Positions 1 through 64,000 of a stretch of 64,000 bases of DNA are shown here, piece after piece. This DNA comes from Maribacter sp. PR1 (lineage in GTDB: Bacteria; Bacteroidota; Bacteroidia; Flavobacteriales; Flavobacteriaceae), in contig NZ_JAQPCG010000005.1 of the NCBI RefSeq assembly GCF_028464145.1, positions 248,001 to 312,000 of the forward strand, in the 5' to 3' direction. Position numbers and translations under genes: made by a program. Below the pieces are notes generated by a model that saw only the letters and a list, made by a program, of their open reading frames with translations, had not been told where the DNA came from and searched no databases. The stretch's first letter is position 1. The number at the start of each line of letters is the position of its first letter.

Positions 1-1
1 C

Positions 2-958
2 GCCTTTAACAAAGACAACCCAACGTATAAAATGCCTGTTGCAACTACTAGTGATATGGGAGTAATGGATTACAATGATTCGGATTGGGAAACTATGGAT
101 TTACCGCAATACATAGAGGACGCAGGATTGGATATAGACGGGGTTATCTGGTTTAGAAAAGAAATCTCTTTACCATCATCGGCCTCGGATAAAGTAGGTA
201 CAATTTCCTTGGGACCCGTTGATGATTCCGATGTAACGTATATTAACGGAATCGAAGTTGGAAGCATGGCGGCCAGTTATAAATCCATGCGAAGATATGA
301 TATTCCAAAAGGCGTATTAAGAGCAGGGAAAAATGTAATTGCTGTACGCGTGGACGATACAGGGGGTGAAGGCGGAATTTATGGTAGAAGTTGGTCTATG
401 AACATCAGGGTTGGTGAAGAAAGGTACTCATTGGCCGGACCCTGGAAATATAAAGTGGAAAAGAATTATTCCAGTAAGGTGGCAAAGACATATACAGAAG
501 CGGATTTTGCAGTATTGCTCATGAAGAACTATGGAAGTGAAGGTGGTGTCTCTTCTGAAATGACGGATGAAGATTTTTCCAATGCGAAAAAAATCGTTAT
601 AAAAACAATAACGAATGAAATGAAATATGACGTTACCAAGTTCGAAGTGAATGCTGGAGAACAGGTAGAATTGGTGTTGGAAAACCCTGATTTTATGCAA
701 CATAACCTCATTATAACCAAACCAGGTAAAAAGGAAGCGGTAGGTGCAGCGGCGGATAAAATGGCAGCGGACCCAGATGCGGCGGAACTCTTTTATATTC
801 CACAAACAGATGATGTATTATTCGCAACTCCGTTATTGAATCCAAACGATACCTATTCATTAAAATTTACGGCACCAACAACACCTGGCGAATATCCGTT
901 TATATGTACGTTCCCCGGTCACTGGAGAATTATGCAGGGGGTAATGGTCGTTAAATAG
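2..958 (+). CDS. Secreted jelly-roll plus cupredoxin (auracyanin-like) protein, 5' truncated
   Basis: The reading frame is open from base 2, so the beginning of the gene lies outside the window; the first visible Met codon is at 32. Numbering from that Met, residues about 15-130 resemble the sugar-binding jelly roll found in sialate O-acetylesterases and GH2 enzymes (VIWFRKEISLP, a VTYINGIEVG turn, then GKNVIAVRVDDTGG). Residues about 190-308 form a plastocyanin/azurin-type fold with the complete type-1 copper ligand set: His224, Cys292, His297 and Met301 (CTFPGHWRIM). Family knowledge places such chains in the periplasm or on the surface as electron carriers coupled to sugar oxidation. The epimerase at 983 and the oxidoreductase at 1852 follow closely on the same strand and probably share its operon. 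The missing N-terminus may hold further domains such as ThuA or cytochrome c; that is a guess. Confidence 0.8.
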   Translation, partial: AFNKDNPTYKMPVATTSDMGVMDYNDSDWETMDLPQYIEDAGLDIDGVIWFRKEISLPSSASDKVGTISLGPVDDSDVTYINGIEVGSMAASYKSMRRYDIPKGVLRAGKNVIAVRVDDTGGEGGIYGRSWSMNIRVGEERYSLAGPWKYKVEKNYSSKVAKTYTEADFAVLLMKNYGSEGGVSSEMTDEDFSNAKKIVIKTITNEMKYDVTKFEVNAGEQVELVLENPDFMQHNLIITKPGKKEAVGAAADKMAADPDAAELFYIPQTDDVLFATPLLNPNDTYSLKFTAPTTPGEYPFICTFPGHWRIMQGVMVVK

Positions 959-982
959 TATCCAAGGTTTAGCAAGTGAGAA

Positions 983-1840
983 ATGAAGAATAAGAAAAAT
1001 TTTGGCGTAAGTACTTGGTTATGGCAATCACCCTTTACCACGGAATCGATATCGTTATTTCCCAAAATTAAGTCCATGGGCTTCGATGTTGTGGAGATTC
1101 CTGTTGAAGATCCGACTTTAATTGACGATAAAGTTGTTAAAGAATCGCTGGCTGCAAATGGCCTTGAACCAACCATATGTATTGTTTTTGGAGATGATAA
1201 AGATTTGACATCAGAGGATACCTCCAAATACCAAAGTTGCTTCGAACATGCTGAAAGATGCTTTTCACTTGCGGCAAATCTAGAAGTTGATTTCGTTGCC
1301 GGTCCACTATACGCAGCAGTGGGTAAGGCCCGTTTGGCACCTGCCGCGGAAAAGAAAGCGGAATGGGGTAGGGCGGTTACCAATTTAAAAACGCTCTCTG
1401 GTATCGCTAAAAATTACGGTTTGGATATCGCCCTGGAACCTTTGAACCGTTTTGAATCAGATTTAATCAACACTGCGAATGATGTAGTACGTCTACTCGA
1501 TGATATTAATGAGAAGAATATGAAAATCATTCTGGATAGTTTCCATATGACCATCGAGGAACAGGATATCCGCCAAGCAATTATTACTGCGGGTAAAAGG
1601 TTGGTACATGTTCAGGTTTCGGAAAATCATCGAGGCATTCCCGGTTCGGGATTGACACCTTGGGGCGAATTCGCAAAAGGATTAAAGGACGTGAAGTATG
1701 AAGGAGCTCTGGTCATAGAAAGCTTTACGCCAGAAATTCCCGAATTGGCAGCGGCTGTAAATATTTGGAAAAAACTGGCGGACACACAGGATGCATTTGC
1801 ATCCGAAGGATTGAAATTTTTAAAGAATACATTTAAGTAA
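983..1840 (+). CDS. Sugar isomerase/epimerase, D-tagatose 3-epimerase-like TIM barrel
   Basis: A 285-residue protein of the xylose-isomerase-like TIM barrel superfamily, close to D-tagatose/D-psicose 3-epimerases. The metal ligands expected for that family are visible: Glu152 (LEPLNRFESD), Asp185 (ILDSFHM), His209 (VHVQV) and Glu246 (VIESF), with Arg217 next to the substrate loop ENHRGIPGSG. These bind Mn or Co and move the hydroxyl at C3 of ketoses. There is no signal peptide, so it is cytoplasmic. It starts 24 nt after the cupredoxin gene and ends 11 nt before the oxidoreductase. This trio is common in flavobacterial clusters for oxidised (3-keto) sugars or polyols, which is where I place it by inference. 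The exact substrate cannot be read from sequence. Confidence 0.85.
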   Translation: MKNKKNFGVSTWLWQSPFTTESISLFPKIKSMGFDVVEIPVEDPTLIDDKVVKESLAANGLEPTICIVFGDDKDLTSEDTSKYQSCFEHAERCFSLAANLEVDFVAGPLYAAVGKARLAPAAEKKAEWGRAVTNLKTLSGIAKNYGLDIALEPLNRFESDLINTANDVVRLLDDINEKNMKIILDSFHMTIEEQDIRQAIITAGKRLVHVQVSENHRGIPGSGLTPWGEFAKGLKDVKYEGALVIESFTPEIPELAAAVNIWKKLADTQDAFASEGLKFLKNTFK

Positions 1841-1851
1841 AATTGAAAAAT

Positions 1852-2979
1852 ATGAGTACGAAGAAAGTGAACGTAGCCATTATCGGTTTAGGTTTTGGGG
1901 CTGAGTTTATTCCCATTTACCAAAAACATCCCAATGCAAACTTGATTGCCGTATGCCAACGAAATGAGACCAAACTCAACGAACTGGCCGATACTTTTAA
2001 TATAGAAAAGCGGTATACCTCTTATGAGGAATTGCTTAAAGACCCGGATATTGATGCTGTGCATATCAATACACCAATCCCAAACCATGGTGAACAATCC
2101 ATTAAAGCCTTGAAAGCGGGCAAGCATGTGGCCTGCACCGTACCTATGGCCACTTCGGTAGAAGAATGTGAAGAAATTGTACGTCTGACCCAAGAAACAG
2201 GGCTTACCTATATGATGATGGAAACTGTGGTATATGCACGTGAGTTTCTGTTTATGAAAGAACTCTATGAAAACGGCGAACTGGGTAAGGTACAGTTCTT
2301 AAAGGCAAGCCACCAACAAGACATGGACGGATGGCCCAATTACTGGCCGGGACTACCACCAATGCATTATGCAACGCATTGTGTGGGCCCCGTTTTAGCA
2401 TTGACCAAAGGTGAAGCGGAATATGTTTCCTGTTTTGGATCGGGTACGATTAGGGAGGAACTGATCAAAGAATACAATTCGCCCTATGCCGTGGAAACCA
2501 CCCATATTAAATTCAAGGATTCCGATTTGAGTGCACAAGTGTATCGGTCGTTATTTGATGTAGCCAGACAGTATCGGGAAAGTTTTGAAGTCTACGGTTC
2601 CAAGAAATCTGTGGAATGGCCATTAATAGAAGGCAAGCCCTTGGTCGTGCATACCGCAAAAAAACCGGAACCTGAAATCCCTGAAGAAGTGGAGAGTCCG
2701 GATTATGCAAAACTGTTGCCCAAGGAAATTCAACATTTTACGACCCAAGGGGTTTATGATTCGGATGAAAATGAGCATTTATCCTTTACCCAAGGAGCAG
2801 GCCATGGAGGATCACATCCGCACTTGGTACATGAATTTGTGGAAGCCTTGGTAGAAGGTAGAGCTCCCTACCCCAATGCAAAACAATCGGCCAATATAAC
2901 CTGTGTTGGGATTTTGGCACATGAATCAGCACAAAAAGGTGGGGAAATCATCAAGTTGCCAGAGTTTACTTTTTCGTAA
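1852..2979 (+). CDS. Gfo/Idh/MocA family NAD(P)-dependent oxidoreductase
   Basis: A 375-residue cytoplasmic dehydrogenase. The Rossmann signature GLGFGAEF (residues 12-19) binds NAD(P), and the second domain follows from about residue 125. At the position of the usual EKP motif the chain reads CTVPMA (95-100), a variant seen in some members acting on glycosides. An in-frame TTG exists at 1843, but ATG at 1852 is preferred because it leaves an 11-nt gap to the epimerase stop and gives the usual short MSTKK lead. It is probably the last gene of the operon, since a hairpin terminator follows at 3003. Likely role: oxidation or reduction of a ring hydroxyl or keto group of a sugar or polyol handled together with the epimerase. 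Substrate unknown. Confidence 0.88.
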   Translation: MSTKKVNVAIIGLGFGAEFIPIYQKHPNANLIAVCQRNETKLNELADTFNIEKRYTSYEELLKDPDIDAVHINTPIPNHGEQSIKALKAGKHVACTVPMATSVEECEEIVRLTQETGLTYMMMETVVYAREFLFMKELYENGELGKVQFLKASHQQDMDGWPNYWPGLPPMHYATHCVGPVLALTKGEAEYVSCFGSGTIREELIKEYNSPYAVETTHIKFKDSDLSAQVYRSLFDVARQYRESFEVYGSKKSVEWPLIEGKPLVVHTAKKPEPEIPEEVESPDYAKLLPKEIQHFTTQGVYDSDENEHLSFTQGAGHGGSHPHLVHEFVEALVEGRAPYPNAKQSANITCVGILAHESAQKGGEIIKLPEFTFS

Positions 2980-3002
2980 ATCCATATTATTTTGAATGGA
3001 AA

Positions 3003-3028
3003 GGCCGATGTAATAATCGGTCTTTTTT
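3003..3028 (+). terminator. Rho-independent terminator after the sugar operon
   Basis: GGCCGAT (3003-3009) pairs with ATCGGTC (3016-3022), with one G-T pair, across a six-base loop, and is followed by six T residues. It lies 23 nt after the oxidoreductase stop and separates this operon from the LytTR locus. Confidence 0.75.
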
Positions 3029-3080
3029 GTTTATTGGAACTGGCTGGTAAGGAATGTGTACATTCCATCATATAAAAACC

Positions 3081-3143
3081 ACAGTTGGGTCTTTCTTTTT
3101 ATAAATATCGACTATATTCATAGAAATTTGAACAACAAATAAA
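3081..3143 (+). promoter_or_regulatory. LytTR-type promoter element, copy 1
   Basis: This element begins ACAGTTGGGT (3081-3090), carries AAATTTGAA at 3124-3132 and ends AAATAAA at the start codon of the DUF2141 gene. The same blocks occur with identical spacing at 5656-5718 in front of the 2TM array; an ungapped hand alignment gives 40 of 63 identical positions. ACAGTTGGG fits the published LytTR-domain half-site consensus [TA][AC][CA]GTTN[AG][TG], and a LytTR regulator is encoded at 7492. I could not find the second half-site usually present 12-13 bp away. Binding by that regulator is inference. Confidence 0.6.
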
Positions 3144-3574
3144 TGTTTAACCCAATGAGAGGTATTCTTGCTGTTATCAGTGTTTTTTGGTTTTCCCTTG
3201 GAATTGCACAAACTGCGGCCTTTGGGGCAATTGAGCTTGAAATCACAGGAATGGAAAGTGATGAAGGTCAAATCCTAATCGGTCTTTACAATTCGGAGGA
3301 CCAATGGTTACAAAAACCATATAAGGGTGCGTTCGGTAAAATTGCCAATGGCGTTTCCAAGGTTATTTTTAGGGATATACCTGAAGGATTTTATGCCATT
3401 TCCGTTTTTCATGATAAAGATAACGACGGTCAACTTAAAAAGTTCTTAGGGGTGCCAACGGAGCGTTTTGGCGCATCTAATGATGCACCTTCCAGGTTTG
3501 GACCTCCTAGATGGAGCGATGCCAAGTTTCAATTATTGGGTGGAACATTAAAACATTCAATTCAAATACATTAA
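3143..3574 (+). CDS. DUF2141 domain-containing exported protein
   Basis: A 143-residue protein with a cleavable signal peptide (hydrophobic stretch about residues 6-26, GILAVISVFWFSLGIAQ). The mature part matches the DUF2141 pattern: an IELEITGM strand, a GQILIGLYN strand, the region around FRDIPEGFYAISVFHD and DKDNDGQLKKF with Asp-rich DxDxDG character, and a late FGPPRW motif. DUF2141 proteins are small periplasmic or outer-membrane-associated beta proteins of unknown function. It is the first gene after the LytTR-type promoter element and 14 nt ahead of the TPR gene, so it is probably a target or partner of the two-component system below. The ATG abuts the conserved AAATAAA, as is usual in this phylum, which lacks strong Shine-Dalgarno sites. 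Confidence 0.85.
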   Translation: MFNPMRGILAVISVFWFSLGIAQTAAFGAIELEITGMESDEGQILIGLYNSEDQWLQKPYKGAFGKIANGVSKVIFRDIPEGFYAISVFHDKDNDGQLKKFLGVPTERFGASNDAPSRFGPPRWSDAKFQLLGGTLKHSIQIH

Positions 3575-3588
3575 AAAATGTTGTTCAA

Positions 3589-4212
3589 ATGAAAAAAATC
3601 ATCACACTACTCGTCGTGGTGCTAACTACTAGCGCCTGGTCCCAAAATCAATTTGTAAATGGAATGCAGAAAGCGTTCTCCCTGTGGGGTGAGGGTAAGC
3701 CCATGGAAGCTTCCAATCTGTTCGAAAGAATAAGCAATGTGGAGCAGGATAATTGGCTACCCTATTATTACGTCGCTCAAATCAATACAATAGTTTCCTT
3801 TGGGGAAAAGGATGAAAAGAAATTAAAACAACAGTTGGATAAGGCACAGGAGTTTTTAGATATAGCAAAAAGGATTTCGCCTAAAAATCCAGAGATAATG
3901 GTGCAACAGGCAATGACCTATACCGCTTGGATTGCCTTTGATGGTGCTACATATGGGATGACCCATTCAGGAAAAGTGGTTGCCTTGTATAATGAAGCAC
4001 TACAATTGGCTCCGGAAAATCCAAGAGTTGTATTTTCCAAGGCAGAATGGGATATGGGCTCCGCGGCCTATTTTGGTCAGGATACGGCACCCTACTGCAA
4101 AGATATAGAGCGCTCCTTGGAACTTTTTGCTAACTTTAAAACGAAAGGTGCTTTTTATCCCGATTGGGGAGAAGACAGAGCCAGGACCATGTTAGATCAA
4201 TGTAAAGGTTAA
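3589..4212 (+). CDS. Secreted TPR-like protein
   Basis: A 207-residue protein starting MKKIITLLVVVLTTSAWSQ, a clear signal peptide with cleavage near residue 19. The open frame extends upstream to 3511, but that part lies inside the DUF2141 gene in another frame, so ATG 3589 is chosen. The mature chain is helical with TPR-like spacing: WGEGKPMEASNLFERI, then NEALQLAPENPRVVFSKAEW and related repeats, and a C-terminal segment with CKDIERSLELF and a final Cys. Proteins of this kind sit beside LytS-type kinases in many flavobacteria; they may sense or scaffold at the envelope, but no biochemical role is established here. It lies in an operon with DUF2141 (14 nt before) and the kinase (3 nt after). 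Confidence 0.8.
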   Translation: MKKIITLLVVVLTTSAWSQNQFVNGMQKAFSLWGEGKPMEASNLFERISNVEQDNWLPYYYVAQINTIVSFGEKDEKKLKQQLDKAQEFLDIAKRISPKNPEIMVQQAMTYTAWIAFDGATYGMTHSGKVVALYNEALQLAPENPRVVFSKAEWDMGSAAYFGQDTAPYCKDIERSLELFANFKTKGAFYPDWGEDRARTMLDQCKG

Positions 4213-4215
4213 GAA

Positions 4216-5538
4216 ATGGGAAAATTTCTAAAACTGTTAAGAATATCTATATATATAACAGCAGGGGTAACCCTGCTTAACCTATTTTTTTTCTTGGATG
4301 AGCCTTTGACCTGGCCCGTCTTTTTGGAATATCTAGGTATCTGCTTCTTGTTTAGTTTTGTACTCACCTTGGTAAATGCCTATTACTATGATGGTGTTTC
4401 CATAAGGTATGATTGGGCTACACAACCTAAAGCTCGGCTTTGGGTTGGGGCATTAGGCTCAGTTTTCCTGTCCATTATGGCTTTTGGACTGATACGGATG
4501 TTTTTATCCATGGTATTCTATGGAAATTCTTTCAGTGATTTCGTGGAGCACGAAGAGTCCTTTTCCTATGTATTTGCCATTATTATCACTGTTTTGATAT
4601 CCTTGTTTCTGCATGCCTTTCATTTTTATAAAGCCTTACAGGAAAACAAGGTCAAAGAGCAAAAAATTATTGCAGGAACGGCTTCCGCAAAGTTTGATGC
4701 ACTTAAGAATCAATTAGATCCTCATTTTCTATTCAATAGCCTTAATGTACTAACGAGTTTAATTGAGGAAGACCAGAATCAGGCTCAGAAATTTACGACA
4801 TCCTTATCTAAAGTATATCGATATGTTTTGGAGCAAAAAAACAAGGATTTGGTTTCGGTCGATGAGGAACTGCAATTTGCAAAAACGTATGTAAAACTTC
4901 TAAAGATGCGCTTTGAGGATAGTATTGTTTTGGACATACCTGATAAGGCGATTAACCCAGAAGCTAAAATTGTACCCCTATCCTTACAGTTGTTACTTGA
5001 AAATGCCGTAAAACATAATATTGTAAATGCAACAAAACCCTTACACATTAAAATCTTTGAAGAGGAAGGCAAGTTAAAGGTAAGCAACAACTTACAGGAA
5101 AAACAGGTCGTTAAAAAAAGTAGTGGCGTGGGACTTCAAAATATTCAGCAACGCTATGAGCTTTTGAGTACCCGAAAAATGGAGATTCATAAAACTGCCA
5201 CCGATTTTACCGTTGAACTCCCTATGTTGACCCAAAAAATATCGGTAGTTGAAACGCAAGATGACTTTATAGAGGACAAACGTTATCAAAAGGCAAAGGA
5301 GCGAGTCGAGAACATAAAAGGCTTTTACGGTAATCTTATTGCCTACTGTATTGTAATACCCTGCCTGGCAATACTAAATTATAACACAACGAGTTTTCCC
5401 TGGATTATCTTTCCTGTTGTAGGTTGGGGGTTCGGATTGCTTACCCATGGTCTTGAGGCCTTTGGTTACCATCCTATTTGGGGTAAAAGATGGGAAGAAA
5501 AGAAACTTCGTCAATTGATGGAAAAGGATGATTTTTAG
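4216..5538 (+). CDS. LytS-family histidine kinase with C-terminal 2TM domain
   Basis: A 440-residue membrane sensor kinase. Four hydrophobic segments occupy about residues 7-27, 35-54, 76-103 and 116-138. The His_kinase domain has the phosphoacceptor His170 in QLDPHFLFNSLN, an N-box LQLLLENAVKHN (257-268) and a G-box GVGLQNIQQRY (304-314), the pattern of LytS/YehU-type kinases that phosphorylate LytTR regulators. Residues 355-440 are a complete 2TM domain (AKERVENIKGFY, two membrane spans, then WEEKKLRQLMEKDDF), an unusual C-terminal addition. This domain is about 60 percent identical by hand alignment to the separate 2TM protein encoded next. Partner: the LytTR regulator at 7492. The gene follows the TPR gene after 3 nt, so the two are probably translationally coupled. 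Confidence 0.92.
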   Translation: MGKFLKLLRISIYITAGVTLLNLFFFLDEPLTWPVFLEYLGICFLFSFVLTLVNAYYYDGVSIRYDWATQPKARLWVGALGSVFLSIMAFGLIRMFLSMVFYGNSFSDFVEHEESFSYVFAIIITVLISLFLHAFHFYKALQENKVKEQKIIAGTASAKFDALKNQLDPHFLFNSLNVLTSLIEEDQNQAQKFTTSLSKVYRYVLEQKNKDLVSVDEELQFAKTYVKLLKMRFEDSIVLDIPDKAINPEAKIVPLSLQLLLENAVKHNIVNATKPLHIKIFEEEGKLKVSNNLQEKQVVKKSSGVGLQNIQQRYELLSTRKMEIHKTATDFTVELPMLTQKISVVETQDDFIEDKRYQKAKERVENIKGFYGNLIAYCIVIPCLAILNYNTTSFPWIIFPVVGWGFGLLTHGLEAFGYHPIWGKRWEEKKLRQLMEKDDF

Positions 5539-5655
5539 AGATTAATTCTCCAAAAACAGGGTTGGTTTTTCAATAATTTTTATCCTGTACATGCTTATTT
5601 TTTATGTATTTCTTATCATTTACTCTTCAGTTTTACAATCCATCCTAAAAAATAT

Positions 5656-5718
5656 ACAGTTGGGTACTTCCCTTTTTTAAAACATCTATACTTTGAGGAA
5701 ATTTGAAGTATAAATAAA
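5656..5718 (+). promoter_or_regulatory. LytTR-type promoter element, copy 2
   Basis: This is the second copy of the element at 3081. ACAGTTGGGT (5656-5665), AAATTTGAA (5699-5707) and AAATAAA (5712-5718) are identical and equally spaced. A TATACTTTG (5687-5695) resembles the flavobacterial -7 box TAnnTTTG with one extra base. The first 2TM gene starts 42 nt after the element. A partial TCAGTT lies 29 nt upstream (5627) but does not complete the consensus. The element implies co-regulation of the 2TM array with the upstream DUF2141-TPR-kinase unit. Confidence 0.6.
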
Positions 5719-5759
5719 AATAAACCAAGAGTTAGTACTCATTTAAAAAAATAAATATC

Positions 5760-6038
5760 ATGGAAACTACGAATGAATTTAAATACAGAAGAGCAAAGGA
5801 AAGAGTTCAGGCCATAAAGGGGTTTTACAGTAATTTAATGGCGTATTGTATCATAATCCCATTTTTGGCTTGGATAAATTATAATACAACTAGTTTTCCA
5901 TGGGCCATATTTCCTGCAATAGGCTGGGGAATAGGATTGCTAGGTCATTGGTCCAATGCCTATGGGTATAACCCATTATTTGGTAGGGACTGGGAAAAGA
6001 GAAAATTGGAGGAGTTTATGAAAAGGGACGAATTTTAA
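5760..6038 (+). CDS. 2TM domain protein 1
   Basis: A 92-residue protein that is entirely one 2TM domain: a basic amphipathic lead (RRAKERVQAIKGFYSNL), two membrane spans around residues 24-40 and 44-62 separated by the NYNTTSFPW turn, the signature GWGIGLLGH, and a C-terminal helix (GRDWEKRKLEEFM). It is the closest relative of the domain at the C-terminus of the kinase, sharing the NYNTTSFPW turn exactly. It is the first gene of the second transcription unit, 42 nt after the LytTR-type element. The function of 2TM proteins is unknown; a membrane-embedded modulator or partner of the kinase is an inference from fusion and neighbourhood. Confidence 0.88.
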   Translation: METTNEFKYRRAKERVQAIKGFYSNLMAYCIIIPFLAWINYNTTSFPWAIFPAIGWGIGLLGHWSNAYGYNPLFGRDWEKRKLEEFMKRDEF

Positions 6039-6087
6039 GGAATAAAGTATCTTTAAATAATATAAACAATCAAGAAACCAACGAGTT

Positions 6088-6390
6088 ATGATAAATAAAA
6101 ATCAAGAATCTAAATATTATCGGGCAAAGGAACGTGTGGAATGTATAAAGAAGTTCTATACTAGTTTATTATCCTACGTCATTTTTATCGCCTTTTTGGC
6201 GGGATTGAATTATTGGATCGATGAGTGGAATTACCCATGGTTTTTGTGGGCAGCATTTGGATGGGGAATAGGTTTGATTTTTCAAGCGGTAAAGGCCTTT
6301 GGTTTCAACCCAATACTTGGTAAGGATTGGGAAACCAGAAAAATAAATGAACTGATGAAAGAGGAGGAGGAACAAACAAAATGGAGGTAA
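6088..6390 (+). CDS. 2TM domain protein 2
   Basis: A 100-residue single 2TM domain: YYRAKERVECIKKFYTSL, two membrane spans (about 25-42 and 48-66), GWGIGLIFQ at the end of the second, and WETRKINELMKEEEE. The usual His after GIGL is replaced by Gln here (IFQ). It starts 49 nt after the first 2TM gene. Its last codons lie over the purine-rich GAGGAGGAGG stretch (6361-6370) that can serve as ribosome-binding site for the next gene, and its stop overlaps the next gene. Function unknown; it belongs to the tandem array served by the LytTR-type promoter. Confidence 0.87.
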   Translation: MINKNQESKYYRAKERVECIKKFYTSLLSYVIFIAFLAGLNYWIDEWNYPWFLWAAFGWGIGLIFQAVKAFGFNPILGKDWETRKINELMKEEEEQTKWR

Positions 6391-6725
6391 TGGAAAGAAA
6401 TGATAAAAAATTGAAAAGAGCCAAGGTAAGGCTAAAGGAATTAAAAGGATTCTATTGGCATTTAGCAGCCTATATCGGAGTCAATAGTTTTATTACGATT
6501 TCCACGATTATAGGTAGAATGAGCAACGGCGTGAGTTTTTTGGACGTTTTGGATTTTGGAACGTTCGCTGTGTGGTTTTTTTGGGGAATCGGACTATTTT
6601 TCCATGGGATAAAGGTCTTCTCCTATAATCCTATTTTTTCCAAGGAATGGGAAGAACGTCAAATTCAAAAGTATATAGAAAAAGATAAGCGTGAAGCTGA
6701 AAAATATGGTAGAAATGGAAGGTAA
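6381..6725 (+). CDS. 2TM domain protein 3
   Basis: A 114-residue single 2TM domain: KRAKVRLKELKGFYWHL, a first span AAYIGVNSFITISTI, a longer loop than in copies 1 and 2 (GRMSNGVSFLDVLDFG), a second span ending FFWGIGLFFHGIKVF, and WEERQIQKYIEKDKRE. Two start codons fit. ATG 6381 is 10 nt after GAGGAGGAGG and overlaps the previous gene by 10 nt. ATG 6390 overlaps the previous TAA by one base but leaves only 2 nt to GGAGG, so 6381 is preferred. The overlap indicates translational coupling. It resembles copy 5 most (FATWFFWGIGLFFHG type). Confidence 0.85.
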   Translation: MEVMERNDKKLKRAKVRLKELKGFYWHLAAYIGVNSFITISTIIGRMSNGVSFLDVLDFGTFAVWFFWGIGLFFHGIKVFSYNPIFSKEWEERQIQKYIEKDKREAEKYGRNGR

Positions 6726-7080
6726 ACCCCAACAATCGGAAAAATTATTAAAAGCTCGTAAGCGAGTGAACGATATGAAAAAATTCTATCGTCATCTGAG
6801 AATTTATATAATTATTAATGTGCTATTATTAATGGTAAAATTAAATTTATTTAATTGGTTCAAAGATGATTATGATTGGATGCAGAACGCTAACTTCAAT
6901 GACTGGATGGGTTGGAACCTTCTAGGAACTCCCGTTCTTTGGGGAATAGGGTTATTGGGACATGCGATTTATGTTTTTAAATTCAAATCAAAATCATGGG
7001 AGGAACTCAAACCAAAATTCATCAGGGATTGGGAAAAAAGACAGCTGGATAAATTTTTAAAGGAAGAAAATAAGGACTGA
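6715..7080 (+). CDS. 2TM domain protein 4
   Basis: A 121-residue 2TM protein: LKARKRVNDMKKFYRHLRIY, a first span YIIINVLLLMV, an unusually long hydrophilic loop (WFKDDYDWMQNANFNDWMGW), a second span with PVLWGIGLLGHAIYVF, and an extra KSKSWEELKPK segment before WEKRQLDKFLKEE. The frame opens further upstream (GTG 6691, ATG 6706), but ATG 6715 gives the usual short lead and an 11-nt overlap with copy 3. Start choice is uncertain by up to eight codons. It ends in TGA overlapping the ATG of copy 5 by one base, another coupling signal. Function unknown. Confidence 0.82.
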   Translation: MEGKPQQSEKLLKARKRVNDMKKFYRHLRIYIIINVLLLMVKLNLFNWFKDDYDWMQNANFNDWMGWNLLGTPVLWGIGLLGHAIYVFKFKSKSWEELKPKFIRDWEKRQLDKFLKEENKD

Positions 7081-7409
7081 TGGAACTAGAAAACAATAGC
7101 AAGAACACCAAGTTGAAATTGGCGCATAAAAGGTTGGAGGAATTAAAAGGTTTTTACACGCACCTTACAATTTATTTGGTTATAAATACTGTACTCCTGA
7201 TATTGAAATTTATAGGTAATTCTTATTATGGAGAGACATTTATGGGCCCCGTTTGGCATTTTAGTACGTTTGCCACTTGGTTCTTTTGGGGAATTGGGTT
7301 GTTCTTTCATGGGATGAAAGTATTCTATGGTCGTACTCTTTTTTCAAAAAACTGGGAAGAGCGCCAACTACAGAAATTCTTGAAAGAAGATGAGAAGAAA
7401 AACAATTAA
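7080..7409 (+). CDS. 2TM domain protein 5
   Basis: A 109-residue single 2TM domain: KLAHKRLEELKGFYTHLTIY, a first span LVINTVLLIL, a loop with YYGETFMGPVWH, a second span ATWFFWGIGLFFHGMKVF, and WEERQLQKFLKEDEKK. Its ATG shares one base with the stop of copy 4 (TGATG). It is the last 2TM gene; the LytTR regulator follows after 82 nt that hold a separate promoter-like box. Together with the kinase C-terminus, this gives six 2TM domains encoded side by side. Confidence 0.87.
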   Translation: MELENNSKNTKLKLAHKRLEELKGFYTHLTIYLVINTVLLILKFIGNSYYGETFMGPVWHFSTFATWFFWGIGLFFHGMKVFYGRTLFSKNWEERQLQKFLKEDEKKNN

Positions 7410-7458
7410 AAATTAATTAAGCACGCAGCGTAAAAAAATACTGGATGGGATTAAATGG

Positions 7459-7466
7459 TATTTTTG
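7459..7466 (+). promoter_or_regulatory. Possible -7 box of the response-regulator promoter
   Basis: TATTTTTG matches the flavobacterial -7 consensus TAnnTTTG and lies 26 nt before the start codon of the LytTR regulator. No TTG is present about 20 nt upstream, so this is a partial match only. It would allow the regulator to be transcribed apart from the 2TM array. Confidence 0.35.
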
Positions 7467-7491
7467 ATGAACGACTACTATTTCAAAAACA

Positions 7492-8247
7492 ATGAACGTA
7501 ATAATTATCGAAGACGAAAAGCCGGCAGCAAGAAGACTGGGAAGGCTGTTATCTGATTTAAATGTAGAGGTTACCACCATGCTGCATTCGGTGGAAGAAT
7601 CATTATCCTGGTTCCAGGAGAATGAACATCCAGACCTTATTTTTTTAGATATTCAACTTTCAGATGGACTCTCTTTTGAAATCTTCGACATTGTTGACGT
7701 AAAAAGTGCCATCATATTTACCACAGCCTATGATGAATATGCCCTTCAAGCCTTTAAACTTAATAGTATTGATTATTTATTGAAGCCAATTGACGATGAA
7801 GAATTGGAAAGTGCCGTGAATAAATTCCGTAGTTTAAAACCGGAGTCCAAAAAACTCTCCTTGGACTTTGAGGACATCAAAAAACTTTTGGTAAACCCCC
7901 TGGAAAGGGAATACAAAAAAAGATTTACGGCTAAAGTAGGACAGCATTTGAAAATCATCAATGCAGATGATGTAGAGTGTTTCTATAGTGAAAATAAGGG
8001 TACGTATGCGGCAACTTCCGACGGCAGGAATTATCTTTTGGATACCACTTTGGAAAATTTGGAAGAAGAGTTACAACCCAATACTTTTTTCAGGGTAAGC
8101 CGCAAATTTTACGTCAATATTAATTTTATAAAGGATATTATTTCCTACACCAACTCTAGGTTGCAAATAAAATTGAACTCTTTTTCGGAACAGGAGATTA
8201 TTGTAAGTAGGGAGCGTGTAAAGGACTTTAAACTTTGGTTGGAATAA
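7492..8247 (+). CDS. LytTR-family response regulator
   Basis: A 251-residue regulator. The receiver domain (1-115) has the acidic pair Glu7/Asp8 (IIEDEKPAARR), phosphoacceptor Asp53 (LIFLDIQLSDG), Thr77 (IIFTTAYDEYA) and Lys98 (LLKPID). After a linker, residues about 148-250 are a LytTR DNA-binding domain (KIINADDVECFYSENKGTYA, then FRVSRKFYVNINFIKDI and VSRERVKDFKLWL). LytTR proteins bind direct repeats of a nine-base motif; that motif is present once in each of the promoter elements at 3081 and 5656. It pairs with the LytS-type kinase at 4216. The gene ends 11 nt from the convergent LETM1-related gene with no clear terminator between. Confidence 0.93.
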   Translation: MNVIIIEDEKPAARRLGRLLSDLNVEVTTMLHSVEESLSWFQENEHPDLIFLDIQLSDGLSFEIFDIVDVKSAIIFTTAYDEYALQAFKLNSIDYLLKPIDDEELESAVNKFRSLKPESKKLSLDFEDIKKLLVNPLEREYKKRFTAKVGQHLKIINADDVECFYSENKGTYAATSDGRNYLLDTTLENLEEELQPNTFFRVSRKFYVNINFIKDIISYTNSRLQIKLNSFSEQEIIVSRERVKDFKLWLE

Positions 8248-8258
8248 CCCCCTTTTAA

Positions 8259-9452
8259 TTACTCCCCTTTTTCGACCCGGTTCTCATCAAATGCCGATGG
8301 TAGTAATTTAGGAATTAGTTTAATAAAAATGGGTAAGAGGATTGCTCCTCCTGGAAGCAAGAATATCGCTAACGAGGGTATACTTTTAAAAATATCCAAT
8401 AATTGTGACTGTACTTTCTTCTTCTCCTCTTTGGAAAGGTCCCTTATGGTAGATTTGGAAAGCAAGGAAACCAACTCGGCGCTTTCGGAGAGTTCCTTAT
8501 GCAATCGCTTTCTATTTCTGAGAATGAGCCTGTTTACCAATTTGGACATACTGTCGTAAAATTGGACGGCCATATTGTGCTCCTGTAGAAAAGGTATCGT
8601 CTCTTTGTTTGAAGTTATGAAATAGGAGACATGGGAGAGTGAGTCTTGAATGGTCTGTTCATCAAGTTTCAGGTCTTTGCCAATATTATAAATAAATTCA
8701 GATTCAATATACTCCAAGGAGTGGTCCTCCCAAACTGTAAGGCACGCTAAATCCAATAAATACCTATTCTCCCACTCATCCTTATTATTAATTAGTTGCT
8801 GTCTATACGAATCGTCAAACCTTTGGGAATCACTATTAATAAAGGTCAGGGAAGAAGCAAGTAATTGTGCCAGTTTTTCGTCTTTTTTATTCTTTTCCTT
8901 AGAACTTAAGGCATGATAGGTAATATTGATCGATAAATACTCTAGCTTTTGAGCATGTTTTTTAATCCCCTTCGCATTTAATAGATATTTTCTAAATAGG
9001 AGAACATCGATAAATAAGAGGGAGTTGGTAATAAAACTGTTAAATGTTTTACTGATGATGTTATCCTCGAGATAAACTCTGGATTCCAGTATTTTCTCCA
9101 ATTTGGAAGAAGTTTTGTTTCCAGAAAATAGTTTTCCTAAAAATGAAAGCTTATTAACCTCCAAGGTTTCATAAAATTCAAAAATATTCTTTAAGAAGAG
9201 TTCAAAATCGCTTTCAGAGTTTTCAATTTTAAAGGTAAAATAGAGGGCCGTCAACAAGTTTATTTTAGCCTTTTCATCTTCGGAAAAAGTGTGCTCGGGA
9301 GTTATAAAACTGGGGTATCCCGTATTGATTCCATAGACAAAACCGGTCTTTTTTAAATCCTCGAACAAATTTTGGAACGTGGTATAGCTCCCATTATGGC
9401 TCTTGACCAAGGACCCAAACTTATCTATCCAACCACTTGCGGACGGGTTCAT
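8259..9452 (-). CDS. LETM1-related protein
   Basis: A 397-residue protein. The C-terminal part (about residues 330-385) carries the LETM1-like pattern LSKEEKKKVQSQLLDIFKSI followed by a Pro-rich hydrophobic segment FLLPGGAILLPIFIKLIPK and a short acidic/basic tail, as in bacterial LETM1-related proteins described as biofilm-associated in flavobacteria. The N-terminal 300 residues are helical with no signal peptide and no recognisable catalytic motif. Mitochondrial LETM1 is an ion-exchange protein of the inner membrane; transfer of that function to bacterial homologues is not established. It is a single gene, convergent with the LytTR regulator and divergent from the DUF4331 operon. Confidence 0.75.
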   Translation of the reverse strand: MNPSASGWIDKFGSLVKSHNGSYTTFQNLFEDLKKTGFVYGINTGYPSFITPEHTFSEDEKAKINLLTALYFTFKIENSESDFELFLKNIFEFYETLEVNKLSFLGKLFSGNKTSSKLEKILESRVYLEDNIISKTFNSFITNSLLFIDVLLFRKYLLNAKGIKKHAQKLEYLSINITYHALSSKEKNKKDEKLAQLLASSLTFINSDSQRFDDSYRQQLINNKDEWENRYLLDLACLTVWEDHSLEYIESEFIYNIGKDLKLDEQTIQDSLSHVSYFITSNKETIPFLQEHNMAVQFYDSMSKLVNRLILRNRKRLHKELSESAELVSLLSKSTIRDLSKEEKKKVQSQLLDIFKSIPSLAIFLLPGGAILLPIFIKLIPKLLPSAFDENRVEKGE

Positions 9453-9632
9453 AACCTACATTTTTAGAAGAAGCAAAGTTAGTTAATTAGTGGTTTTCTT
9501 TATTCAACATATTTGTGGTATGGAATTCTTTTTTATGTGGACCTTTTTACTAATAGTAAGGCCCGTTTAAGTTAATGGTCTTTATTCGAACCGACTCCTA
9601 TTCTTCTTAACATTTATTTAACAACTAAAACC

Positions 9633-9656
9633 AAACCCCTGAAATAATACTTCGTA
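9633..9656 (+). promoter_or_regulatory. ECF-type promoter of the DUF4331 operon
   Basis: AAAC (9633-9636), 16 nt, then CGTA (9653-9656), 34 nt before the DUF4331 start. This is the core arrangement known for many ECF sigma factors (for example TGAAAC-N16-CGTA for Bacillus SigW). Related sites at 16067 and 16159 and an ECF sigma gene at 19043 support it. The assignment to that sigma factor is inference. Confidence 0.5.
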
Positions 9657-9690
9657 GGTAAGGGTGATTCTAATCTAAAAATTAATAAGA

Positions 9691-10401
9691 ATGAAAAAGA
9701 CAAAATTAGTTACCGGTCTAGGCGTTTTGGCCCTGGCAGCAGCTGTTCTTGTGGCCGCGGATCATATTGATGCGCCAGACGCTATGGGAACCAGTGCGGA
9801 CATTGCCGACTTTTACGCTTTTGAACCTTCAGAGGGTTCGGACAACACAGTTTTTGCAGTGGATCTGCAATCCAACGTATTACCAGATTTGGCTTACGGG
9901 ACATTTGATGAGAATGTATTGACGGAAATCAATATTGATACGGATGATGATTTAGTGGAAGATTTAGTTATCCAAGCAATTCCTAGAGATGGAAAAATGT
10001 ATTTTTTTGGACCTGTTGCACCAAGTAGTACAGGTATTAGTGGTGAAGTGATGGTAGATTCGCCTTTGGGATCTGTTGATATTTCATCGGATACGGCTAT
10101 AGTTGAAACGACCGATGATGGGGTTTCTCTTTTTGCGGGGCCAAGACAGGATGCCTTCTTTTTTGACTTCTTTCAGTTTAATGCTGTAATAGGAGGAATG
10201 GCACCCCAAGGATTTAAGCCAGCAGGCGATCCAGACGCTACCGACGATGATGATACTACAGCTGTGGATACTTTTGATGGTGCCAATACCATGTCCATCG
10301 TAGTGGAAATCCCCAATAGTTTGTTGGGTGAAACTACTGCGGTAAATGTTCTTGGTCTTCCCGTTTATAAAACATGGGTAACTACAAACTCAAAACAATA
10401 A
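9691..10401 (+). CDS. DUF4331 family exported protein
   Basis: A 236-residue protein with a signal peptide (KKTKLVTGLGVLALAAAVLVAA). The mature sequence starts DHIDAPDAMGTSADIADFYAF, the hallmark beginning of DUF4331 proteins, and continues with Asp-rich segments (NIDTDDDLVEDL, DATDDDDTTAVDTFDGANT) and a SIVVEIP strand. It is shorter than many DUF4331 proteins; the remaining half of the family fold appears to be carried by the lipoprotein encoded 25 nt downstream. Function unknown; Asp-rich loops suggest Ca2+ binding. An ECF-type promoter lies directly upstream. Confidence 0.85.
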   Translation: MKKTKLVTGLGVLALAAAVLVAADHIDAPDAMGTSADIADFYAFEPSEGSDNTVFAVDLQSNVLPDLAYGTFDENVLTEINIDTDDDLVEDLVIQAIPRDGKMYFFGPVAPSSTGISGEVMVDSPLGSVDISSDTAIVETTDDGVSLFAGPRQDAFFFDFFQFNAVIGGMAPQGFKPAGDPDATDDDDTTAVDTFDGANTMSIVVEIPNSLLGETTAVNVLGLPVYKTWVTTNSKQ

Positions 10402-10426
10402 TTAAGAATTTTTAAAACTTTTAAAG

Positions 10427-11221
10427 ATGAAACTATATAATTTAAAATATGTACTTCTATCGTTTTGCGCTGTAGCTTTTTTGGCTTCTTGCAATAATGA
10501 TGACGATTACACTCCACCTATGGCGGCAGCCACCTGTGAGGATGGTGTTATGAATGGCGATGAAACTGGTATTGATTGTGGTGGGTTCTGTACTCCTTGT
10601 GAGGATGCAATGGAGCCCATGATGCCAGATTTCTCGGGAACCTATGCCCAAGTTGATTTTATGGGTAGACCAGGTATTAATACGGTGTTGAGTGCGGATG
10701 ACGCTACCAAAAATGCACATAATAGGGCAATACCTTCGGAAATGGTCGCTACTTTTCAAGCTGGGTTTGAGGCTAGATTAGAAGCTTACCACGATGTATA
10801 TGCGAATATACTGGGAGCAGACCCTGCAGCAGTCAATTTTGAACCTAATATCCTCGGTGATATTCTGAACGGACCGGACGATGACGGTTTTACAAATAAC
10901 CCGGTATCGGCAACCGTTTTAACTACGGTATTGGCAAGTGATGTTTTGGAGGTAGCACCAAATTTACCTACTACCTATTTTAATCCCGGTATGGGAGCAC
11001 CGAACTATGAAGGTGCCATAGGACTTACGGGTAGAACCCCACAAGATGATGTAATTGATGTCTCTTTGATTTTATTATTCGGTGGTGGCGATGGCGCACG
11101 ATTTAGCGGACAGGATACCGATATGGATGGCATGGCGGACCTACCTCGATTAACTTCCGATGGTGTTGGCCTCACTGCCGATATTTCTACAACATTCCCT
11201 TATTTGGGAGCTCCTGAATAA
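10427..11221 (+). CDS. DUF4331-like lipoprotein with CxDGxxNGxETGxDCGG motif
   Basis: A 264-residue lipoprotein: signal peptide with lipobox LASC, Cys22 followed by NNDDD. Residues about 37-58 hold a Cys-rich motif (CEDGVMNGDETGIDCGG, then FCTPC) that recurs in many secreted Bacteroidota proteins, often as a linker near the anchor. The remainder (VDFMGRPGINTVL, then KNAHNRAIPSEM) resembles the C-terminal half of DUF4331 proteins, where Asn-rich segments of this kind occur. With the upstream gene it probably forms a two-part cell-surface complex, an inference from synteny and complementary halves. A strong terminator follows at 11242. Confidence 0.75.
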   Translation: MKLYNLKYVLLSFCAVAFLASCNNDDDYTPPMAAATCEDGVMNGDETGIDCGGFCTPCEDAMEPMMPDFSGTYAQVDFMGRPGINTVLSADDATKNAHNRAIPSEMVATFQAGFEARLEAYHDVYANILGADPAAVNFEPNILGDILNGPDDDGFTNNPVSATVLTTVLASDVLEVAPNLPTTYFNPGMGAPNYEGAIGLTGRTPQDDVIDVSLILLFGGGDGARFSGQDTDMDGMADLPRLTSDGVGLTADISTTFPYLGAPE

Positions 11222-11241
11222 AGACTATGAAAAAGAGGAGC

Positions 11242-11271
11242 AAGGGGGAGCATTAAACCTCCCCCTTTTTT
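11242..11271 (+). terminator. Rho-independent terminator after the DUF4331 pair
   Basis: AAGGGGGAG (11242-11250) and CTCCCCCTT (11259-11267) form a perfect nine-base stem with an eight-base loop and a T tract. It would stop or reduce read-through into the TPR lipoprotein gene, which starts 33 nt further on. Confidence 0.85.
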
Positions 11272-11303
11272 ATAAATAAAAACACAACCCAAAAAAACAA
11301 ACA

Positions 11304-12581
11304 ATGAAACGCTATTTATACTTTTTAGTACTAGTACTCATATTTTCCTGTACCAATAGGGAAGTTGGGCATATTGCTAAAGCAGAAGACTACAATGGGT
11401 ATTTATCCTCCAATCCGGCGAAAACATCGTCTAAATATTTTAAACTCTGGAATTCCAAGATTAGACCGGACAGCATGCAGCTTACCAGTTTTGGAATCAT
11501 TGGGGGAGAATATAACCGATACTTTAAGGAAACCGGAGATATAACCTATCTTAAAAAAGCGGAGCAAAGCTTGGAAAGGGCGGTTGAGATAGCTTCCATT
11601 GGCAGAGCAGGTTACAGAAGGTCACTAGCAAGAAACTACATCTCCCAACACCGTTTCAAGGAAGCACTTACTTTGGCCCAGCAGGCCATGGAAATTGGTT
11701 CTGACCCTGTTGAAAGCCAATATCTTCTTTTTGACATCCATATGGAATTAGGGAATTACGATGAAGCGGAAAAGTATCTGGATAGTACTAAGAACTTGAA
11801 GGACTTTGGATACTTAATCAGATTGGCCAAATGGAATGACTATAAGGGTGATTTGGATACTACAATTAACTTTATGGAAAAGGCAAAGGAAATTGCCATT
11901 GCTTCCAAAAATGAATCCTTAATAATTTGGAGTGTTACCAATCTGGCGGATTATTATGGGCATGCAGGAAGAATAGAGGATTCCTACAATAATTATTTGA
12001 AGGCCTTGGAATTGGATGGGAATAACGCGTATGCCAAAAAAGGTATTGCATGGATAGCTTTTTCAAATGATGACAACCCAGAAGAGGCTATGCGAATCCT
12101 GGATTCGATTACAACAACATATAATGCACCAGATTATTACTTGTTAAAGGCTGAAATTGCAGATTATTTGGGCCAAGATTTTATCCGAATGAAAAATTTG
12201 GATACCTATTTTCAAATTACCTCAAATCCCGCATATGGCGATATGTATAATGCCTATAACCTAGGCCTATATCTAGATGAAACCGGACAGCTTGAAAAAG
12301 GTTTGAGATTGGCAAAGAAGGAGGTTGAAAATAGGCCAACTCCTGAGTCATACAGTTGGTTGGCATATAGTTATTTAAAAAATGGCGACAAAATAAAGGC
12401 CAAGGATCTTATGGATACATATGTAGCCAACAAAACCTTTGAGCCTGCATTATTATACCAAGTTGCAGAGGTGTATAAAGCGAATGAAGACTTTGAAAAA
12501 GTACAGGAATTAAAGAATGAACTTGTGGGGGCCGCCTATGAACTTGGTCCTATTATGGAAAAGCAGATTCAGGACTTGTAA
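11304..12581 (+). CDS. TPR-repeat lipoprotein
   Basis: A 425-residue lipoprotein: a short signal peptide with lipobox IFSC and Cys16. The mature part is a chain of TPR-like helix pairs: LKKAEQSLERAVEIAS, FKEALTLAQQAMEIG, YDEAEKYLDS, EDSYNNYLKALELDGNNAYAK and later LEKGLRLAKKEVENRPTP. TPR solenoids mediate protein-protein contacts; the membrane anchor places it at the envelope. In flavobacteria such proteins are commonly found next to DUF4331 pairs, so it may belong to the same surface system even though a terminator intervenes. A terminator follows at 12635. Confidence 0.82.
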   Translation: MKRYLYFLVLVLIFSCTNREVGHIAKAEDYNGYLSSNPAKTSSKYFKLWNSKIRPDSMQLTSFGIIGGEYNRYFKETGDITYLKKAEQSLERAVEIASIGRAGYRRSLARNYISQHRFKEALTLAQQAMEIGSDPVESQYLLFDIHMELGNYDEAEKYLDSTKNLKDFGYLIRLAKWNDYKGDLDTTINFMEKAKEIAIASKNESLIIWSVTNLADYYGHAGRIEDSYNNYLKALELDGNNAYAKKGIAWIAFSNDDNPEEAMRILDSITTTYNAPDYYLLKAEIADYLGQDFIRMKNLDTYFQITSNPAYGDMYNAYNLGLYLDETGQLEKGLRLAKKEVENRPTPESYSWLAYSYLKNGDKIKAKDLMDTYVANKTFEPALLYQVAEVYKANEDFEKVQELKNELVGAAYELGPIMEKQIQDL

Positions 12582-12634
12582 TTGGTAAACCCAATTTTCA
12601 TTTCCAGTTTGTTTTAGGTTGGATTGTTTTTTGG

Positions 12635-12666
12635 AAACGTCATGATTTTAGGGTCATGGCGTTTTT
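12635..12666 (+). terminator. Rho-independent terminator after the TPR lipoprotein
   Basis: AAACGTCATGA (12635-12645) pairs with TCATGGCGTTT (12654-12664), with one T-G pair, an eight-base loop and a terminal T run. It lies 54 nt after the stop codon. Confidence 0.8.
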
Positions 12667-12817
12667 AACTCTGTGCATTTCATCGAAAAATTAACTTATT
12701 TTAAGATTTAATTGGATGAAATACATATATTTATCGATAAAGTGCATAACTAAGCTATTCCAAGGGCCCCAAACACCCTTTAATAGTAAAAGAATTTAAC
12801 CAAACCAAACCTTAAAC

Positions 12818-12931
12818 ATGCTTGTTATGGAATACCTACTCTTCTCTTTATGGATTGCAGCTATGGCCATTATGCTGGGTAAAACAATATTGGCACATCG
12901 ATCACTTAAAAAAATACTGGATAGAAAATAA
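12818..12931 (+). CDS. Small single-span membrane protein (37 aa)
   Basis: A 37-codon open frame starting at ATG 12818 (or 12827) in the otherwise gene-free stretch between the TPR lipoprotein and the MMPL gene. The product has one hydrophobic span (YLLFSLWIAAMAIMLGK) and a basic C-terminus (RSLKKILDRK), the layout of many real bacterial small membrane proteins, and it ends 3 nt before the convergent MMPL stop. No homologue is known to me. The rest of the 352-nt intergenic stretch holds the terminator at 12635 and A+T-rich DNA. Support is compositional only. Confidence 0.4.
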   Translation: MLVMEYLLFSLWIAAMAIMLGKTILAHRSLKKILDRK

Positions 12932-12933
12932 GT

Positions 12934-15183
12934 CTACTCTTCCTTTAACATTTTTCTAATTAAGACCGGTAATAGTAGTAAATCCAAAATTAAGGCTGTT
13001 ACTAGGGTTACACTGATAATAAGTCCTATCGTTATACTGGGTTGGTGAATGGAGAACAACATGACCATGAATCCAAAGAACAGGATAATCGTCGTAATAA
13101 CCAATGCTCTACCTGTATGCGCAAAGGTCTTCTCCAATGATTCTTCTTGGGTAAGTCCCTGGGTAATTCCCAATTTATATTTCCCCAAGAAATGAATGGT
13201 ATCATCTACCGCGATTCCAAATACGATGGCGAATACCACCGATAATGAAGCTTCTAACGGAATGTTCAAGAACCCTAGGACACTTCCGGCAAACAGAATG
13301 GGAAGAATATTCGGGATTAAGGAAATAATGAACATTTTAAAATTGCGAAACACCAAGACCATAATAATACCGATAAGTAATAGACCATAGAACAGCCCTT
13401 CTAACAAACTAGCTCTTATATATTCCGAGTTTTTGTCCAATAACATACTTTTTCCCGTAACTTTTACCTTAATTTTTGAAGTATCTAATTGGGTGAGGGC
13501 AAAACTTTCGATTTTTTGATATACTGATTTTAAACTATCCGTACCTATGTCCTGGAGTTTCCCATTAATTCGGGCCATAGTTCTATCCGTATTTACAAAT
13601 CGTTCCAATTGTCTTCTTGCGAGCCTCTGTACATCTCGCTTATAACTTTCAAAGGTTGGTTCTTTTTCGGGTAGTGTCAAGAACTCCGATTTATTCAAAT
13701 TATTCGCCTTATGAACGATTTTAAAGGGCAAATTAGAGGACTGAAGATTACCAATGGACGGATAGGTTTTTAGATGATCCATCAATTTTTCTATTTCCAA
13801 GACCACCGAAAAATCAAGGACTGAGTAATTCCCTTGAGCCATTACCGCCACTTCCAAAGGACGGAAACCGGCATAATTTGTTTGAAAATATTCAAAGTCC
13901 GATGCAATTTCACTTTTATTGGGCAATGTTCTTTTAAACTCATAGTTGGTACTGATCAAACTAATTCCCCAGAGACATAATCCGGTAAAAACGGCGGTGC
14001 CAATTAAAATGCTTCGTGGATTTTTTTTGGTAAATGTATTTATTTCAAGCAGGTAATTGACCCACCTTTTGGAAATACTCTTTCTTCCTAAGAGCTTTTT
14101 TTTAGGAATGGAAATAAGTAGGGATCCAGTAAAGAATATTACGGTAATATATGCTACTAGGACGCCTATAGCAGCGTTAATGCCAAACTCCTGAATACTC
14201 ACTAACCTGGACGATAAAAGGGTGGTAAATCCAATAGCTGTCGTTACAGAAGTCAATAAAGTGGTAAGTCCTACCTCTTTTAACGAGGATTGTATGGCTG
14301 CATACCTGTTTTTACCAGATTGTATTTTTCTTATGAAACTGTCGGTAACATGTATAACATCCGATGTGCCTACAATAAGCATTAATACGGGGTAGAAAGC
14401 AGCCATGGCATTGAGCTCCTTTCCCCAAAGTGCAAGAATTCCCATAAAAATAATTAAGGAAAGACTTATGGAGGCCATGGATATGAGCACCAGGGGTAAG
14501 CTTCGATATACCAACAATAGTATGATCAGTACCAAAATAGCCGCTATAATACTGGTTTTTAGCACTTCACTTTTTTGCATTTCAACAATGGCTTCTAAGA
14601 AGAAGGCCCTTCCCAGGATATGATAGTTACTTAATTTATGATTTTTGAGAGACGTACGTATCTGAGCTAATAAGCGCTCGGATTGTTTATAATCCAAATC
14701 ATCTTGTGTCCGTAAAGCAACTACTGTGGAATTTGCTTTTTGCTCTATCAGAAAATTGATAAATAACCCATCTTCTTTTATTTTTTCCCAATCTTGCTTG
14801 TAGGCGAGACTGTCCTGAATATGAACGATGGGTAGTGTAGTGTACCCTAAGGAAGTTTTTAGTGGATAGGAGAGTGAGGTAAGGGAGGCACTTTCTGTAA
14901 CGAATTCAAATTTCTGACTCGCTGCGGAAAAGGCTTTGAATCGTTCCAGAAACTCTTGGTCAAAAATAGTAGGTTGATTTTCTACTGCAATCAATAAAAA
15001 ATTATCATCCGTACCAAACTCATCTACAAATTCCATATAGAACTCAAGGTCTGGGTCTTCTTCCGGAAAAAATTGGCTAAAATCGAATGAAAACTTTAAA
15101 TCGCCCAATATCGAGGCAGAAGCTACCCCAAGGACAATAAACAAAACGATACATACTTTTTTTAAAATTGAAAGATTGGTCAT
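12934..15183 (-). CDS. RND superfamily MMPL-type exporter
   Basis: A 749-residue transporter with the two-fold MMPL/patched layout: a first span at about 8-28, a large periplasmic loop (29-205), a cluster of membrane spans (about 208-360, with the region around STVVALRTQDD just before it), a second loop (400-580), and a second span cluster (about 585-745) containing the signature VVFAIVFGIAVDDTIHFLGKY with paired Asp typical of proton-driven RND pumps. In the first cluster the matching segment is MLIVGTSDVIHVTDSF. Proteins of this class export lipids, hopanoids or hydrophobic compounds; the substrate here is unknown. The DUF547 gene lies 69 nt upstream on the same strand and both may be one unit driven by the ECF-type site at 16067. 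Confidence 0.88.
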   Translation of the reverse strand: MTNLSILKKVCIVLFIVLGVASASILGDLKFSFDFSQFFPEEDPDLEFYMEFVDEFGTDDNFLLIAVENQPTIFDQEFLERFKAFSAASQKFEFVTESASLTSLSYPLKTSLGYTTLPIVHIQDSLAYKQDWEKIKEDGLFINFLIEQKANSTVVALRTQDDLDYKQSERLLAQIRTSLKNHKLSNYHILGRAFFLEAIVEMQKSEVLKTSIIAAILVLIILLLVYRSLPLVLISMASISLSLIIFMGILALWGKELNAMAAFYPVLMLIVGTSDVIHVTDSFIRKIQSGKNRYAAIQSSLKEVGLTTLLTSVTTAIGFTTLLSSRLVSIQEFGINAAIGVLVAYITVIFFTGSLLISIPKKKLLGRKSISKRWVNYLLEINTFTKKNPRSILIGTAVFTGLCLWGISLISTNYEFKRTLPNKSEIASDFEYFQTNYAGFRPLEVAVMAQGNYSVLDFSVVLEIEKLMDHLKTYPSIGNLQSSNLPFKIVHKANNLNKSEFLTLPEKEPTFESYKRDVQRLARRQLERFVNTDRTMARINGKLQDIGTDSLKSVYQKIESFALTQLDTSKIKVKVTGKSMLLDKNSEYIRASLLEGLFYGLLLIGIIMVLVFRNFKMFIISLIPNILPILFAGSVLGFLNIPLEASLSVVFAIVFGIAVDDTIHFLGKYKLGITQGLTQEESLEKTFAHTGRALVITTIILFFGFMVMLFSIHQPSITIGLIISVTLVTALILDLLLLPVLIRKMLKEE

Positions 15184-15252
15184 AAAGTAAACTACCGTAG
15201 TGGTCTTTTAAGCGAAATATCACTTTATTGTTGGGGCAAAGAAAACCTAATT

Positions 15253-16041
15253 TCAGAGGTCTACAAAATTATCCAAATCTAAGGTCCAATCATAATTTTT
15301 ATAGTTAATGTCTATCCCTTTGGTAGTAGGAATAAGCCCTTCCTTTTTTAAAATGTCCTTTACTCCGCTTTTTCCTCCAAAGTCGCCTCGGAACCAATTA
15401 AAAAGGGAGGTAACAGCGACTTCCTTTTTTGGTTTGTCATAATCGGTAGTACGCTGCAAATATTTGGTGGTCCCTTTGCTGAACTGCTCGTCCAATCTTT
15501 CCCATTCATAAATGGCTACTGGCGGACAGTCTTTTGCCCCACAGTTTAATGCAAAGTGTATGCGGTAATCCCGTTCGTCTACCCTTAGTTTTCTTTCCAA
15601 TTTTCCAGGAAACCACTTTCTTATATAACCGAGTCCATATTCCCATTGTGATTTTCGAATGATGCCATGCTCAATTTTTGCAAAGGAAATCGTATCACCG
15701 GCAATAGGAATTTGTTCTTTCTTAAAAAATTCCCCTCTGTCATTGTACAGATCAGGATTTTCTTTTAACAAGACTTGGATGTAAGCATTGTAAATATTTA
15801 CCCAAAAGGCTAATTTCTTATTATTGGTATCCAGTGCCCTTTCCAATTCACCTATGGTTGATTTGGCTAAGGTTCTTTGAATATCCGAGGTATCTTCGTT
15901 ATTTTTTATTTTGAGCAAAAAGTTCTCGGAAAGTTCGTTATAGTCTCTTGTGTTTTTTTGAGTTTCTGGTAAATTGTCAGTGCTTTTGCATCCAATTAAT
16001 CCAATTAGAACCAGACCAAAGAAATATTTTAGCGTCATCAT
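15253..16041 (-). CDS. DUF547 domain lipoprotein
   Basis: A 262-residue lipoprotein: signal peptide with lipobox LIGC and Cys18. The DUF547 pattern is visible: LAFWVNIYNAYIQVLL (about 80-96), EHGIIRK (about 125), DYRIHFALNCGAKDCPPVAIYE with the conserved Cys pair (about 158-180), and SLFNWFRGDFGG (about 212-224). DUF547 proteins are of unknown function and related to cysteine-dependent folds. A two-part ECF-like site (AAAC-N17-CGTA) lies 26 nt upstream on this strand. It is upstream of the MMPL exporter, a frequent pairing in Bacteroidota that suggests joint action at the envelope. Confidence 0.85.
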   Translation of the reverse strand: MMTLKYFFGLVLIGLIGCKSTDNLPETQKNTRDYNELSENFLLKIKNNEDTSDIQRTLAKSTIGELERALDTNNKKLAFWVNIYNAYIQVLLKENPDLYNDRGEFFKKEQIPIAGDTISFAKIEHGIIRKSQWEYGLGYIRKWFPGKLERKLRVDERDYRIHFALNCGAKDCPPVAIYEWERLDEQFSKGTTKYLQRTTDYDKPKKEVAVTSLFNWFRGDFGGKSGVKDILKKEGLIPTTKGIDINYKNYDWTLDLDNFVDL

Positions 16042-16066
16042 GATGTTTGATTTTATTATTTAAACC

Positions 16067-16091
16067 TACGTAATCCTTTGGGGTAAGGTTT
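16067..16091 (-). promoter_or_regulatory. ECF-type promoter of the DUF547-MMPL unit
   Basis: On the minus strand AAAC (16091-16088) is followed by 17 nt and CGTA (16070-16067), 25 nt before the DUF547 start. CGTAGG and an upstream ACCCC are shared with the site at 9633. Confidence 0.45.
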
Positions 16092-16158
16092 TATACTAGG
16101 TCGTAAATGTTAAGGAAACTTTCAATCAAGTTTTTGTGAGGTAATTTTCACAAAAGTA

Positions 16159-16183
16159 AAACTGTTTCCATTCTAATTACGTA
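16159..16183 (+). promoter_or_regulatory. ECF-type promoter of the glycosyltransferase-VOC unit
   Basis: AAAC (16159-16162), 17 nt, then CGTA (16180-16183), 58 nt before the glycosyltransferase start. With the minus-strand site at 16067 it makes the divergent 200-bp region two-sided for the same putative sigma factor. Confidence 0.4.
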
Positions 16184-16241
16184 GATTTATTAAAATACCA
16201 ATGATACAAGGTACGGTTTTGGTAACAAGAGGTTTGCTTAT

Positions 16242-16943
16242 ATGATTAGTATTATTGTCCCAGCACATAAGGAAAAAAAGAACATCGAGTATTTGGTTGA
16301 TGTGCTATCCCATCTAAAAACTTGTGAACCGGTGGAAATCATTGTGGCGCTTTCTCCAGAAAGCAACGATGACTTTAAGCAAGAAATTAAAGAGAAGGCT
16401 AATTTTTTACGTTGCTCCAAGAAGGGAAGGGCATCTCAGATGAACGAGGCTTCGAAAATGGCGAATGGAGATGTATTTGCTTTTTTACACGCCGATGTAA
16501 AACCACCAAAATCCTTCCTTCAGGACATCAGAAGAACGATAGAAAATAGATTCGATGCTGGTTTTTTTTCCTATAGGTTCGATAAAAAGAGTCTTCCTTT
16601 AAAGGTCAATTCCTATTTTACGACTAAGGATGGAATTTTTACGGGAGGTGGTGATCAATGTCTTTTTATTAAAAAAAATGTTTTTGAAAGTTTAGGGAGG
16701 TTTAGCGAAACTCAAATTCTAATGGAGGATTTTGAATTTTTTCGCCGTATGAAGGAGCAAAAAATTCGCTATAAAATTGTCAAGAGTAATTTGATAGTTT
16801 CATCCCGTAAGTACGAGTGTAATTCTTATCTGAGAGTTAACCTTTCCAATTTACTGCTCATTGTACTTTTTAAAATGGGATATCCCGGCCAAAAACTAAA
16901 AACCATCCATGACAAACTTATCCGAACACCATACAATGCCTGA
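16242..16943 (+). CDS. Glycosyltransferase family 2, TIGR04283-like
   Basis: A 233-residue GT-A transferase without membrane spans: MISIIVPAHKEKKNIEYLVD at the N-terminus (nucleotide-sugar binding), KKGRASQMNEASKMANGD (about 61-77) and FLHADVKPP (81-89) with the acidic metal-binding motif. The GRA-QMN and FLHAD pattern is characteristic of the TIGR04283 group of family 2 transferases, which often sit near radical-SAM and selenodomain genes; none are seen here. A MEDFEFFRRMK segment (about 164-175) supplies the ED pair of the catalytic region. Acceptor unknown. The double-VOC gene overlaps its 3' end by 8 nt, so the two are translationally coupled. Confidence 0.85.
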   Translation: MISIIVPAHKEKKNIEYLVDVLSHLKTCEPVEIIVALSPESNDDFKQEIKEKANFLRCSKKGRASQMNEASKMANGDVFAFLHADVKPPKSFLQDIRRTIENRFDAGFFSYRFDKKSLPLKVNSYFTTKDGIFTGGGDQCLFIKKNVFESLGRFSETQILMEDFEFFRRMKEQKIRYKIVKSNLIVSSRKYECNSYLRVNLSNLLLIVLFKMGYPGQKLKTIHDKLIRTPYNA

Positions 16944-17997
16944 TATCATAAACGGTATTCAACAAGTGGGAATCGGTGTATCCGATATTAAAGTGGTATT
17001 CAATTGGTATAGAAAGTATTTAGGTTTTGATATTCTTCTTTTTAAAGATGAGGCTTCAGCTACGCTTATGACCCAATATACCCAGGATGAGGTTTGTCAG
17101 CGAAATGCCTATTTATCTTTAAACATGCTTGGAGGAGGAGGTTTGGAAATATGGCAATTCACCAGCAGGACTCCTGAAAAGCCCAAAGCTCCTGTTGTTT
17201 TGGGGGATTTGGGAATTAATGCAATGAAATTAAGGACCAATGACGTTGAAGCTAGTTATGAAACATTAAAGAAATTAAATCTTAATTACTTAACAGCGCT
17301 TACAGTAAGTAATGAAATAGGGTCTTCGTTCTATTTTCAGGACCCTTGGGAAAATTTGGTGGAGGTGGTACAGGATAACTATGCTTTTTCTACCACAAAA
17401 AATAGTATAGGCGGTGTTCTTGGTGCTGTAATTGGTGTTTCGAACATACAGGAATCAATCAAATTTTATAAGAATTTATTAGGATATGGGACTGTACTTT
17501 ACGAGAAAACCATAGAAATCCCGTTAAATACGAATCCAGATAAAGTTGGGCGCTATAGAAAAGTGGTACTGGGGCATTCCAGACCAAAAATAGGTGGTTT
17601 TGGCGAGTTATTGGGACCAACACAAATAGAGTTGTTACAGGCACTGGACAGGGAACCGCTGAAAATTTTTGAGAATAGACTTTGGGGCGATCTAGGCTAT
17701 ATACACATATGTTTCGATGTTCATGGAATGAAAAAATTAAGGAAACGTGCCCATAGCTTAAATTATCCCTTTACCGTGGACAGTGCCGATAGCTTTGACA
17801 TGGGAGACGCTGCCGGACATTTTAGCTATGTAGAAGACCCGGATGGTACCTTGATTGAATTCGTGGAGACACATAAAGTCCCTATTTTTAAGCCGTTGGG
17901 ATTGTACTTGAATTTAAAAAATAGAAATCCGGCAAAGCCTTTGCCAAAATGGCTGGTAAGGACACTAGGTTTTCACAGAATATCCAAGGATATATAA
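16936..17997 (+). CDS. Double VOC (glyoxalase/dioxygenase superfamily) protein
   Basis: A 353-residue cytoplasmic protein with two VOC modules. The first (about 1-150) includes IQQVGIGVSDIKVVFNWYRKYLGF, GGLEIWQFTSR and FQDPWENLVEVV. The second (about 155-320) includes GAVIGVSNIQESIKFYKNLLGY, IHICFDVHGMKKLRKRAHS and VEDPDGTLIEFVETHK. His and Glu residues at the ends of the beta-alpha-beta-beta-beta units could bind a divalent metal. VOC enzymes include glyoxalases, extradiol dioxygenases and 4-hydroxyphenylpyruvate-type oxygenases; this one cannot be assigned to a substrate. ATG 16936 is preferred (8-nt overlap with the transferase); an alternative ATG at 16909 would overlap by 35 nt. Confidence 0.85.
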   Translation: MPDIINGIQQVGIGVSDIKVVFNWYRKYLGFDILLFKDEASATLMTQYTQDEVCQRNAYLSLNMLGGGGLEIWQFTSRTPEKPKAPVVLGDLGINAMKLRTNDVEASYETLKKLNLNYLTALTVSNEIGSSFYFQDPWENLVEVVQDNYAFSTTKNSIGGVLGAVIGVSNIQESIKFYKNLLGYGTVLYEKTIEIPLNTNPDKVGRYRKVVLGHSRPKIGGFGELLGPTQIELLQALDREPLKIFENRLWGDLGYIHICFDVHGMKKLRKRAHSLNYPFTVDSADSFDMGDAAGHFSYVEDPDGTLIEFVETHKVPIFKPLGLYLNLKNRNPAKPLPKWLVRTLGFHRISKDI

Positions 17998-18004
17998 CTC
18001 TAAG

Positions 18005-18190
18005 TTACTCTTTGCTCTTTGTTGTTCTAATAAGCCCAATTCCCGAAAAGAAAAAGATTGCACCCAATACGGCGTAAACAATTAAAGCTTTTGTTGTTCC
18101 CGTACTATTTCCAAATAAAATAGCCGCGTATACCAAACCACCGATGCCTAGAAGGGTGAGAACGGTGCCAAAGAGTTTCTTTAAATCCAT
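18005..18190 (-). CDS. Small two-span membrane protein (61 aa)
   Basis: A 61-residue protein with two hydrophobic spans (LFGTVLTLLGIGGLVYAAILF and ALIVYAVLGAIFFFSGIGLI) and short basic ends (MDLKK, RTTKSKE). Small proteins of this kind are conserved in Flavobacteriaceae but have no known function. It is convergent with the VOC gene (8 nt apart) and lies 54 nt downstream of the anti-sigma gene on the same strand, possibly as its distal operon partner. No terminator is visible between them. Confidence 0.7.
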   Translation of the reverse strand: MDLKKLFGTVLTLLGIGGLVYAAILFGNSTGTTKALIVYAVLGAIFFFSGIGLIRTTKSKE

Positions 18191-18244
18191 GGTCGAAAAA
18201 TAGTAAAATTTCCAGTATTTAAGCGCTGTTGGGAATCAATTTAT

Positions 18245-19042
18245 TTAGGAAGCTGAGACAACCCCTAATGTGTATAACTGCTCCAGAGTAGGGGATTCAC
18301 TACCGCCTGCTGGTTCTAAGGTAATTCCAAAGGCCTCCGAATCGTTGGGATTGTTTAAAGCAAAGACCTTATTGTCATCCGTGGCAAAATCTTCCAATAA
18401 TCCCATACTTGTTGGTGTTAAAGGCGATAGTTTTAGCGACCAAACTTGATATACAAAACCATCTGGTGGTTCGGGTAGTCCTTGGGCATCGATGAAAACC
18501 TTTTCTTCTTGCCTGTTCCAATAGGCTTTTGCGTACGAGGTGGGTGATACTTCTTGTCCACCTAAGGAAATCACGGATATATTCTTGTCCCTTAACGTAT
18601 TTAATAAATCCTGTGTTTTTTCTAGGGAAGCATCCGAATCGGCAATCTGCTGTTCCAATGCTTGATTCTGTTGTTCTACAATCTCAATGTCAGATTTTAG
18701 ATTTTCGTTTTGGTTATATACCCAGAATAAACCGATCGCCAATAAAATGGATGCGGCCCATCCTAAGTAAGGTGTCCAATCGGAACCTTTTTTCATAGGA
18801 ATCACTTTGGTGTCAGATTCCAGGTTGCCCAATTTAGTTTTAAGAGTATCGAAAGAATATGGATTTACAGTATTGCTTCTTCGAGTCAATTCCAAGATTG
18901 CATTTTCAATGTTGATTATTTCAGCCTTAATTTCCGGATATTCTTTTGCATAGGCATCTATTTCCAGGTTTTCTTTCTCTGTGAGAACTCCTGCAACATA
19001 AAGTTCCAATATTCCTGACGCTATGTATTCTTGAACATTCAT
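18245..19042 (-). CDS. Anti-sigma factor, RskA-like
   Basis: A 265-residue membrane protein. The cytoplasmic N-terminal part (1-88: MNVQEYIASGILELYVAGVL, then acidic helices) is the sigma-binding domain. One span (YLGWAASILLAIGLFWVYN, about 92-110) is followed by a coiled coil (NENLKSDIEIVEQQNQALEQ onwards, 111-150). The extracytoplasmic domain (about 155-265) is of the RskA C-terminal type, with AYWNRQEEKVFIDAQGLPEP, YQVWSLKLSPLTPTSMGLL and FGITLEPAGGSESPT. Its ATG directly follows the TAA of the sigma gene, so the pair is translationally coupled. Family knowledge: it holds the sigma factor at the membrane until released, often by proteolysis. Confidence 0.92.
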   Translation of the reverse strand: MNVQEYIASGILELYVAGVLTEKENLEIDAYAKEYPEIKAEIINIENAILELTRRSNTVNPYSFDTLKTKLGNLESDTKVIPMKKGSDWTPYLGWAASILLAIGLFWVYNQNENLKSDIEIVEQQNQALEQQIADSDASLEKTQDLLNTLRDKNISVISLGGQEVSPTSYAKAYWNRQEEKVFIDAQGLPEPPDGFVYQVWSLKLSPLTPTSMGLLEDFATDDNKVFALNNPNDSEAFGITLEPAGGSESPTLEQLYTLGVVSAS

Positions 19043-19579
19043 TTATTCGACTTCCATGTTTTCCCTTAATTTGGAAATACAGCTTCTATTCCTTGTTTTT
19101 ACGGTTCCTATAGGTATGGCCAATTCCTCGGCGGCTTCTTTTTGGGTATACCCCCTAAAATATAGCAGTTCTATAATTTGAACACATTTTTTCTTTAGAC
19201 TTTGTACCAACTTTTTAAGACCTTTTGTATCCGTAGTAGTTGTACTATCGTCCTCCTTACTTTCTAAAACACTTACGAAGTAGTCTGCGGAAAGGTTCTT
19301 TTTTTCATTTTTATACGACCTACTACGTATTTCATCGATAGCTGCATTCCTGGCGATGTTCAATATCCAAGTAAAAAATCTTCCTTTAGCTGAATTATAG
19401 CTCGATGCATTGTTCCATATTTTCACAAAGACATCTTGGCAAATCTCTTGGGACCTTCCTTCGTTCTTTACTATAGTATTGATAACACCGCAAATATTTT
19501 CGGCATACATACCATAAAGCGTTTCAAAAGCGGTAGCATCCTTCTTTTGAAATTTTTCGACTAAGAGGTCTAATTGCAT
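19043..19579 (-). CDS. ECF RNA polymerase sigma factor
   Basis: A 178-residue extracytoplasmic-function sigma factor. Region 2 (about 8-75): FQKKDATAFETLYGMY, QEICQDVFVKIWNNASSYNS and GRFFTWILNIARNAAIDEIR. Region 4 (about 120-175): LVQSLKKKCVQIIELLYFRG, YTQKEAAEELAIPIGTVKTR (helix-turn-helix, -35 recognition). A variable linker with Ser/Thr-rich KEDDSTTTTDTK joins them. It forms an operon with the RskA-like anti-sigma factor. Its start lies only 31 nt beyond the SOD terminator, leaving little room for a promoter. Three AAAC-N16/17-CGTA sites in this window are candidate targets. Confidence 0.95.
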   Translation of the reverse strand: MQLDLLVEKFQKKDATAFETLYGMYAENICGVINTIVKNEGRSQEICQDVFVKIWNNASSYNSAKGRFFTWILNIARNAAIDEIRSRSYKNEKKNLSADYFVSVLESKEDDSTTTTDTKGLKKLVQSLKKKCVQIIELLYFRGYTQKEAAEELAIPIGTVKTRNRSCISKLRENMEVE

Positions 19580-19600
19580 GGGTGTGAATTTAGCGATTAA

Positions 19601-19632
19601 AAATAAAAATAGCCATCCCTCGGGATGGCTTT
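19601..19632 (-). terminator. Terminator after the SOD gene
   Basis: AGCCATCCC (19611-19619), a two-base loop, then GGGATGGCT (19622-19630): a perfect nine-base stem. On the minus strand a T-rich run (19601-19610) follows, so it terminates the SOD transcript before the sigma gene. It is close to symmetrical and may also work on the plus strand. Confidence 0.85.
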
Positions 19633-19652
19633 TATATTAATTAATTTTAATC

Positions 19653-20243
19653 CTATTGAATAATACCTGTACAGCTAACTCTTGGTCCTGCAGCACCACT
19701 TGGCTGACTTGTAAAATCGTCCGATCCTTGGTGTACAATAACAGCTTTCCCTACAATGTTCTTATTCTCATCGTCGCAGCCAATACACCATTCCGAGGTC
19801 GAAAATTCAACCGTGGCATTGCCATCGGCATCTGCGGTAAAGTTTCCAATATCTCCTTTGTGGTAGCCTTCACTTGCACCCCATTTACCATGTGGTTCAT
19901 TCGTTGGGTTCCAGTGACCACCTGCAGAAGTACCGTCATCTGCAGAACAATCTGCAGTTTGGTGAATATGGATTGCATGCTCACCTTCAGATAGCCCCGT
20001 AAATGATGCCATCATTTTAACCTCACCATCTTCTTCCGTGAAGGTTACTTCTCCTTGAACATCACTTTCGCTTTTAGGCTCCATCATAAATTTAATGGTT
20101 TCCACTTCTTCTTCCATCGTCATTTCTTCCATGGTTTCCTCCGCTTCATTCGCGGCATCGTTGGTTTCCTTCTTTACCTCTTTACAACTGAAAACAGTTA
20201 CAAGAGCCAAAGCGGCCAACGGAAATTTTAATATACTTTTCAT
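19653..20243 (-). CDS. sodC: Cu-Zn superoxide dismutase lipoprotein
   Basis: A 196-residue lipoprotein: lipobox FSC with Cys20, then a Glu/Met-rich acidic linker (about 27-48). The Cu-Zn SOD domain has all metal ligands: His92 and His94 (IHIHQTADC), bridging His110 (GGHWNP), His118, His128 and Asp131 (YHKGDIGN) and His171 (VIVHQGSDDF). Cys99 and Cys191 can form the family disulphide. It converts superoxide to peroxide in the periplasm or on the cell surface. The frame opens upstream at 20306, but ATG 20243 gives the proper signal peptide. A terminator separates it from the sigma gene. Confidence 0.93.
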   Translation of the reverse strand: MKSILKFPLAALALVTVFSCKEVKKETNDAANEAEETMEEMTMEEEVETIKFMMEPKSESDVQGEVTFTEEDGEVKMMASFTGLSEGEHAIHIHQTADCSADDGTSAGGHWNPTNEPHGKWGASEGYHKGDIGNFTADADGNATVEFSTSEWCIGCDDENKNIVGKAVIVHQGSDDFTSQPSGAAGPRVSCTGIIQ

Positions 20244-20324
20244 TTTTCTGGTTTTTAAATTAGTGAATGTTAAAATTAAGAAATTCCTAGCGCTATATGA
20301 ACTCATACGCCAATCATTTTAACA

Positions 20325-20348
20325 GTATTCCAAATAATAACGGAATAC
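20325..20348. repeat. Inverted repeat upstream of the SOD gene
   Basis: GTATTCC (20325-20331) and GGAATAC (20342-20348) are perfect seven-base arms around ten A+T-rich bases, between the DUF2490 stop and the SOD start. There is no T run, so it may be an operator or a weak terminator. Confidence 0.4.
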
Positions 20349-20361
20349 GGCTTAAATCACT

Positions 20362-21066
20362 CTATTTAAATAGCTTGCGCAAGTCCGGATTATAAAAAAC
20401 AGCGACTTGAAGTCGGTCATAGTCCACAGTTCTAAAATGATTTTTAAGATACCCGGCTTGAACACTTAGGTTATTGGTAACATTTACACCGACCGCGGCA
20501 TATAACCGATTTTGATCAAAAGCCTCATTCTGTAGGTTAATGAATATTTCATCATAAAAGTTGAGAAAGAAAACATCGGTCAGGGGAACCGTCATTTGTA
20601 ACCGGTATCGGGCGCGGTGTTGTGTGCTTTTTGTGTTCAAGTCGCTGTCTGTTATAAATCGCTGCTCTAGTCGGTATCTATGTTCAAATAACAATTCCCA
20701 GACCTTATTCTTCAAAATAAATTGCTCAAAAATCCGGTTTTCCGAGATATTGTCGGAAGCTTGTCCGTCCAAATCTATCAAAGCTGCTTCAAAGAAGGTT
20801 GGGTCGGTTTTAATATAGGCGAACCCAGCCGTTGCTATGGCATTGGGATTGATATGATAATTCAACCCTGTTCGCAATAACAGTTGATTGAAATTTTTAG
20901 CCTGTTCATAATACCGCAGTTGTGCCTCGGAATGGATACTCCACTTTTCTGCAATTTGGTTGGTCCCAAAATACATATGCCAACTTCCCAATTGGTCTTC
21001 GCCGTTCTCCTGTGCCTGTGCCGTAATAGAAATTAGGGTAAATACCGCTAAAAGTAATCTCCTCAT
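20362..21066 (-). CDS. DUF2490 outer-membrane beta-barrel protein
   Basis: A 234-residue protein with a signal peptide (MRRLLLAVFTLISITAQAQ). The rest is a run of amphipathic beta strands with aromatic girdles: LGSWHMYFGTNQIAEKWSIH, HSEAQLRYYEQAKNFNQLLL, LFEHRYRLEQRF, HRARYRLQMTVPLT, FLNFYDEIFINLQN and QAGYLKNHF. It matches DUF2490, a family of predicted outer-membrane barrels of unknown function. The final segment (VAVFYNPDLRKLFK) ends in Phe-Lys rather than the strict terminal Phe. It follows the S9 peptidase gene on the same strand (48 nt). Confidence 0.82.
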   Translation of the reverse strand: MRRLLLAVFTLISITAQAQENGEDQLGSWHMYFGTNQIAEKWSIHSEAQLRYYEQAKNFNQLLLRTGLNYHINPNAIATAGFAYIKTDPTFFEAALIDLDGQASDNISENRIFEQFILKNKVWELLFEHRYRLEQRFITDSDLNTKSTQHRARYRLQMTVPLTDVFFLNFYDEIFINLQNEAFDQNRLYAAVGVNVTNNLSVQAGYLKNHFRTVDYDRLQVAVFYNPDLRKLFK

Positions 21067-21114
21067 TGTTTGTAAAGTGCTTTTGATTTTTAAATAGTAT
21101 GAATAACAGACTTT

Positions 21115-23058
21115 TTATATATCGCTTTCCATAGGCTCTCCATCTTTAATAGGTGTTCCCTTATCACCCTTTAAATAGACATCCAAAAATTGAAGTACAC
21201 GACTATAAGCTTCTATTTGGTTTTCCTTTTTTACAAAGCCATGTCCTTCATCCTCAAAAAGGACATACTCTACAGGAACTCCATTTTTCCTGACACCAGC
21301 TACTATTTCATCCGACTCAACCTGAAGCACTCTGGGGTCTTTGGAACCTTGTAGTACAATGAGTGGCTTTGTAACCTTATCGGTATGGAACAATGGGGAT
21401 ATTTCCTTTAGCCGTACTGAATCTGCACTATTGGGATTACCTAATTCTAAGTACAACGCCTCCTTGAAGGATTCCCACCATGGCGGAATACTTCTCAAGG
21501 TTCTAATCCAATTGGTTACCCCAAAGAGATTTACGCCTACTGCAAACTCCTCTGGCGTGTAAGTCAACGCGGCCATGGTCATGTAACCACCATAGGAACC
21601 TCCGATAATACCTATTTTTTCTGCGTCAATTTCCGGTTGGGCGGCCAACCAATTTTTACCTTCCACGCAATCCTTTAAATCCTTGTCGCCATGGTTGAGG
21701 TCATCCATTTTGTAAAAGGATTTTCCATAACCGCTACTTCCACGGTTGTTGACAGCCAATACAGCATATCCATGGTTGACCAAATACTGGATAAAGGAAC
21801 TAAAGTTTTGTCTGGATTGCCCTCCTGGGCCTCCATGTACCCAAACTAGGGCGGGGACTTTGCTATTTGCCGATGCCTGTTTCGGTTTATAGTAAATGGC
21901 TGGTATTTCTAATCCGTCAAAGGATTTGTACCGAATGACTTCCGCCGTAACCAAATCTTCTTGGGCTATTTCTGGATTTAGGACATTTGTTAATTGTTTG
22001 GTTTCCTTGGTTTCCAAATTATAGACATAGAGATTGCTGGGGGTTTGTGAACCTCCTGCGTAAAAACGCATCCATTTTTCATCATCCGAAAAACCAACAT
22101 TGGTAATGGCCATGTTTGGGAAGGAGGGAAGCGCTATATTCTCCCCGGTTTCGGTTTCCTTCACCTCAATGGTGTTCTTTGCATCTTCGTTGATGTAGGT
22201 AACCTGATAGGTGCCATTTTCCGTAAAATAGCTTCCCATAATATCCCAATCGCGCTCCATTACCTTGGTTCGTTCTTCGGTTGAAATATCGTATTTCATC
22301 AAATAGGAAAACTCGTTACCCAAATCAGTTGTATAGTAAAGTGCACTGTTATCCGGTGCAAAATCTTGACTGCTATTCGCACTCTGCTCGGTATTGATTT
22401 GGGTTTGGGTTTTGGTCTGCAAATCATATAAAAACAGATCCGAATCGTTTGTGTTTATAGATTTTGAGAGCGAAAGGTACTTTTCGTTATCACTTAAATC
22501 GCCAATATCATATCCTTCATCATTTTGATAGATCAATTTTGGACTATAGTTAAGAAAATCCATCTGGTACAAGTCCATAAATCGAGAATCCCGTTTGTTC
22601 GAAGTAAAAAAGAAACTTTTCTTATCCTCCGCCCAAGAATGGAAACCCGCTCTGGCCCCTTCGGTAGGAGTAAGGTCAGTAAAGCTACCATTAAGGTTTC
22701 TTATGTAAATATGATAGATTTCGTCGCCGTTACCATCCATTCTAAAAAGCATACGCTCATCCCTGGGGAAATAAGAAATGGCAAATACCGAAGAACTGTC
22801 GGATTGGGTTACGGGCATCATTTCCCCACCATCGGTTGGTATCGTGTACATATTATAAATTCCCGAACGGTTACTGGATATTAATAATTTGGAATTGTCC
22901 GAAGAAAAACTTCCGCCACCAATGGACTCGTTATCCATCATTTGCTCAATGGTATAGGACTTTATTTGTTTTGCCATGGAGCTTTCGTCAGGTTTTTTGT
23001 TTTCTTCCTTACAGCTCCAAATAAGGGCAACGGCAATAATCAACATTAATTTTTTCAT
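21115..23058 (-). CDS. S9 family prolyl oligopeptidase-type lipoprotein
   Basis: A 647-residue lipoprotein: lipobox IWSC with Cys16. Residues about 40-365 form a beta propeller (GGSFSSDNSKLLISSNRSG, FAPDNSALYYTTDLG and similar repeats). Residues 370-640 are the alpha/beta hydrolase with oxyanion segment VWVHGGPGG, nucleophile Ser488 (GIIGGSYGGYM), Asp574 (GSKDPRV) and His606 (EDEGHGF). It cleaves small peptides, probably after Pro or Ala, at the envelope. The propeller restricts access to short substrates. A weak ECF-like CGTAGG lies 150 nt upstream. It is followed by DUF2490 on the same strand. Confidence 0.93.
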   Translation of the reverse strand: MKKLMLIIAVALIWSCKEENKKPDESSMAKQIKSYTIEQMMDNESIGGGSFSSDNSKLLISSNRSGIYNMYTIPTDGGEMMPVTQSDSSSVFAISYFPRDERMLFRMDGNGDEIYHIYIRNLNGSFTDLTPTEGARAGFHSWAEDKKSFFFTSNKRDSRFMDLYQMDFLNYSPKLIYQNDEGYDIGDLSDNEKYLSLSKSINTNDSDLFLYDLQTKTQTQINTEQSANSSQDFAPDNSALYYTTDLGNEFSYLMKYDISTEERTKVMERDWDIMGSYFTENGTYQVTYINEDAKNTIEVKETETGENIALPSFPNMAITNVGFSDDEKWMRFYAGGSQTPSNLYVYNLETKETKQLTNVLNPEIAQEDLVTAEVIRYKSFDGLEIPAIYYKPKQASANSKVPALVWVHGGPGGQSRQNFSSFIQYLVNHGYAVLAVNNRGSSGYGKSFYKMDDLNHGDKDLKDCVEGKNWLAAQPEIDAEKIGIIGGSYGGYMTMAALTYTPEEFAVGVNLFGVTNWIRTLRSIPPWWESFKEALYLELGNPNSADSVRLKEISPLFHTDKVTKPLIVLQGSKDPRVLQVESDEIVAGVRKNGVPVEYVLFEDEGHGFVKKENQIEAYSRVLQFLDVYLKGDKGTPIKDGEPMESDI

Positions 23059-23317
23059 AGGATCGATTTTTCTTGTTTTGAATGAATGGTTACGGTATTA
23101 CAACATTTTAACGTTGTGAACATGATTTAAAAGGAATAAAATCAAGGCCGTTTTTTTGGCATCTGTTTAGGTTTTGGATTGGTTGCCTAAATATACTAGA
23201 ATTGCCTACGCGTATTTCTTAAAAGGGTGTTAATGAAATAGAAGGACATAAAAATTGCACAATCGGGATTCTGATGAATTATGTAACAAGTTCCTCCAAT
23301 ATGCGACTGATGGTAGC

Positions 23318-23337
23318 ATCAATCAATCAATCAATCA
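23318..23337 (+). repeat. Tetranucleotide repeat (ATCA)5
   Basis: Five perfect ATCA units end 3 nt before the purine-rich AAAAGGAA that precedes the start codon at 23350. Tetranucleotide tracts at this position can change spacing by slippage, which would alter expression of the membrane protein downstream. Confidence 0.7.
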
Positions 23338-23349
23338 AAAGGAATTATT

Positions 23350-23883
23350 ATGAAAGCTAGGTTAAACTTTACAAAACGCATACTGATAACCTCAGCGATG
23401 ACTTTGGCAATTTGGGGGCAGGTGATTTGGGATTATTTACATGGTGGAATACCCACGCACTATCTACTGCATAACCCTAATCTGCCCGGTATCCCCAATT
23501 GGGTAGGCGCACTTGTATTTCCCTTTTTCGTTTATTTTTTATTATATAGAATTCAAAAACGAATAGATAAAAACAATAGTGAAGAGCCTTTGCAAAAGGT
23601 ACTTTGGCGATTTTTGGGAGGCTTACTTTTTGCTGTGGCCATATCCGTATGCTTTGTCAACGGACTTGAATATACTGATTATATCCTGGCCCTTGTTTTC
23701 TTGCTCGCCTTTATTTATCCGTTATATAAATCAGAATATTATTTGGGGTGGGTATTGGGTGCGGCCTTTACTTTTGGCGCTTTTATTCCTATAGTGTTCG
23801 GAGGCATTTTCTGTTTGCTTCTCTTTTTAATAAATAGATTCGTTGGTTTTATCAAAAGCGTATTAAAACCAAAATCGATTTAG
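23350..23883 (+). CDS. Conserved multi-span membrane protein, function unknown
   Basis: A 177-residue hydrophobic protein with about five spans: ILITSAMTLAIWGQVIW, WVGALVFPFFVYFLLY, FLGGLLFAVAISVCF, YILALVFLLAFIYPL and a long final stretch around AAFTFGAFIPIVFGGIFCLL. The first external loop has a conserved-looking LHGGIPTHYLLHNPNLPGIP. I do not recognise a named family. It is alone on the plus strand between the S9 peptidase (divergent) and the methyltransferase (convergent, 4 nt away). Its expression may be variable because of the ATCA repeat just upstream. Confidence 0.72.
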   Translation: MKARLNFTKRILITSAMTLAIWGQVIWDYLHGGIPTHYLLHNPNLPGIPNWVGALVFPFFVYFLLYRIQKRIDKNNSEEPLQKVLWRFLGGLLFAVAISVCFVNGLEYTDYILALVFLLAFIYPLYKSEYYLGWVLGAAFTFGAFIPIVFGGIFCLLLFLINRFVGFIKSVLKPKSI

Positions 23884-23887
23884 GAGT

Positions 23888-24478
23888 TTATTGCTTTTGA
23901 AATATTCCAAAAAGTTCGTTTCCTTGACGTTCTGGAATAGAATTGTAACAAGTCTCGAAGGTTATGGTATTAAAATAGGGCTTTAGATAGCCTAAATAAA
24001 GTTCTTTATTTCCACCAAAGGGTCGTTTTTCCATATTGCCGGTCAGCGGAAAATTAAACCAAACACCGGCCAAAATACCTTTGGGTTTCAGCAAATGATG
24101 CATTTGTCTGGCATAGTTACTTCTATTTTCATCGGTAGGAATGAAGGAGCAAAAGAAGGTCTGTTCCAGTATTAAATCATATTGTCCTTGGTGTGTAAAG
24201 AAATCTTTGTTTAAAAGCTGTGTTTCTGGGAAATTAGGATTGCGAGCTTTGAATGTTTTTAAGGGAACCTCTGAAATATCGAGGACGTGGACATTCTTAA
24301 AACCTTCCTTATAGAGATATTCGGCCTCATAGGCATTACCTGCTCCAGGTATTAGGATGTCGATTTCCTTATCGGTCAATTGATCCACAAATTTCTTGAT
24401 AGGGGTGGAAGCATAGCCTATGTTCCATCCCATAGTGTCTTCTTGGTAACGTTGCGTCCAATAGGTTTTTTCGTCCAT
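23888..24478 (-). CDS. SAM-dependent methyltransferase, TPMT-like
   Basis: A 196-residue class I methyltransferase. TPMT-family features: YWTQRYQEDTMGWNIGYAST at the N-terminus, SAM-binding motif DILIPGAGNAYEAEYL (about 40-56), HVLDISEVPLKTF (about 68-82), and EQTFFCSFIPTDENRSNYA (about 108-127) with PKGILAGVWFNFP. Thiopurine-type methyltransferases transfer methyl groups to thiol, selenium or tellurium compounds, or detoxify metalloids. The native substrate is unknown. It is cytoplasmic and single, divergent from the tricorn-like protease. Confidence 0.88.
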   Translation of the reverse strand: MDEKTYWTQRYQEDTMGWNIGYASTPIKKFVDQLTDKEIDILIPGAGNAYEAEYLYKEGFKNVHVLDISEVPLKTFKARNPNFPETQLLNKDFFTHQGQYDLILEQTFFCSFIPTDENRSNYARQMHHLLKPKGILAGVWFNFPLTGNMEKRPFGGNKELYLGYLKPYFNTITFETCYNSIPERQGNELFGIFQKQ

Positions 24479-24613
24479 AAAACATTTTGTAATACTAAAA
24501 TAGGTACATTTTAGAAAGCTAAGAAGGGTTCATAACCATATATACAAATTCTTTGCGGCCTTATTTGCATTTTACCTATCTTCCCCAGATTAAAAACCAA
24601 GCACAAACCAAGA

Positions 24614-27600
24614 ATGAAATACTATATTCAACTCCTCTCCATTTCCCTCTTTTTCACTATTCAATTACATGCTCAAGATAGCCCAAAGTGGCTTAGATAC
24701 CCTTCCATATCACCCGATGGTAACACTATCGCGTTTACTTACAAAGGAGACGTTTATAGGGTTCCAAAAGATGGGGGTGTTGCCCAACAATTGACCTTTC
24801 ATAAGGCTCATGATTATCAAGTTGTCTGGAGTAAGGATGGGGACTCCTTGGCTTTTGCCTCGAACAGATTTGGGAATTTTGATATTTACGTCATGAATGC
24901 CAAGGGTGGCGAGGCTACCCGATTGACTTTTCATAGTAACGATGAAACTCCATATTCATTCTCCGCTGATGATAAAAACGTGCTCTTTGGGGCGGCCAGG
25001 CAGGATGATGTAAAACACCGTCAATATCCTATGGGAAGGCAACCGGAACTGTATAGTGTACCCGTTACGGCAGGTGGAATTTCACAGGTGCTAACGGTGC
25101 CAGCGGAGGATGTGCAGGTTAATAAAAAAGGTACCCAAATGGTCTATCATGATAAAAAGGGATATGAAGATACGTTTAGAAAACACCATACCTCGGCCAT
25201 AACTCGTGATATTTGGAAATATGATTTACCAAGTGGCGAACATACAATGCTCACAAATTTTAAAGGGGAGGACCGTAATCCAGTGTATGGTGCCGATGAA
25301 AAATCGATTTATTACTTAAGTGAGGAGAGTGGCTCCTTTAATGTCTACAAATTAAATTTGGACAACCCTTCTGAAAAACAACAGATAACCAGCTTAAAGA
25401 CCCATCCCGTTCGCTTTCTCAGTATAGGTAACGGTATCATGGCTTTTAGCTACGATGGCGAGCTATATACCCTTGTCGAAGGTGGTGAACCTCAAAAAGT
25501 GGATATCTTGATAAGAACGCAGTCCGGGACCAACTCCGTGGAATATGTTTCCATAAATGGGGGAGTAAGGGAAATGGATCTCGCACCGAACGGAAAGGAA
25601 ATCGCTTTTGTAAGTCGCGGAGAGGTTTTTTCCACTTCTGTAGATGGTACAATGACCAAAAGACTAACGAATACTCCGGAACAGGAACGCTTTATTAAAT
25701 TTACAGCGGATGGGACCGGAATTGCCTATGCGAGTGAGCGAGACGGAAAATGGTCCATTTTTAAGACGGTTAAGGAGCGTAAGGAAGAGCCCTACTTTTT
25801 TGCATCCACCTTGGTACGGGAAGATACCTTGGTGACCGATAGTACGGATGTATATTTGCCGGAATTTTCACCAGATGGTAATTTAATTGCTTATATAGAA
25901 GGGCGTAGAACCTTGAAAATCAAAAATTTAAAAACTCAGGAAACGGTAACACTTTTAACTCCCAAAGATTTATATCATTTCTCCGATGGCGATAAATACT
26001 ATCAATGGAGTCCCGACAGCAAATGGTTATTGGTCGATTGGGGTGTTACCTTGAGCAATAGCGAAATCCTTTTGATTTCAGCAGATGGAAAGACCCGGAA
26101 AAATCTTACCGAAAGTGGCTATTACGACATGCAACCCAAATGGATTGGCGATGGCAATCAAATCATCTGGTTCTCCAACCGACATGGACTAAAGAGCTAT
26201 GCTACCAGTGGTCGGTCCGAATTTGATGTCTATTCTATGTTCCTTACCCAAGACGCATGGGATAAATTCAACCTTTCCAAGGAGGAGTATGATTTGATGA
26301 AGTTGATTGAAGAAGGCGATAAAAAAGACGAGGATGATAAGGAGGACGACAAAAAGAAAAAGAAGAAAGAGAAGGATAAAAAGGAGGAAGTCGTAAAACC
26401 TTTGAAGTTCGATTTAGACGGAACCGAAGATCGCAAAACCCGACTCACCATTCATTCGTCCAAACTACAAGATGCCGTATTATCCAAAGACGGTGAAAAA
26501 TTATATTATTTGACCCGTTTTGAGGAAGACCTAGACCTCTGGGAAACCGAAATTCGGACCAAAGAAACCAAAAAATTGGTGACTTTGGGCGCCAAAAGCG
26601 GAAGCCTACAATGGGACAGAAAGCAGGAAAATCTGTACTTATTGGCCGATGGGAGCATTGCCAAAATAGATGTAAAGGCAGGAAAAAAGGAGCCCGTAAA
26701 GCTAAAATCGGAAATTGTATTGGATGCCGATGCCGAACGCCAATATATGTTCGATCATATTTGGTTACGTACCAATGGTATTTTCTATCACTCCAATTTT
26801 CATGGAATCGATTGGAAGTCCATGCGTACGGAATATGAAAAATACCTGCCCTATATCGGTAATTCCTATGAATTTTCCGAGATGATTTCGGAGTTATTGG
26901 GTGAACTGAATGTATCGCATGCAGGTGGTCGCTACAGCGACAATATCGATAACGGGGACGAAACTGCTTCCTTGGGTATTTTTATGGATTATGAACATAC
27001 CGGAAACGGTATTAAGATTGCTGAGGTAATTAAAGGCGGACCCTTGGATAAGGCCGACTTTAAGTTGAGCCCAGGAATGATTATTGAAAAAATAAATGGG
27101 GAAACCATTTTGCCGACAAGAGATGTGGCTAGCTACCTAAATCGTAAGAAGGACGAATTTATGTTGTTGGATATCGTGGGTGAAAACAGTGGTCGTAAGC
27201 AAATTACGGTTAAGCCTATTTCCTTAGACGAGGAAGACGGTTTATTATACGATCGCTGGGTAGAGACCAACGAAAAGGAAGTGAAGGAGAAGAGCAACGG
27301 CACCTTGGGCTATGTCCATATTCCGGGAATGAGCGATGGACCTTACCGATCTATCTATGAGGAAATGATGGGCAAGTTTTTTGATAAAAAGGGTGTGATT
27401 GTGGATACCCGTTTTAACGGCGGTGGCGATTTGGTGGCAGATTTGGCCATGTTCTTTACCGGAGTGCCCTTTTTGTCCTACGAGACCGAAGACCGGGTCG
27501 TAGGGGGCGAACCTACCTCTAGATGGACCAAGCCAACCTTGGCCATGTATAACGAATCGATGTACAGTGACGGTTCTTGTTTTGCGAGCGGCTATAGTGA

Positions 27601-27850
27601 GCTAAAGATTGGAACTACTGTGGGTATGCCGGTTCCCGGTACCTGTAGCTTTGCCGGTTGGGAGCGTTTGCCCAATGGCGGGGTTTGGGGCGTAGTGCCC
27701 GTAAGCGCCAAGAACAAGGCTGGGGAGTGGATGGAGAACAATGAGACCGACCCGGATATCTTGGTCAAGAACCAACCTGAGGTCATTTCTAAAGGGCGTG
27801 ACCAACAGTTGGAAAAATCTATAGAAGTATTGATGAACGAGGTAAAATAG
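24614..27850 (+). CDS. Tricorn-like S41 protease with WD40-type propellers
   Basis: A 1078-residue exported protease: signal peptide MKYYIQLLSISLFFTIQLHA. Residues about 22-550 hold many PD40/WD40-like repeats (RYPSISPDGNTIAFTYKGDV, WSKDGDSLAFASNRFGNFDI, YASERDGKWSIF). A highly charged Lys/Glu/Asp insert spans about 562-597, then a second propeller set (to about 710), a PDZ domain (about 785-865; SPGMIIEKINGET) and the S41 catalytic domain (about 880-1078). VDTRFNGGGD and MYSDGSCFASGYSELKIG carry the likely nucleophile Ser near 985. The layout is that of tricorn proteases, which degrade peptides through the propeller pores. It is a single gene with no neighbours of obvious related function. 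Confidence 0.92.
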   Translation: MKYYIQLLSISLFFTIQLHAQDSPKWLRYPSISPDGNTIAFTYKGDVYRVPKDGGVAQQLTFHKAHDYQVVWSKDGDSLAFASNRFGNFDIYVMNAKGGEATRLTFHSNDETPYSFSADDKNVLFGAARQDDVKHRQYPMGRQPELYSVPVTAGGISQVLTVPAEDVQVNKKGTQMVYHDKKGYEDTFRKHHTSAITRDIWKYDLPSGEHTMLTNFKGEDRNPVYGADEKSIYYLSEESGSFNVYKLNLDNPSEKQQITSLKTHPVRFLSIGNGIMAFSYDGELYTLVEGGEPQKVDILIRTQSGTNSVEYVSINGGVREMDLAPNGKEIAFVSRGEVFSTSVDGTMTKRLTNTPEQERFIKFTADGTGIAYASERDGKWSIFKTVKERKEEPYFFASTLVREDTLVTDSTDVYLPEFSPDGNLIAYIEGRRTLKIKNLKTQETVTLLTPKDLYHFSDGDKYYQWSPDSKWLLVDWGVTLSNSEILLISADGKTRKNLTESGYYDMQPKWIGDGNQIIWFSNRHGLKSYATSGRSEFDVYSMFLTQDAWDKFNLSKEEYDLMKLIEEGDKKDEDDKEDDKKKKKKEKDKKEEVVKPLKFDLDGTEDRKTRLTIHSSKLQDAVLSKDGEKLYYLTRFEEDLDLWETEIRTKETKKLVTLGAKSGSLQWDRKQENLYLLADGSIAKIDVKAGKKEPVKLKSEIVLDADAERQYMFDHIWLRTNGIFYHSNFHGIDWKSMRTEYEKYLPYIGNSYEFSEMISELLGELNVSHAGGRYSDNIDNGDETASLGIFMDYEHTGNGIKIAEVIKGGPLDKADFKLSPGMIIEKINGETILPTRDVASYLNRKKDEFMLLDIVGENSGRKQITVKPISLDEEDGLLYDRWVETNEKEVKEKSNGTLGYVHIPGMSDGPYRSIYEEMMGKFFDKKGVIVDTRFNGGGDLVADLAMFFTGVPFLSYETEDRVVGGEPTSRWTKPTLAMYNESMYSDGSCFASGYSELKIGTTVGMPVPGTCSFAGWERLPNGGVWGVVPVSAKNKAGEWMENNETDPDILVKNQPEVISKGRDQQLEKSIEVLMNEVK

Positions 27851-27938
27851 GAAATAGCGCTTATCCATTTTTTTACTAATTTTCTACACGGCTAACAACT
27901 GCGCTCCATTGGAGAATTTTCAGTATTAAAGGCTACGT

Positions 27939-28355
27939 ATGAATCGGAAAACGGACCTTCAAAAGATACAAGATTTGTTAAAAAGGAATAATCTTCCTTA
28001 CGAGGATTTACAATCTTCCAAAGTGGAATTCATTACTAAGGAAGCGCAGGACCAATTAATTGGTTGCATAGGTATTGAACAATATGATGCTGACGGACTG
28101 CTACGCTCCTTGGCGGTGGCCGATAGCTATAAAGGGAAGGGAATAGGGAAGGAGTTGTTGTCCGAACTTTGTTCCGCATGCAAAAAAAACGGAATACAAT
28201 ATCTACATTTATTAACCACTACGGCCGATCGCTATTTTGAGCACTACGGTTTTACCGTGGCGGAAAAGTCTAACGCTCCCACGACCATTTTAAAAACGAA
28301 GGAATTCTCCGAAATCTGCCCCTCGAGTTCCGTGTATATGACTCTGGATATTTAA
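27939..28355 (+). CDS. GNAT N-acetyltransferase, ArsN2-like
   Basis: A 138-residue acetyltransferase: LIGCIGIEQYDADGLLRSLAV (about 49-69), the acetyl-CoA binding loop YKGKGIGKELLSEL (about 74-87), YLHLLTTTADRYFEHYGF (about 99-116) and a terminal FSEICPSSSVYM. The TTTADRYFEHYGF and CPSSSVYM segments resemble the ArsN2 group linked with arsenic resistance, but no ars genes are nearby, so the substrate is left open. It stands 88 nt after the tricorn-like gene with no clear terminator between. Confidence 0.85.
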   Translation: MNRKTDLQKIQDLLKRNNLPYEDLQSSKVEFITKEAQDQLIGCIGIEQYDADGLLRSLAVADSYKGKGIGKELLSELCSACKKNGIQYLHLLTTTADRYFEHYGFTVAEKSNAPTTILKTKEFSEICPSSSVYMTLDI

Positions 28356-28424
28356 TTTTTGAAAGGTCATTTCCAATCCGCTCATTGACTATCTAAACAG
28401 CGATGTATGAGCGGTCTTCTGTAC

Positions 28425-28459
28425 CTTTGGTCACTTAGCGGAGTCGAAGTGAGCCAAAG
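28425..28459. repeat. REP-like intergenic hairpin
   Basis: CTTTGGTCACTT (28425-28436) pairs with AAGTGAGCCAAAG (28447-28459) with one bulged base; the loop is AGCGGAGTCG. Hairpins built around CTTCGACTCCGCT-type sequence are, from memory, dispersed in flavobacterial genomes; only one copy is in this window. It lies between the GNAT and exonuclease genes in a 239-nt gap that otherwise looks empty. Confidence 0.5.
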
Positions 28460-28594
28460 AGGTCAAAGCCACATATTTCCCCTTTCTCTTGCCGAAACCA
28501 ATTATTTGTAGGATTTTTAGGGTACTCCCCCTAAAATAGAAATATGTGAATTTGTATACATATATAATTATTAGCCATAATATAAAACTATAGA

Positions 28595-29359
28595 ATGGAC
28601 TTTTTAATAATCATAATTGCGATTGTCTTTATTATAGTCGGATTTAGCAGAATGAAAAAGTCGAATAAAAACACTTCGACAGCTAATTCTGAAAAAAAAC
28701 AAGTTGTAACAAAAACAATTAAGAAAGAAGTTGCTTTACAACCTGTAAAGAACAAAAGTACATTCAAACCAACTGCATTAATCCTTGACACAGAAACGAC
28801 TGGATTGATAAATGACAATTCGATTAGAGTCACAAAACAAAATGTTATTGACCATTCAGACAACTTCCCAAGAATTGTTCAACTCGCTTTTATGTTAGTT
28901 GATATAAATGGAAATTACGATGGAGAAACTTTTTATATAAAACAGAAAGAGAGAATTCCAAAACTAGCAATTAAAATACACGGAATTACTAACGAAAAAT
29001 GTGAAACAGAAGGTGTGGAATTAGAAAAAGCTCTTTTAGCTTTGACCGTTGCCTCATCAAAAGTGGATGATATTGTTGGACACAATATTGCGTTTGACTA
29101 CAAAGTATTGCACGCTGAATTTGTAAAAGCAGGTATTCCATTTTTATTAAAGAAAAAAAATAAAGTTGACACAATGAAATTGACAGGAAAACAACTTGGA
29201 CACAAATATGGATTTAAAATTTCACTATATAATTCAGCAGATAAACTATTTGGAAATAAAAAGGAATGGCAAGCACTTAAACCGAATTTGAAAGAACATA
29301 ATGCGGAAAGTGATATTATAGTGACTGCGCTGATTTATAATATGCTGAATGGAAAATAA
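28595..29359 (+). CDS. Membrane-anchored DEDDh 3'-5' exonuclease
   Basis: A 254-residue protein: an N-terminal span (MDFLIIIIAIVFIIVGF), a basic linker (about 20-55) and an exonuclease domain of the DnaQ/EXOIII type. Exo I is ALILDTETTGL with Asp65 and Glu67; Exo II is IVGHNIAFDYKVL with Asp168; Exo III is HNAESDIIVTA with His235 and Asp240, the DEDDh spacing. It removes nucleotides from 3' ends of DNA or RNA. The gene is visibly richer in A+T than its neighbours and sits between a REP-like hairpin and an unusual 3' tail (GGCTAACACCGT at 29369), which suggests acquisition by transfer. A membrane anchor on such a nuclease is uncommon. Confidence 0.88.
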   Translation: MDFLIIIIAIVFIIVGFSRMKKSNKNTSTANSEKKQVVTKTIKKEVALQPVKNKSTFKPTALILDTETTGLINDNSIRVTKQNVIDHSDNFPRIVQLAFMLVDINGNYDGETFYIKQKERIPKLAIKIHGITNEKCETEGVELEKALLALTVASSKVDDIVGHNIAFDYKVLHAEFVKAGIPFLLKKKNKVDTMKLTGKQLGHKYGFKISLYNSADKLFGNKKEWQALKPNLKEHNAESDIIVTALIYNMLNGK

Positions 29360-29504
29360 AAAACTATGGCTAACACCGTAAGAAATTAATTGCTAGTATA
29401 TGCTACTTCTGATCCCTATTGCTTATGGACTCTTGGATTTACAGTTTGGAGTTTTTTCATTCTCAGGATAGAACCAATTACCTAACCATGACTCGGATTT
29501 CACA

Positions 29505-30036
29505 ATGAAAAAACACTTGATTCCCCTCTTTGTAATAGGTTTTATTTTTTGCAATCTTAACTGCAACACCAAAGAGAAAATGAACACGCCCAAACCTCAA
29601 TACCTCAGGTGGGTAGGGGATAGTGTACATAACGATTCTTTGGATGCGCCCGGTTTTAATGCCTGCAATGGGGAGGAACAGGTCTTGCAGTATTTTAATT
29701 TAGGTGAAGGTCCTGTCTACGTGGGTGAGAAGTCTGCCTTGGTTCATCGGTTTACTTCAGATTATCGAGCACCCGGAGGACAACCTTCAAAACGGTATGG
29801 TCCGGATTCGGTTTTTGGTCAATTGCAACGGCAAAGCTGGGCGTTTTAGAATTATACAGTCGGACGAAAACTATAAACCCTTTGAATTTGATACATCCAT
29901 AAGGGACCAACTGCTCAACATTACTAAATCCATTGAAAACTGGAAAATTCAATACCGGGAGGAAACTTCAGTGGATTATTACATGTATTTGATCTTTAAA
30001 ATACGGAACGGACAGATAACCGAAATTTTACCATGA
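29505..30036 (+). pseudogene. Frameshifted lipoprotein gene (TonB-C-like domain)
   Basis: The first frame (29505-29849) encodes a lipoprotein start (MKKHLIPLFVIGFIFCNLNC) and runs well to YRAP near 29771, then becomes unlike protein. The next frame continues the sense from PEDNLQNGMVRIRFLVNCNG to the stop at 30036, with KAGRFRIIQSDENYKPFEF typical of TonB C-terminal-like domains of secreted flavobacterial proteins. Removing one C from the CCC at 29772-29774 joins both into a single frame of about 176 residues. It may be a true pseudogene or a sequencing error. The next gene overlaps its stop (ATGA), which argues that the operon was intact recently. Confidence 0.8.
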
Positions 30037-30857
30037 AGAAGCTCTTACCTTATCTTACAGTACTTTTCTTGAGCCTGCAACTATGGGGCCAACCCAATTG
30101 CGAAGCCTTTAAGTATAATGGTGACCTTGTCAAATACGAGGCCTGTAAAAAGGCCATGGAAATTAGGGGGCACTACCAGTTCAGCAAGGAATACCAATCT
30201 ATTTTGGATGAGGCCATTGCTATAGATCCTACATTCGATTATCCCTACTGGGCCAAATCCATCGCATATTTAAAAAGTGGGGATTTCCTCACTTGGAAAA
30301 CGCTGATCGACAAGGCCGTGGAACTCAACCCCAAAGAACGCTTGGGTTATAGAGGGTGGTGCCGATATCAGTTTTTCAGGGATTACCAAGGCGCCATCGG
30401 CGACATTGAAAGACTGGACAGTATGGTGGATTATGATATTGGTCAGTCACAAAATGGAACCTATCACCTGAACATCGCAAAAGCCCTTTGTTATAAGGCT
30501 TTGGGACAAATGGAAAAGGCCATTAAAATTATGGAAGACCAAATTGCCAAGAACGAGGCGGAGGACTTTGTAGGGCCCAATGACTATGTGCATTTGGGTG
30601 TAATGTATTCGCAAACCGCGCAATGGGAAAAGGCCTTGAGGATTTTTGAGAAACAGGCCCAGGTAAATGACCTTGCGGAGAACCATTATTATTCAGCTTT
30701 AACACTGAGAGAATTAGGAAAGGCAGAACCCTCCTTAGACCGACTGAAAACAGCAAAGGAATTGTATTTGGCCGGTAGACGAATGTCCGACCCCTATTCC
30801 AATCCTATGGACAAGATTTATTTCGAAGATATAGAAACTGCCATAAATAGCTTTTAG
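30033..30857 (+). CDS. Secreted TPR protein
   Basis: A 274-residue protein with a signal peptide (MKKLLPYLTVLFLSLQLWG). The mature chain contains TPR-like units: YQSILDEAIAIDPTFDYPYW, TLIDKAVELNPKERLGYRGW, FRDYQGAIGDIERLDSM, LGQMEKAIKIMEDQI and AQWEKALRIFEKQAQVND. A CEAFKYNGDLVKYEACKKA start has two Cys that could pair. It is coupled to the frameshifted lipoprotein gene upstream by an ATGA overlap, so the two products likely work together at the envelope. Role unknown. Confidence 0.82.
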   Translation: MKKLLPYLTVLFLSLQLWGQPNCEAFKYNGDLVKYEACKKAMEIRGHYQFSKEYQSILDEAIAIDPTFDYPYWAKSIAYLKSGDFLTWKTLIDKAVELNPKERLGYRGWCRYQFFRDYQGAIGDIERLDSMVDYDIGQSQNGTYHLNIAKALCYKALGQMEKAIKIMEDQIAKNEAEDFVGPNDYVHLGVMYSQTAQWEKALRIFEKQAQVNDLAENHYYSALTLRELGKAEPSLDRLKTAKELYLAGRRMSDPYSNPMDKIYFEDIETAINSF

Positions 30858-30979
30858 ATAGTAAGGATGTTATTTGGGTTAACTCTCCTGTTAAAACTAG
30901 GCATACTACAGAATTATAGCCGTTTACTGGTTCAATTTTAGTATTTTAGAAAGGCTCATCAATATAAAATGGTTTCTGA

Positions 30980-31489
30980 ATGAAACGAATCTTTCATATC
31001 GTAATACTATTTTCTGGCCTATGGAGCACAGCCAATGCGCAAGACACCAAATCCTGTGCCTGTTGTACTGAAAACCACCAGGCCTTTGATTATTGGTTAG
31101 GTGATTGGGAGGTGTATAATACCAATGGCGATGTTTTGGGAACCAATAAGATTCTGAAAATGCAAGCGGGTTGTGTGTTACTGGAGAATTGGGTCGGTGC
31201 TTCAGGCAGTACAGGTACCAGCTATAACTTTTTTGATGGTGTAGAAAATTCATGGAACCAAATATGGGTGAGTAATACTGGAGGCGTACTACGACTTAAA
31301 GGGAACCCGAACGAAGATGGAGCCATGGTCATGACCAGTGGAATGGTCAAAAATCCTGATGGGGATTACTATAACCAGATTACATGGACGCCAAATGAGG
31401 ATGGTACGGTCACACAGCTTTGGGTGATATTAAACCAAAAAAAGGAAGTAATCAATACCTTGTTTCGGGGAATTTACGAAAAGAAATAG
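30980..31489 (+). CDS. Secreted DUF1579-like protein
   Basis: A 169-residue protein: signal peptide (RIFHIVILFSGLWSTANAQ), a Cys cluster CACC after it, then FDYWLGDWEVYNTNGDVLGT, the signature start of DUF1579/lipocalin-like barrels. It continues as beta strands (GCVLLENWVG, SYNFFDGVENSWNQIWV, YYNQITWTPNEDGTVTQLWV). Related proteins are of unknown function and are often annotated as heme- or lipid-binding-like without proof. It starts 122 nt after the TPR gene. Confidence 0.75.
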   Translation: MKRIFHIVILFSGLWSTANAQDTKSCACCTENHQAFDYWLGDWEVYNTNGDVLGTNKILKMQAGCVLLENWVGASGSTGTSYNFFDGVENSWNQIWVSNTGGVLRLKGNPNEDGAMVMTSGMVKNPDGDYYNQITWTPNEDGTVTQLWVILNQKKEVINTLFRGIYEKK

Positions 31490-31533
31490 GTTATGTATAT
31501 TTAGAGGTATCTTATATAAATGAGGGAACACCT

Positions 31534-31947
31534 ATGAAAATTAAATTCAAGAAGAAAAGACTTTATATACATTTGGTTTTGGGACTTATATGGATAGGAC
31601 TTGCCATTTTGAGGATTTGGGAAGAAGGTAATGCTGGATGGATGGACTACGGATTTCTCTTGGTGGGAACGCTCTACTTGGGACATTTTTTATATGATTC
31701 TTATCATCAATATATAGTCATTAAAAATGAAATTGTACGCAAAAACATGTTGTATGGCTTTGAGACTAAAATGGTACTTGACGAGATAACGTCAGTCCAG
31801 AACACATCTGGATATTATATTTTGAAAACCAAAACCAAAACCAAATCCTTAAAAATTGATCTAGCCCTAGTTGAGGTAGAATCATTGATTAGGTTGAAAA
31901 GTTTTTTAGAAAATTTAAAATTACAGCAGGACCATGGAAATTGTTGA
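31534..31947 (+). CDS. Two-span membrane protein with PH-like domain
   Basis: A 137-residue protein. ATG 31534 is chosen; the frame opens upstream to 31420 inside the previous gene. After a basic start (MKIKFKKKR), two spans follow (LYIHLVLGLIWIGLAILRIW and YGFLLVGTLYLGHFLYDSYH). The remainder (about 65-137) is a beta-rich cytoplasmic part (YIVIKNEIVRKNMLYGFETK, LDEITSVQNTSGYYILKTKT) like the bPH fold of small bacterial membrane proteins. Function unknown. It begins 44 nt after the DUF1579-like gene on the same strand. Confidence 0.7.
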   Translation: MKIKFKKKRLYIHLVLGLIWIGLAILRIWEEGNAGWMDYGFLLVGTLYLGHFLYDSYHQYIVIKNEIVRKNMLYGFETKMVLDEITSVQNTSGYYILKTKTKTKSLKIDLALVEVESLIRLKSFLENLKLQQDHGNC

Positions 31948-32064
31948 TTCCAACTCGTAATCTAAAAAAATATAAAGTATACCAGTAAAACAACTACCAA
32001 TATTAAATCGAGAACTATTACTCTTAGTTTTTGAATATATTCGTGCAGAACAATTTTCACACCC

Positions 32065-32619
32065 ATGAAAAGAACCTTAGAAGTACAACGCATTGAATTT
32101 TCAAATGGAAAATTTATGGCAACGCCCTTGTCCGGTCTCATAGTTTGGACACTCATTGGCCTATGCGGTATATTTTTTTCACCCATGGTTGCAGTTTGGT
32201 CCATATTCATCGGAACGGGAAGTATTGTTTATTTAGGACTGTTCCTTTCAAAATTTACGGGGGAGCATTTTATGGATAAGAGCAAGCCCAAAAATGAATT
32301 TGACGGGCTCTTTATGTTTACCGTGGCTCAGGCGGTACTGGTATATTCCATAGCCATTCCTTTTTTCCTTCTGGATTATACTTCGTTGCCCTTGAGCGTG
32401 GGTATCTTAACCGGGTTAATGTGGTTACCTTTTTCCTGGATCGTTAAACATTGGGTAGGTATTTTTCATACAATGACAAGGACTGCAGTGGTCTTATTTT
32501 TATGGTATTTACTACCAGAGTATAGATTTGTGGCGATACCCTTTGCCATCGTTTTTATCTATCTGGCCACGTTATTCATTTTAAACCAAAGAGGTAAAGC
32601 GGACATTAAAGGGGTTTAG
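32065..32619 (+). CDS. Six-span membrane protein, function unknown
   Basis: A 184-residue protein with about six hydrophobic spans (LSGLIVWTLIGLCGIFF, VAVWSIFIGTGSIVYLGLFL, FMFTVAQAVLVYSIAIPFFL, LPLSVGILTGLMWLPFSWIV, TAVVLFLWYLLP, FVAIPFAIVFIYLATLFI). A conserved-looking HWVGIFHTMTRT segment precedes the fifth. It may belong to a small family of uncharacterised membrane proteins (DUF7010-like is possible, not certain). It is convergent with the methyltransferase at 32641, 21 nt away, without a clear terminator. Confidence 0.65.
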   Translation: MKRTLEVQRIEFSNGKFMATPLSGLIVWTLIGLCGIFFSPMVAVWSIFIGTGSIVYLGLFLSKFTGEHFMDKSKPKNEFDGLFMFTVAQAVLVYSIAIPFFLLDYTSLPLSVGILTGLMWLPFSWIVKHWVGIFHTMTRTAVVLFLWYLLPEYRFVAIPFAIVFIYLATLFILNQRGKADIKGV

Positions 32620-32640
32620 AAATTCATAGTCATGATTACC

Positions 32641-33303
32641 TTAAAACATAGTGTACAGTACGCTAACGATAATACCTGTACCATTCTTTTCAGGTAATCG
32701 CAATAATTGGTTTTCTTCGATTATTTTTAGATTGAAAGGTGGTACTAACAGGTCGATTCCACTTTGTTTTTTAAGACGGATTCCCTGTCCGGAAATAATA
32801 TCTGCATTGGGTACGAAACTTTCAGCGGGTAAGTGCTCGGTAAGAATTACGTATTTATAGTTATTCAATTTTGGCAGAACTTGTTTTATTTCGTCATTGG
32901 ATAAATGCTGAAACACTTGCCTAATCATAGCACAATCTGCTGATGGGAGCCTACCCTTGGCGATATCCAAAGATTGGAAGCTAACGTTTCCATTTGCAAA
33001 GGTTTTTTGGTTGTGTTCAATGAGATCTGCTACAATATCGACACCAATATAATTCTTTGCAAGTGGTGCCAATTTTCTTCCTACATTGAAATCACCACAA
33101 CCCAAATCACACACCGTTAATGGGGTATCAAAGCTTGTCAAAAATCTCCCAACAGTTTGAATATAAGGAACTAGAATCTCAGGATCATGAGAGCCAATTC
33201 CAGAATAAAATTCATCTTTATCACCGCCCCATAAATTTTTATCATAAATCTGCTCCATAGCAGCTTTGGTCGGCCAAGGACTTTTAGGTTTACGGTCGGA
33301 CAT
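32641..33303 (-). CDS. Class I SAM-dependent methyltransferase
   Basis: A 220-residue cytoplasmic methyltransferase: SAM motif LTVCDLGCGDFNVGRKL (about 81-97), acidic VIGVD-type strand YIGVDIVADLIEHN (about 103-116), VSFQSLDIAKGRLPSADCA (about 125-143) with the post-motif Asp, and a MIRQVFQHLSNDEIKQVLPK segment (about 144-163). The N-terminus (SPWPTKAAMEQIYDKNLWGG) precedes the fold. Acceptor unknown. It is a single gene on the minus strand between a convergent membrane protein gene and the amidohydrolase cluster. Confidence 0.82.
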   Translation of the reverse strand: MSDRKPKSPWPTKAAMEQIYDKNLWGGDKDEFYSGIGSHDPEILVPYIQTVGRFLTSFDTPLTVCDLGCGDFNVGRKLAPLAKNYIGVDIVADLIEHNQKTFANGNVSFQSLDIAKGRLPSADCAMIRQVFQHLSNDEIKQVLPKLNNYKYVILTEHLPAESFVPNADIISGQGIRLKKQSGIDLLVPPFNLKIIEENQLLRLPEKNGTGIIVSVLYTMF

Positions 33304-33358
33304 TCTTTAAGGTGATAATTTCAAAGTAAATAGTCAATTTTATTCAACCAACAATAAA

Positions 33359-34642
33359 TTAATTGCCCTTATAAATTACGCCATCCTTCATCACAAAAGG
33401 CGTTTGTCTCATAGCTTCGATATTTTTAAAAGGATTGCCCTTAACGGCAATGATATCGGCTAAAAAGCCTTTTTTTAATTGCCCCAATTGATTCAAATGG
33501 AATATTGCGGCATTTCCACTGGTCGCAGAAACCAAAACATCTTGCGGCTTCATCCCATACTCGACCATCAACTCCATCTCCCGATAGTTTTCTCCATGGG
33601 TAAAGACACCCACATCCCCACCAAAAACAATTTGTACTCCCGATTCAAGCGCTAGCTTAAATGATTTTTTCTTTTGCGTAATACGTTCCGGTTCAGGGTC
33701 CTTCCCTTTGTCCCACCCTCGATATCGGGTAATTGCATCCCCGGCAGCCAGGGTAGGGCAAAGGCCAATGCCTTTTTCTTTCATCAGTTTAAATATTTCC
33801 AAGGTTCCTCCGTCTCCATGCTCAATGGTTTCTACGCCACCCAGAATGGCTCTTTTCATACCTTCTGGGGTACCGGCGTGCGCTACCACATATTTTCCCG
33901 CACTTTCGGCGGTTTCCACCATGGCATCGATTTCTTCCTGTAAAAAGGTAGGCTGGGAATCCGCTCCGGGCGTCCAGCGATAGTCGGCATATATTTTTAT
34001 CAGGTCGGCTCCGTTGCCCATTTGCGTTCTTACGGTTTTTATTGCTTCTTCTTTTCCGCTAATGGGCTCCGCTCCCAAGGTAACAGTGACACCATCATGA
34101 AAACCTTTTGGGCCGTATGCCCCTGTGGCCACAATGGCGGGACCTGCTACCAATAATCTTGGGCCTACAATGATTGCGTCCTCAATGGTCTTTTTTAAAT
34201 AGACATCGGTATATCCGGCACCTTCCGCGCCCAAATCGCGCATGGTCGTGATACCGGCCATCAGGGAGTTTTTTGCATGTACGGAACCCCGTATGGCACG
34301 CTCAACCGGCGATTCCTTGAGCACTTGGTCGTTCCAATCCGTTTCATTATACGGATGTAATAAAAGATGTGAATGCCCCTCTATAATGCCGGGCATTAGC
34401 GTTGTACCGGCCAAATCGATTTCTTGTGTTCCCTTGGGTTTTTTGAGACCGCTCAATGCACCAGTAAAGGTTATGGTAGTACCTTCCACCAATACCACCC
34501 AATTTTCATGGATATCGGTTCCGTCAAAAACACGGTCGGGTTTCAAAAGGGTCTGTGCATAACTTTGGGTAAGGAAGAAAAGCAATAGTAAGGTCCAAAT
34601 TCTTATAGATTTAATTGTTCGCTGCATGTTGTGCAATTTCAT
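33359..34642 (-). CDS. Exported metal-dependent amidohydrolase 1
   Basis: A 427-residue amidohydrolase with a signal peptide (IRIWTLLLLFFLTQSYAQ). Metal ligands: His90 and His92 (GIIEGHSHLLLH), a Lys at ADLIKIY, His in VVAHAGTP, His in ETIEHGDGG, and Asp in VFGGDVGVFT; the C-terminal GFLADIIAVKGNPF is typical of imidazolonepropionase/prolidase-like members. Such enzymes hydrolyse cyclic amides or Xaa-Pro type peptides in the periplasm. The first ATG (34642) overlaps the upstream gene by 32 nt; ATG 34627 is an alternative with 17 nt overlap. It is the last of three consecutive amidohydrolase genes. Confidence 0.9.
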   Translation of the reverse strand: MKLHNMQRTIKSIRIWTLLLLFFLTQSYAQTLLKPDRVFDGTDIHENWVVLVEGTTITFTGALSGLKKPKGTQEIDLAGTTLMPGIIEGHSHLLLHPYNETDWNDQVLKESPVERAIRGSVHAKNSLMAGITTMRDLGAEGAGYTDVYLKKTIEDAIIVGPRLLVAGPAIVATGAYGPKGFHDGVTVTLGAEPISGKEEAIKTVRTQMGNGADLIKIYADYRWTPGADSQPTFLQEEIDAMVETAESAGKYVVAHAGTPEGMKRAILGGVETIEHGDGGTLEIFKLMKEKGIGLCPTLAAGDAITRYRGWDKGKDPEPERITQKKKSFKLALESGVQIVFGGDVGVFTHGENYREMELMVEYGMKPQDVLVSATSGNAAIFHLNQLGQLKKGFLADIIAVKGNPFKNIEAMRQTPFVMKDGVIYKGN

Positions 34643-35984
34643 TTAGTTTTTCCTCAATCATTTCCTTGGACAAGTACTGTCCTTTGACGATAACACCTTC
34701 GTTATGCTGCAAGGTGGATAGCTTTTCCAATGGATTTTCATTTAGTAATATTAAATCAGCGGACAAACCCTCCTTGACTTCACCATATTCATCCCTGGCA
34801 TCAAAAAATGTAGCCGGATTGATGGTCCCTGCCTGAATAATTTCCAAAGGAGTCATTCCGGCACCTCGCATTCCTGCAATTTCATGCTGAATGGAAAAGC
34901 CCGGTACGTTAAACAATTGAGGGGCATCAGAACCTAGCAAGATTCCCTGTCCGTTTTCCTGTAATTTTTTGATGAATTTTTTACGGATGGCGTCAAACTG
35001 CTGCCATTGTGCTTCCGTAAAATTTTTGTCCTCCATGTAGCTATTCTTGGTATTCCGCCAATTGTCCAAGGTGGTTTTGGGCATGTATTTCATTTCGGGC
35101 TGACTGAGTAATTCATCTGCCGAAATTGGGGCGAACCATCTTTCAAAAAGGCTTTGGGTAGGTACGATCCAAACCGCATTCTCTTTGGAGAGTGCTACAA
35201 GTTCATCAATTTTGGTGGTATCGGCCAAAGGTGTAAATGCATATCCAAAGAATCCATTATCGCTAGGATTTACATTCGCTGATTCTGGAACGAGTCCCTC
35301 CAAAAATCCGTCCACATGATCAATGGAGGCGTATTTGCTTTCCAAGGCATGGCGAATCCCTACATCGACCGGAACATGCCCTGCAAATGGAAGACCTACG
35401 CTGTTGGCGGTCTCCACCACTTGGTCAAACACCTCCCGTTGTATTCCCGGATGTATCTTTAAAAAATTGTAACCGTCTTTTTGATATTGCGTTACCTTTT
35501 CAATGGCTTCCTCTTTTGAGGTTACGGAGTTTCCATTTAAAGAAGGACTTGAAGTATAAATTCTGGGACTCAATAAGTTTCCGTTAGCTGCCTTTTCCCT
35601 TAATTCCAAGTGTAACGGATTTCCAAGCATTCCTCGAATAGTTGTTACGCCGTTGGACAGGTACAAAAACAAGGTTTCGTTGATACGCTCCTCACCGACT
35701 TCAGGAGGCGGGATATGAGCGTGCATTTCTGCAAGACCTGGCATGAGATATTTCCCAGACCCATTGATCACTGTTTTAAAAAGTGAGGTGTCCACAGTTT
35801 TTTTGGAGATGGAACGTATCCGACCTGAATCGATAACCACGTAGCTATTTTTCAATACCGAACCGTCCGTGACATTGATAATGGAAATATCGGAAATTAG
35901 GATATCTTTTTTGGTCTGGATTTGATTTCCAACATTACAGGCAACCAAAAAAATCAAAAACACAAAGTATCGTATTGTTTTCAT
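34611..35984 (-). CDS. Amidohydrolase lipoprotein 2
   Basis: A 457-residue lipoprotein (lipobox LVAC, Cys16) of the amidohydrolase superfamily: ISDISIINVTDGSVLKNSYV lead, metal ligands His88 and His90 (GLAEMHAHIPPPE), YNFLKIHPG with the Lys-equivalent, FAGHVPVDVG, ASIDHVDGFLEG and LLGSDAPQLFNVPG, then SADLILLNENPLEK. It is diverged from copy 1 but has the same fold order. It overlaps gene 1 at its 3' end, so translation is coupled, and starts 4 nt after gene 3. Substrate unknown; probably a dipeptidase or cyclic-imide hydrolase. Confidence 0.9.
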   Translation of the reverse strand: MKTIRYFVFLIFLVACNVGNQIQTKKDILISDISIINVTDGSVLKNSYVVIDSGRIRSISKKTVDTSLFKTVINGSGKYLMPGLAEMHAHIPPPEVGEERINETLFLYLSNGVTTIRGMLGNPLHLELREKAANGNLLSPRIYTSSPSLNGNSVTSKEEAIEKVTQYQKDGYNFLKIHPGIQREVFDQVVETANSVGLPFAGHVPVDVGIRHALESKYASIDHVDGFLEGLVPESANVNPSDNGFFGYAFTPLADTTKIDELVALSKENAVWIVPTQSLFERWFAPISADELLSQPEMKYMPKTTLDNWRNTKNSYMEDKNFTEAQWQQFDAIRKKFIKKLQENGQGILLGSDAPQLFNVPGFSIQHEIAGMRGAGMTPLEIIQAGTINPATFFDARDEYGEVKEGLSADLILLNENPLEKLSTLQHNEGVIVKGQYLSKEMIEEKLNEIAQHAANN

Positions 35985-35988
35985 ACCA

Positions 35989-37398
35989 TTAATTGGTTAT
36001 TATTTGTTCCAAGGATTCTTTGGTGAATTTTTCACCGTGTTTAAGCACCATAAAAATATTCCGGGTGTTCTTGATATTTTTGAGGGGGTTGTTATCCAAA
36101 ATCACAATATCGGCCACTTTGCCGGATTCTAAAGTTCCGTAGTCCGACGTTTGTTTTAGGAATTTGGCTCCATTATAGGCCGAAGCCTTTAAGGCATCCA
36201 ATGGAGATATTCCTGTATCTACCATAGCCTCCATTTCCTTATGGAGTGATATTCCAGGGTAGATATAGCTGTTAAAAGCACCACTGTCCGAACCTGCCAA
36301 TAAGGAAACCTCATTCTGGTTTAAGGTCAATGCCAATTTTTTGAAAAAGGTGTCCAATACCTTTCGATCTTGTATGGCTTTTTCAGAAGCATTTTTGGCC
36401 CGGTTGATTCGCCCTTCATAGGTTTTTACAATTCCGGGCGACATATATCTTAAATACGCATCCTCGCTATGGTCCACCTCGTCCATATAACTCAGGGTGT
36501 TCCCGATATGCAAGGTAGGTACCACAAACACATTTTTTTGTTTTAGGTGTTCAAACGTTTGCTTGGCCACAGAATCATCATAAGTGGATTGCAGTATCGG
36601 CATGGCATCCCAAAAACCTATCTTGTTGTCTTGAAGTTGTTCGGTAACTACGTCCTCCTGTGAGGAACAACCTTTCATGATGTAGTAGAGATGTTCTACG
36701 GCATCGACTCCTGCATCTATGGTGGATTCCAACGTAGCGGTAAAGGGCATATGTCCCGAGGTAATCAACCCTCTTTTTTCCACAGCGCGAATGGTATTGA
36801 GATAGTTTTCCTCGGAAATCTTACTGTCATAGATTTTGACAAAATCGGTTGGGATGGCTTCGAGAGAATCTAATGCCTCTTCTATATCTGCCTCGTTTTC
36901 TACTTCCAAAGAACCCGCCCAAGTTCCACCGGGGCCATCTATTTTGGGTCCGGAGGTAAAAATGGTGGGTCCAACCATATCATCGTTTTCAATAGCCTTT
37001 TTCCATTGCATGACAGCTGTGGTCAAATCGCCACCGGCATCACGCACCGTGGTGATTCCATTGGCAATGAAGAGTCCTAAAAAACGTTTGTTGGCTTCAA
37101 TTAGGGAGTCGCCCCCGCGAAAATGCACGTGGTTGTCCCAAAATCCGGGTAAAATGAATTTTCCGGTGGCATCTACCACATTTTTTGCGGTGGAGTTTTC
37201 ATCGGCCTTATCATAGGATACTTTGGCAATTTGACCATCGGAAATATAGATATCGCCAACAACGACGGAGCCATCTTCAAGGTTTATGATATTTCCCCCT
37301 TTTAAAAGGGTATCATAGAAAACCTTTTTTTCTGCTTCACAGCTTATCAGCACCAAAAACAACATTCCGATACCTAGTAAGGAAAAACTGTATCTCAT
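35989..37398 (-). CDS. Amidohydrolase lipoprotein 3
   Basis: A 469-residue lipoprotein (lipobox LISC, Cys20) of the amidohydrolase superfamily and first gene of the three: LLKGGNIINLEDGSVVVGDI lead, metal ligands His90 and His92 (GFWDNHVHFRGGD), TDFVKIYDSKI with the carbamylated-Lys position, ITSGHMPFTAT, DAVEHLYYIM and SLLAGSDSGAFNSYIYPG, ending VADIVILDNNPLKNIKNTRN. It is closest in layout to copy 2. It lies 38 nt upstream-to-downstream from the CDP-alcohol phosphatidyltransferase gene, with no terminator between, so it may share its transcript. Confidence 0.9.
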   Translation of the reverse strand: MRYSFSLLGIGMLFLVLISCEAEKKVFYDTLLKGGNIINLEDGSVVVGDIYISDGQIAKVSYDKADENSTAKNVVDATGKFILPGFWDNHVHFRGGDSLIEANKRFLGLFIANGITTVRDAGGDLTTAVMQWKKAIENDDMVGPTIFTSGPKIDGPGGTWAGSLEVENEADIEEALDSLEAIPTDFVKIYDSKISEENYLNTIRAVEKRGLITSGHMPFTATLESTIDAGVDAVEHLYYIMKGCSSQEDVVTEQLQDNKIGFWDAMPILQSTYDDSVAKQTFEHLKQKNVFVVPTLHIGNTLSYMDEVDHSEDAYLRYMSPGIVKTYEGRINRAKNASEKAIQDRKVLDTFFKKLALTLNQNEVSLLAGSDSGAFNSYIYPGISLHKEMEAMVDTGISPLDALKASAYNGAKFLKQTSDYGTLESGKVADIVILDNNPLKNIKNTRNIFMVLKHGEKFTKESLEQIITN

Positions 37399-37436
37399 CA
37401 GCTAAAAAATAAATTGAATACGGAAGGTAAAAAGAA

Positions 37437-38204
37437 TTAGCGATTCAGTAATCGCCTAATCAGGATAAATATAAATATCATAATGGAATAGCCTATGAAA
37501 AAGGGAATGATATACTGCTGCCAGCCCCATGTAAACATAAGACCAATGAGTAATAGTTGAAAACCCAATCCAAATGAGGAAACCCCAGTCATAAACCATT
37601 TTGGAAATAGTTTGCCTTTGGCCGCATTTTTATCCAACCTGTAGATAATGGAATCAAAAGTACCATAGCACAGGAAATATATTCTAAACATGGAGTTTAC
37701 CATTTTCTGGCTTTCCCCTTTAAGTGCATTGGGGCTTTTATTTTCAAAAATACGACTCGTGGTATCTCCATTATGCCTATTACGTAAAATGACATAGTAG
37801 TAATTGTAGAGGGTACCCTGCAATTGCAGGCAAATAAATGATATTACCGTAAGCAGTAAGGAACCATCTGTGATGTACCAGATAGCCAAGAACAGGATTA
37901 GGTTTAAGATAATATCGGATATCGAATCTAAATACCTTCCCGTATGTGAAGGTGTGTTTTTAGCCCTTGCCAATTCTCCATCGGCTGCATCTAAAATTGA
38001 TTTTAAAATCAAAAACAGCAACGCCAATCCGTAGTATTCATTGAGTAGGAGCACTATTGCCGTTATACCACTTAAGACAAAGGCAAAGGTAATATGGATA
38101 GGGGTGATAGAGGTTGTTTTTATTACTTGAACCAGTTGAAAGGCGACTGATCTTCCGTAATCCGATAAATCTAAAAAACGATGTTCTTCAGGTAATTTGG
38201 ACAT
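37437..38204 (-). CDS. CDP-alcohol phosphatidyltransferase family protein
   Basis: A 255-residue membrane enzyme. The diagnostic DG-x2-AR-x8-G-x3-D-x3-D motif is DAADGELARAKNTPSHTG followed by RYLDSISD (about 79-105), which binds Mg2+ and the CDP-alcohol. Six hydrophobic spans follow the family pattern (THITFAFVLSGITAIVLL region to FIGYSIMIFIFILI). It joins a CDP-activated alcohol or lipid to a second alcohol in phospholipid synthesis. The partner cannot be read. ATG 38204 (MSKLPEEHRF) is preferred over an upstream ATG at 38246. The amidohydrolase genes follow on the same strand. Confidence 0.87.
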   Translation of the reverse strand: MSKLPEEHRFLDLSDYGRSVAFQLVQVIKTTSITPIHITFAFVLSGITAIVLLLNEYYGLALLFLILKSILDAADGELARAKNTPSHTGRYLDSISDIILNLILFLAIWYITDGSLLLTVISFICLQLQGTLYNYYYVILRNRHNGDTTSRIFENKSPNALKGESQKMVNSMFRIYFLCYGTFDSIIYRLDKNAAKGKLFPKWFMTGVSSFGLGFQLLLIGLMFTWGWQQYIIPFFIGYSIMIFIFILIRRLLNR

Positions 38205-38343
38205 TTTATTAATAGTATCTGATTGAAATGTCAATAACGGGAACACGCTAGCTCGTCATATCAAACAAACACGGTGTAAAAATAGGGCTTTATACAGTTT
38301 AATCGATATCATTCATGTGCTTTTATGAGAAAAGAAGATGATG

Positions 38344-38925
38344 TTACCTTCCACCTCCGTTTCTATATTTAATGTTTTCACTGCAATGTTGTATTATTTC
38401 GCTGACGCGCTTTTGCCTCGTTTCTTCACGCTTTGCCTGATTCAACCAATAGAGATAACTTTTTTGTTGCCCTCTGGTGAAGTTCTGGAAGTTTTTGAAA
38501 GCCTTTTTGTTACTATTGAATGCGGACTGTAGGTCTTCTGGAATCTTTCCGGCTTCTACGTCGTCCAAAGCCATCCATGAACCATTTTTCTTGGCAATTC
38601 GGATTGCTTCGAGTCCGGCCTTGTGCATAAGACCCTCCGCTTTTAGAACCTTGATATATTCCTTATTCACTTTACTCCATACACTTTTTGGCTTTCTAGG
38701 GCAGAAATATTGTCTTCGTTTACCATCGCCCAAACTTTTTACCGTGCTATCGATCCAACCATAACACAAGGCAACCTTTACCGCTTCTTCCCACCGCATA
38801 CTATCATTCTCATGTGCAACCTTGAAAAATATCAAATGAATGCCCTCATGCTTGGAATGGTTGATATGTAACCATTCCCTAAATTCCGTGTCATTTTTAA
38901 AATATAGTTCAGGTATTTTTAGCAT
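38344..38925 (-). CDS. YdeI/OmpD-associated family protein
   Basis: A 193-residue cytoplasmic protein: LYFKNDTEFREWLHINHSKH, WEEAVKVALCYGWIDSTVKS (about 53-72), KRRQYFCPRKPKSVWSKVNK (about 78-97) and a C-terminal helical Lys-rich region with FKNFQNFTRGQQKSYLYWL. These segments match the YdeI/OmpD-associated (bacteriocin-protection) family, whose biochemical role is not settled. ATG 38925 is preferred to an upstream ATG at 38964. It is a single gene, divergent from the large ThuA lipoprotein. Confidence 0.88.
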   Translation of the reverse strand: MLKIPELYFKNDTEFREWLHINHSKHEGIHLIFFKVAHENDSMRWEEAVKVALCYGWIDSTVKSLGDGKRRQYFCPRKPKSVWSKVNKEYIKVLKAEGLMHKAGLEAIRIAKKNGSWMALDDVEAGKIPEDLQSAFNSNKKAFKNFQNFTRGQQKSYLYWLNQAKREETRQKRVSEIIQHCSENIKYRNGGGR

Positions 38926-38981
38926 ATAGTCTTTTTTCAATGTTAAAATATACGTAAAATACAATTTTAGCCTATAAACAA

Positions 38982-39012
38982 TTGGTTCATAAGCTTGCGA
39001 AACCTATTTTTG
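38982..39012 (+). promoter_or_regulatory. Flavobacterial promoter of the ThuA-PQQ gene
   Basis: TTG (38982-38984), a 20-nt spacer, then TATTTTTG (39005-39012), a full match to the flavobacterial -33 TTG / -7 TAnnTTTG pattern, 35 nt before the start codon at 39048. Confidence 0.6.
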
Positions 39013-39047
39013 AGGTTTAGTAAACCAACAAACAACAAAATTTACGT

Positions 39048-42000
39048 ATGAAAAAAGTTTTTAATGCGCTGCTCTTGGGCTTTGCGCTTGTTATTGTCTC
39101 ATGTGGTGGCAATAAACGTGAAGGAGAACCTAAGGTCTTGGTATTCTCCAAAACCATGGGTTTTAAACACGCATCCATTCCCGCAGGAATTGCCGCATTG
39201 CAAAAGATGGGACAAGAAAACGGTTTTGCCGTTGATACGACCAAAAATGCGGAAATGTTTACTGACGACAACTTAAAGCAATACTCTGCTGTGGTTTTCT
39301 TGAGTACCACGGGTAACGTTCTAGATCAATTTCAGGAAGCTGCATTTGAGCGCTACATCCAAGCAGGTGGAGGTTATGTGGGAATACATGCCGCCGCCGA
39401 TACGGAATATGACTGGGGTTGGTATAACGACCTCGCAGGAGCCCAGTTCTTGAGTCACCCCAGGGGAACCCCCAACGCAGATTTCATCATCAAGGACAAA
39501 AACTTTATCGCTACCGAGTTTTTTACGGATACCGTTTGGAACAGAGACGATGAATTATACAATTATAAGAATATCAATGATGATATTAATGTGCTGATAA
39601 CATTGGACGAATCGAGTTATGAAGGTGGCCAAAATGGCGATTATCATCCCATTGCATGGTACCATGATTTTGATGGGGGTCGTTCTTTTTATACGGGTGC
39701 CGGACATACAGATGAGAGCTTTTCCGAAGATTTATTTCTAAAGCATGTTTTGGGCGGAATCAAATATGCCATTGGAGAGAATGAACTTTTGGATTATTCC
39801 AAAGTGACATCACAAATACCTCCTGACACAGATCGTTTTTCAAAAGTAATCTTATCAGAAGGTCAATTTTTTGAACCTACAGAAATGGCCGTTTTACCCA
39901 ATAATGATGTGTTGATTGCACAAAGAAGGGGTGAAATCGTACTTTTTAATGATGAAACCCAAGAATTAAAGGAAGTTGCCAAATTGGATGTCTATTGGAA
40001 AACTCTGGAAACTCCAGGTGTTAATGCAGAGGAAGGTGTTATGGGTTTACAGAAAGACCCCGATTACGCCAATAACAACTGGATTTATGTTTATTATGCC
40101 CCTACTGGGGATAAATGGATAAATCGTCTGTCCCGTTTCAAGTATGCCGATGGTAATTTTGACTTGGATTCCGAGCAAACAATACTTGAAATTGATACAC
40201 AAAGGGAAATTTGTTGTCACACTGGAGGTTCAATTGCTTTTGGTCCAGATGATCTTTTGTACTTATCTACGGGAGACAATTCTACACCATTTAATGAGCG
40301 TGGTGTAAAGTATGTAAACAATGGCTTTGCTCCATTGAACGATATCCCGGGACATGAACAATTTGATGCACGCAGAAGTTCTGGAAATACGAACGATTTA
40401 CGGGGTAAAATTCTTAGGATAAAGGTGAACGAGGATGGTAGTTATGACATTCCGGAAGGAAATCTTTTCCCTGTTGGAATGGAGAAAACAAGACCGGAAA
40501 TCTATACTATGGGACATAGAAACCCATATAGGATTTCCGTGGATGTTAAGAGAGGCTATTTATATTGGGGAGATGTAGGACCCGATGCTAGAGCAGATAG
40601 CTTGGAAACCAGAGGACCAAGAGGATATGATGAAATGAACCAGGCGCGTAAGCCCGGTAACTTTGGTTGGCCTCTGTTTATTGGTGATAACTATGCGTAT
40701 AGGGAATATAATTATGAAACTGGAGAATCCGGGGAAGCATTTGACCCAGAAAAACCGATGAATACCTCAAGGAACAATACAGGGTTAACGGAATTGCCAC
40801 CGGCAATGCCAGCCTATGTTTTTTATCCCTATGATGAATCTAGTAGGTTTCCTCAGACTACAACAGGTGGTAGAAATGCTATGGCCGGGCCAACCTATTA
40901 TTCTGATTTATATCCTGGTGGGGAAAAAATGCCCGATTACTACGATGGTAAGGTTATTATTTACGATTGGATGCGTGGATGGATGTTCGCTGTGCATTTA
41001 GACAAAGATGGAAGTTTCTATAAAATGGAGCCTTTTGCTCCAGAGGTTAAATTGAACAACCTTATAGATATGGAGATGGGCCCGGATGGAAGGGTATATC
41101 TTTTGGAGTATGGAAGTGGATGGTTCTCCCAAAATGCCAACTCCGGTTTGTCTTACATCAAATACAATGGAGGAAACAGACCTCCTGTTATCGACAATAT
41201 GATTGTTGAAACCACCTCTGGTAAAACACCTTTGGCCGTAAGTGCTTCAGTGGAAGCCAGTGACAGAGAAGGTGATACCATGTCCTATGTGTGGGATTTT
41301 GGTAATGGTGAGACCAAGGAAACCACGGAACCAAATGTGAACTATACCTATGCCGATGCCGGAGCTTACAACCTTAATGTAACCGTTAAGGATGATAAAG
41401 GCGAGACCATATCAAGTGAAAGCACCAATATCGTTGCCGGAAATTCACGTCCTGAGGTTACTATAAACGTTAAGGGTGGTATGCCTGCATTTTATCTTCC
41501 AGGTCAGAAAATAGATTATGAGGTAAGTGTGACCGACCCGGATGGAGGAACGGTAGATGATGGTAATGTTTTTGTCAGTGTAGATTACTTGGAAGGAATG
41601 GACAAGGTGGCCATGAATTTAGGACATCAACAGGTTTCTGCAGCGGTTACAGGTAAAGCCCTAACGCAGTCCATGGATTGTAAGACCTGTCATAAGGAAG
41701 CAGAAGCTTCTATAGGTCCAAACTACATGGATGTTTCCAAAAAGTACAAGGATAGAAGGGATGCCATGAGTTATCTGCAAACAAGGATAAAAACCGGTGG
41801 AAACGGTGTTTGGGGAGAGGTAACCATGCCCGCACACCCGAAAATCACCGGTGATGAAACCAGACAGATTGCTTTGTATATTCTTTCCCTAGCAGGAGAC
41901 CAGGAGGAGGAAAAGTCACTTCCTTTAAACGGCACTATCACGGCAGAAGCCTCGGCTCCTGGTAATATGTTGGTTTTAACGGCAAGTTATACGGATGAAG

Positions 42001-42437
42001 GAGCAGAAGGGACTATCCCATTGACAGGTTCCAAGTCCGTTGCTATACCGAGTAGTTCCATTCAATTGACAGAAGCCTTGAAAACCAATAATATGCAGGC
42101 CGTATCTTTTGGGGGTAGGGATTTATTGTTGCTGAATTCAGGTATGGGATGGTTTGAACTTGCTGATACTACATTAAAAGGAGTCAATTCGTTGACTTTG
42201 GAAATGGGGTGGCAAAGTGCTCCTAACCTGAGCTTCACATTCGAGATACATGAAAATACGCCTGATGGACCTAAAGTTGGAGAAGCTACAATGCCTGCCC
42301 AATCTGGTGGTCAAGGTACCCAGGTAAGTATTCCGGTTTCAGGAGTATCGGGTGATGGACCTTACTATGTTACCTATAAGGCCGAAGAAGGTAAAGAACG
42401 TACTATGGTAGCTTTAACCGGAGCCATGTTCAAGTAA
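39048..42437 (+). CDS. ThuA / PQQ-type sugar dehydrogenase / PKD / cytochrome c lipoprotein
   Basis: A 1129-residue lipoprotein (lipobox VSC, Cys19). Domains in order: ThuA (about 26-245; LVFSKTMGFKHASIPAGI, GGGYVGIHAAADTEYDWGWY, AWYHDFDGGRSFYTGAGHTD); a six-bladed soluble glucose dehydrogenase-like propeller (about 255-700; DTQREICCHTGGSIAFGP, DLRGKILRIKVNEDGSYDIP, YTMGHRNPYRISVDV); a PKD domain (about 715-800; YVWDFGNGETKE); cytochrome c with CKTCH at 878-882 and a distal Met in VTMPAHPK; and a C-terminal beta domain (about 970-1129) like CBM6. It probably oxidises sugars or their keto forms at the surface and passes electrons through the heme. A terminator follows. Confidence 0.92.
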   Translation: MKKVFNALLLGFALVIVSCGGNKREGEPKVLVFSKTMGFKHASIPAGIAALQKMGQENGFAVDTTKNAEMFTDDNLKQYSAVVFLSTTGNVLDQFQEAAFERYIQAGGGYVGIHAAADTEYDWGWYNDLAGAQFLSHPRGTPNADFIIKDKNFIATEFFTDTVWNRDDELYNYKNINDDINVLITLDESSYEGGQNGDYHPIAWYHDFDGGRSFYTGAGHTDESFSEDLFLKHVLGGIKYAIGENELLDYSKVTSQIPPDTDRFSKVILSEGQFFEPTEMAVLPNNDVLIAQRRGEIVLFNDETQELKEVAKLDVYWKTLETPGVNAEEGVMGLQKDPDYANNNWIYVYYAPTGDKWINRLSRFKYADGNFDLDSEQTILEIDTQREICCHTGGSIAFGPDDLLYLSTGDNSTPFNERGVKYVNNGFAPLNDIPGHEQFDARRSSGNTNDLRGKILRIKVNEDGSYDIPEGNLFPVGMEKTRPEIYTMGHRNPYRISVDVKRGYLYWGDVGPDARADSLETRGPRGYDEMNQARKPGNFGWPLFIGDNYAYREYNYETGESGEAFDPEKPMNTSRNNTGLTELPPAMPAYVFYPYDESSRFPQTTTGGRNAMAGPTYYSDLYPGGEKMPDYYDGKVIIYDWMRGWMFAVHLDKDGSFYKMEPFAPEVKLNNLIDMEMGPDGRVYLLEYGSGWFSQNANSGLSYIKYNGGNRPPVIDNMIVETTSGKTPLAVSASVEASDREGDTMSYVWDFGNGETKETTEPNVNYTYADAGAYNLNVTVKDDKGETISSESTNIVAGNSRPEVTINVKGGMPAFYLPGQKIDYEVSVTDPDGGTVDDGNVFVSVDYLEGMDKVAMNLGHQQVSAAVTGKALTQSMDCKTCHKEAEASIGPNYMDVSKKYKDRRDAMSYLQTRIKTGGNGVWGEVTMPAHPKITGDETRQIALYILSLAGDQEEEKSLPLNGTITAEASAPGNMLVLTASYTDEGAEGTIPLTGSKSVAIPSSSIQLTEALKTNNMQAVSFGGRDLLLLNSGMGWFELADTTLKGVNSLTLEMGWQSAPNLSFTFEIHENTPDGPKVGEATMPAQSGGQGTQVSIPVSGVSGDGPYYVTYKAEEGKERTMVALTGAMFK

Positions 42438-42458
42438 TAGACAATAGGACGTAAAATT

Positions 42459-42485
42459 AAAGCCCGCTTTAAGCGGGCTTTTTTA
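42459..42485 (+). terminator. Rho-independent terminator
   Basis: AAAGCCCGC (42459-42467), five-base loop, GCGGGCTTT (42473-42481) and a T run: a perfect nine-base stem 21 nt after the ThuA-PQQ gene. It can also serve the convergent GAF gene. Confidence 0.88.
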
Positions 42486-42516
42486 TTCAATTTTTTAAAG
42501 AATAGAAGCTAGGCCT

Positions 42517-42984
42517 TTAACTAATTTTCTGACAGATTGCATCCCCAATTTGCATTAAGGACAAAATTTCCTCTTCGGTAAAATCATACGGTACAGGTTT
42601 CGCTATGCCGATGGTACCAAATAATTTCCCATTGTGTGTCAATGGTGCAGCAAGCGACCCTTCTACTTTGGTTTCCTTGGCGGCCGGTCTTGCCACTCCG
42701 GATTCATCGGTTTGGAGGTTACACATTTCTACAGGTTTCATACGTTCAGCTGCTATCCCTGCCATGCCTTTTCCGATTGGAATTGCCGATACCTTGGGGA
42801 TAAGAAAATCAGGGATTCCTTTTTGGGCCTTCAGCTCTAAAATGGATGTGTCCGGTTTTAGAAAATGAAGGGTACCCGTTGAGCAATTAAAGTAATTTAT
42901 AGTTTCTTCTAGTAACGTTTGCCAGTTTATTGTATCCTGATTAAGACGCGTAGCAATACTTTTTGGAATTTTATTTGTGGACAT
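42517..42984 (-). CDS. GAF domain protein
   Basis: A 155-residue cytoplasmic protein that is essentially one GAF domain (about 20-155): INYFNCSTGTLHFLKPDTSI, LELKAQKGIPDFLIPKVSAI, PIGKGMAGIAAERMKPVEMC, GSLAAPLTHNGKLFGTIGIA and FTEEEILSLMQIGDAICQKI. GAF domains bind small ligands such as cyclic nucleotides, heme or 2-oxoglutarate; the ligand here is unknown. An FNR-like dyad (TGAT-N4-ATCA) lies 88 nt upstream at 43072. It is a single gene, convergent with the ThuA-PQQ gene. Confidence 0.85.
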   Translation of the reverse strand: MSTNKIPKSIATRLNQDTINWQTLLEETINYFNCSTGTLHFLKPDTSILELKAQKGIPDFLIPKVSAIPIGKGMAGIAAERMKPVEMCNLQTDESGVARPAAKETKVEGSLAAPLTHNGKLFGTIGIAKPVPYDFTEEEILSLMQIGDAICQKIS

Positions 42985-43071
42985 GTTATGTTGTTTAATT
43001 TGGATAAGGGTGTTGTCGCATTTGTTGCTTCAATGAAGAGCAATTTATCAAAATTTTGTAGAAACGGAATA

Positions 43072-43083
43072 TGATAAATATCA
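43072..43083. promoter_or_regulatory. Possible FNR/CRP-like dyad upstream of the GAF gene
   Basis: TGATAAATATCA matches the half-sites of TTGAT-N4-ATCAA except for the outermost base on each side (A and T). It stands in a 204-nt gap between the M1 peptidase and the GAF gene. The rest of the gap shows no other clear element. Confidence 0.35.
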
Positions 43084-43188
43084 TCCTCCTATTCTTTTAC
43101 CTTTCTGGAGGTCATTTTGAGGCATAAAAAAAACAGGAGTCAACCTTAAATCATATACAAATATTATACTATTACTTCGAAATAGAAT

Positions 43189-44805
43189 TTATTTGGATTT
43201 CACTTCAACATAAAAATTAGGATCCACCTGAACCGACGTACCCTTTTTAATAGCGAGCTGATGCCAATTGGATGATGGGGTTATCCACTTAGGTTCCTTG
43301 TCCAGCAAAATCCTCAAGGGCATTTTAAAATCATCTACTACTTTTTGATATCGGTATTTAAAAATCCCATCCTGTATTTCATATTCAAAAATCGGGATGT
43401 CCGCAGTCCTTAAATATTGGTCAAAAAAAGTTCCGAAATCACCTTTGACTTGATTATCCAAATAATTTTCTATTTGCTTGGATGTTACGGTTTCATGATA
43501 AAATTCTTCATTTACACCGCGCAAGGTGGCCCTCCATTGTTCATCATCGTCCATAATTTGCCTGAAGGTATGCAAGATATTCGCCCCTTTGTTGTACATA
43601 TCTCCAGAGCCTGATTTATTTACATCGTAAGGTCCAATTAATGGTCTGTCATTTCTAATGTTCTTTCGGATGCCTAAAAGGTACTCGGCCGCCGCTTCCT
43701 TACCATAGTAATATTCGATAAAAAGGCTTTCTGAGTACATGGTGAATCCTTCATGTACCCACATATCGGCAATATCCTTGTAGGTGATGTTATTGGCGAA
43801 CCATTCATGTCCGGCCTCATGGATGATGATATAATCGAACTTTAACCCCCAGCCTGTGCCTGATAAATCCCGACCTAAGTAGCCATTTCCATATTGGTTT
43901 CCGTAGGTGACGGAGCTTTGGTGCTCCATACCCAAATACGGTACTTCCACCAGTTTAAAAGAGTCCTCGTAAAAAGGGTAGGGCCCAAACCAGTGCTCAA
44001 AGGCTTCCATCATCTTGGGAGCTTGCTTAAACTGTTCCTTGGCTTTTTCCAGATTATCCCTCAAAACATAATAGTCCATGTCCAACATGCCTTTTTCCCC
44101 TTCATAGTCCTCTCCAAAATGCACGTAATCGCCAATATTTACATTGACACCATAGTTGTTTATGGGATTGGACACGAACCAGTGATAGGTATTTGTATCC
44201 TTGTCCACTTTGCGTAGTCTCCCATTGGATACGCCCGTGAGGCCCTTGGGTACCTTTACACTCATAAGCATGCTGTCCACTTCATCGTACATGTGGTCCT
44301 TATTGGGCCACCATACACTGGCTCCTAATCCCTGACAAGAGGTGCCCACAAAGTGATTCCCATTTTCGTCCTTTTTCCAGGAAAAACCACCATCCCAGGG
44401 AGCGCGTACCGCTTCTTTGGGATGCCCCGAATAATGCACGACGATTTCATTATAATCACCTTCTTTTTGAGTTTTTTCTAGTTTTACAAAATGGGCATTG
44501 CCATTGGTCTCGAATTCCAGTTTCTTACCGTCCTGGGTAACCTTTTCTATAGACAGTGGCGGTTGAAGGTCCACTTGCAATACCTGATTTGCATCTAAAA
44601 CCTTGTAGCGAATAGTATTGGTGCCGGAAATGAATTTATCATCTGGTTGAACCTCAATATCCAAATGATAGTAATTGAGGTCCCACCAGGCACGTTCTGG
44701 AGTAATACTTCCTCTAAGGGTATCCTGCTGCGTGAATTCTTGAGCATTGGAAAATTGAAAAAATAAAAGGGAGGCAAATAGAACAAGGAACTTATTCATA
44801 ACCAA
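43189..44805 (-). CDS. M1 family metallopeptidase (aminopeptidase)
   Basis: A 538-residue secreted peptidase: signal peptide MNKFLVLFASLLFFQFSNAQ. The N-terminal beta domain (about 25-235) ends before the catalytic domain, which holds the GAMEN-type exopeptidase motif in the form GMEHQ (292-296), zinc site HEAGH (329-333) with the third ligand Glu352 (WVHEGFTMYSE), and a Tyr-rich C-terminal helical part. It is shorter than four-domain M1 enzymes such as PepN, as usual for the Bacteroidota form. It releases N-terminal residues from peptides in the periplasm. It follows the small ORF at 44811 by 5 nt and is the last gene of the long minus-strand run. The alternative start at 44799 is equally good. 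Confidence 0.93.
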   Translation of the reverse strand: MVMNKFLVLFASLLFFQFSNAQEFTQQDTLRGSITPERAWWDLNYYHLDIEVQPDDKFISGTNTIRYKVLDANQVLQVDLQPPLSIEKVTQDGKKLEFETNGNAHFVKLEKTQKEGDYNEIVVHYSGHPKEAVRAPWDGGFSWKKDENGNHFVGTSCQGLGASVWWPNKDHMYDEVDSMLMSVKVPKGLTGVSNGRLRKVDKDTNTYHWFVSNPINNYGVNVNIGDYVHFGEDYEGEKGMLDMDYYVLRDNLEKAKEQFKQAPKMMEAFEHWFGPYPFYEDSFKLVEVPYLGMEHQSSVTYGNQYGNGYLGRDLSGTGWGLKFDYIIIHEAGHEWFANNITYKDIADMWVHEGFTMYSESLFIEYYYGKEAAAEYLLGIRKNIRNDRPLIGPYDVNKSGSGDMYNKGANILHTFRQIMDDDEQWRATLRGVNEEFYHETVTSKQIENYLDNQVKGDFGTFFDQYLRTADIPIFEYEIQDGIFKYRYQKVVDDFKMPLRILLDKEPKWITPSSNWHQLAIKKGTSVQVDPNFYVEVKSK

Positions 44806-44810
44806 TAAAA

Positions 44811-44918
44811 TTATTTTAATCTTTTTCTGAAAAATTTAATCAAAAGAACAGCTAGAAATACAATCAGGACCAATAAAAAAGTCTGCCAAAGAAATAAGGG
44901 TAAACTAAAATCTTCCAT
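44811..44918 (-). CDS. Small single-span membrane protein (35 aa)
   Basis: A 35-codon open frame starting at ATG 44918, filling the gap between the M28 and M1 peptidase genes. The product has an N-terminal MEDFSLPLFLWQ, one span (TFLLVLIVFLAVLLIKFF) and a basic tail (RKRLK). The start lies 30 nt after the M28 stop and its stop 5 nt before the M1 start, so it fits the operon spacing exactly. Small proteins with an LFLWQ-type start occur in Flavobacteriaceae, from memory. Function unknown; a peptidase accessory subunit is speculation. Confidence 0.55.
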   Translation of the reverse strand: MEDFSLPLFLWQTFLLVLIVFLAVLLIKFFRKRLK

Positions 44919-44948
44919 ATCTGATTTATTTAAGGCTCATTTTAATAT

Positions 44949-46280
44949 CTATCTAAAAATTCCGTTTGGGAATACTACAGGACTTTCAAAACCATCCTCA
45001 CCAACTGAAGAAACCCCGAAAAAGTAATTATCGATAACAATACCTTCCAAAGTGAACTCCGTTACATCACCTACAAATCTACTATTGTCCCATGTGGGTG
45101 AGGTCGTATCTCTCCAATAAATTTTATACCCAACGGCGCCATCCACCTTGCTCCACTGAAACTTGGCCGAAGGCTGAACGATACCACCGATTTTCACTTC
45201 CTTTGGTGCCGGTGGTGCCCAAGCCAAGGAAGCTAGGTTAATCGCATTTACAGCGGTTAGTTTTGCCGCGTAGTCAAAATTAACGTGTTCCAAAACGTCA
45301 CCATATGCAATGCCGTCTTCTACCCGGATATCTTGATGTTGCTGGGTGTAATTTTCGTGCGCCTCCATGATTCGGATACCCGCAAATCCAGCATCGTTAA
45401 AGGGTCTGTGATGTCCTCCACGACCAAATCGGTCCAAACGATAGATCATCATCGGGTTCATTTCGGGCATATAGGTCTTTACATTCTTATGCACATATCT
45501 GGCCAATTGTCTTGAAATACCATCGACCTCACCTCCATAAAACCTTCTGGCCCTGCGTTGCTCTTCCGTTTCATTGGGAGGAACGGGTTCGGAAAAAATT
45601 CGGAAATCCACATTGCTTACTACTCCATCCACCCCTTTAATATTTCCGATCATGTCATTATTGAAGATTCCAATGATTTCCCAACCTTGGTCCTTGGCGT
45701 ATTGCGCAACGCCACCACCACCGAACAAGCCCTGTTCCTCTCCGGAAAGTCCCATATAGATAATACTGTTTTCAAAGGTGTATTTGGAAAGTACCCGAGC
45801 AGCCTCCAAGGTTCCGGCCATACCACTAGCATTGTCATTGGCCCCGGGAGAATCGTCCGTAAAATTGGTAGGGTCGCTCACCCGGCTATCAATATCGCCG
45901 CTCATAATAATGTATCTGTTTGGGTATTTTGTTCCTTTTTGTACTGCCAACACATTAACAATTTCCACATCATGTACGATACGCTGGTTGGCTCCTTTTT
46001 TGACCAAGTCCTTTTGATAAAAAACGTTTAGGCACCCATTGCAGGCCTGGGAAGTTTTTTCAAATTCCGATTTGATCCAACGTCTTGCAGCCCCAATTCC
46101 CCTGGTCTGGGAAATAGTATCGCTTAAGGTATGCCGGGTACCAAAATTGGCCAATTTGGTAATATCATTTTCTATCCGTTTTGCAGAAACAGCATCTATA
46201 ATATCGTAGATTTTTTGATTCGTTTGAGCTGAAAGTGCAAAGGATACGGTCATTAGACCTAATAATAATAGTTTTTTCAT
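44949..46280 (-). CDS. M28 family metallopeptidase
   Basis: A 443-residue exported peptidase: signal peptide MKKLLLLGLMTVSFALSAQ. The M28 catalytic domain has IIMSGDIDSRVSD (about 123-135) with a ligand position occupied by Asp in place of the usual His, DDSPGANDNASGMAGTLEAA (about 141-160), YMGLSGEEQGLFGG (about 173-186) with the Glu-Glu pair, FNNDMIGN (about 205-212), and HHRPFNDAGFAG (about 284-295) carrying the last His. A fibronectin-III-like C-terminal domain (about 355-443; SAKFQWSKVDGAVGYKIYWR) follows. It removes N-terminal residues from peptides. The TMEM175-type gene abuts its start (TAAATG). Confidence 0.9.
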   Translation of the reverse strand: MKKLLLLGLMTVSFALSAQTNQKIYDIIDAVSAKRIENDITKLANFGTRHTLSDTISQTRGIGAARRWIKSEFEKTSQACNGCLNVFYQKDLVKKGANQRIVHDVEIVNVLAVQKGTKYPNRYIIMSGDIDSRVSDPTNFTDDSPGANDNASGMAGTLEAARVLSKYTFENSIIYMGLSGEEQGLFGGGGVAQYAKDQGWEIIGIFNNDMIGNIKGVDGVVSNVDFRIFSEPVPPNETEEQRRARRFYGGEVDGISRQLARYVHKNVKTYMPEMNPMMIYRLDRFGRGGHHRPFNDAGFAGIRIMEAHENYTQQHQDIRVEDGIAYGDVLEHVNFDYAAKLTAVNAINLASLAWAPPAPKEVKIGGIVQPSAKFQWSKVDGAVGYKIYWRDTTSPTWDNSRFVGDVTEFTLEGIVIDNYFFGVSSVGEDGFESPVVFPNGIFR

Positions 46281-46905
46281 TTAATCGGTTTTATATTTTT
46301 TATAGAATAAATAACTGTGTACAGAACAAAAAAGGCCAATTAGGCAATATAGAATTCCTGGAAGTCCAAAGGTAATACCTAGCTTTAAATAAGCTACTAT
46401 AATCGAAATTACACCTACAACGACAAAGAGGGCAAAATGACGGCTATAAAAATAAAGTTCCATGGAAAGCTCCAAGTGCTTGGATTTTTTATAAGCCCTA
46501 TAATACATAAGAGAAAAGCATAAAAAAATAAGGGCCAAACCCTATTCCATAAAGTTCAAAGAGCCCTGCAAGCCTATCATAGGTCATACCCTGATCCTCA
46601 AACCATGAATTGATTAAGGATTTTAATGGAAATACATAGTATAGCACTACAAAAAGAAGGATGGCATTGCAAGTGATTATCCAATTATCCATATACTTGG
46701 TCCTTCTGAAAAAGTTATAGTGGAGGTACCAAAAACTAAAGAGCACAAAAAAACTAATTGCAAATCCTACAAAGGATTTAAGGTCCACATCCATAATGGA
46801 GTCGGAGCTGTCCATACCTAAACTAACGACTAAAAGCGTTGCTGCAAAAGCAAAAACACCATCGCTAAAAGCTTCTATTCTGCTTATGTTATGTGGTAGT
46901 TTCAT
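46281..46905 (-). pseudogene. Frameshifted TMEM175/DUF1211-type channel gene
   Basis: The first frame (46905-46498) gives RIEAFSDGVFAFAATLLVVS, the FSDGVFA signature of TMEM175-like potassium channels, then FWYLHYNFFRRTKYMDNWII up to ELYGIGFG. The second frame (to 46281) continues LIFLCFSLMYYRAYKKSKHL and the rest of the channel, but without a start of its own except a TTG. One extra base within GGCCC on the minus strand (46532-46536) explains the break; 625 nt is one more than a multiple of three. The corrected product would be about 207 residues with six spans. Whether a real loss or a sequencing error cannot be told here. Confidence 0.82.
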
Positions 46906-46926
46906 GGCTTTTAAAAGTATTAAAAA

Positions 46927-48093
46927 TTAATCGGATTTATTTCCGTTTAAATGCCAAAGACCAAAAATAGGACCAAGCGATAGCACCAAGAAAATATATT
47001 TTGGGTCAATGATGCCAGATAAAAAGGATAATAATTGAATACTGACTATTGATATTGCAAAACCGATACTGTTAACCAAGGTAAGTCCTGTGCCTTTCAA
47101 TTCACTTGATATAGAAGAAGCTACTAATTTTGAGAACTGGGGTGAGTCCATGGTCACTGCCATTCCCCATAAACACCAGATTACAAGAAATAAAGGAGAA
47201 GAAAACAAAAAAGCCAAAGGGGAAAGTAAACAGCACAAACCGGATATGGTCAGTGCAAAAAATGCAACCTTTTTACTTCCTAAATATTGGGAAAGCAATC
47301 CTCCAATTCCGCAGGAGATACTACCGAGCGTTATGATAATTCCTGTCCATAATGAAACGGAGAAATTGTTTCCAGATAGTACATTATAACTCTTTATGGC
47401 GAAGGGAGTAAAAGCCCAAAAGGCATATAACTCCCACATATGTCCAAAATACCCGAACGCAGCTTTTTTAAAATCCTTGGTTCTGAATAATTGCGGTCCG
47501 GCATTTAATTTAAGAAGAATGCTTTTTTTTCGATAAGGTCCATTAGGAACCAATAAGAACAGCAAAATTCCTCCTATAATGGTCAATGAAGATGTTGTGA
47601 AAATTACGGTATTTGGAGAATGACCCCAAGAAGTACCTTTTATTAAAAAAGGAAAGGCCGTACCCAGAACCAAGGCACCAACTAAGAATCCAAGTGCTTT
47701 GCCCAAGCCTTTTTCATAATAGTCCGCGGCGATTTTCATACCAACCGGATAAATTCCCGCCAAAAAGAAACCTGTTCCAAAACGGGCCAACAACAAACTC
47801 CATTTTGAAAGATACTCGGTTACAAGAAACAAGTTGCAAAATGCCGCTAGAATAGCGCAAACCATAAAAACCTTGGATGGAGAGAAACGGTCGGCTACCA
47901 TGAATAAGGCAAAAAGCAATGTACCCGAAATAAACCCAAATTGCACCGAAGAGATTACATAACCTATTATTTCCTGTTCAAAATTGTATTTTAAGGTCAA
48001 CTCGTCGATTATACTATTTCCCGCAAACCATGGGGAGGTACAAGCAAATTGTGCAATGATAATGATTAGAAGAATGTAGGATTTTTGCTTCAA
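46927..48093 (-). CDS. MFS transporter
   Basis: A 388-residue major facilitator protein with about 12 spans: YILLIIIIAQFACTSPWFAG at the N-terminus, IGYVISSVQFGFISGTLLFA (helix 2), loop motif VADRFSPSKVFMVCA (about 65-80) resembling the MFS DRxGRR signature, and GMAVTMDSPQFSKLVASSIS in the C-terminal half. It is closest in feel to the CynX/NimT or sugar-phosphate branch, but I will not name a substrate. It starts 9 nt after the propeller-SnoaL gene and lies 21 nt before the TMEM175-type gene, inside the minus-strand run. Confidence 0.87.
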   Translation of the reverse strand: MKQKSYILLIIIIAQFACTSPWFAGNSIIDELTLKYNFEQEIIGYVISSVQFGFISGTLLFALFMVADRFSPSKVFMVCAILAAFCNLFLVTEYLSKWSLLLARFGTGFFLAGIYPVGMKIAADYYEKGLGKALGFLVGALVLGTAFPFLIKGTSWGHSPNTVIFTTSSLTIIGGILLFLLVPNGPYRKKSILLKLNAGPQLFRTKDFKKAAFGYFGHMWELYAFWAFTPFAIKSYNVLSGNNFSVSLWTGIIITLGSISCGIGGLLSQYLGSKKVAFFALTISGLCCLLSPLAFLFSSPLFLVIWCLWGMAVTMDSPQFSKLVASSISSELKGTGLTLVNSIGFAISIVSIQLLSFLSGIIDPKYIFLVLSLGPIFGLWHLNGNKSD

Positions 48094-48102
48094 TGGGTTG
48101 CT

Positions 48103-49626
48103 TTACCTGACAAAAGTGACCTTCATTATTTTTTCGTTTTCAATTTCGTAAATAGCGACCGCATTAAACGTGTTCCCATTTGATGTTATTTCCTCTTCAT
48201 CAATCACTTTGTTGCCAATGACAATTCTATTCTTTATCTCACAATGTAAATCTGGGCTCGATTTGAAAAATGCACTATAGCCTGTCCTCATGGCTTCAGG
48301 ACCCGCTGTTTCTAGGGTATGTGGATAACCGTACAACCTTGCATCTTTAGAGTAGGTAGCTAAAAAGGCATCTATATCCCTTGAGTTATACGCTTCCAAT
48401 TGTTTTTGCACAACCGTTTCAGGATTTGGACCATCAGCTTCTTCAAAAATGAAAGTCATGTTCAAAATTGTATTCCCAACTTCATAAATGGCGACTTGCA
48501 TGGTTGTTTTGCCTCTACCCGTTACTTTTTCATGGTCTATAACATGGTCGTCAATAACTATTCGATTTACAACCTCAACATTGTACAATTTATTTTCTGG
48601 AGAAAGATTACTGTAGTTTTTTCGCATTTTTTCATGTCCTACATAAAGCGTATCAGAAGGAAAATTGCTTACCACTACATTTTCACTATAGCAATTGACG
48701 AAGGCATCTAAGTTTCCGGCATTATAGGCTTCAACCTGTTTTTGTACAAGCTTATCTGGAGAATCTGAAGATACTAGCGCAATACGTTTCCCATTCGGAC
48801 CAATGGCCAATCTAGAAATACTGGAGATTTGTTTTGGGTCGAATTTATATAAAGGTTTCCAACTATTGTCTTTCTTAGGGTGGTATCCAATTAAAAAGTT
48901 TTCATAGGCAGATAGTAAAGTTCCACCTTGTGTCCAAGTAACATCCTCCGATTTTGTCAAAAGCGTCACAATATTTTCAGTAGTCCCAGATATTGGGTGC
49001 ATAGATCTTACTATAGCCGTATCATTTTCTTTAGAAACAAAACTTAATAATTCTGAATCGGGAATTTTATGGAGCGACCTACCCACGTTTTTCTGAAAGG
49101 TATACCTGGAATTATCATTCAAATTTGCTACTACAAGATCCATTCGATTTTCAATCAAAACGGTGCAAACCAGGATATGATCATTGTACCAGACATGATA
49201 TCCTACTTTTAAACCCTGGAGTAGCTCTTCGGATTGTCCTGTATTAAAATCATACTGATATAATCTTTGCAGCCCGTCTTTGTCTAGACGTATCGCTGAA
49301 ATTGCAGCTTTTCCTGGTATTTTTAACGGGGAATATTCGCTACCATTTGGTGTATCCGAAATCCATGAAGAAGATTCGGTTTGTATGTTGTAGCGCGCAA
49401 TATCGGTCTGACCATTTCTAGTCGATGAAAAAAGAATGTTTTCATCATCAAAAAAAGAAGGTTGGTTGTCATAACCATCATTATTGGATATGTTCAAAAG
49501 CTTACCAAGCTCCAAAGTATCGTTCGCAAAGTTTAAATCAGCTACATAAACCTCTGTATTCTGTTGGGCAACGCTATTAAAAATGCATAGCAAACCCGCA
49601 ATACTTAGAAAAAGATAGTTTCTCAT
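48103..49626 (-). CDS. Exported propeller protein fused to two SnoaL/NTF2 domains
   Basis: A 507-residue protein: signal peptide MRNYLFLSIAGLLCIFNSVA. Residues about 25-280 are TolB/PD40-like propeller repeats (NQPSFFDDENILFSSTRNGQ, SEYSPLKIPGKAAISAIRLD). Two NTF2-like domains follow, each starting VQKQ-EAYNA/S (about 282-395: QVEAYNAGNLDAFVNCYSEN; about 400-507: QLEAYNSRDIDAFLATYSKD) and each with a VIDDHVIDHEKVTGRG-like strand. The combination of a propeller with two tandem SnoaL domains is unusual. Function unknown. Its start follows the TPS/TPP stop by 22 nt and its stop precedes the MFS gene by 9 nt. Confidence 0.8.
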   Translation of the reverse strand: MRNYLFLSIAGLLCIFNSVAQQNTEVYVADLNFANDTLELGKLLNISNNDGYDNQPSFFDDENILFSSTRNGQTDIARYNIQTESSSWISDTPNGSEYSPLKIPGKAAISAIRLDKDGLQRLYQYDFNTGQSEELLQGLKVGYHVWYNDHILVCTVLIENRMDLVVANLNDNSRYTFQKNVGRSLHKIPDSELLSFVSKENDTAIVRSMHPISGTTENIVTLLTKSEDVTWTQGGTLLSAYENFLIGYHPKKDNSWKPLYKFDPKQISSISRLAIGPNGKRIALVSSDSPDKLVQKQVEAYNAGNLDAFVNCYSENVVVSNFPSDTLYVGHEKMRKNYSNLSPENKLYNVEVVNRIVIDDHVIDHEKVTGRGKTTMQVAIYEVGNTILNMTFIFEEADGPNPETVVQKQLEAYNSRDIDAFLATYSKDARLYGYPHTLETAGPEAMRTGYSAFFKSSPDLHCEIKNRIVIGNKVIDEEEITSNGNTFNAVAIYEIENEKIMKVTFVR

Positions 49627-49648
49627 TGGTTGAATTCGGAACTAGTAA

Positions 49649-51862
49649 TCAGTGCATATCGGCAAACCTACCCAAAATATCCCTTACGTTTTTTGTGTTA
49701 TCTACAAAATATTTCGCTTGAGTCTTTTGTCTTCCCACTTTAACGGTAATGGAATCTTCCGGTAATTCCTGGAACATAAATTCATCGGTCCAATCATCGC
49801 CAATGGCAAAGACGAAATCATAGTCCTGTTCCGAATATACACGCATGGAAGCTCTTCCTTTATTAACATTACTGCTTTTAATTTCCATAACCTTATTACC
49901 ATTTAGAACACTAAGGTCATCATTGGCAATTAAACTGGTAAGTACCGTATTTAATTCCACAGCTCTCTTTTGACCAAAGTCTGGATCTGTATTTCTATAG
50001 TGCCAAGCCAAGGAATAGTTCTTTTCTTCAATGAAACTGCCAGGAGTTCTATCGACAAAGGAATCCAAGACGGGATGTATTTTTTCCATCCAATCCTTTT
50101 TCACATTTTCCAGCATTCGAAACTCTTCGCCCCCTTGTGATATCCATACGCCGTGCTCCACGATCATATTGTATTTTTTTGGTAAGAACCATTTTGTGAA
50201 AGTTTCCTTATCCCTACCACTAATTAGATACATATCTGTGTTTTCTTGAGAGGATATTTCGTCTAATAACTTATATAGTTCTTCATCGGGACTTGCTTTT
50301 TGTGGATCGTTATGAAAACCGGATAAAGTACCATCGTAATCGAGAAAAACTAATCTTCTTTTCGCTTTTCTGTACTTTTTCATGACCGTGTTCATTAAAT
50401 CAACAGAGAGCCTTCTGGATATATAAGTAAGATCTTTTTCTTTTTGATTTAATAATGACGTCATGAAATCATTGGCCCATTTTTCCACGTTATATCGTTC
50501 CAATCGTTTTTGCAATATAGCATTTCGTTGCTGCTGTTCTTTTTTCGGCATATTAATGGCCTTATCCAAAGTGTCTGCAATTTGCTCAAAATTATTGGGG
50601 TTGATGAGCATAGATTCATTCATTTCGTTGGCAGAACCAGCCATTTCACTTAATATCAAGACTCCCGTTTTATCGGTCCTTGTTGCGACATATTCCTTGG
50701 CAACCAAGTTCATACCATCTCTAATGGGCGTTAGCCATGCAATATCGCAAGTTGTATAAAGGTCTATTAGGTTGTCAAATGGCATAGATCGGTAGAAATA
50801 CCAAATAGGAGTCCAACTAACAGTGGATAGCTCCCCATTGATTCGCCCAACAAGCTCGTCTATTTCTTTTTTGAGTAATTGATATTGCGGTACGTTGGAT
50901 CTAGAGGGTACGGCAAGAATTATCAAACGGACTTTTTCCTTGTATTGCGGATATTTCGTTAAGAAATACTCAAAGGCGTTTAAGCGTTTTGCTATTCCCT
51001 TGGTATAATCCAATCGGTCAATGGAGAGGAAGAATTTGGCATCGGGAGTAGATTCTTTATGGGTATCCAACCTTTTTTGAAGCTCGGATTTTTGGGACTC
51101 ATCGCGCTGTGCATGTTCTTTTGCCGCATCGTTGAATTTTTTATAGTCGATTCCCATTGGAAAAGAATCAACTTTTATGACCCTATCATCCAAATAGATG
51201 TCATTGAAACTTACTTCAAGACCAAGTAACCTGCGTACGGAGCTTAAAAAATGCCTTTCATAGTCATAGGTATGGAAACCAATTAAATCGGAACCTAGAA
51301 GCCCCGATAAAACTTCCTTTCTCCAAGGTAATGTTCTGAATATTTCGAAAGAAGGGAAGGGGATGTGTAGAAAGAAACCAATGGATACGTTCGGGCGTTT
51401 TTCACGAACCATCTGCGGCACCAACATCAATTGATAATCATGTACCCATATAACATCATCATCTTCTGCCTTTTCCAAAATGGCGTCGGCAAATTTCTGA
51501 TTTACACTTTTATAGATTTCCCAACTCTCCCATTCAAATTCGGAATATTCCATAAAATAATGGAATAAGGGCCAAACGGTTCTATTGCTAAATCCATAAT
51601 AAAATCCGTCAACCTCTTTTTGCGAAAGATTAACCTTGGAGGAACCATGTTCCGCCAGAGCGCTATCTATTTTGGAAATCAACTCTTCAGGGATTTCCTC
51701 ATCCGTTAGTCCGCTCCAGCCAATCCAAAGACTATCACCACCGGAATGAACGGATTTCATACCGGTAGCAAGTCCACCAACACTTGGTATTGCGGTAATG
51801 CTTCCATTGCTAATTTGTAATTGTACTGGGAGTCTATTTGAGATTATGATAGTTTTAGCCAT
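49649..51862 (-). CDS. Bifunctional trehalose-6-phosphate synthase/phosphatase
   Basis: A 737-residue fusion. The N-terminal GT20 synthase (about 1-470) has SNRLPVQLQI, VPSVGGLATGMKSV and GWSGL for glucose-6-phosphate, VWVHDYQLMLVPQMVREKRP, FLSIDRLDYTKGI and DGMNLVAKEYVA for UDP-glucose. The C-terminal HAD phosphatase (about 500-737) has the nucleophile motif FLDYDGTLSGF, the SGRDK segment and FAIGDDWTDEFMF. It makes trehalose from UDP-glucose and glucose-6-phosphate. An upstream ATG at 51952 exists, but ATG 51862 (MAKTIIISNRLP) begins at the conserved fold. It diverges from the GH15 gene across 102 nt. Confidence 0.95.
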   Translation of the reverse strand: MAKTIIISNRLPVQLQISNGSITAIPSVGGLATGMKSVHSGGDSLWIGWSGLTDEEIPEELISKIDSALAEHGSSKVNLSQKEVDGFYYGFSNRTVWPLFHYFMEYSEFEWESWEIYKSVNQKFADAILEKAEDDDVIWVHDYQLMLVPQMVREKRPNVSIGFFLHIPFPSFEIFRTLPWRKEVLSGLLGSDLIGFHTYDYERHFLSSVRRLLGLEVSFNDIYLDDRVIKVDSFPMGIDYKKFNDAAKEHAQRDESQKSELQKRLDTHKESTPDAKFFLSIDRLDYTKGIAKRLNAFEYFLTKYPQYKEKVRLIILAVPSRSNVPQYQLLKKEIDELVGRINGELSTVSWTPIWYFYRSMPFDNLIDLYTTCDIAWLTPIRDGMNLVAKEYVATRTDKTGVLILSEMAGSANEMNESMLINPNNFEQIADTLDKAINMPKKEQQQRNAILQKRLERYNVEKWANDFMTSLLNQKEKDLTYISRRLSVDLMNTVMKKYRKAKRRLVFLDYDGTLSGFHNDPQKASPDEELYKLLDEISSQENTDMYLISGRDKETFTKWFLPKKYNMIVEHGVWISQGGEEFRMLENVKKDWMEKIHPVLDSFVDRTPGSFIEEKNYSLAWHYRNTDPDFGQKRAVELNTVLTSLIANDDLSVLNGNKVMEIKSSNVNKGRASMRVYSEQDYDFVFAIGDDWTDEFMFQELPEDSITVKVGRQKTQAKYFVDNTKNVRDILGRFADMH

Positions 51863-51964
51863 AAATAGCAAGTTTTGCTTTGAAATGAATTTAATTTCTC
51901 TCAATTTCGGGAAAAAGAAGGGTAATAACAATTGTATGCCCAAATGAATCAAGATTTTTAGTGA

Positions 51965-53770
51965 ATGAATAATTTAGATTACGGAATAATAGGAAATTGT
52001 AGAAGTGCGGCATTAGTTTCAAAAGAGGGCTCAATAGACTGGTGTTGCTTGCCTGAATTTGATTCTTCCTCCTTGTTCGCCAAGTTACTGGATGAAAATA
52101 TTGGTGGAAGTTTTGAGGTTTTAGTGGATGATTCCTATACTATAGAACAAAGATATAAGAAACATACTGCTGTTCTTATCACAAAATTTTCTTCAGGAGA
52201 TGATGTGTTTGAAATCAGGGATTTCATGCCTAGGTATAGAAAAGCAGGAGGGGGGTATAATTCTCCTCCGGAATTGATTCGCTATTTTAAACTTCTAAGT
52301 GGTAAACCTAAGTTTAAGGTTAAGTATGATCCCCGTTTGGAATACGCGCATGGCGAAACGAAAACGTATGTAAAGAAGAATTTTATTGTTAGCCTTACCC
52401 ATGGTGAAAAGTTTGACACGTGTTTTTTATATACTTCATTTAACAAAAATGCAGTAGTAGAGGGAAGGGAGATTGAAATTAAGGATGACGGATTTTTTCT
52501 CCTAGGATATAATGAAAAACTATTTCACCCTACGGTAAGAAAGATGTATACCGAGTTGGAAAGAACTAAGGTATATTGGTTAAACTGGAGTAGCAAGACA
52601 CCGAACTACAAAAAATACAACACCGAAATCAGTAGAAGTGCAATTACTTTGAAATTACTTACCTATGACAAATCTGGGGCCGTATTGGCAGCAGCCACTA
52701 CGTCTTTACCAGAAACAATTGGGGAGGTACGAAACTGGGATTATCGTTTTTGTTGGATTCGGGATGCCTCAATGGCTATTAAGGTAATTGGAGAGTTGGG
52801 TCATAGAAACGTTGCCAAAAGATATCTTCAATTTATTGTGGACCTAATTCCCGATAAAGATGAGAAACTTCAAATTATGTACGGCATCAATAAAGAGAAA
52901 AAATTGACTGAACGCACTTTGGATCATTTAAGTGGTTATAAAGACTCTAAACCTGTCCGTATTGGTAATGCAGCCTATAAACAACGTCAGAATGATATCT
53001 ATGGCATTTTAATGGATGTTATTTATGAGCAACTATCTAAATACAGTAATGATACCGAAAATGGAGAGGACCTTTGGGGAATTACTAAGGGTATTGTTTG
53101 GATTGTCTCGCACCACTGGAAAGAGGCGGACAAAGGTATATGGGAATTTAGAACTGAAGATCGTCATTTTACCTTCTCCAAGGTATTATGTTGGGTGGCC
53201 ATTGATAGAGCTATTAAAGTAGCAAGACTTTTTAGAAAAACCCATAAATTGGAAAAATGGACCAAGCTGGAGCAGGAAATTAAAAATGATATTCATGCCA
53301 ATGCTTGGAATCCGGACGTAAATGCATTTACACAATCCTATGGCTCACCGGATATGGATGCCTCTGTTCTTTTAATGGAATCTTATGGTTTTATTCATGC
53401 CAAAGACCCAAAATTCGTGAGCACCGTACATGCCATTGAAAGGGAATTGAGCAATGATGGTCTATTGTATCGCTATAAAAATGAGGATGATTTTGGTTTG
53501 CCTTCCTCTTCGTTTACTATTTGTACTTTTTGGTTCATAAATAGTTTATTCAAAATAGGTGAGCAAGAAAAGGCTATGAAGCATTTTGATAAGCTTCTTT
53601 CCTATAGTAATCATTTAGGGCTTTTTAGTGAAGATGTTGATTTTAAGACTAAAAGGCTTTTAGGGAACTTCCCACAGGCCTATTCACATTTGGCATTGAT
53701 TGAATGTGCTATCAATTTTTCTAGACAGGAAAGTGAGGAACAGGTATTGGCCTCGATTAGTAAATTATAG
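51965..53770 (+). CDS. Glycoside hydrolase family 15 protein
   Basis: A 601-residue cytoplasmic enzyme: N-terminal beta-sandwich starting DYGIIGNCRSAALVSKEGSI and DWCCLPEFDSSSLFAKLLDE (the GH15 glucoamylase/trehalase-type start), then the (alpha/alpha)6 barrel with NWDYRFCWIRDASMAIKVIG (about 257-276), EDLWGITKGIVWIVSHHWKE with the catalytic acid region, and FTICTFWFINSLFKIG plus GNFPQAYSHLALI at the C-terminus. Bacterial GH15 enzymes of this length include trehalases and glucodextranases. Placement beside the TPS/TPP gene makes trehalose the most likely substrate, an inference. It overlaps the PLP decarboxylase 3' end by 14 nt. Confidence 0.9.
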   Translation: MNNLDYGIIGNCRSAALVSKEGSIDWCCLPEFDSSSLFAKLLDENIGGSFEVLVDDSYTIEQRYKKHTAVLITKFSSGDDVFEIRDFMPRYRKAGGGYNSPPELIRYFKLLSGKPKFKVKYDPRLEYAHGETKTYVKKNFIVSLTHGEKFDTCFLYTSFNKNAVVEGREIEIKDDGFFLLGYNEKLFHPTVRKMYTELERTKVYWLNWSSKTPNYKKYNTEISRSAITLKLLTYDKSGAVLAAATTSLPETIGEVRNWDYRFCWIRDASMAIKVIGELGHRNVAKRYLQFIVDLIPDKDEKLQIMYGINKEKKLTERTLDHLSGYKDSKPVRIGNAAYKQRQNDIYGILMDVIYEQLSKYSNDTENGEDLWGITKGIVWIVSHHWKEADKGIWEFRTEDRHFTFSKVLCWVAIDRAIKVARLFRKTHKLEKWTKLEQEIKNDIHANAWNPDVNAFTQSYGSPDMDASVLLMESYGFIHAKDPKFVSTVHAIERELSNDGLLYRYKNEDDFGLPSSSFTICTFWFINSLFKIGEQEKAMKHFDKLLSYSNHLGLFSEDVDFKTKRLLGNFPQAYSHLALIECAINFSRQESEEQVLASISKL

Positions 53771-55208
53771 GCTCTTGAGCATTCAATTTTTGCCCTATTG
53801 TGATAATCTTTTGGAGTAACTTATCGAAGTGTTCCTTGGTCGTAAAAGGATTCATTACAGTTACTCGCAGGTAGTGCCAACCTCTAAGCTTGGTCTGTAC
53901 AATATAAAATTCGCCATCTTCCAAAAGTAGTTGGCGAATTTTTGCATTTAAATTATTAAGTTGGATTTGCGTTAATTTAGAATCATAATATCTAAAGCAA
54001 ACGATATTAGCCATGGGTTTAACCGCTAATTTAAATGAAGTGTGGTTTTGTATTATTTCCCCAAAAGTATTTCCCATATCATATAATTGGGTAACATAGG
54101 CGTCGAATACTTCCTCTCCATAGCGTTTTAACATTGTATACCAATAAATGCACATCATGGTCTTGGTACATTCAAAAGTTCTTTTCCCAGAGTTATACCA
54201 GTCTTCATGGTCAGATTCTGTTAATAGGTAATCTGCTTTCTGACTAAAAGTTGCATTGGCGTATATCCCATTTTTTAGGAGTAGGGCGGTGGTAATTGTC
54301 GGGAGCATCATCATTTTATGACCATCGATAACTACGGAGTCTGCTTGTTCGATGCCCTTAAGCGTAGTCTTATATTTTTCCGAAAAAATTCCAGCTCCTC
54401 CATGTGCACCATCAACGTGAAACCACAGTCCATGTTTTCGTGCAAATTCTCCTATGGATTCCAAATCATCGAAGGCACCTGTAGCTGTTGATGGAGCACT
54501 TCCAATGATGGCGAAGATGGTAATACCCTTTGAAATGGCTTCAGCATGTTTTTTTTCAAGAATATCGATGTCCATCTGAAAGGATTCCGTACATGGAATT
54601 TTTATAATTCCCTTTTCACCTAGACCCATTATCCTAGCAGCCCTGTCCACACAATAGTGTGCTTCTTCACTAACCATTATGCCAATAGGATTTTCTATAC
54701 CATTATTCCAGATATCTTCTTTAAGGATAGTCCTTCTGGCCGTTAAAAGTGCGGTAAGGTTGGCCAATGTACCTCCAGAAGTTAAAAAGCCTCGGGCTTC
54801 TTCGTCCCAGCCTATTTTTTTGCATAATAAATCGGTAACTACCCTTTCAATGGCGTTGGGGGACATACCCATTTCATATACGGCCATACCGTTGTTGAGT
54901 AAGGAACTTATCATTCCACTTAATGCTGTAATGGGAGCCGTGGGTGTTACTTGGTGTCCGATACAATTGGGATGATGTACATACGTGGTTCTGTCGGTAA
55001 TGGTTTTGAATAATTCGTTGTCATCCCCATTTTTCAGAAACTCTTTCCAGAATTCCAATTCATCTTCCGGATCGTTCCAATGAATGGCCTTTCCCGATTT
55101 TTCGTAGAGTTTATCATCTAAATGATTGGTTAAGATATCAATGAGTTGATGCCCTTCTTTTTGAAAATTTTGAGGGGAATATACGGTCTCTAAAAGTTTA
55201 TTTTTCAT
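53757..55208 (-). CDS. PLP-dependent group II decarboxylase
   Basis: A 483-residue enzyme of the glutamate/aromatic amino acid decarboxylase fold: FLTSGGTLANLTALLTARR (about 141-159) for phosphate binding, His184 in EEAHYCVDRA that stacks on the cofactor, WFHVDGAHGG (263-272) with Asp266, and the Schiff-base Lys298 in VVIDGHKMMMLPT. It decarboxylates an amino acid such as L-2,4-diaminobutyrate, glutamate, aspartate or an aromatic one; the substrate cannot be read. No membrane segment. It is a single gene, convergent with GH15 (3' ends overlap) and followed upstream by the terminator at 55246 of the fad operon. Confidence 0.9.
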   Translation of the reverse strand: MKNKLLETVYSPQNFQKEGHQLIDILTNHLDDKLYEKSGKAIHWNDPEDELEFWKEFLKNGDDNELFKTITDRTTYVHHPNCIGHQVTPTAPITALSGMISSLLNNGMAVYEMGMSPNAIERVVTDLLCKKIGWDEEARGFLTSGGTLANLTALLTARRTILKEDIWNNGIENPIGIMVSEEAHYCVDRAARIMGLGEKGIIKIPCTESFQMDIDILEKKHAEAISKGITIFAIIGSAPSTATGAFDDLESIGEFARKHGLWFHVDGAHGGAGIFSEKYKTTLKGIEQADSVVIDGHKMMMLPTITTALLLKNGIYANATFSQKADYLLTESDHEDWYNSGKRTFECTKTMMCIYWYTMLKRYGEEVFDAYVTQLYDMGNTFGEIIQNHTSFKLAVKPMANIVCFRYYDSKLTQIQLNNLNAKIRQLLLEDGEFYIVQTKLRGWHYLRVTVMNPFTTKEHFDKLLQKIITIGQKLNAQEPIIY

Positions 55209-55245
55209 GGTCTAAAATTAGACGCTGCAAGCATATTGTACAAAT

Positions 55246-55273
55246 AAAAACCGCTCCAATTGGAGCGGTTTTT
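55246..55273 (-). terminator. Bidirectional terminator between decarboxylase and fad operon
   Basis: AAAAACCGCTCCAA (55246-55259) followed directly by its reverse complement (55260-55273): a perfect 28-nt palindrome with A and T ends. It lies 34 nt after the acyl-CoA dehydrogenase stop on the minus strand. Confidence 0.88.
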
Positions 55274-55306
55274 CTTCTGTCTAACAAAACAAAAGGGCAA
55301 TCTGAA

Positions 55307-57115
55307 TTAGTCAAAGGTGTAACCCTGATCTGATGCTACCTTATCCGCAATTTGTGTGCGCAAAGCAATAACATTTGGGTTATTGGTATATTTTGTAAAA
55401 CGTTTTAGTCCCATGAGCATCATACGTTGCTCATCACCTTCGGCAAAGGAAACAATAGCCTCTTTACCTTTTTGGATGATAATTTCTGTTGCTCGATATA
55501 GATAAAGTCTGGACATGGCAATTTGGGTGGATTGGGAGTCCTCTCCAAATCGTTTTGCATTTTTCTCAGTTCTAAGTATTGCGGATTCGGCTAAGTAAAC
55601 CTGAATCAATATATCTGAAGCGGCCAAAAGCAATTGCTGGTGCTCCTCCAGTTGCGGTCCAAATTTCTGAACGGCACTACCTGCAACCATTAGGAATACT
55701 TTCTTCAATCGCTTTAAAAGGTCTTTTTCCTCCGCAAATAATTCAGAGAAATCAGGTGTCTCAAAAGAAGGGATTCCCATTAACTCTTCACCCACGGCTG
55801 TAGCCGGACCTAATAGGTCAACATGACCTTTCATGGCTTTTTTTATCAACATGCCAACGGACAACATTCTATTTATTTCATTGGTACCTTCATAAATACG
55901 GGCAATTCTGGCATCCCTCCAAGCAGATTCCATGGGTGTATCCGCGCTAAAGCCCATACCCCCGAATATTTGTATGCCTTCATCTGTGGTGTGTTGAACA
56001 TGTTCTGAAACCGCTACTTTAAGGATGGAACATTCAATGGCATATTCTTCAACTCCTTTTAGCTCAGCTTCTTGGTGCGAATTTCCATCGGCTTCCCGTA
56101 TTGCAATGCGATCTTCAATATTTTTAGCGGCTCTGTAACAGGCCGATTCGTCTACGTAAGCATTGGTAGCCATATCGGCAATCTTTGCCTTAATAGCACC
56201 AAAGCTAATAATAGGTGTTTTAAACTGTATGCGTTCATTCGCATATTTTGTCGCCTCATTTATTACCCGTCTTTGGGCTTCCAAACAGGCTGCGGCCAAC
56301 TTTATACGCCCGACGTTTAATGCGTTCATGGCAATTTTGAATCCATTACCACGGGTAGAAAGCATATTTTCTACGGGTACTTTGGTTTCATTGAAGAAAA
56401 CCTGACGGGTAGAGGAGGAGTGAATACCGAGTTTTTTTTCTTCGTCACCTAAGGTTATTCCATTTTTTGAATCATTCTCAACAATGAATCCAGTAATATT
56501 TTTATCGTCCTCAATTCTGGCAAAAACAATAAATAGATTACAGAAACCCGCATTGGATATCCACATTTTCTGTCCGGTGATACTGTAATATTTTCCATCT
56601 TCGGATAATACAGCTTTTGTCTTTCCAGAATTGGCGTCTGATCCGGCACCCGGCTCCGTAAGACAATAGGCCCCGAACCATTCTCCTGTTGCTAGTTTAG
56701 GTACATATTTTTCCTTTTGTTCTTCCGTACCGTACAAGGTAATGGGCAAGGTTCCAATACCTGTATGAGCCCCGAAGGCCGTACTGAAGGATCCTGTAGC
56801 ACCGGATATGTAATCACAGACCAGCATTGTAGAGACAAAACCCATGCCCATACCTTCATATTTTTCGGGAACGGCAATGCTTAAGAGTCCCAGTTCACCT
56901 GCTTCTCGCATACATTCTTCCGTATACGCATAATCCTTCTTTTCAAAACGCTCCCAATGCGCCCAAAGTTTACGATCGACAAACTCCTTGGTGCTTTCCC
57001 GCATCATTTTTTGCTCTTCGTTCAAGTCTTCAAGCGTAAAGACATCTTCACAATTGGTTTCTTTTACGAGGAATTGACCTCCCCTAAGAATATCTTGTTT
57101 AGTTTCTGTACTCAT
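55307..57115 (-). CDS. Acyl-CoA dehydrogenase
   Basis: A 602-residue FAD enzyme: the dehydrogenase core (about 25-430) has YCLTEPGAGSDANSGKT (FAD and substrate), MWISNAGFCNLFIVFA, GGMGFSADTPMESAWRDARI and the catalytic-base region RIYEGTNEINRMLSVGML. An extra C-terminal domain (about 440-602) is typical of the larger flavobacterial fatty-acid enzymes. It performs the first dehydrogenation of beta-oxidation. ATG 57115 (MSTETKQ) is preferred to an upstream in-frame ATG at 57127. It is the last gene of the fad operon, 81 nt after thiolase, an unusually long gap that holds a heptad repeat. Confidence 0.92.
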   Translation of the reverse strand: MSTETKQDILRGGQFLVKETNCEDVFTLEDLNEEQKMMRESTKEFVDRKLWAHWERFEKKDYAYTEECMREAGELGLLSIAVPEKYEGMGMGFVSTMLVCDYISGATGSFSTAFGAHTGIGTLPITLYGTEEQKEKYVPKLATGEWFGAYCLTEPGAGSDANSGKTKAVLSEDGKYYSITGQKMWISNAGFCNLFIVFARIEDDKNITGFIVENDSKNGITLGDEEKKLGIHSSSTRQVFFNETKVPVENMLSTRGNGFKIAMNALNVGRIKLAAACLEAQRRVINEATKYANERIQFKTPIISFGAIKAKIADMATNAYVDESACYRAAKNIEDRIAIREADGNSHQEAELKGVEEYAIECSILKVAVSEHVQHTTDEGIQIFGGMGFSADTPMESAWRDARIARIYEGTNEINRMLSVGMLIKKAMKGHVDLLGPATAVGEELMGIPSFETPDFSELFAEEKDLLKRLKKVFLMVAGSAVQKFGPQLEEHQQLLLAASDILIQVYLAESAILRTEKNAKRFGEDSQSTQIAMSRLYLYRATEIIIQKGKEAIVSFAEGDEQRMMLMGLKRFTKYTNNPNVIALRTQIADKVASDQGYTFD

Positions 57116-57124
57116 TTTAATTGT

Positions 57125-57152
57125 CATTAGTATTTAGTAATGAGTATTGAGT
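57125..57152. repeat. Imperfect 7-bp tandem repeat, four units
   Basis: CATTAGT, ATTTAGT, AATGAGT, ATTGAGT follow each other without gaps (minus strand: ACTCAAT, ACTCATT, ACTAAAT, ACTAATG). They lie between the thiolase stop and the acyl-CoA dehydrogenase start, overlapping the in-frame upstream ATG of the latter. Confidence 0.6.
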
Positions 57153-57196
57153 GCTTAGATTAATATCCCTTTACCCAATACTAAAATCTCATATTT

Positions 57197-58387
57197 TTAA
57201 TTCAAAAATTCATAGATTCCTGCTGCACCTTGACCCGTACCCACACACATGGTAACCATTCCATATTTACCTTTCATGTCTCTTTTACGCATTTCGTCAA
57301 AAAGCTGTACCGATAATTTTGCACCAGTACACCCAAGAGGGTGTCCGAGAGCAATGGCCCCACCATTAACATTGACGATATCCTGATTTAACTTTAACTC
57401 TCGTATGACCGCAATGGATTGCGAAGCAAAAGCCTCGTTCAATTCTATTAATTCAACATTTTCCTGTTTTAAACCAGCTTGTTTCAAAGCCTTTGGAACG
57501 GCCGCTACCGGACCTATACCCATAATTCTTGGAGGTACTCCTGCCGCAGCATAATTCACTAATCTTGCGATAGGCTCTAAATTCAGTTCCTTGACCATTT
57601 CCTCGCTCATCACCATGACAAAAGCAGCACCGTCACTCATTTGTGAGGAGTTACCGGCGGTGACGCTTCCATCCGCTGCAAACACAGGTCTAAGTTTATT
57701 TAGGATTTCTACTGATGTTCCTTTTCTGGGACCCTCATCTTTGGTAACCGTATATTTTTTTGTTGCTTTCTTTCCATTTTCATCAACATAGGTTTGCTCC
57801 ACTTCAATAGGAACTATTTGGTCTTGAAAACGGTCTTCGGCTTGTGCCCTTAATGCTTTTACGTGAGAGTTAAAGGCAAACTCGTCTTGGTCCTCTCTAG
57901 ATACTTTAAATTCTTGGGCTACTGCTTCCGCAGTATTTCCCATACCCCAATAATAGTCCTCGTGACCTTCTTTCACCAAATCATAATTCAATTCGGTTTT
58001 ATACCCGGTCATGGGTACCGCACTCATACTTTCCGCTCCACCGGCAATAATGCAATCTGCCATCCCGGCCTGAATTTTTGCGGTTGCAATCCCTATGGTT
58101 TCGATACCGGAGGAACAAAATCTATTAACCGTGACTCCTGGAACATCAACTATATCCAGACCCATTAAGGAAATTAAGCGACCCATATTTAGGCCTTGTG
58201 CCCCTTCGGGCATGGCATTACCCACGATGACGTCGTCAATTCTCTTTTTGTCCAAATTTGGCAACTCCTTCATCATGTACTCAATGGTTTCAGCCGCTAA
58301 TTCATCCGTTCTTTTGAACCGGAACACACCTTTAGGTGCTTTTCCTACCGCGGTTCGATACCCTTTTACTATATATGCTGTTTTCAT
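57197..58387 (-). CDS. fadA: Acetyl-CoA C-acyltransferase (thiolase)
   Basis: A 396-residue thiolase with both active cysteines and the His: Cys91 in VNRFCSSGIETIGIA, the region GGAIALGHPLGCTGAKLSVQ (about 340-359) with His, and MVTMCVGTGQGAAGIYEF (about 380-397) with the second Cys. GMAD and NEAFASQSIAV (about 318-328) segments are also intact. It cleaves 3-ketoacyl-CoA to acetyl-CoA and a shortened acyl-CoA. It lies 4 nt after the FadB-type gene on the same strand, the usual pairing in this phylum. Cytoplasmic. Regulated, by inference, through the MarR gene at the operon start. Confidence 0.95.
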   Translation of the reverse strand: MKTAYIVKGYRTAVGKAPKGVFRFKRTDELAAETIEYMMKELPNLDKKRIDDVIVGNAMPEGAQGLNMGRLISLMGLDIVDVPGVTVNRFCSSGIETIGIATAKIQAGMADCIIAGGAESMSAVPMTGYKTELNYDLVKEGHEDYYWGMGNTAEAVAQEFKVSREDQDEFAFNSHVKALRAQAEDRFQDQIVPIEVEQTYVDENGKKATKKYTVTKDEGPRKGTSVEILNKLRPVFAADGSVTAGNSSQMSDGAAFVMVMSEEMVKELNLEPIARLVNYAAAGVPPRIMGIGPVAAVPKALKQAGLKQENVELIELNEAFASQSIAVIRELKLNQDIVNVNGGAIALGHPLGCTGAKLSVQLFDEMRKRDMKGKYGMVTMCVGTGQGAAGIYEFLN

Positions 58388-58391
58388 TGTT

Positions 58392-60797
58392 TTAATTTCT
58401 AAGTGGTTTACCTGTTTTTAACATGTGCTGAATGCGTTCTAAGGTTTTTCTTTCTGTACATAGTGAAAGAAAAGCCTCACGCTCTAAATCCAACAAATAC
58501 TGCTCTGAAACCATAGTAGGCTCCGACAAATCGCCCCCGGCCATTACATAGGCGAGCTTATTGGCAATCTTTTTATCATGTTCACTAATGTAGTGACTGG
58601 CTTCCATAGAATCTGTTCCTACCAAGAACATACCCAAGGCTTGTTTCCCAAGTACCTTGACATCCTTACGTTTTGGAGGTTGCGTGTAACCGGATTCTGC
58701 CATGAGCTGTGCATAAGATTTAGCGGTGGCAATTTGTCGGTCTTTATTGACTACTACAATATCCTTACCATGTTGTAGTATTCCTAAATCGTATGCTTCG
58801 TAGGCTGAAGTCGAAACTTTTGCCATTCCGATGGTTAAAAAATATTCTTGAAGCACATTCAATTCAACGTCTCCTTTTTTAAAGGAATCCGATGCCCTCA
58901 ATGCAAATTCCTTCGAACCTCCACCCCCTGGAATAACACCTACACCAAATTCTACTAAACCAATATAGGTTTCCGCCGCTGCTACAACTTTATCCGCATG
59001 CAGGGAAAGCTCACATCCGCCACCCAGGGTCATCCCATGTGGAGCTGAGACCGTGGGTATAGCTGAATAGCGCATACGCATCATAGTATCCTGAAACATT
59101 TTGATGGCCATGTTCAGTTCATCATATTCCTGTTCTACTGCCATCATAAATATCATTCCGATGTTGGCACCGACAGAAAAATTGGACGCCTGATTTCCAA
59201 CGACCAATCCTTGAAAATTTTTCTCGGCCAAGTCAATGGCTTTATTGATTCCCGTAAGTACATCTCCACCGATGGTATTCATCTTGGATTGAAACTCACA
59301 GTTAAGTATGCCGTCCCCTAAATCTTCAATTACAACTCCACTGTTTTTAAATACTTCTTTAGATTTTCTAATGTTATCCAGTATAATGAAAGCGTCCTGT
59401 CCGGGAACTTTCTTCATTTCCTTTTTAGGAATATCATAGTAGTAGGTATTTCCCTCTTTTACACTATAAAAAGAATGTATGCCCGCAGCTTTCATTTCGT
59501 CAACCCAAGCAGCGGCAGTCTGATTCTCAGAAGCGATAAATTCTAATCCTTTTTCCAGACCTACGGCATCCCAAATTTGAAATGGGCCATGTTCCCAGCC
59601 AAAGCCAGCCTTCATGGCATCATCGATTTTATATAATTCATCGGATATTTCTGGAATGCGGTGGGAAACATAGGCAAATAATTGACCGAAACTTTTGCGA
59701 TAAAATTCCCCGGCCTTATCTTTTCCGTCAACCAAAACAGAGAATCTATCTACGACCTTGTCAATAGTTTTGGTCAATTCTAAAGTGGCGAATTTTGCAC
59801 TCTTCTTGGCACGATAATCCATCGTGTCCAAATCCAAGGTCAAAATTTCACTTTTACCCTGATCATCCTTTACCTTTTTATAAAACCCCTGCCCGGACTT
59901 ACTACCCAACCATTTGTTTTCCATCATGGTTTGGATGAAGTCGGGAAGTGCAAAAAGCTCGTGACGTTCATCGTTCTTACAGTTTTCCGAAATTCCATTG
60001 GCAACGTGGACCAAAGTATCCAGGCCTACCACATCCACCGTTCTAAAAGTGGCGGATTTTGGTCTTCCAATCACAGGACCGGTCAATTTATCGACTTCTT
60101 CCACGGTCATGTTCATTTCCTTGACCGTATGGAATAAACTTTGAATACTGAAGATACCCACTCGGTTTCCAATAAATGCAGGAGTGTCCTTAGCTACTAC
60201 GGAGGTTTTTCCTAAGAACTTCTCTCCATATCCGTTTAGAAAGTCCAAGACTTCTGGAAGGGTTTTAGGACCTGGAATTATTTCAAATAATTTTAAATAG
60301 CGTGCAGGATTAAAGAAATGTGTACCACAGAAGTGTTTTTGAAAATCCTCACTTCTTCCCTCACTCATAAATTTAATTGGAATACCAGAGGTATTTGAAG
60401 TTATAAGGGTTCCGGGGGTTCTATACTTTTCCAGATTTTCGAAGACTTGTTTTTTGATATCCAATCGTTCTACAACAACTTCGATTATCCAATCTACATT
60501 GGCAACCTTAGAAATATCATCCTCCAAATTTCCTGTAGAGATTCTGTCGGCAAATTTTTGATGATAAATAGGGGAGGGTTTAGATTTTAAGGCCGTAGCC
60601 AAAGAATCGTTCACCAATCTATTCCTTACCTCCTTATCTTCCAAGGTAAGTCCTTTTGCTTTCTCCTTTTCGGTAAGTTCCCTTGGTACAATATCCAAGA
60701 GTAAAACTTCAACTCCAATATTGGCAAAGTGGCATGCGATACCACTCCCCATTATACCGGAACCAATTACTGCAACTTTCTTAATATGCATGTTCAT
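58392..60797 (-). CDS. 3-hydroxyacyl-CoA dehydrogenase/enoyl-CoA hydratase (FadB/FadN type)
   Basis: An 801-residue bifunctional enzyme. The N-terminal NAD domain has VAVIGSGIMGSGIACHFANI (about 8-27), then VDWIIEVVVERLDIKKQVFE and the dehydrogenase signature HFFNPARYLKLFEIIPGP (about 159-176). The C-terminal crotonase domain (about 520-740) has FQGLVVGNQASNFSVGANIG (oxyanion hole) and SAPHGMTLGGGCELSLHADK and GVIPGGGGSKEFALR with the Glu/Gly positions. The order dehydrogenase then hydratase is that of the FadN-type proteins, opposite to E. coli FadB. It hydrates enoyl-CoA and oxidises 3-hydroxyacyl-CoA. It starts 24 nt after the MarR gene. Confidence 0.94.
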   Translation of the reverse strand: MNMHIKKVAVIGSGIMGSGIACHFANIGVEVLLLDIVPRELTEKEKAKGLTLEDKEVRNRLVNDSLATALKSKPSPIYHQKFADRISTGNLEDDISKVANVDWIIEVVVERLDIKKQVFENLEKYRTPGTLITSNTSGIPIKFMSEGRSEDFQKHFCGTHFFNPARYLKLFEIIPGPKTLPEVLDFLNGYGEKFLGKTSVVAKDTPAFIGNRVGIFSIQSLFHTVKEMNMTVEEVDKLTGPVIGRPKSATFRTVDVVGLDTLVHVANGISENCKNDERHELFALPDFIQTMMENKWLGSKSGQGFYKKVKDDQGKSEILTLDLDTMDYRAKKSAKFATLELTKTIDKVVDRFSVLVDGKDKAGEFYRKSFGQLFAYVSHRIPEISDELYKIDDAMKAGFGWEHGPFQIWDAVGLEKGLEFIASENQTAAAWVDEMKAAGIHSFYSVKEGNTYYYDIPKKEMKKVPGQDAFIILDNIRKSKEVFKNSGVVIEDLGDGILNCEFQSKMNTIGGDVLTGINKAIDLAEKNFQGLVVGNQASNFSVGANIGMIFMMAVEQEYDELNMAIKMFQDTMMRMRYSAIPTVSAPHGMTLGGGCELSLHADKVVAAAETYIGLVEFGVGVIPGGGGSKEFALRASDSFKKGDVELNVLQEYFLTIGMAKVSTSAYEAYDLGILQHGKDIVVVNKDRQIATAKSYAQLMAESGYTQPPKRKDVKVLGKQALGMFLVGTDSMEASHYISEHDKKIANKLAYVMAGGDLSEPTMVSEQYLLDLEREAFLSLCTERKTLERIQHMLKTGKPLRN

Positions 60798-60821
60798 GAA
60801 TCTTAAGCTGTATAATTTATT

Positions 60822-61265
60822 TTATGCGTCTTTTGAATAAATCTTTTTATCTGCTATGAGCTTATTTATGATATCGGTGACCTCAAAAAAATGATTTAAC
60901 TTTTCTTCTGAGACATGATTTTTTACTACTTCATTAAACCTTAGAACCACATCCTTTGAGTCCTTCCTTTTTTCAAGTCCAAAATCAGTAAGATGGATTA
61001 AAACACCACGCCCATCTGCTGGATTAGGTTTTCGCTCTATCAACCCTTTTTCCTGCATACTTTTCAATATACGGGAAAGGCTTGTTGCTTCCATACCCAT
61101 TTTTGGACCTAACGAAGTAGATGGAGTCCCTGTTTTAGGGTCTATGCTTAATAGTGTAAAACCTATTGCCATTGTTGTTTCAAAGTTTTTTGCTTCTTCA
61201 TTGTACATTCTGGCAACTGCTTGCCATGTCGCACGAAGGGCATAGTCAATGGTAACCTCCTTCAT
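60822..61265 (-). CDS. MarR-family transcriptional regulator of the fad operon
   Basis: A 147-residue winged-helix regulator: dimerisation helices at both ends (TIDYALRATWQAVARMYNEE and FNEVVKNHVSEEKLNHFFEV), recognition segment GTPSTSLGPKMGMEATSLSR (about 56-75), KSMQEKGLIERKPNPADGRG (about 79-98) and the wing GVLIHLTDFGLEKRK. MarR proteins repress their own operons and release DNA when bound by a ligand; here acyl-CoA or a fatty acid is the natural guess. It is the first gene of the marR-fadN-fadA-acyl-CoA dehydrogenase unit, and a perfect palindrome covers its promoter (61297-61324). Confidence 0.92.
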   Translation of the reverse strand: MKEVTIDYALRATWQAVARMYNEEAKNFETTMAIGFTLLSIDPKTGTPSTSLGPKMGMEATSLSRILKSMQEKGLIERKPNPADGRGVLIHLTDFGLEKRKDSKDVVLRFNEVVKNHVSEEKLNHFFEVTDIINKLIADKKIYSKDA

Positions 61266-61285
61266 AAAGTTTATTCGTTGGCTAC

Positions 61286-61324
61286 CAAATATAAGAAAAT
61301 TTATTATGCATGCATAATAAATTT
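61286..61324 (-). promoter_or_regulatory. marR-fad promoter and 28-bp palindromic operator
   Basis: On the minus strand TATATTTG (61293-61286) is an exact flavobacterial -7 box. Immediately upstream, 61297-61324 is a perfect 28-bp palindrome: AAATTTATTATGCA followed by its reverse complement. It fills the spacer and the -33 region. MarR operators are palindromes of this kind, so repression by blocking polymerase is expected. Start codon 21 nt after the -7 box. Confidence 0.72.
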
Positions 61325-61470
61325 GTAAATTTGTAATTTAATTTTAAGTTCGGTATTTAGTCAAGATTCTTAACGCTTTCTTTCGACTCAATACGAATCC
61401 TAGAAGAGAAAATGTTGGTAAGAATTTCTATGGGGCAGATAATAGACACCATATAAATTATCCTATTGCC

Positions 61471-61602
61471 TTAATCCTGATTAATAGCCTGTATTTCCGT
61501 TCCCAAGAGAATTCCAATAATTGTCAAGCAAAGAATACTTGAAATCAAAAGTACTTTATTGTATTTCTTTAGATTTTCCGTTTTGTATTTATCTATCCCC
61601 AT
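61471..61602 (-). CDS. Small single-span membrane protein (43 aa)
   Basis: A 43-codon open frame starting at ATG 61602, in the 381-nt gap between the acyl-CoA ligase and marR. The product is basic at its N-terminus (MGIDKYKTENLKKYNK) with one span (VLLISSILCLTIIGILLG) and a short polar tail (TEIQAINQD). It starts 44 nt after the ligase stop on the same strand. Support is compositional only. The rest of the gap holds the operator at 61297 and A+T-rich DNA. Confidence 0.4.
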   Translation of the reverse strand: MGIDKYKTENLKKYNKVLLISSILCLTIIGILLGTEIQAINQD

Positions 61603-61646
61603 AAAAGGGGTTTACTTAATATCTAAAAACATCTATAGACTGTAGG

Positions 61647-63416
61647 CTAATGGCCATAGATGTCATTGTACAAATCAATATACTTTTCCTTTATAATTTT
61701 CCTTCTAAGTTTCATTGTAGGGGTGAGATGTCCTCCTTCAACGCTCCATACTTCTGGCGTAAGTCTAAATTGTTTTACCTTTTCCCATTTTGCAAACTGT
61801 TCGTTGGCTAAATCAACCTCGGTCTGATATTGTTCCAAGACTACGGGATTGACAATAATATCGGAATTTTCGGGAATAGTAATTCCATTTTTAGTTGCCC
61901 AATCGTGTAAATACGCAAAATCGGGTTGAATTAGGGCGGCTGGCATTTTTTCACCTTCGCCGACAACCATCAATTGCTCTATAAATCGGGATTGTTTAAA
62001 ACGGTTCTCCAATAATTGTGGCGCTACATATTTTCCACCCGATGTTTTGAACATTTCTTTTTTACGGTCCGTGATTTTGAGGAAACCATCTGCATCTATT
62101 TCTCCAATGTCTCCCGTATGAAAGTATCCATTCTTCAAGACTTCATTTGTTTTTTCCTCGTCCTTATAATAGCCTAGCATTACATTGGGTCCTTTGCAAA
62201 GTATTTCTCCGTCGTCTGCAATTTTCACTTCCACTTTATCGATTACCCTTCCAACGGTACCCACTTTCCACCCACCTCCTTTTTCTTGATTTACGGAGAT
62301 TACAGGTGAGGTTTCTGTAAGTCCGTACCCTTCCATGACCGGAATACCTGCTGCTCCAAATACCCTACTCAATCTAGGCTGCAATGCTGCGCTACCAGAT
62401 ACCATGGTCGTCAGATTACCACCGAGACCCTCTTTCCATTTACTGAAAATCAATTTTCTGGCCAATTTCAATTGCTGCTCGTACCACCATCCATTTGCAC
62501 CGTAGGGTTCAAACTTTAAACCTATTGAAACGGCCCAAAAGAACAACTTGTTTTTTATCCCGCTCAGAGCACTTCCTTTGGCTATTATAGCATCGTATAC
62601 TTTTTCCAATAACCTTGGAACCACCGTCATTACATTGGGCTTCACTTCTTTAAGATTATCACTTATTTTATCAAGTCCCTCGGCAAAATGAATTTCAATG
62701 CTACAATATTGGTAGAGATAAAGAATCATCCTCTCAAAAATATGGCATACTGGTAAGAAGCTTAAAGCACTGGCGCCGGCTTCAAAGGGAACCCGTTTTT
62801 CACTGGCAATAACGTTGGAAACAATATTATCATGGGATAGCATTACCCCCTTAGGTCTCCCTGTTGTTCCCGAAGTATATATTAAGGTAGCCAAATCGTT
62901 AGCGCCTACCTTTTCTTTTAAGGTGTCCACTTCTTTTTGATTAGATTGGTCTTCCCCCATATCCAGAATCGTTTGCCAATTTTCGCAACTATCGAGAGCA
63001 TCAAAACTGTAAACACCTTTAAGGTGCTTTAATTTGTCTTTGATGCTATTTACCTTGGTAAGTACTTCATCACAGGATACAAAACAATACTTGGCTTCAG
63101 AGTGATTCAAAACATACTCGTAATCCTCTTCTGCAATCGTAGGGTAAATCGGGACTGTTTGCGCTCCCAATTGTAGTACCCCTATATCCATAATATTCCA
63201 CTCCGTTCGATTGGTCAATGAAATAATGGCAATTTTGTCGTTTGCTTTAACGCCAAGTCTAAGCAAGCCACGACTAATGGCGTTTGCTTTTTCGATGTAT
63301 TCTTGGGTAGATGTAGCAATCCATTTGTCATCATACTTCGTAATCAAGGCTTTCTCTAAAGGATAGTTTTCCAGTTGATAATATGGAAAATCGAAAAGGC
63401 GGGTAACTTTTTGCAT
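61647..63416 (-). CDS. Long-chain acyl-CoA ligase (AMP-forming)
   Basis: A 589-residue adenylate-forming enzyme: P-loop-like LATLIYTSGTTGRPKGVMLS (about 174-193), VPIYPTIAEEDYEYVLNHSE (about 86-105), VMEGYGLTETSPVISVNQEK (about 364-383) and the hinge YFHTGDIGEIDADGFLKITD with RKKEMFKTSGGKYVAPQLLE (about 434-473). This is the FadD15/long-chain AMP-ligase layout with a C-terminal catalytic domain; the last Lys is in LRRKIIKEKYIDLY. It activates fatty acids for the beta-oxidation operon downstream. It is separated from marR by 381 nt, so it is probably a separate transcript of the same pathway. No palindrome like that at 61297 is seen in front of it. Confidence 0.93.
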   Translation of the reverse strand: MQKVTRLFDFPYYQLENYPLEKALITKYDDKWIATSTQEYIEKANAISRGLLRLGVKANDKIAIISLTNRTEWNIMDIGVLQLGAQTVPIYPTIAEEDYEYVLNHSEAKYCFVSCDEVLTKVNSIKDKLKHLKGVYSFDALDSCENWQTILDMGEDQSNQKEVDTLKEKVGANDLATLIYTSGTTGRPKGVMLSHDNIVSNVIASEKRVPFEAGASALSFLPVCHIFERMILYLYQYCSIEIHFAEGLDKISDNLKEVKPNVMTVVPRLLEKVYDAIIAKGSALSGIKNKLFFWAVSIGLKFEPYGANGWWYEQQLKLARKLIFSKWKEGLGGNLTTMVSGSAALQPRLSRVFGAAGIPVMEGYGLTETSPVISVNQEKGGGWKVGTVGRVIDKVEVKIADDGEILCKGPNVMLGYYKDEEKTNEVLKNGYFHTGDIGEIDADGFLKITDRKKEMFKTSGGKYVAPQLLENRFKQSRFIEQLMVVGEGEKMPAALIQPDFAYLHDWATKNGITIPENSDIIVNPVVLEQYQTEVDLANEQFAKWEKVKQFRLTPEVWSVEGGHLTPTMKLRRKIIKEKYIDLYNDIYGH

Positions 63417-63511
63417 ACTTGGTTTCTCTAACTTTATTGCAAAATAATGAAAGAACTTGGTATTCTAAATAAGCGATGACAAAAATACTTGTTAATAATT
63501 GTGAATGTGGT

Positions 63512-63543
63512 AAAAAAGAAAGAGCCTGTTATTCACAAGCCCT
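63512..63543 (-). terminator. Terminator after purL
   Basis: On the minus strand AGGGCTTG (63543-63536) pairs with CAGGCTCT (63528-63521), with two G-T pairs, followed by a T-rich run (63520-63512). It lies 28 nt after the purL stop. Confidence 0.65.
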
Positions 63544-63570
63544 ATTTTTATACTAGTTACTGGCAAAGCT

Positions 63571-64000
63571 TTATTTTTCCCGCTCCAACCATTTTCGAGC
63601 ATTAACAAAAGCTTCCAACCATGGTGTTACTTCGTCTTTTCTATCTTTTGGATAATAGGCCCAGTTCCAAGGAAACGTAGAACGTTCAATGTGGGGCATA
63701 GTTACTAGATGTCTGCCCGAGGTATCGCAAAGCATAGCTGTATTGAATGCACTACCGTTAGGATTTGCCGGATAGCCTTCATATCCATATTTGGCCACAA
63801 TATGATAATTATCTTCCGATAGCGGTAAATTAAACTTCCCTTCTCCATGTGAAATCCATACACCTAAGGTTGTTCCTGCCAAGGTGGAGAGCATGACCGA
63901 GTTGTTTTCTTGGATATTGACCGAGGTAAAGTTACTTTCATGTTTATGAGAATCGTTATAGGTCATTTTTCCGTGTGATTTATGATCTGGATTGATTAAA
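63571..64000 (-). CDS. purL: Phosphoribosylformylglycinamidine synthase, C-terminal part (truncated)
   Basis: The frame is open to the edge of the window (last full codon ends at 63999), so the start lies outside. The visible 142 residues are the end of the glutamine amidotransferase domain of the large PurL: NPDHKSHGKMTYND, GTTLGVWISHGEGKFNLP with the catalytic His, and CDTSGRHLVTMPHIERSTFP, then WNWAYYPKDRKDEVTPWLEA. PurL uses glutamine and ATP to convert FGAR to FGAM in purine synthesis. A hairpin terminator at 63512 follows, so this gene is not co-transcribed with the acyl-CoA ligase. Confidence 0.95.
   Translation of the reverse strand, partial: LINPDHKSHGKMTYNDSHKHESNFTSVNIQENNSVMLSTLAGTTLGVWISHGEGKFNLPLSEDNYHIVAKYGYEGYPANPNGSAFNTAMLCDTSGRHLVTMPHIERSTFPWNWAYYPKDRKDEVTPWLEAFVNARKWLEREK

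Follow-up and report, generated by a model that had tools for sequence, protein, structure and literature searches.

Two copies of a promoter element lie in one locus of the Maribacter sp. PR1 genome, and the same locus encodes a histidine kinase and a LytTR response regulator (Table 1). We asked whether the two copies are genuine, which protein would bind them, and what they would control in the window (the whole 64-kb stretch of DNA analyzed here) and beyond. Both promoter-element copies are genuine and nonrandom. Ungapped comparison of 3081-3143 with 5656-5718 gave 40 identities in 63 positions and bore out the initial annotation in placing ACAGTTGGGT, AAATTTGAA, and AAATAAA at equal spacing; of these, AAATAAA, which had been read as a shared promoter motif, is a piece of a generally A-rich leader. 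When the first copy was slid along both strands of the window, 40 identities were reached by the two copies only, and the runner-up match had 34 of 63. The likeness begins 22 nt further upstream than had been stated: a repeat search paired 3059-3105 with 5634-5680 at 74%, and the longer span (3059-3143 versus 5634-5718) has 56 of 85 positions identical. A held-out profile of 33 sites, all from other genomes and none from this one, matched the 64-kb window at 3059-3132 (site A; E = 1.8e-14) and at 5633-5710 (site B; E = 1.3e-17), with no third match up to E = 10. The core pattern ACAGTTGGGTNNTT alone, at up to 2 mismatches, had 9 matches in the window versus 7.15 expected, a number equaled by 31 of 100 shuffles. 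Thus, the short core is insignificant by itself, and the significance in the window stems from the full layout.

Table 1 Predicted regulatory features and genes of the locus (positions are those of the window)
Feature	Position	Strand	Remarks
Site A, upstream LytTR half-site ACATTCCAT	3060-3068	+	Predicted -75 to -67; 7/9 consensus fit
Site A, downstream LytTR half-site ACAGTTGGG	3081-3089	+	Predicted -54 to -46; 9/9 consensus fit
Promoter A, T-run (-33 region)	3096-3100	+	T-run conserved in the family profile
Promoter A, -7 box GAAATTTG	3123-3130	+	G replaces T at -12; predicted start ~3135
DUF2141 protein, first operon gene	3155-3574	+	PF09912, E = 6.6e-28
TPR-like protein	3589-4212	+	Weak TPR_14 match, below the family cut-off
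Histidine kinase with hydrophobic N-terminal region and C-terminal 2TM domain	4216-5538	+	His_kinase, residues 158-236; 2TM, residues 358-436
Site B, upstream LytTR half-site ACAATCCAT	5635-5643	+	21 bp before half-site 2; 7/9 consensus fit
Site B, downstream LytTR half-site ACAGTTGGG	5656-5664	+	9/9 consensus fit
Promoter B, T-run (-33 region)	5673-5678	+	T-run conserved in the family profile
Promoter B, -7 box GAAATTTG	5698-5705	+	G at -12; predicted start ~5710
Five stand-alone 2TM genes	5760-7409 (5760-6038, 6088-6390, 6381-6725, 6715-7080, 7080-7409)	+	PF13239 each
Response regulator with receiver and LytTR domains	7492-8247	+	Response_reg, residues 3-109, E = 6.1e-14; LytTR

The LytTR half-site consensus, as supplied in the initial annotation, is [TA][AC][CA]GTTN[AG][TG], and 6% of 20,000 random 9-mers score at least 7 against it. 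ACAGTTGGG fits it at all nine positions in both copies, which supports computationally its earlier assignment as a LytTR-type site. The accompanying view that each copy holds a single half-site, and that the binding mode may differ from the classical direct repeat, proved incorrect: the missing halves, ACATTCCAT and ACAATCCAT, are present in diverged form (family consensus, ACAATTCAT), and the layout is that of the classical direct repeat. Half-site starts are 21 bp apart in both copies (3060/3081 and 5635/5656) and in the ungapped family profile, giving two 9-bp direct repeats with 12 bp between them, within the 11 to 13 bp of LytTR sites. In the 126 profile sites, half-site 2 fits at least seven of the nine positions in every case and half-site 1 does so in 118, while the profile of 80 positions fits 122 without an indel. 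The repeats would occupy -75 to -46 of the predicted start and center near -60; the T-run begins 6 bp (A) or 8 bp (B) past the repeat, so that, given the predicted start, the repeats stand just upstream of the -33 region.

The genes of the locus are consistent with a two-component system, since the kinase carries H, N, and G box motifs and the regulator combines a phospho-acceptor aspartate with a LytTR domain. D53 and K98 of the regulator are invariant in 19 aligned sequences, and the best 60 stretches listed in a PDB sequence search all fall within residues 1-140, the receiver part. The LytS-type 5TM sensor domain is a Pfam family of its own; at E <= 0.001, Pfam gave His_kinase and the C-terminal 2TM domain only and reported no 5TM domain in the kinase. 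At least one 2TM gene lies between kinase and regulator in 80 of 80 loci. In Flavobacterium johnsoniae, parallel mutations are on record for a LytTR regulator and a kinase (FJOH_RS09515/RS09520; PMC10197871). These are probably another pair, because their neighboring tags leave no room for the 2TM genes found at that place in all 80 loci. The TPR-like protein is probably exported; its gene has relatives in 54 of the 80 loci and is the most frequent one behind the sites (39/126). For the DUF2141 gene, a start at 3155 is more likely than one at 3143, since the former lies 25 nt past the G of the -7 box (commonly 24 to 30 nt in relatives) and the latter just 13 nt, and since the N terminus read from 3155 would resemble a signal peptide. 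A 12-nt inverted repeat joins 3126-3137 with 3579-3590, at about the chance level estimated for 4 kb.

We consider it very probable that the LytTR regulator of this locus binds both elements and that these, as activator-dependent promoters, drive the operon, with outside targets under the same regulator. Co-occurrence across genomes points to this regulator as the binder. In a sample of 60 Flavobacteriaceae, the site was found in 42 of 44 genomes with strong kinase and regulator matches and in 2 of 16 without them; in an order-wide sample of 196, it was found in 27 of 28 with the regulator versus 3 of 168 without it, all these being raw counts, with relatedness ignored, from samples that overlap. 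The three order exceptions carry diverged regulator orthologues at 51 to 52% identity, just under the cut-off; in two of them, the site stands before the operon's own TPR gene or kinase, and the third has it in front of a TPR-like gene at another locus. Two of the 44 family genomes (G011 and G033) showed no site at E <= 1e-3 and weak local ones only, and none was found in one of the 28 (G177); filtering was stricter in searches over more than 40 genomes, at the cost of weak sites. It was correctly noted earlier that the window has a single LytTR regulator, with its domain at 7948-8241, and this domain is one of 15 in the genome. A different LytTR protein could therefore bind the sites, or an unrelated co-occurring factor could do so, the neighboring regulator being merely a member of the regulon. 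A further point for another binder is genome G006, which retains a strong site (E = 2e-12) without kinase or regulator; a shortened TPR match there suggests that the pair was lost recently. We regard another binder as improbable, since the site tracks this regulator over both samples down to the three diverged orthologues from beyond the family, and the 16 family genomes without it each gave 3 to 26 loose, unconfirmed candidates for similar regulators.

Within the predicted core promoter, AAATTTG forms part of the -7 box and lies outside the LytTR site. Over the 80 loci, the spacings between half-site start and ATTTG peak sharply at exactly 45 nt, with a count of 51, the next count being 5 and the maximum in a reversed control 4. 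The Flavobacterium sigma-A -7 box, from which we take the box numbering, is TAHHTTTG with a nearly invariant T-12, and the -33 element is poorly defined (PMC6847099). The sites described here have A-11, TTT, G-5, and an ill-defined -33 in common with those promoters but differ in T-12: both window copies read AHHTTTG with T-12 replaced by G, and 50 of 51 sites collected regardless of that base, as well as 113 of 126 profile sites, have G or C there. An alternative sigma factor may act at these promoters. A scan for the sigma-70 hexamer consensus gave 19 hits versus 17.6 expected and is uninformative for this phylum. The geometry favors activation: the site, centered near -60, keeps a constant spacing to the core promoter that follows it, and the -7 box departs from the consensus at -12. 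Repression by the bound regulator, or an alternation between repression and activation, has a precedent in AgrA, which is described as repressing bsaA through a site located downstream of the bsaA promoter (PMC4227749); against the activator-type layout seen here, we think it quite unlikely. That the copies are alike merely through duplication of a segment along with 2TM coding sequence, with no common function, is very remote: genes did duplicate here (the first stand-alone 2TM protein is 59% identical to the C-terminal domain of the kinase), but site A precedes a DUF2141 gene and no 2TM gene, the positions common to both copies are largely conserved in the family whereas the copies diverge in the spacer preceding the -7 box, and the profile from other genomes scores both copies as full sites.

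The computations also support the earlier proposal that the two units are co-regulated. In the own genome of 4.73 Mb, the held-out profile found three sites at E < 1e-11, one at 2.1e-4, and one at 0.026, with matches from E = 0.14 up resembling noise; the motif is thus not scattered at random genome-wide, the outcome that had been named as a refutation. All five sites at E < 0.03 lie on one contig, upstream of TPR, kinase/2TM, DUF2141, TonB receptor, or DUF2807 genes, and the weakest (E = 0.026) belongs to the TonB receptor. On that contig, the TonB receptor/DUF2141 pair is at about 188.7 kb and the DUF2807 gene at about 168 kb. For 121 of the 126 profile sites, the next long ORF within 450 nt is a TPR, kinase/2TM, DUF2141, or TonB receptor gene, and the same four target types stand behind 88 of 93 sites outside the training set. 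Sites off the operon, picked by profile match, precede a TonB receptor (20), a DUF2141 gene (12), or a DUF2807 gene (10) in 42 of 61 cases and no matching target type in 19. Orthologues of the TonB receptor occur in 31 of the 60 family genomes, all 31 within the 44 that have the regulator; by eye comparison of coordinates, a site at E <= 1e-3 immediately precedes the receptor gene in 24, and 7 have none at that threshold. We infer a small, conserved regulon of the DUF2141/TPR/kinase/2TM/regulator operon, one TonB-dependent receptor, a second DUF2141 gene, and a DUF2807 gene. The regulatory loop that had been suggested would include the kinase, as the computations support, and would also extend to loci beyond the window.

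The element, its geometry, its gene neighbors, and its co-occurrence with the regulator were computed, and the following course of events is proposed from them. The kinase would phosphorylate the regulator, a dimer of which would bind the two repeats and recruit RNA polymerase; the core promoter has a -7 box without T-12 and, in the -33 region, no more than a T-run. Site A would fire the DUF2141/TPR/kinase operon, in positive autoregulation, and site B would add a further promoter, likewise controlled by the regulator, for the 2TM array and, via read-through, for the regulator gene. The regulator would also drive the TonB-dependent receptor and the second DUF2141 and DUF2807 genes elsewhere in the genome. 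Site A is the widespread promoter, with a predicted autoregulatory role, and is probably the older of the two; site B occurs for the most part in a single group of close relatives, in which the 2TM arrays are longer. A bolder reading, which we think less likely than not, is that site B provides clade-specific feedback with free 2TM proteins as the governor of the kinase, and that the T-12-less box marks a promoter class in the Flavobacteriia that stays silent unless its activator is present. The phosphorylated regulator, via site B, would then lift the stand-alone 2TM proteins relative to the kinase, and the free copies would pair in the membrane with the kinase, itself ending in a 2TM domain, and retune or silence it, so that the array would govern the sensor adjustably from within the membrane.

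The activator-dependent promoters proposed here resemble those activated by AgrA of Staphylococcus aureus, likewise a LytTR response regulator of a two-component system, which acts at its own operon through direct repeats located immediately before a suboptimal promoter, the promoter-proximal repeats being centered near -60 (PMC4227749). They differ in the phylum and the core promoter, with its -7 box without T-12, and in a kinase that ends in a 2TM domain and is encoded beside stand-alone 2TM proteins; in contrast to the AgrA system, no peptide-signal gene was recognized in the list of ORFs of the window. LytTR Regulatory Systems (LRS), such as HdrRM and BrsRM, autoregulate through 9-bp direct repeats with 12 bp between them, upstream of -35, and share with the present locus the repeats at the own operon promoter, positive autoregulation (proposed here), and membrane proteins in the operon (PMC6193735). 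However, LRS regulators have no receiver domain and are kept in check by a membrane protein that acts as inhibitor, whereas Response_reg is present here and is joined by a histidine kinase. The nearest precedent in the open-licence papers covered is the LRS-like operons of Bacteroides, for which direct repeats are mentioned (PMC6193735). The LytS/LytTR two-component systems BtsS/BtsR and YpdA/YpdB also pair a histidine kinase with a LytTR regulator and have conserved binding motifs at the transporter genes yjiY and yhjX (PMC5552118); here, the transporter target would be an outer-membrane TonB receptor, DUF2141 and DUF2807 genes would be further targets, and sites occur at the own operon.

In the open-licence PMC literature searched, no LytTR regulon of this kind was found for Bacteroidetes or flavobacteria. 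The main text of a Flavobacterium psychrophilum promoter study, as far as available, names no LytTR, LytR, or DUF2141 (PMC9723704), and a PSP paper featuring both "2TM domain" and LytTR treats other systems in its available part (PMC11237479). DUF2141 is described as having no known function (PMC5989583). So far as that literature shows, this would be the first LytTR regulon described for the Flavobacteriaceae, and the site is defined sharply enough for regulons to be read directly off genomes. G or C at -12 may help to recognize activator-dependent promoters by sequence in this phylum, in which regulated promoters are poorly defined. DUF2141, DUF2807, and 2TM proteins, all of unknown function, and one TonB-dependent receptor would be connected to a single sensor. 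A small, family-wide set of switch sites apparently links a membrane sensor, via the adjacent regulator, to an outer-membrane transporter and several uncharacterized envelope proteins.

The kinase and receiver motifs of the locus, which lies in a genome of 4.73 Mb in 23 contigs, are intact, and the named relatives of its kinase belong to Flavobacteriaceae. We probably have to place the start of the DUF2141 gene at ATG 3155 instead of 3143, since the former lies 25 nt from the G of the −7 box (24 to 30 nt is common among relatives) and yields an N terminus that is more signal-peptide-like. The two copies of the promoter element recognized in the initial annotation are indeed alike: 40 of 63 positions are identical, versus at most 34 for the runner-up to the first copy anywhere in the window. 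The short core alone carries no significance within the window; the likeness of both copies continues upstream, and this proved the important part.

Features of the operon, in gene order, and further profile matches in the genome (window = C19:248001-312000; window positions unless a contig is named)
Feature	Position	Strand	Remark
Terminator-like hairpin	2998-3027		separates the locus from the upstream oxidoreductase gene
Site A half-sites	3060-3068, 3081-3089		first copy, 3081-3143
DUF2141 gene	3155-3574	+
TPR-like gene		+
Histidine kinase gene	4216-5538	+	C-terminal 2TM domain
Site B half-sites	5635-5643, 5656-5664		second copy, 5656-5718
2TM genes (five)	5760-7409	+
LytTR response regulator gene	7492-8247	+
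Third genome site	C19:188692-188769		E = 6.2e-12; precedes another DUF2141 gene
Fourth genome site	C19:168090-168155		E = 2.1e-4; precedes a DUF2807 gene adjoining PspC and PadR genes
Fifth genome site	C19:188785-188857		E = 0.026; precedes the gene of a 719-aa TonB-dependent receptor, divergent from the third site
Another LytTR gene	C19:162679-162933		at some 5 kb from the fourth site

Relatives of the kinase are present in many genomes of the family, and the best 80 of 577 confirmed were taken as named loci with flanks of up to 10 kb. Scanning these for the core pattern ACARTTSGGT with at most one mismatch gave 461 cores, compared with 264 for the reversed pattern. The distance from the core to ATTTG formed a single spike, with 51 cases at exactly 45 nt; no other distance had more than 5, and the reversed control nowhere exceeded 4. 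A second repeat copy, ACAATTCAT, was read from the 51 cases exactly 21 bp upstream. Thirty-three of them were aligned into a sequence-only profile of 80 positions that received no input from the window's own genome; the 18 omitted were 7 cases away from the kinase operon, 1 chance match in coding sequence and 10 other operon sites, which were left out without a strict rule. In the window, the held-out profile matched the two copies (E = 1.3e-17 and 1.8e-14) and nothing else. At genome scale their E values were 9.5e-16 and 1.3e-12, and the motif is not random genome-wide, as the proposed regulatory role presupposed: five sites were obtained with E ≤0.026, and matches with E ≥0.14 were taken for noise. 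The third and fifth sites stand back to back, 15 bp apart, between divergent genes (locus L150, G000:C19:184000-194000); divergent site pairs were also seen in genomes G026 and G032 and in loci L068 and L070.

In the 80 loci, 126 sites were found (nhmmer, E ≤0.01), 122 of which fit the profile without an indel. Numbered by the F. johnsoniae −7 box, whose G is −5 (PMC6847099), the repeats, each of 9 bp, occupy −75 to −67 and −54 to −46, around a midpoint of about −60; a T-run follows at about −37 to −33, and the box itself spans −12 to −5. Half-site 2 reaches at least 7/9 of the LytTR consensus in 126/126 sites and half-site 1 in 118/126, although the profile itself favors such sites; among random 9-mers, 6% do so. 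Thus, the initial reading of one half-site per copy was wrong, for both window copies hold the classical pair, with the upstream half-site as the more diverged member. Spacing and position are like those in LRS LytTR autoregulation, where 9-bp repeats lie mostly 12 bp apart and as a rule just upstream of −35 (PMC6193735), and the midpoint is like that of the AgrA promoter-proximal repeats, whose center is described near −60 (PMC4227749).

T at −12 is reported to be nearly invariant in F. johnsoniae (PMC6847099). Among the 51 sites found regardless of that base, it is G or C in 50, A in 1 and T in 0, and it is G or C in 113/126 profile matches; where AHHTTTG otherwise occurs a short way before an ORF of these loci, T accounts for 146/289, G for 22 and C for 46. 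Judged from these sequences, we interpret the T−12-less box as the mark of a core promoter whose weakness is built in; its recognition by an alternative sigma factor is a possible explanation.

In 121/126 cases, the first long ORF within 450 nt of the site is a relative of one of four gene types (TPR, 39; kinase or 2TM, 44; DUF2141, 18; TonB receptor, 20; none of these, 5). Of the 93 sites outside training, 88 precede these types, including all 20 receptor sites. Site A stands before the kinase operon in 70/80 loci, site B behind the kinase in 30/80, and at least one site is present in 76/80; two of the four loci without a site begin <500 bp from the kinase match. Away from the operon, 60 matches from the 60 family genomes were fetched; eight more fell outside this batch (three of G006 and one each of G051, G002, G012, G057 and G059), the last four of which precede a receptor by coordinates. 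Sites were present in 58 of the 60 stretches, 61 in all (one site counted twice, two apparently operon sites), located before TonB receptor (20), DUF2141 (12), DUF2807 (10) and other or no genes (19). In three genomes (L193, L198 and L227), the site precedes small proteins whose N-terminal parts are somewhat similar and begin like a signal peptide; these may be one more accessory target. A receptor orthologue (E ≤1e-100) occurs in 31/60 genomes, all within the 44 having the regulator, and 24/31 carry a site just upstream. The targets point to the cell envelope, since they comprise a receptor of the outer membrane, two kinds of protein with signal-peptide-like starts (DUF2141 and TPR), and DUF2807 beside PspC.

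Strong kinase and regulator matches (E < 1e-80) were found in the same 44/60 family genomes. Of the 44, 42 have a site with E ≤1e-3, as against 2 of the 16 others (Fisher 8e-10 for site versus regulator, each genome being counted independent of kinship). G011 and G033, where the regulator is present, hold weak local sites only, and the weak site of G051, which is 88% complete, lies in front of a receptor-like gene. In G006, sites precede DUF2141 and DUF2807, yet a strong kinase or regulator match is lacking; the TPR match covers residues 1-62 only, followed by an unrelated gene, which looks like a recent deletion. This genome (L180, G006:C8:36000-50000, and L181) offers a natural test of the fate of orphan LytTR sites. 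In an order sample of 196 genomes, overlapping in part with the family sample, the site occurs in 27/28 genomes with the regulator (E ≤1e-75) and 3/168 without. All three exceptions hold a regulator of 51 to 52% identity (E = 2.5e-74, 6.6e-72 and 1.4e-69); their sites precede a TPR gene, a kinase and a TPR-like gene, respectively, the regulator of the third lying elsewhere, about 45 kb away.

These data establish the element, its geometry, its targets and its co-occurrence with the regulator. We propose that phosphotransfer occurs and that the regulator would bind the element, activating the operon in positive autoregulation. Site type and circuit are of an already known kind, LytTR two-component autoregulation; in the open-licence PMC papers that were searched, we found neither this regulon or composition, nor a T−12-less box, nor an internal 2TM-array promoter.

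Site A is probably older than site B, since it is widespread and extends beyond the family, one kinase there (L248) lacking the 2TM C terminus. In L247, also outside the family, the kinase has a different hydrophobic C terminus; in both loci, zero stand-alone 2TM genes matched between kinase and regulator. As for site B, 28 of its 30 occurrences fall within L039-L073, the 35 loci nearest to the kinase of the window, and arrays accompanied by it contain more 2TM genes (mean, 4.0 versus 2.1); this association may reflect one event, because it concerns largely one group of relatives. The best view of the second copy is that it was added later and lets the enlarged 2TM array draw on the same regulator separately.
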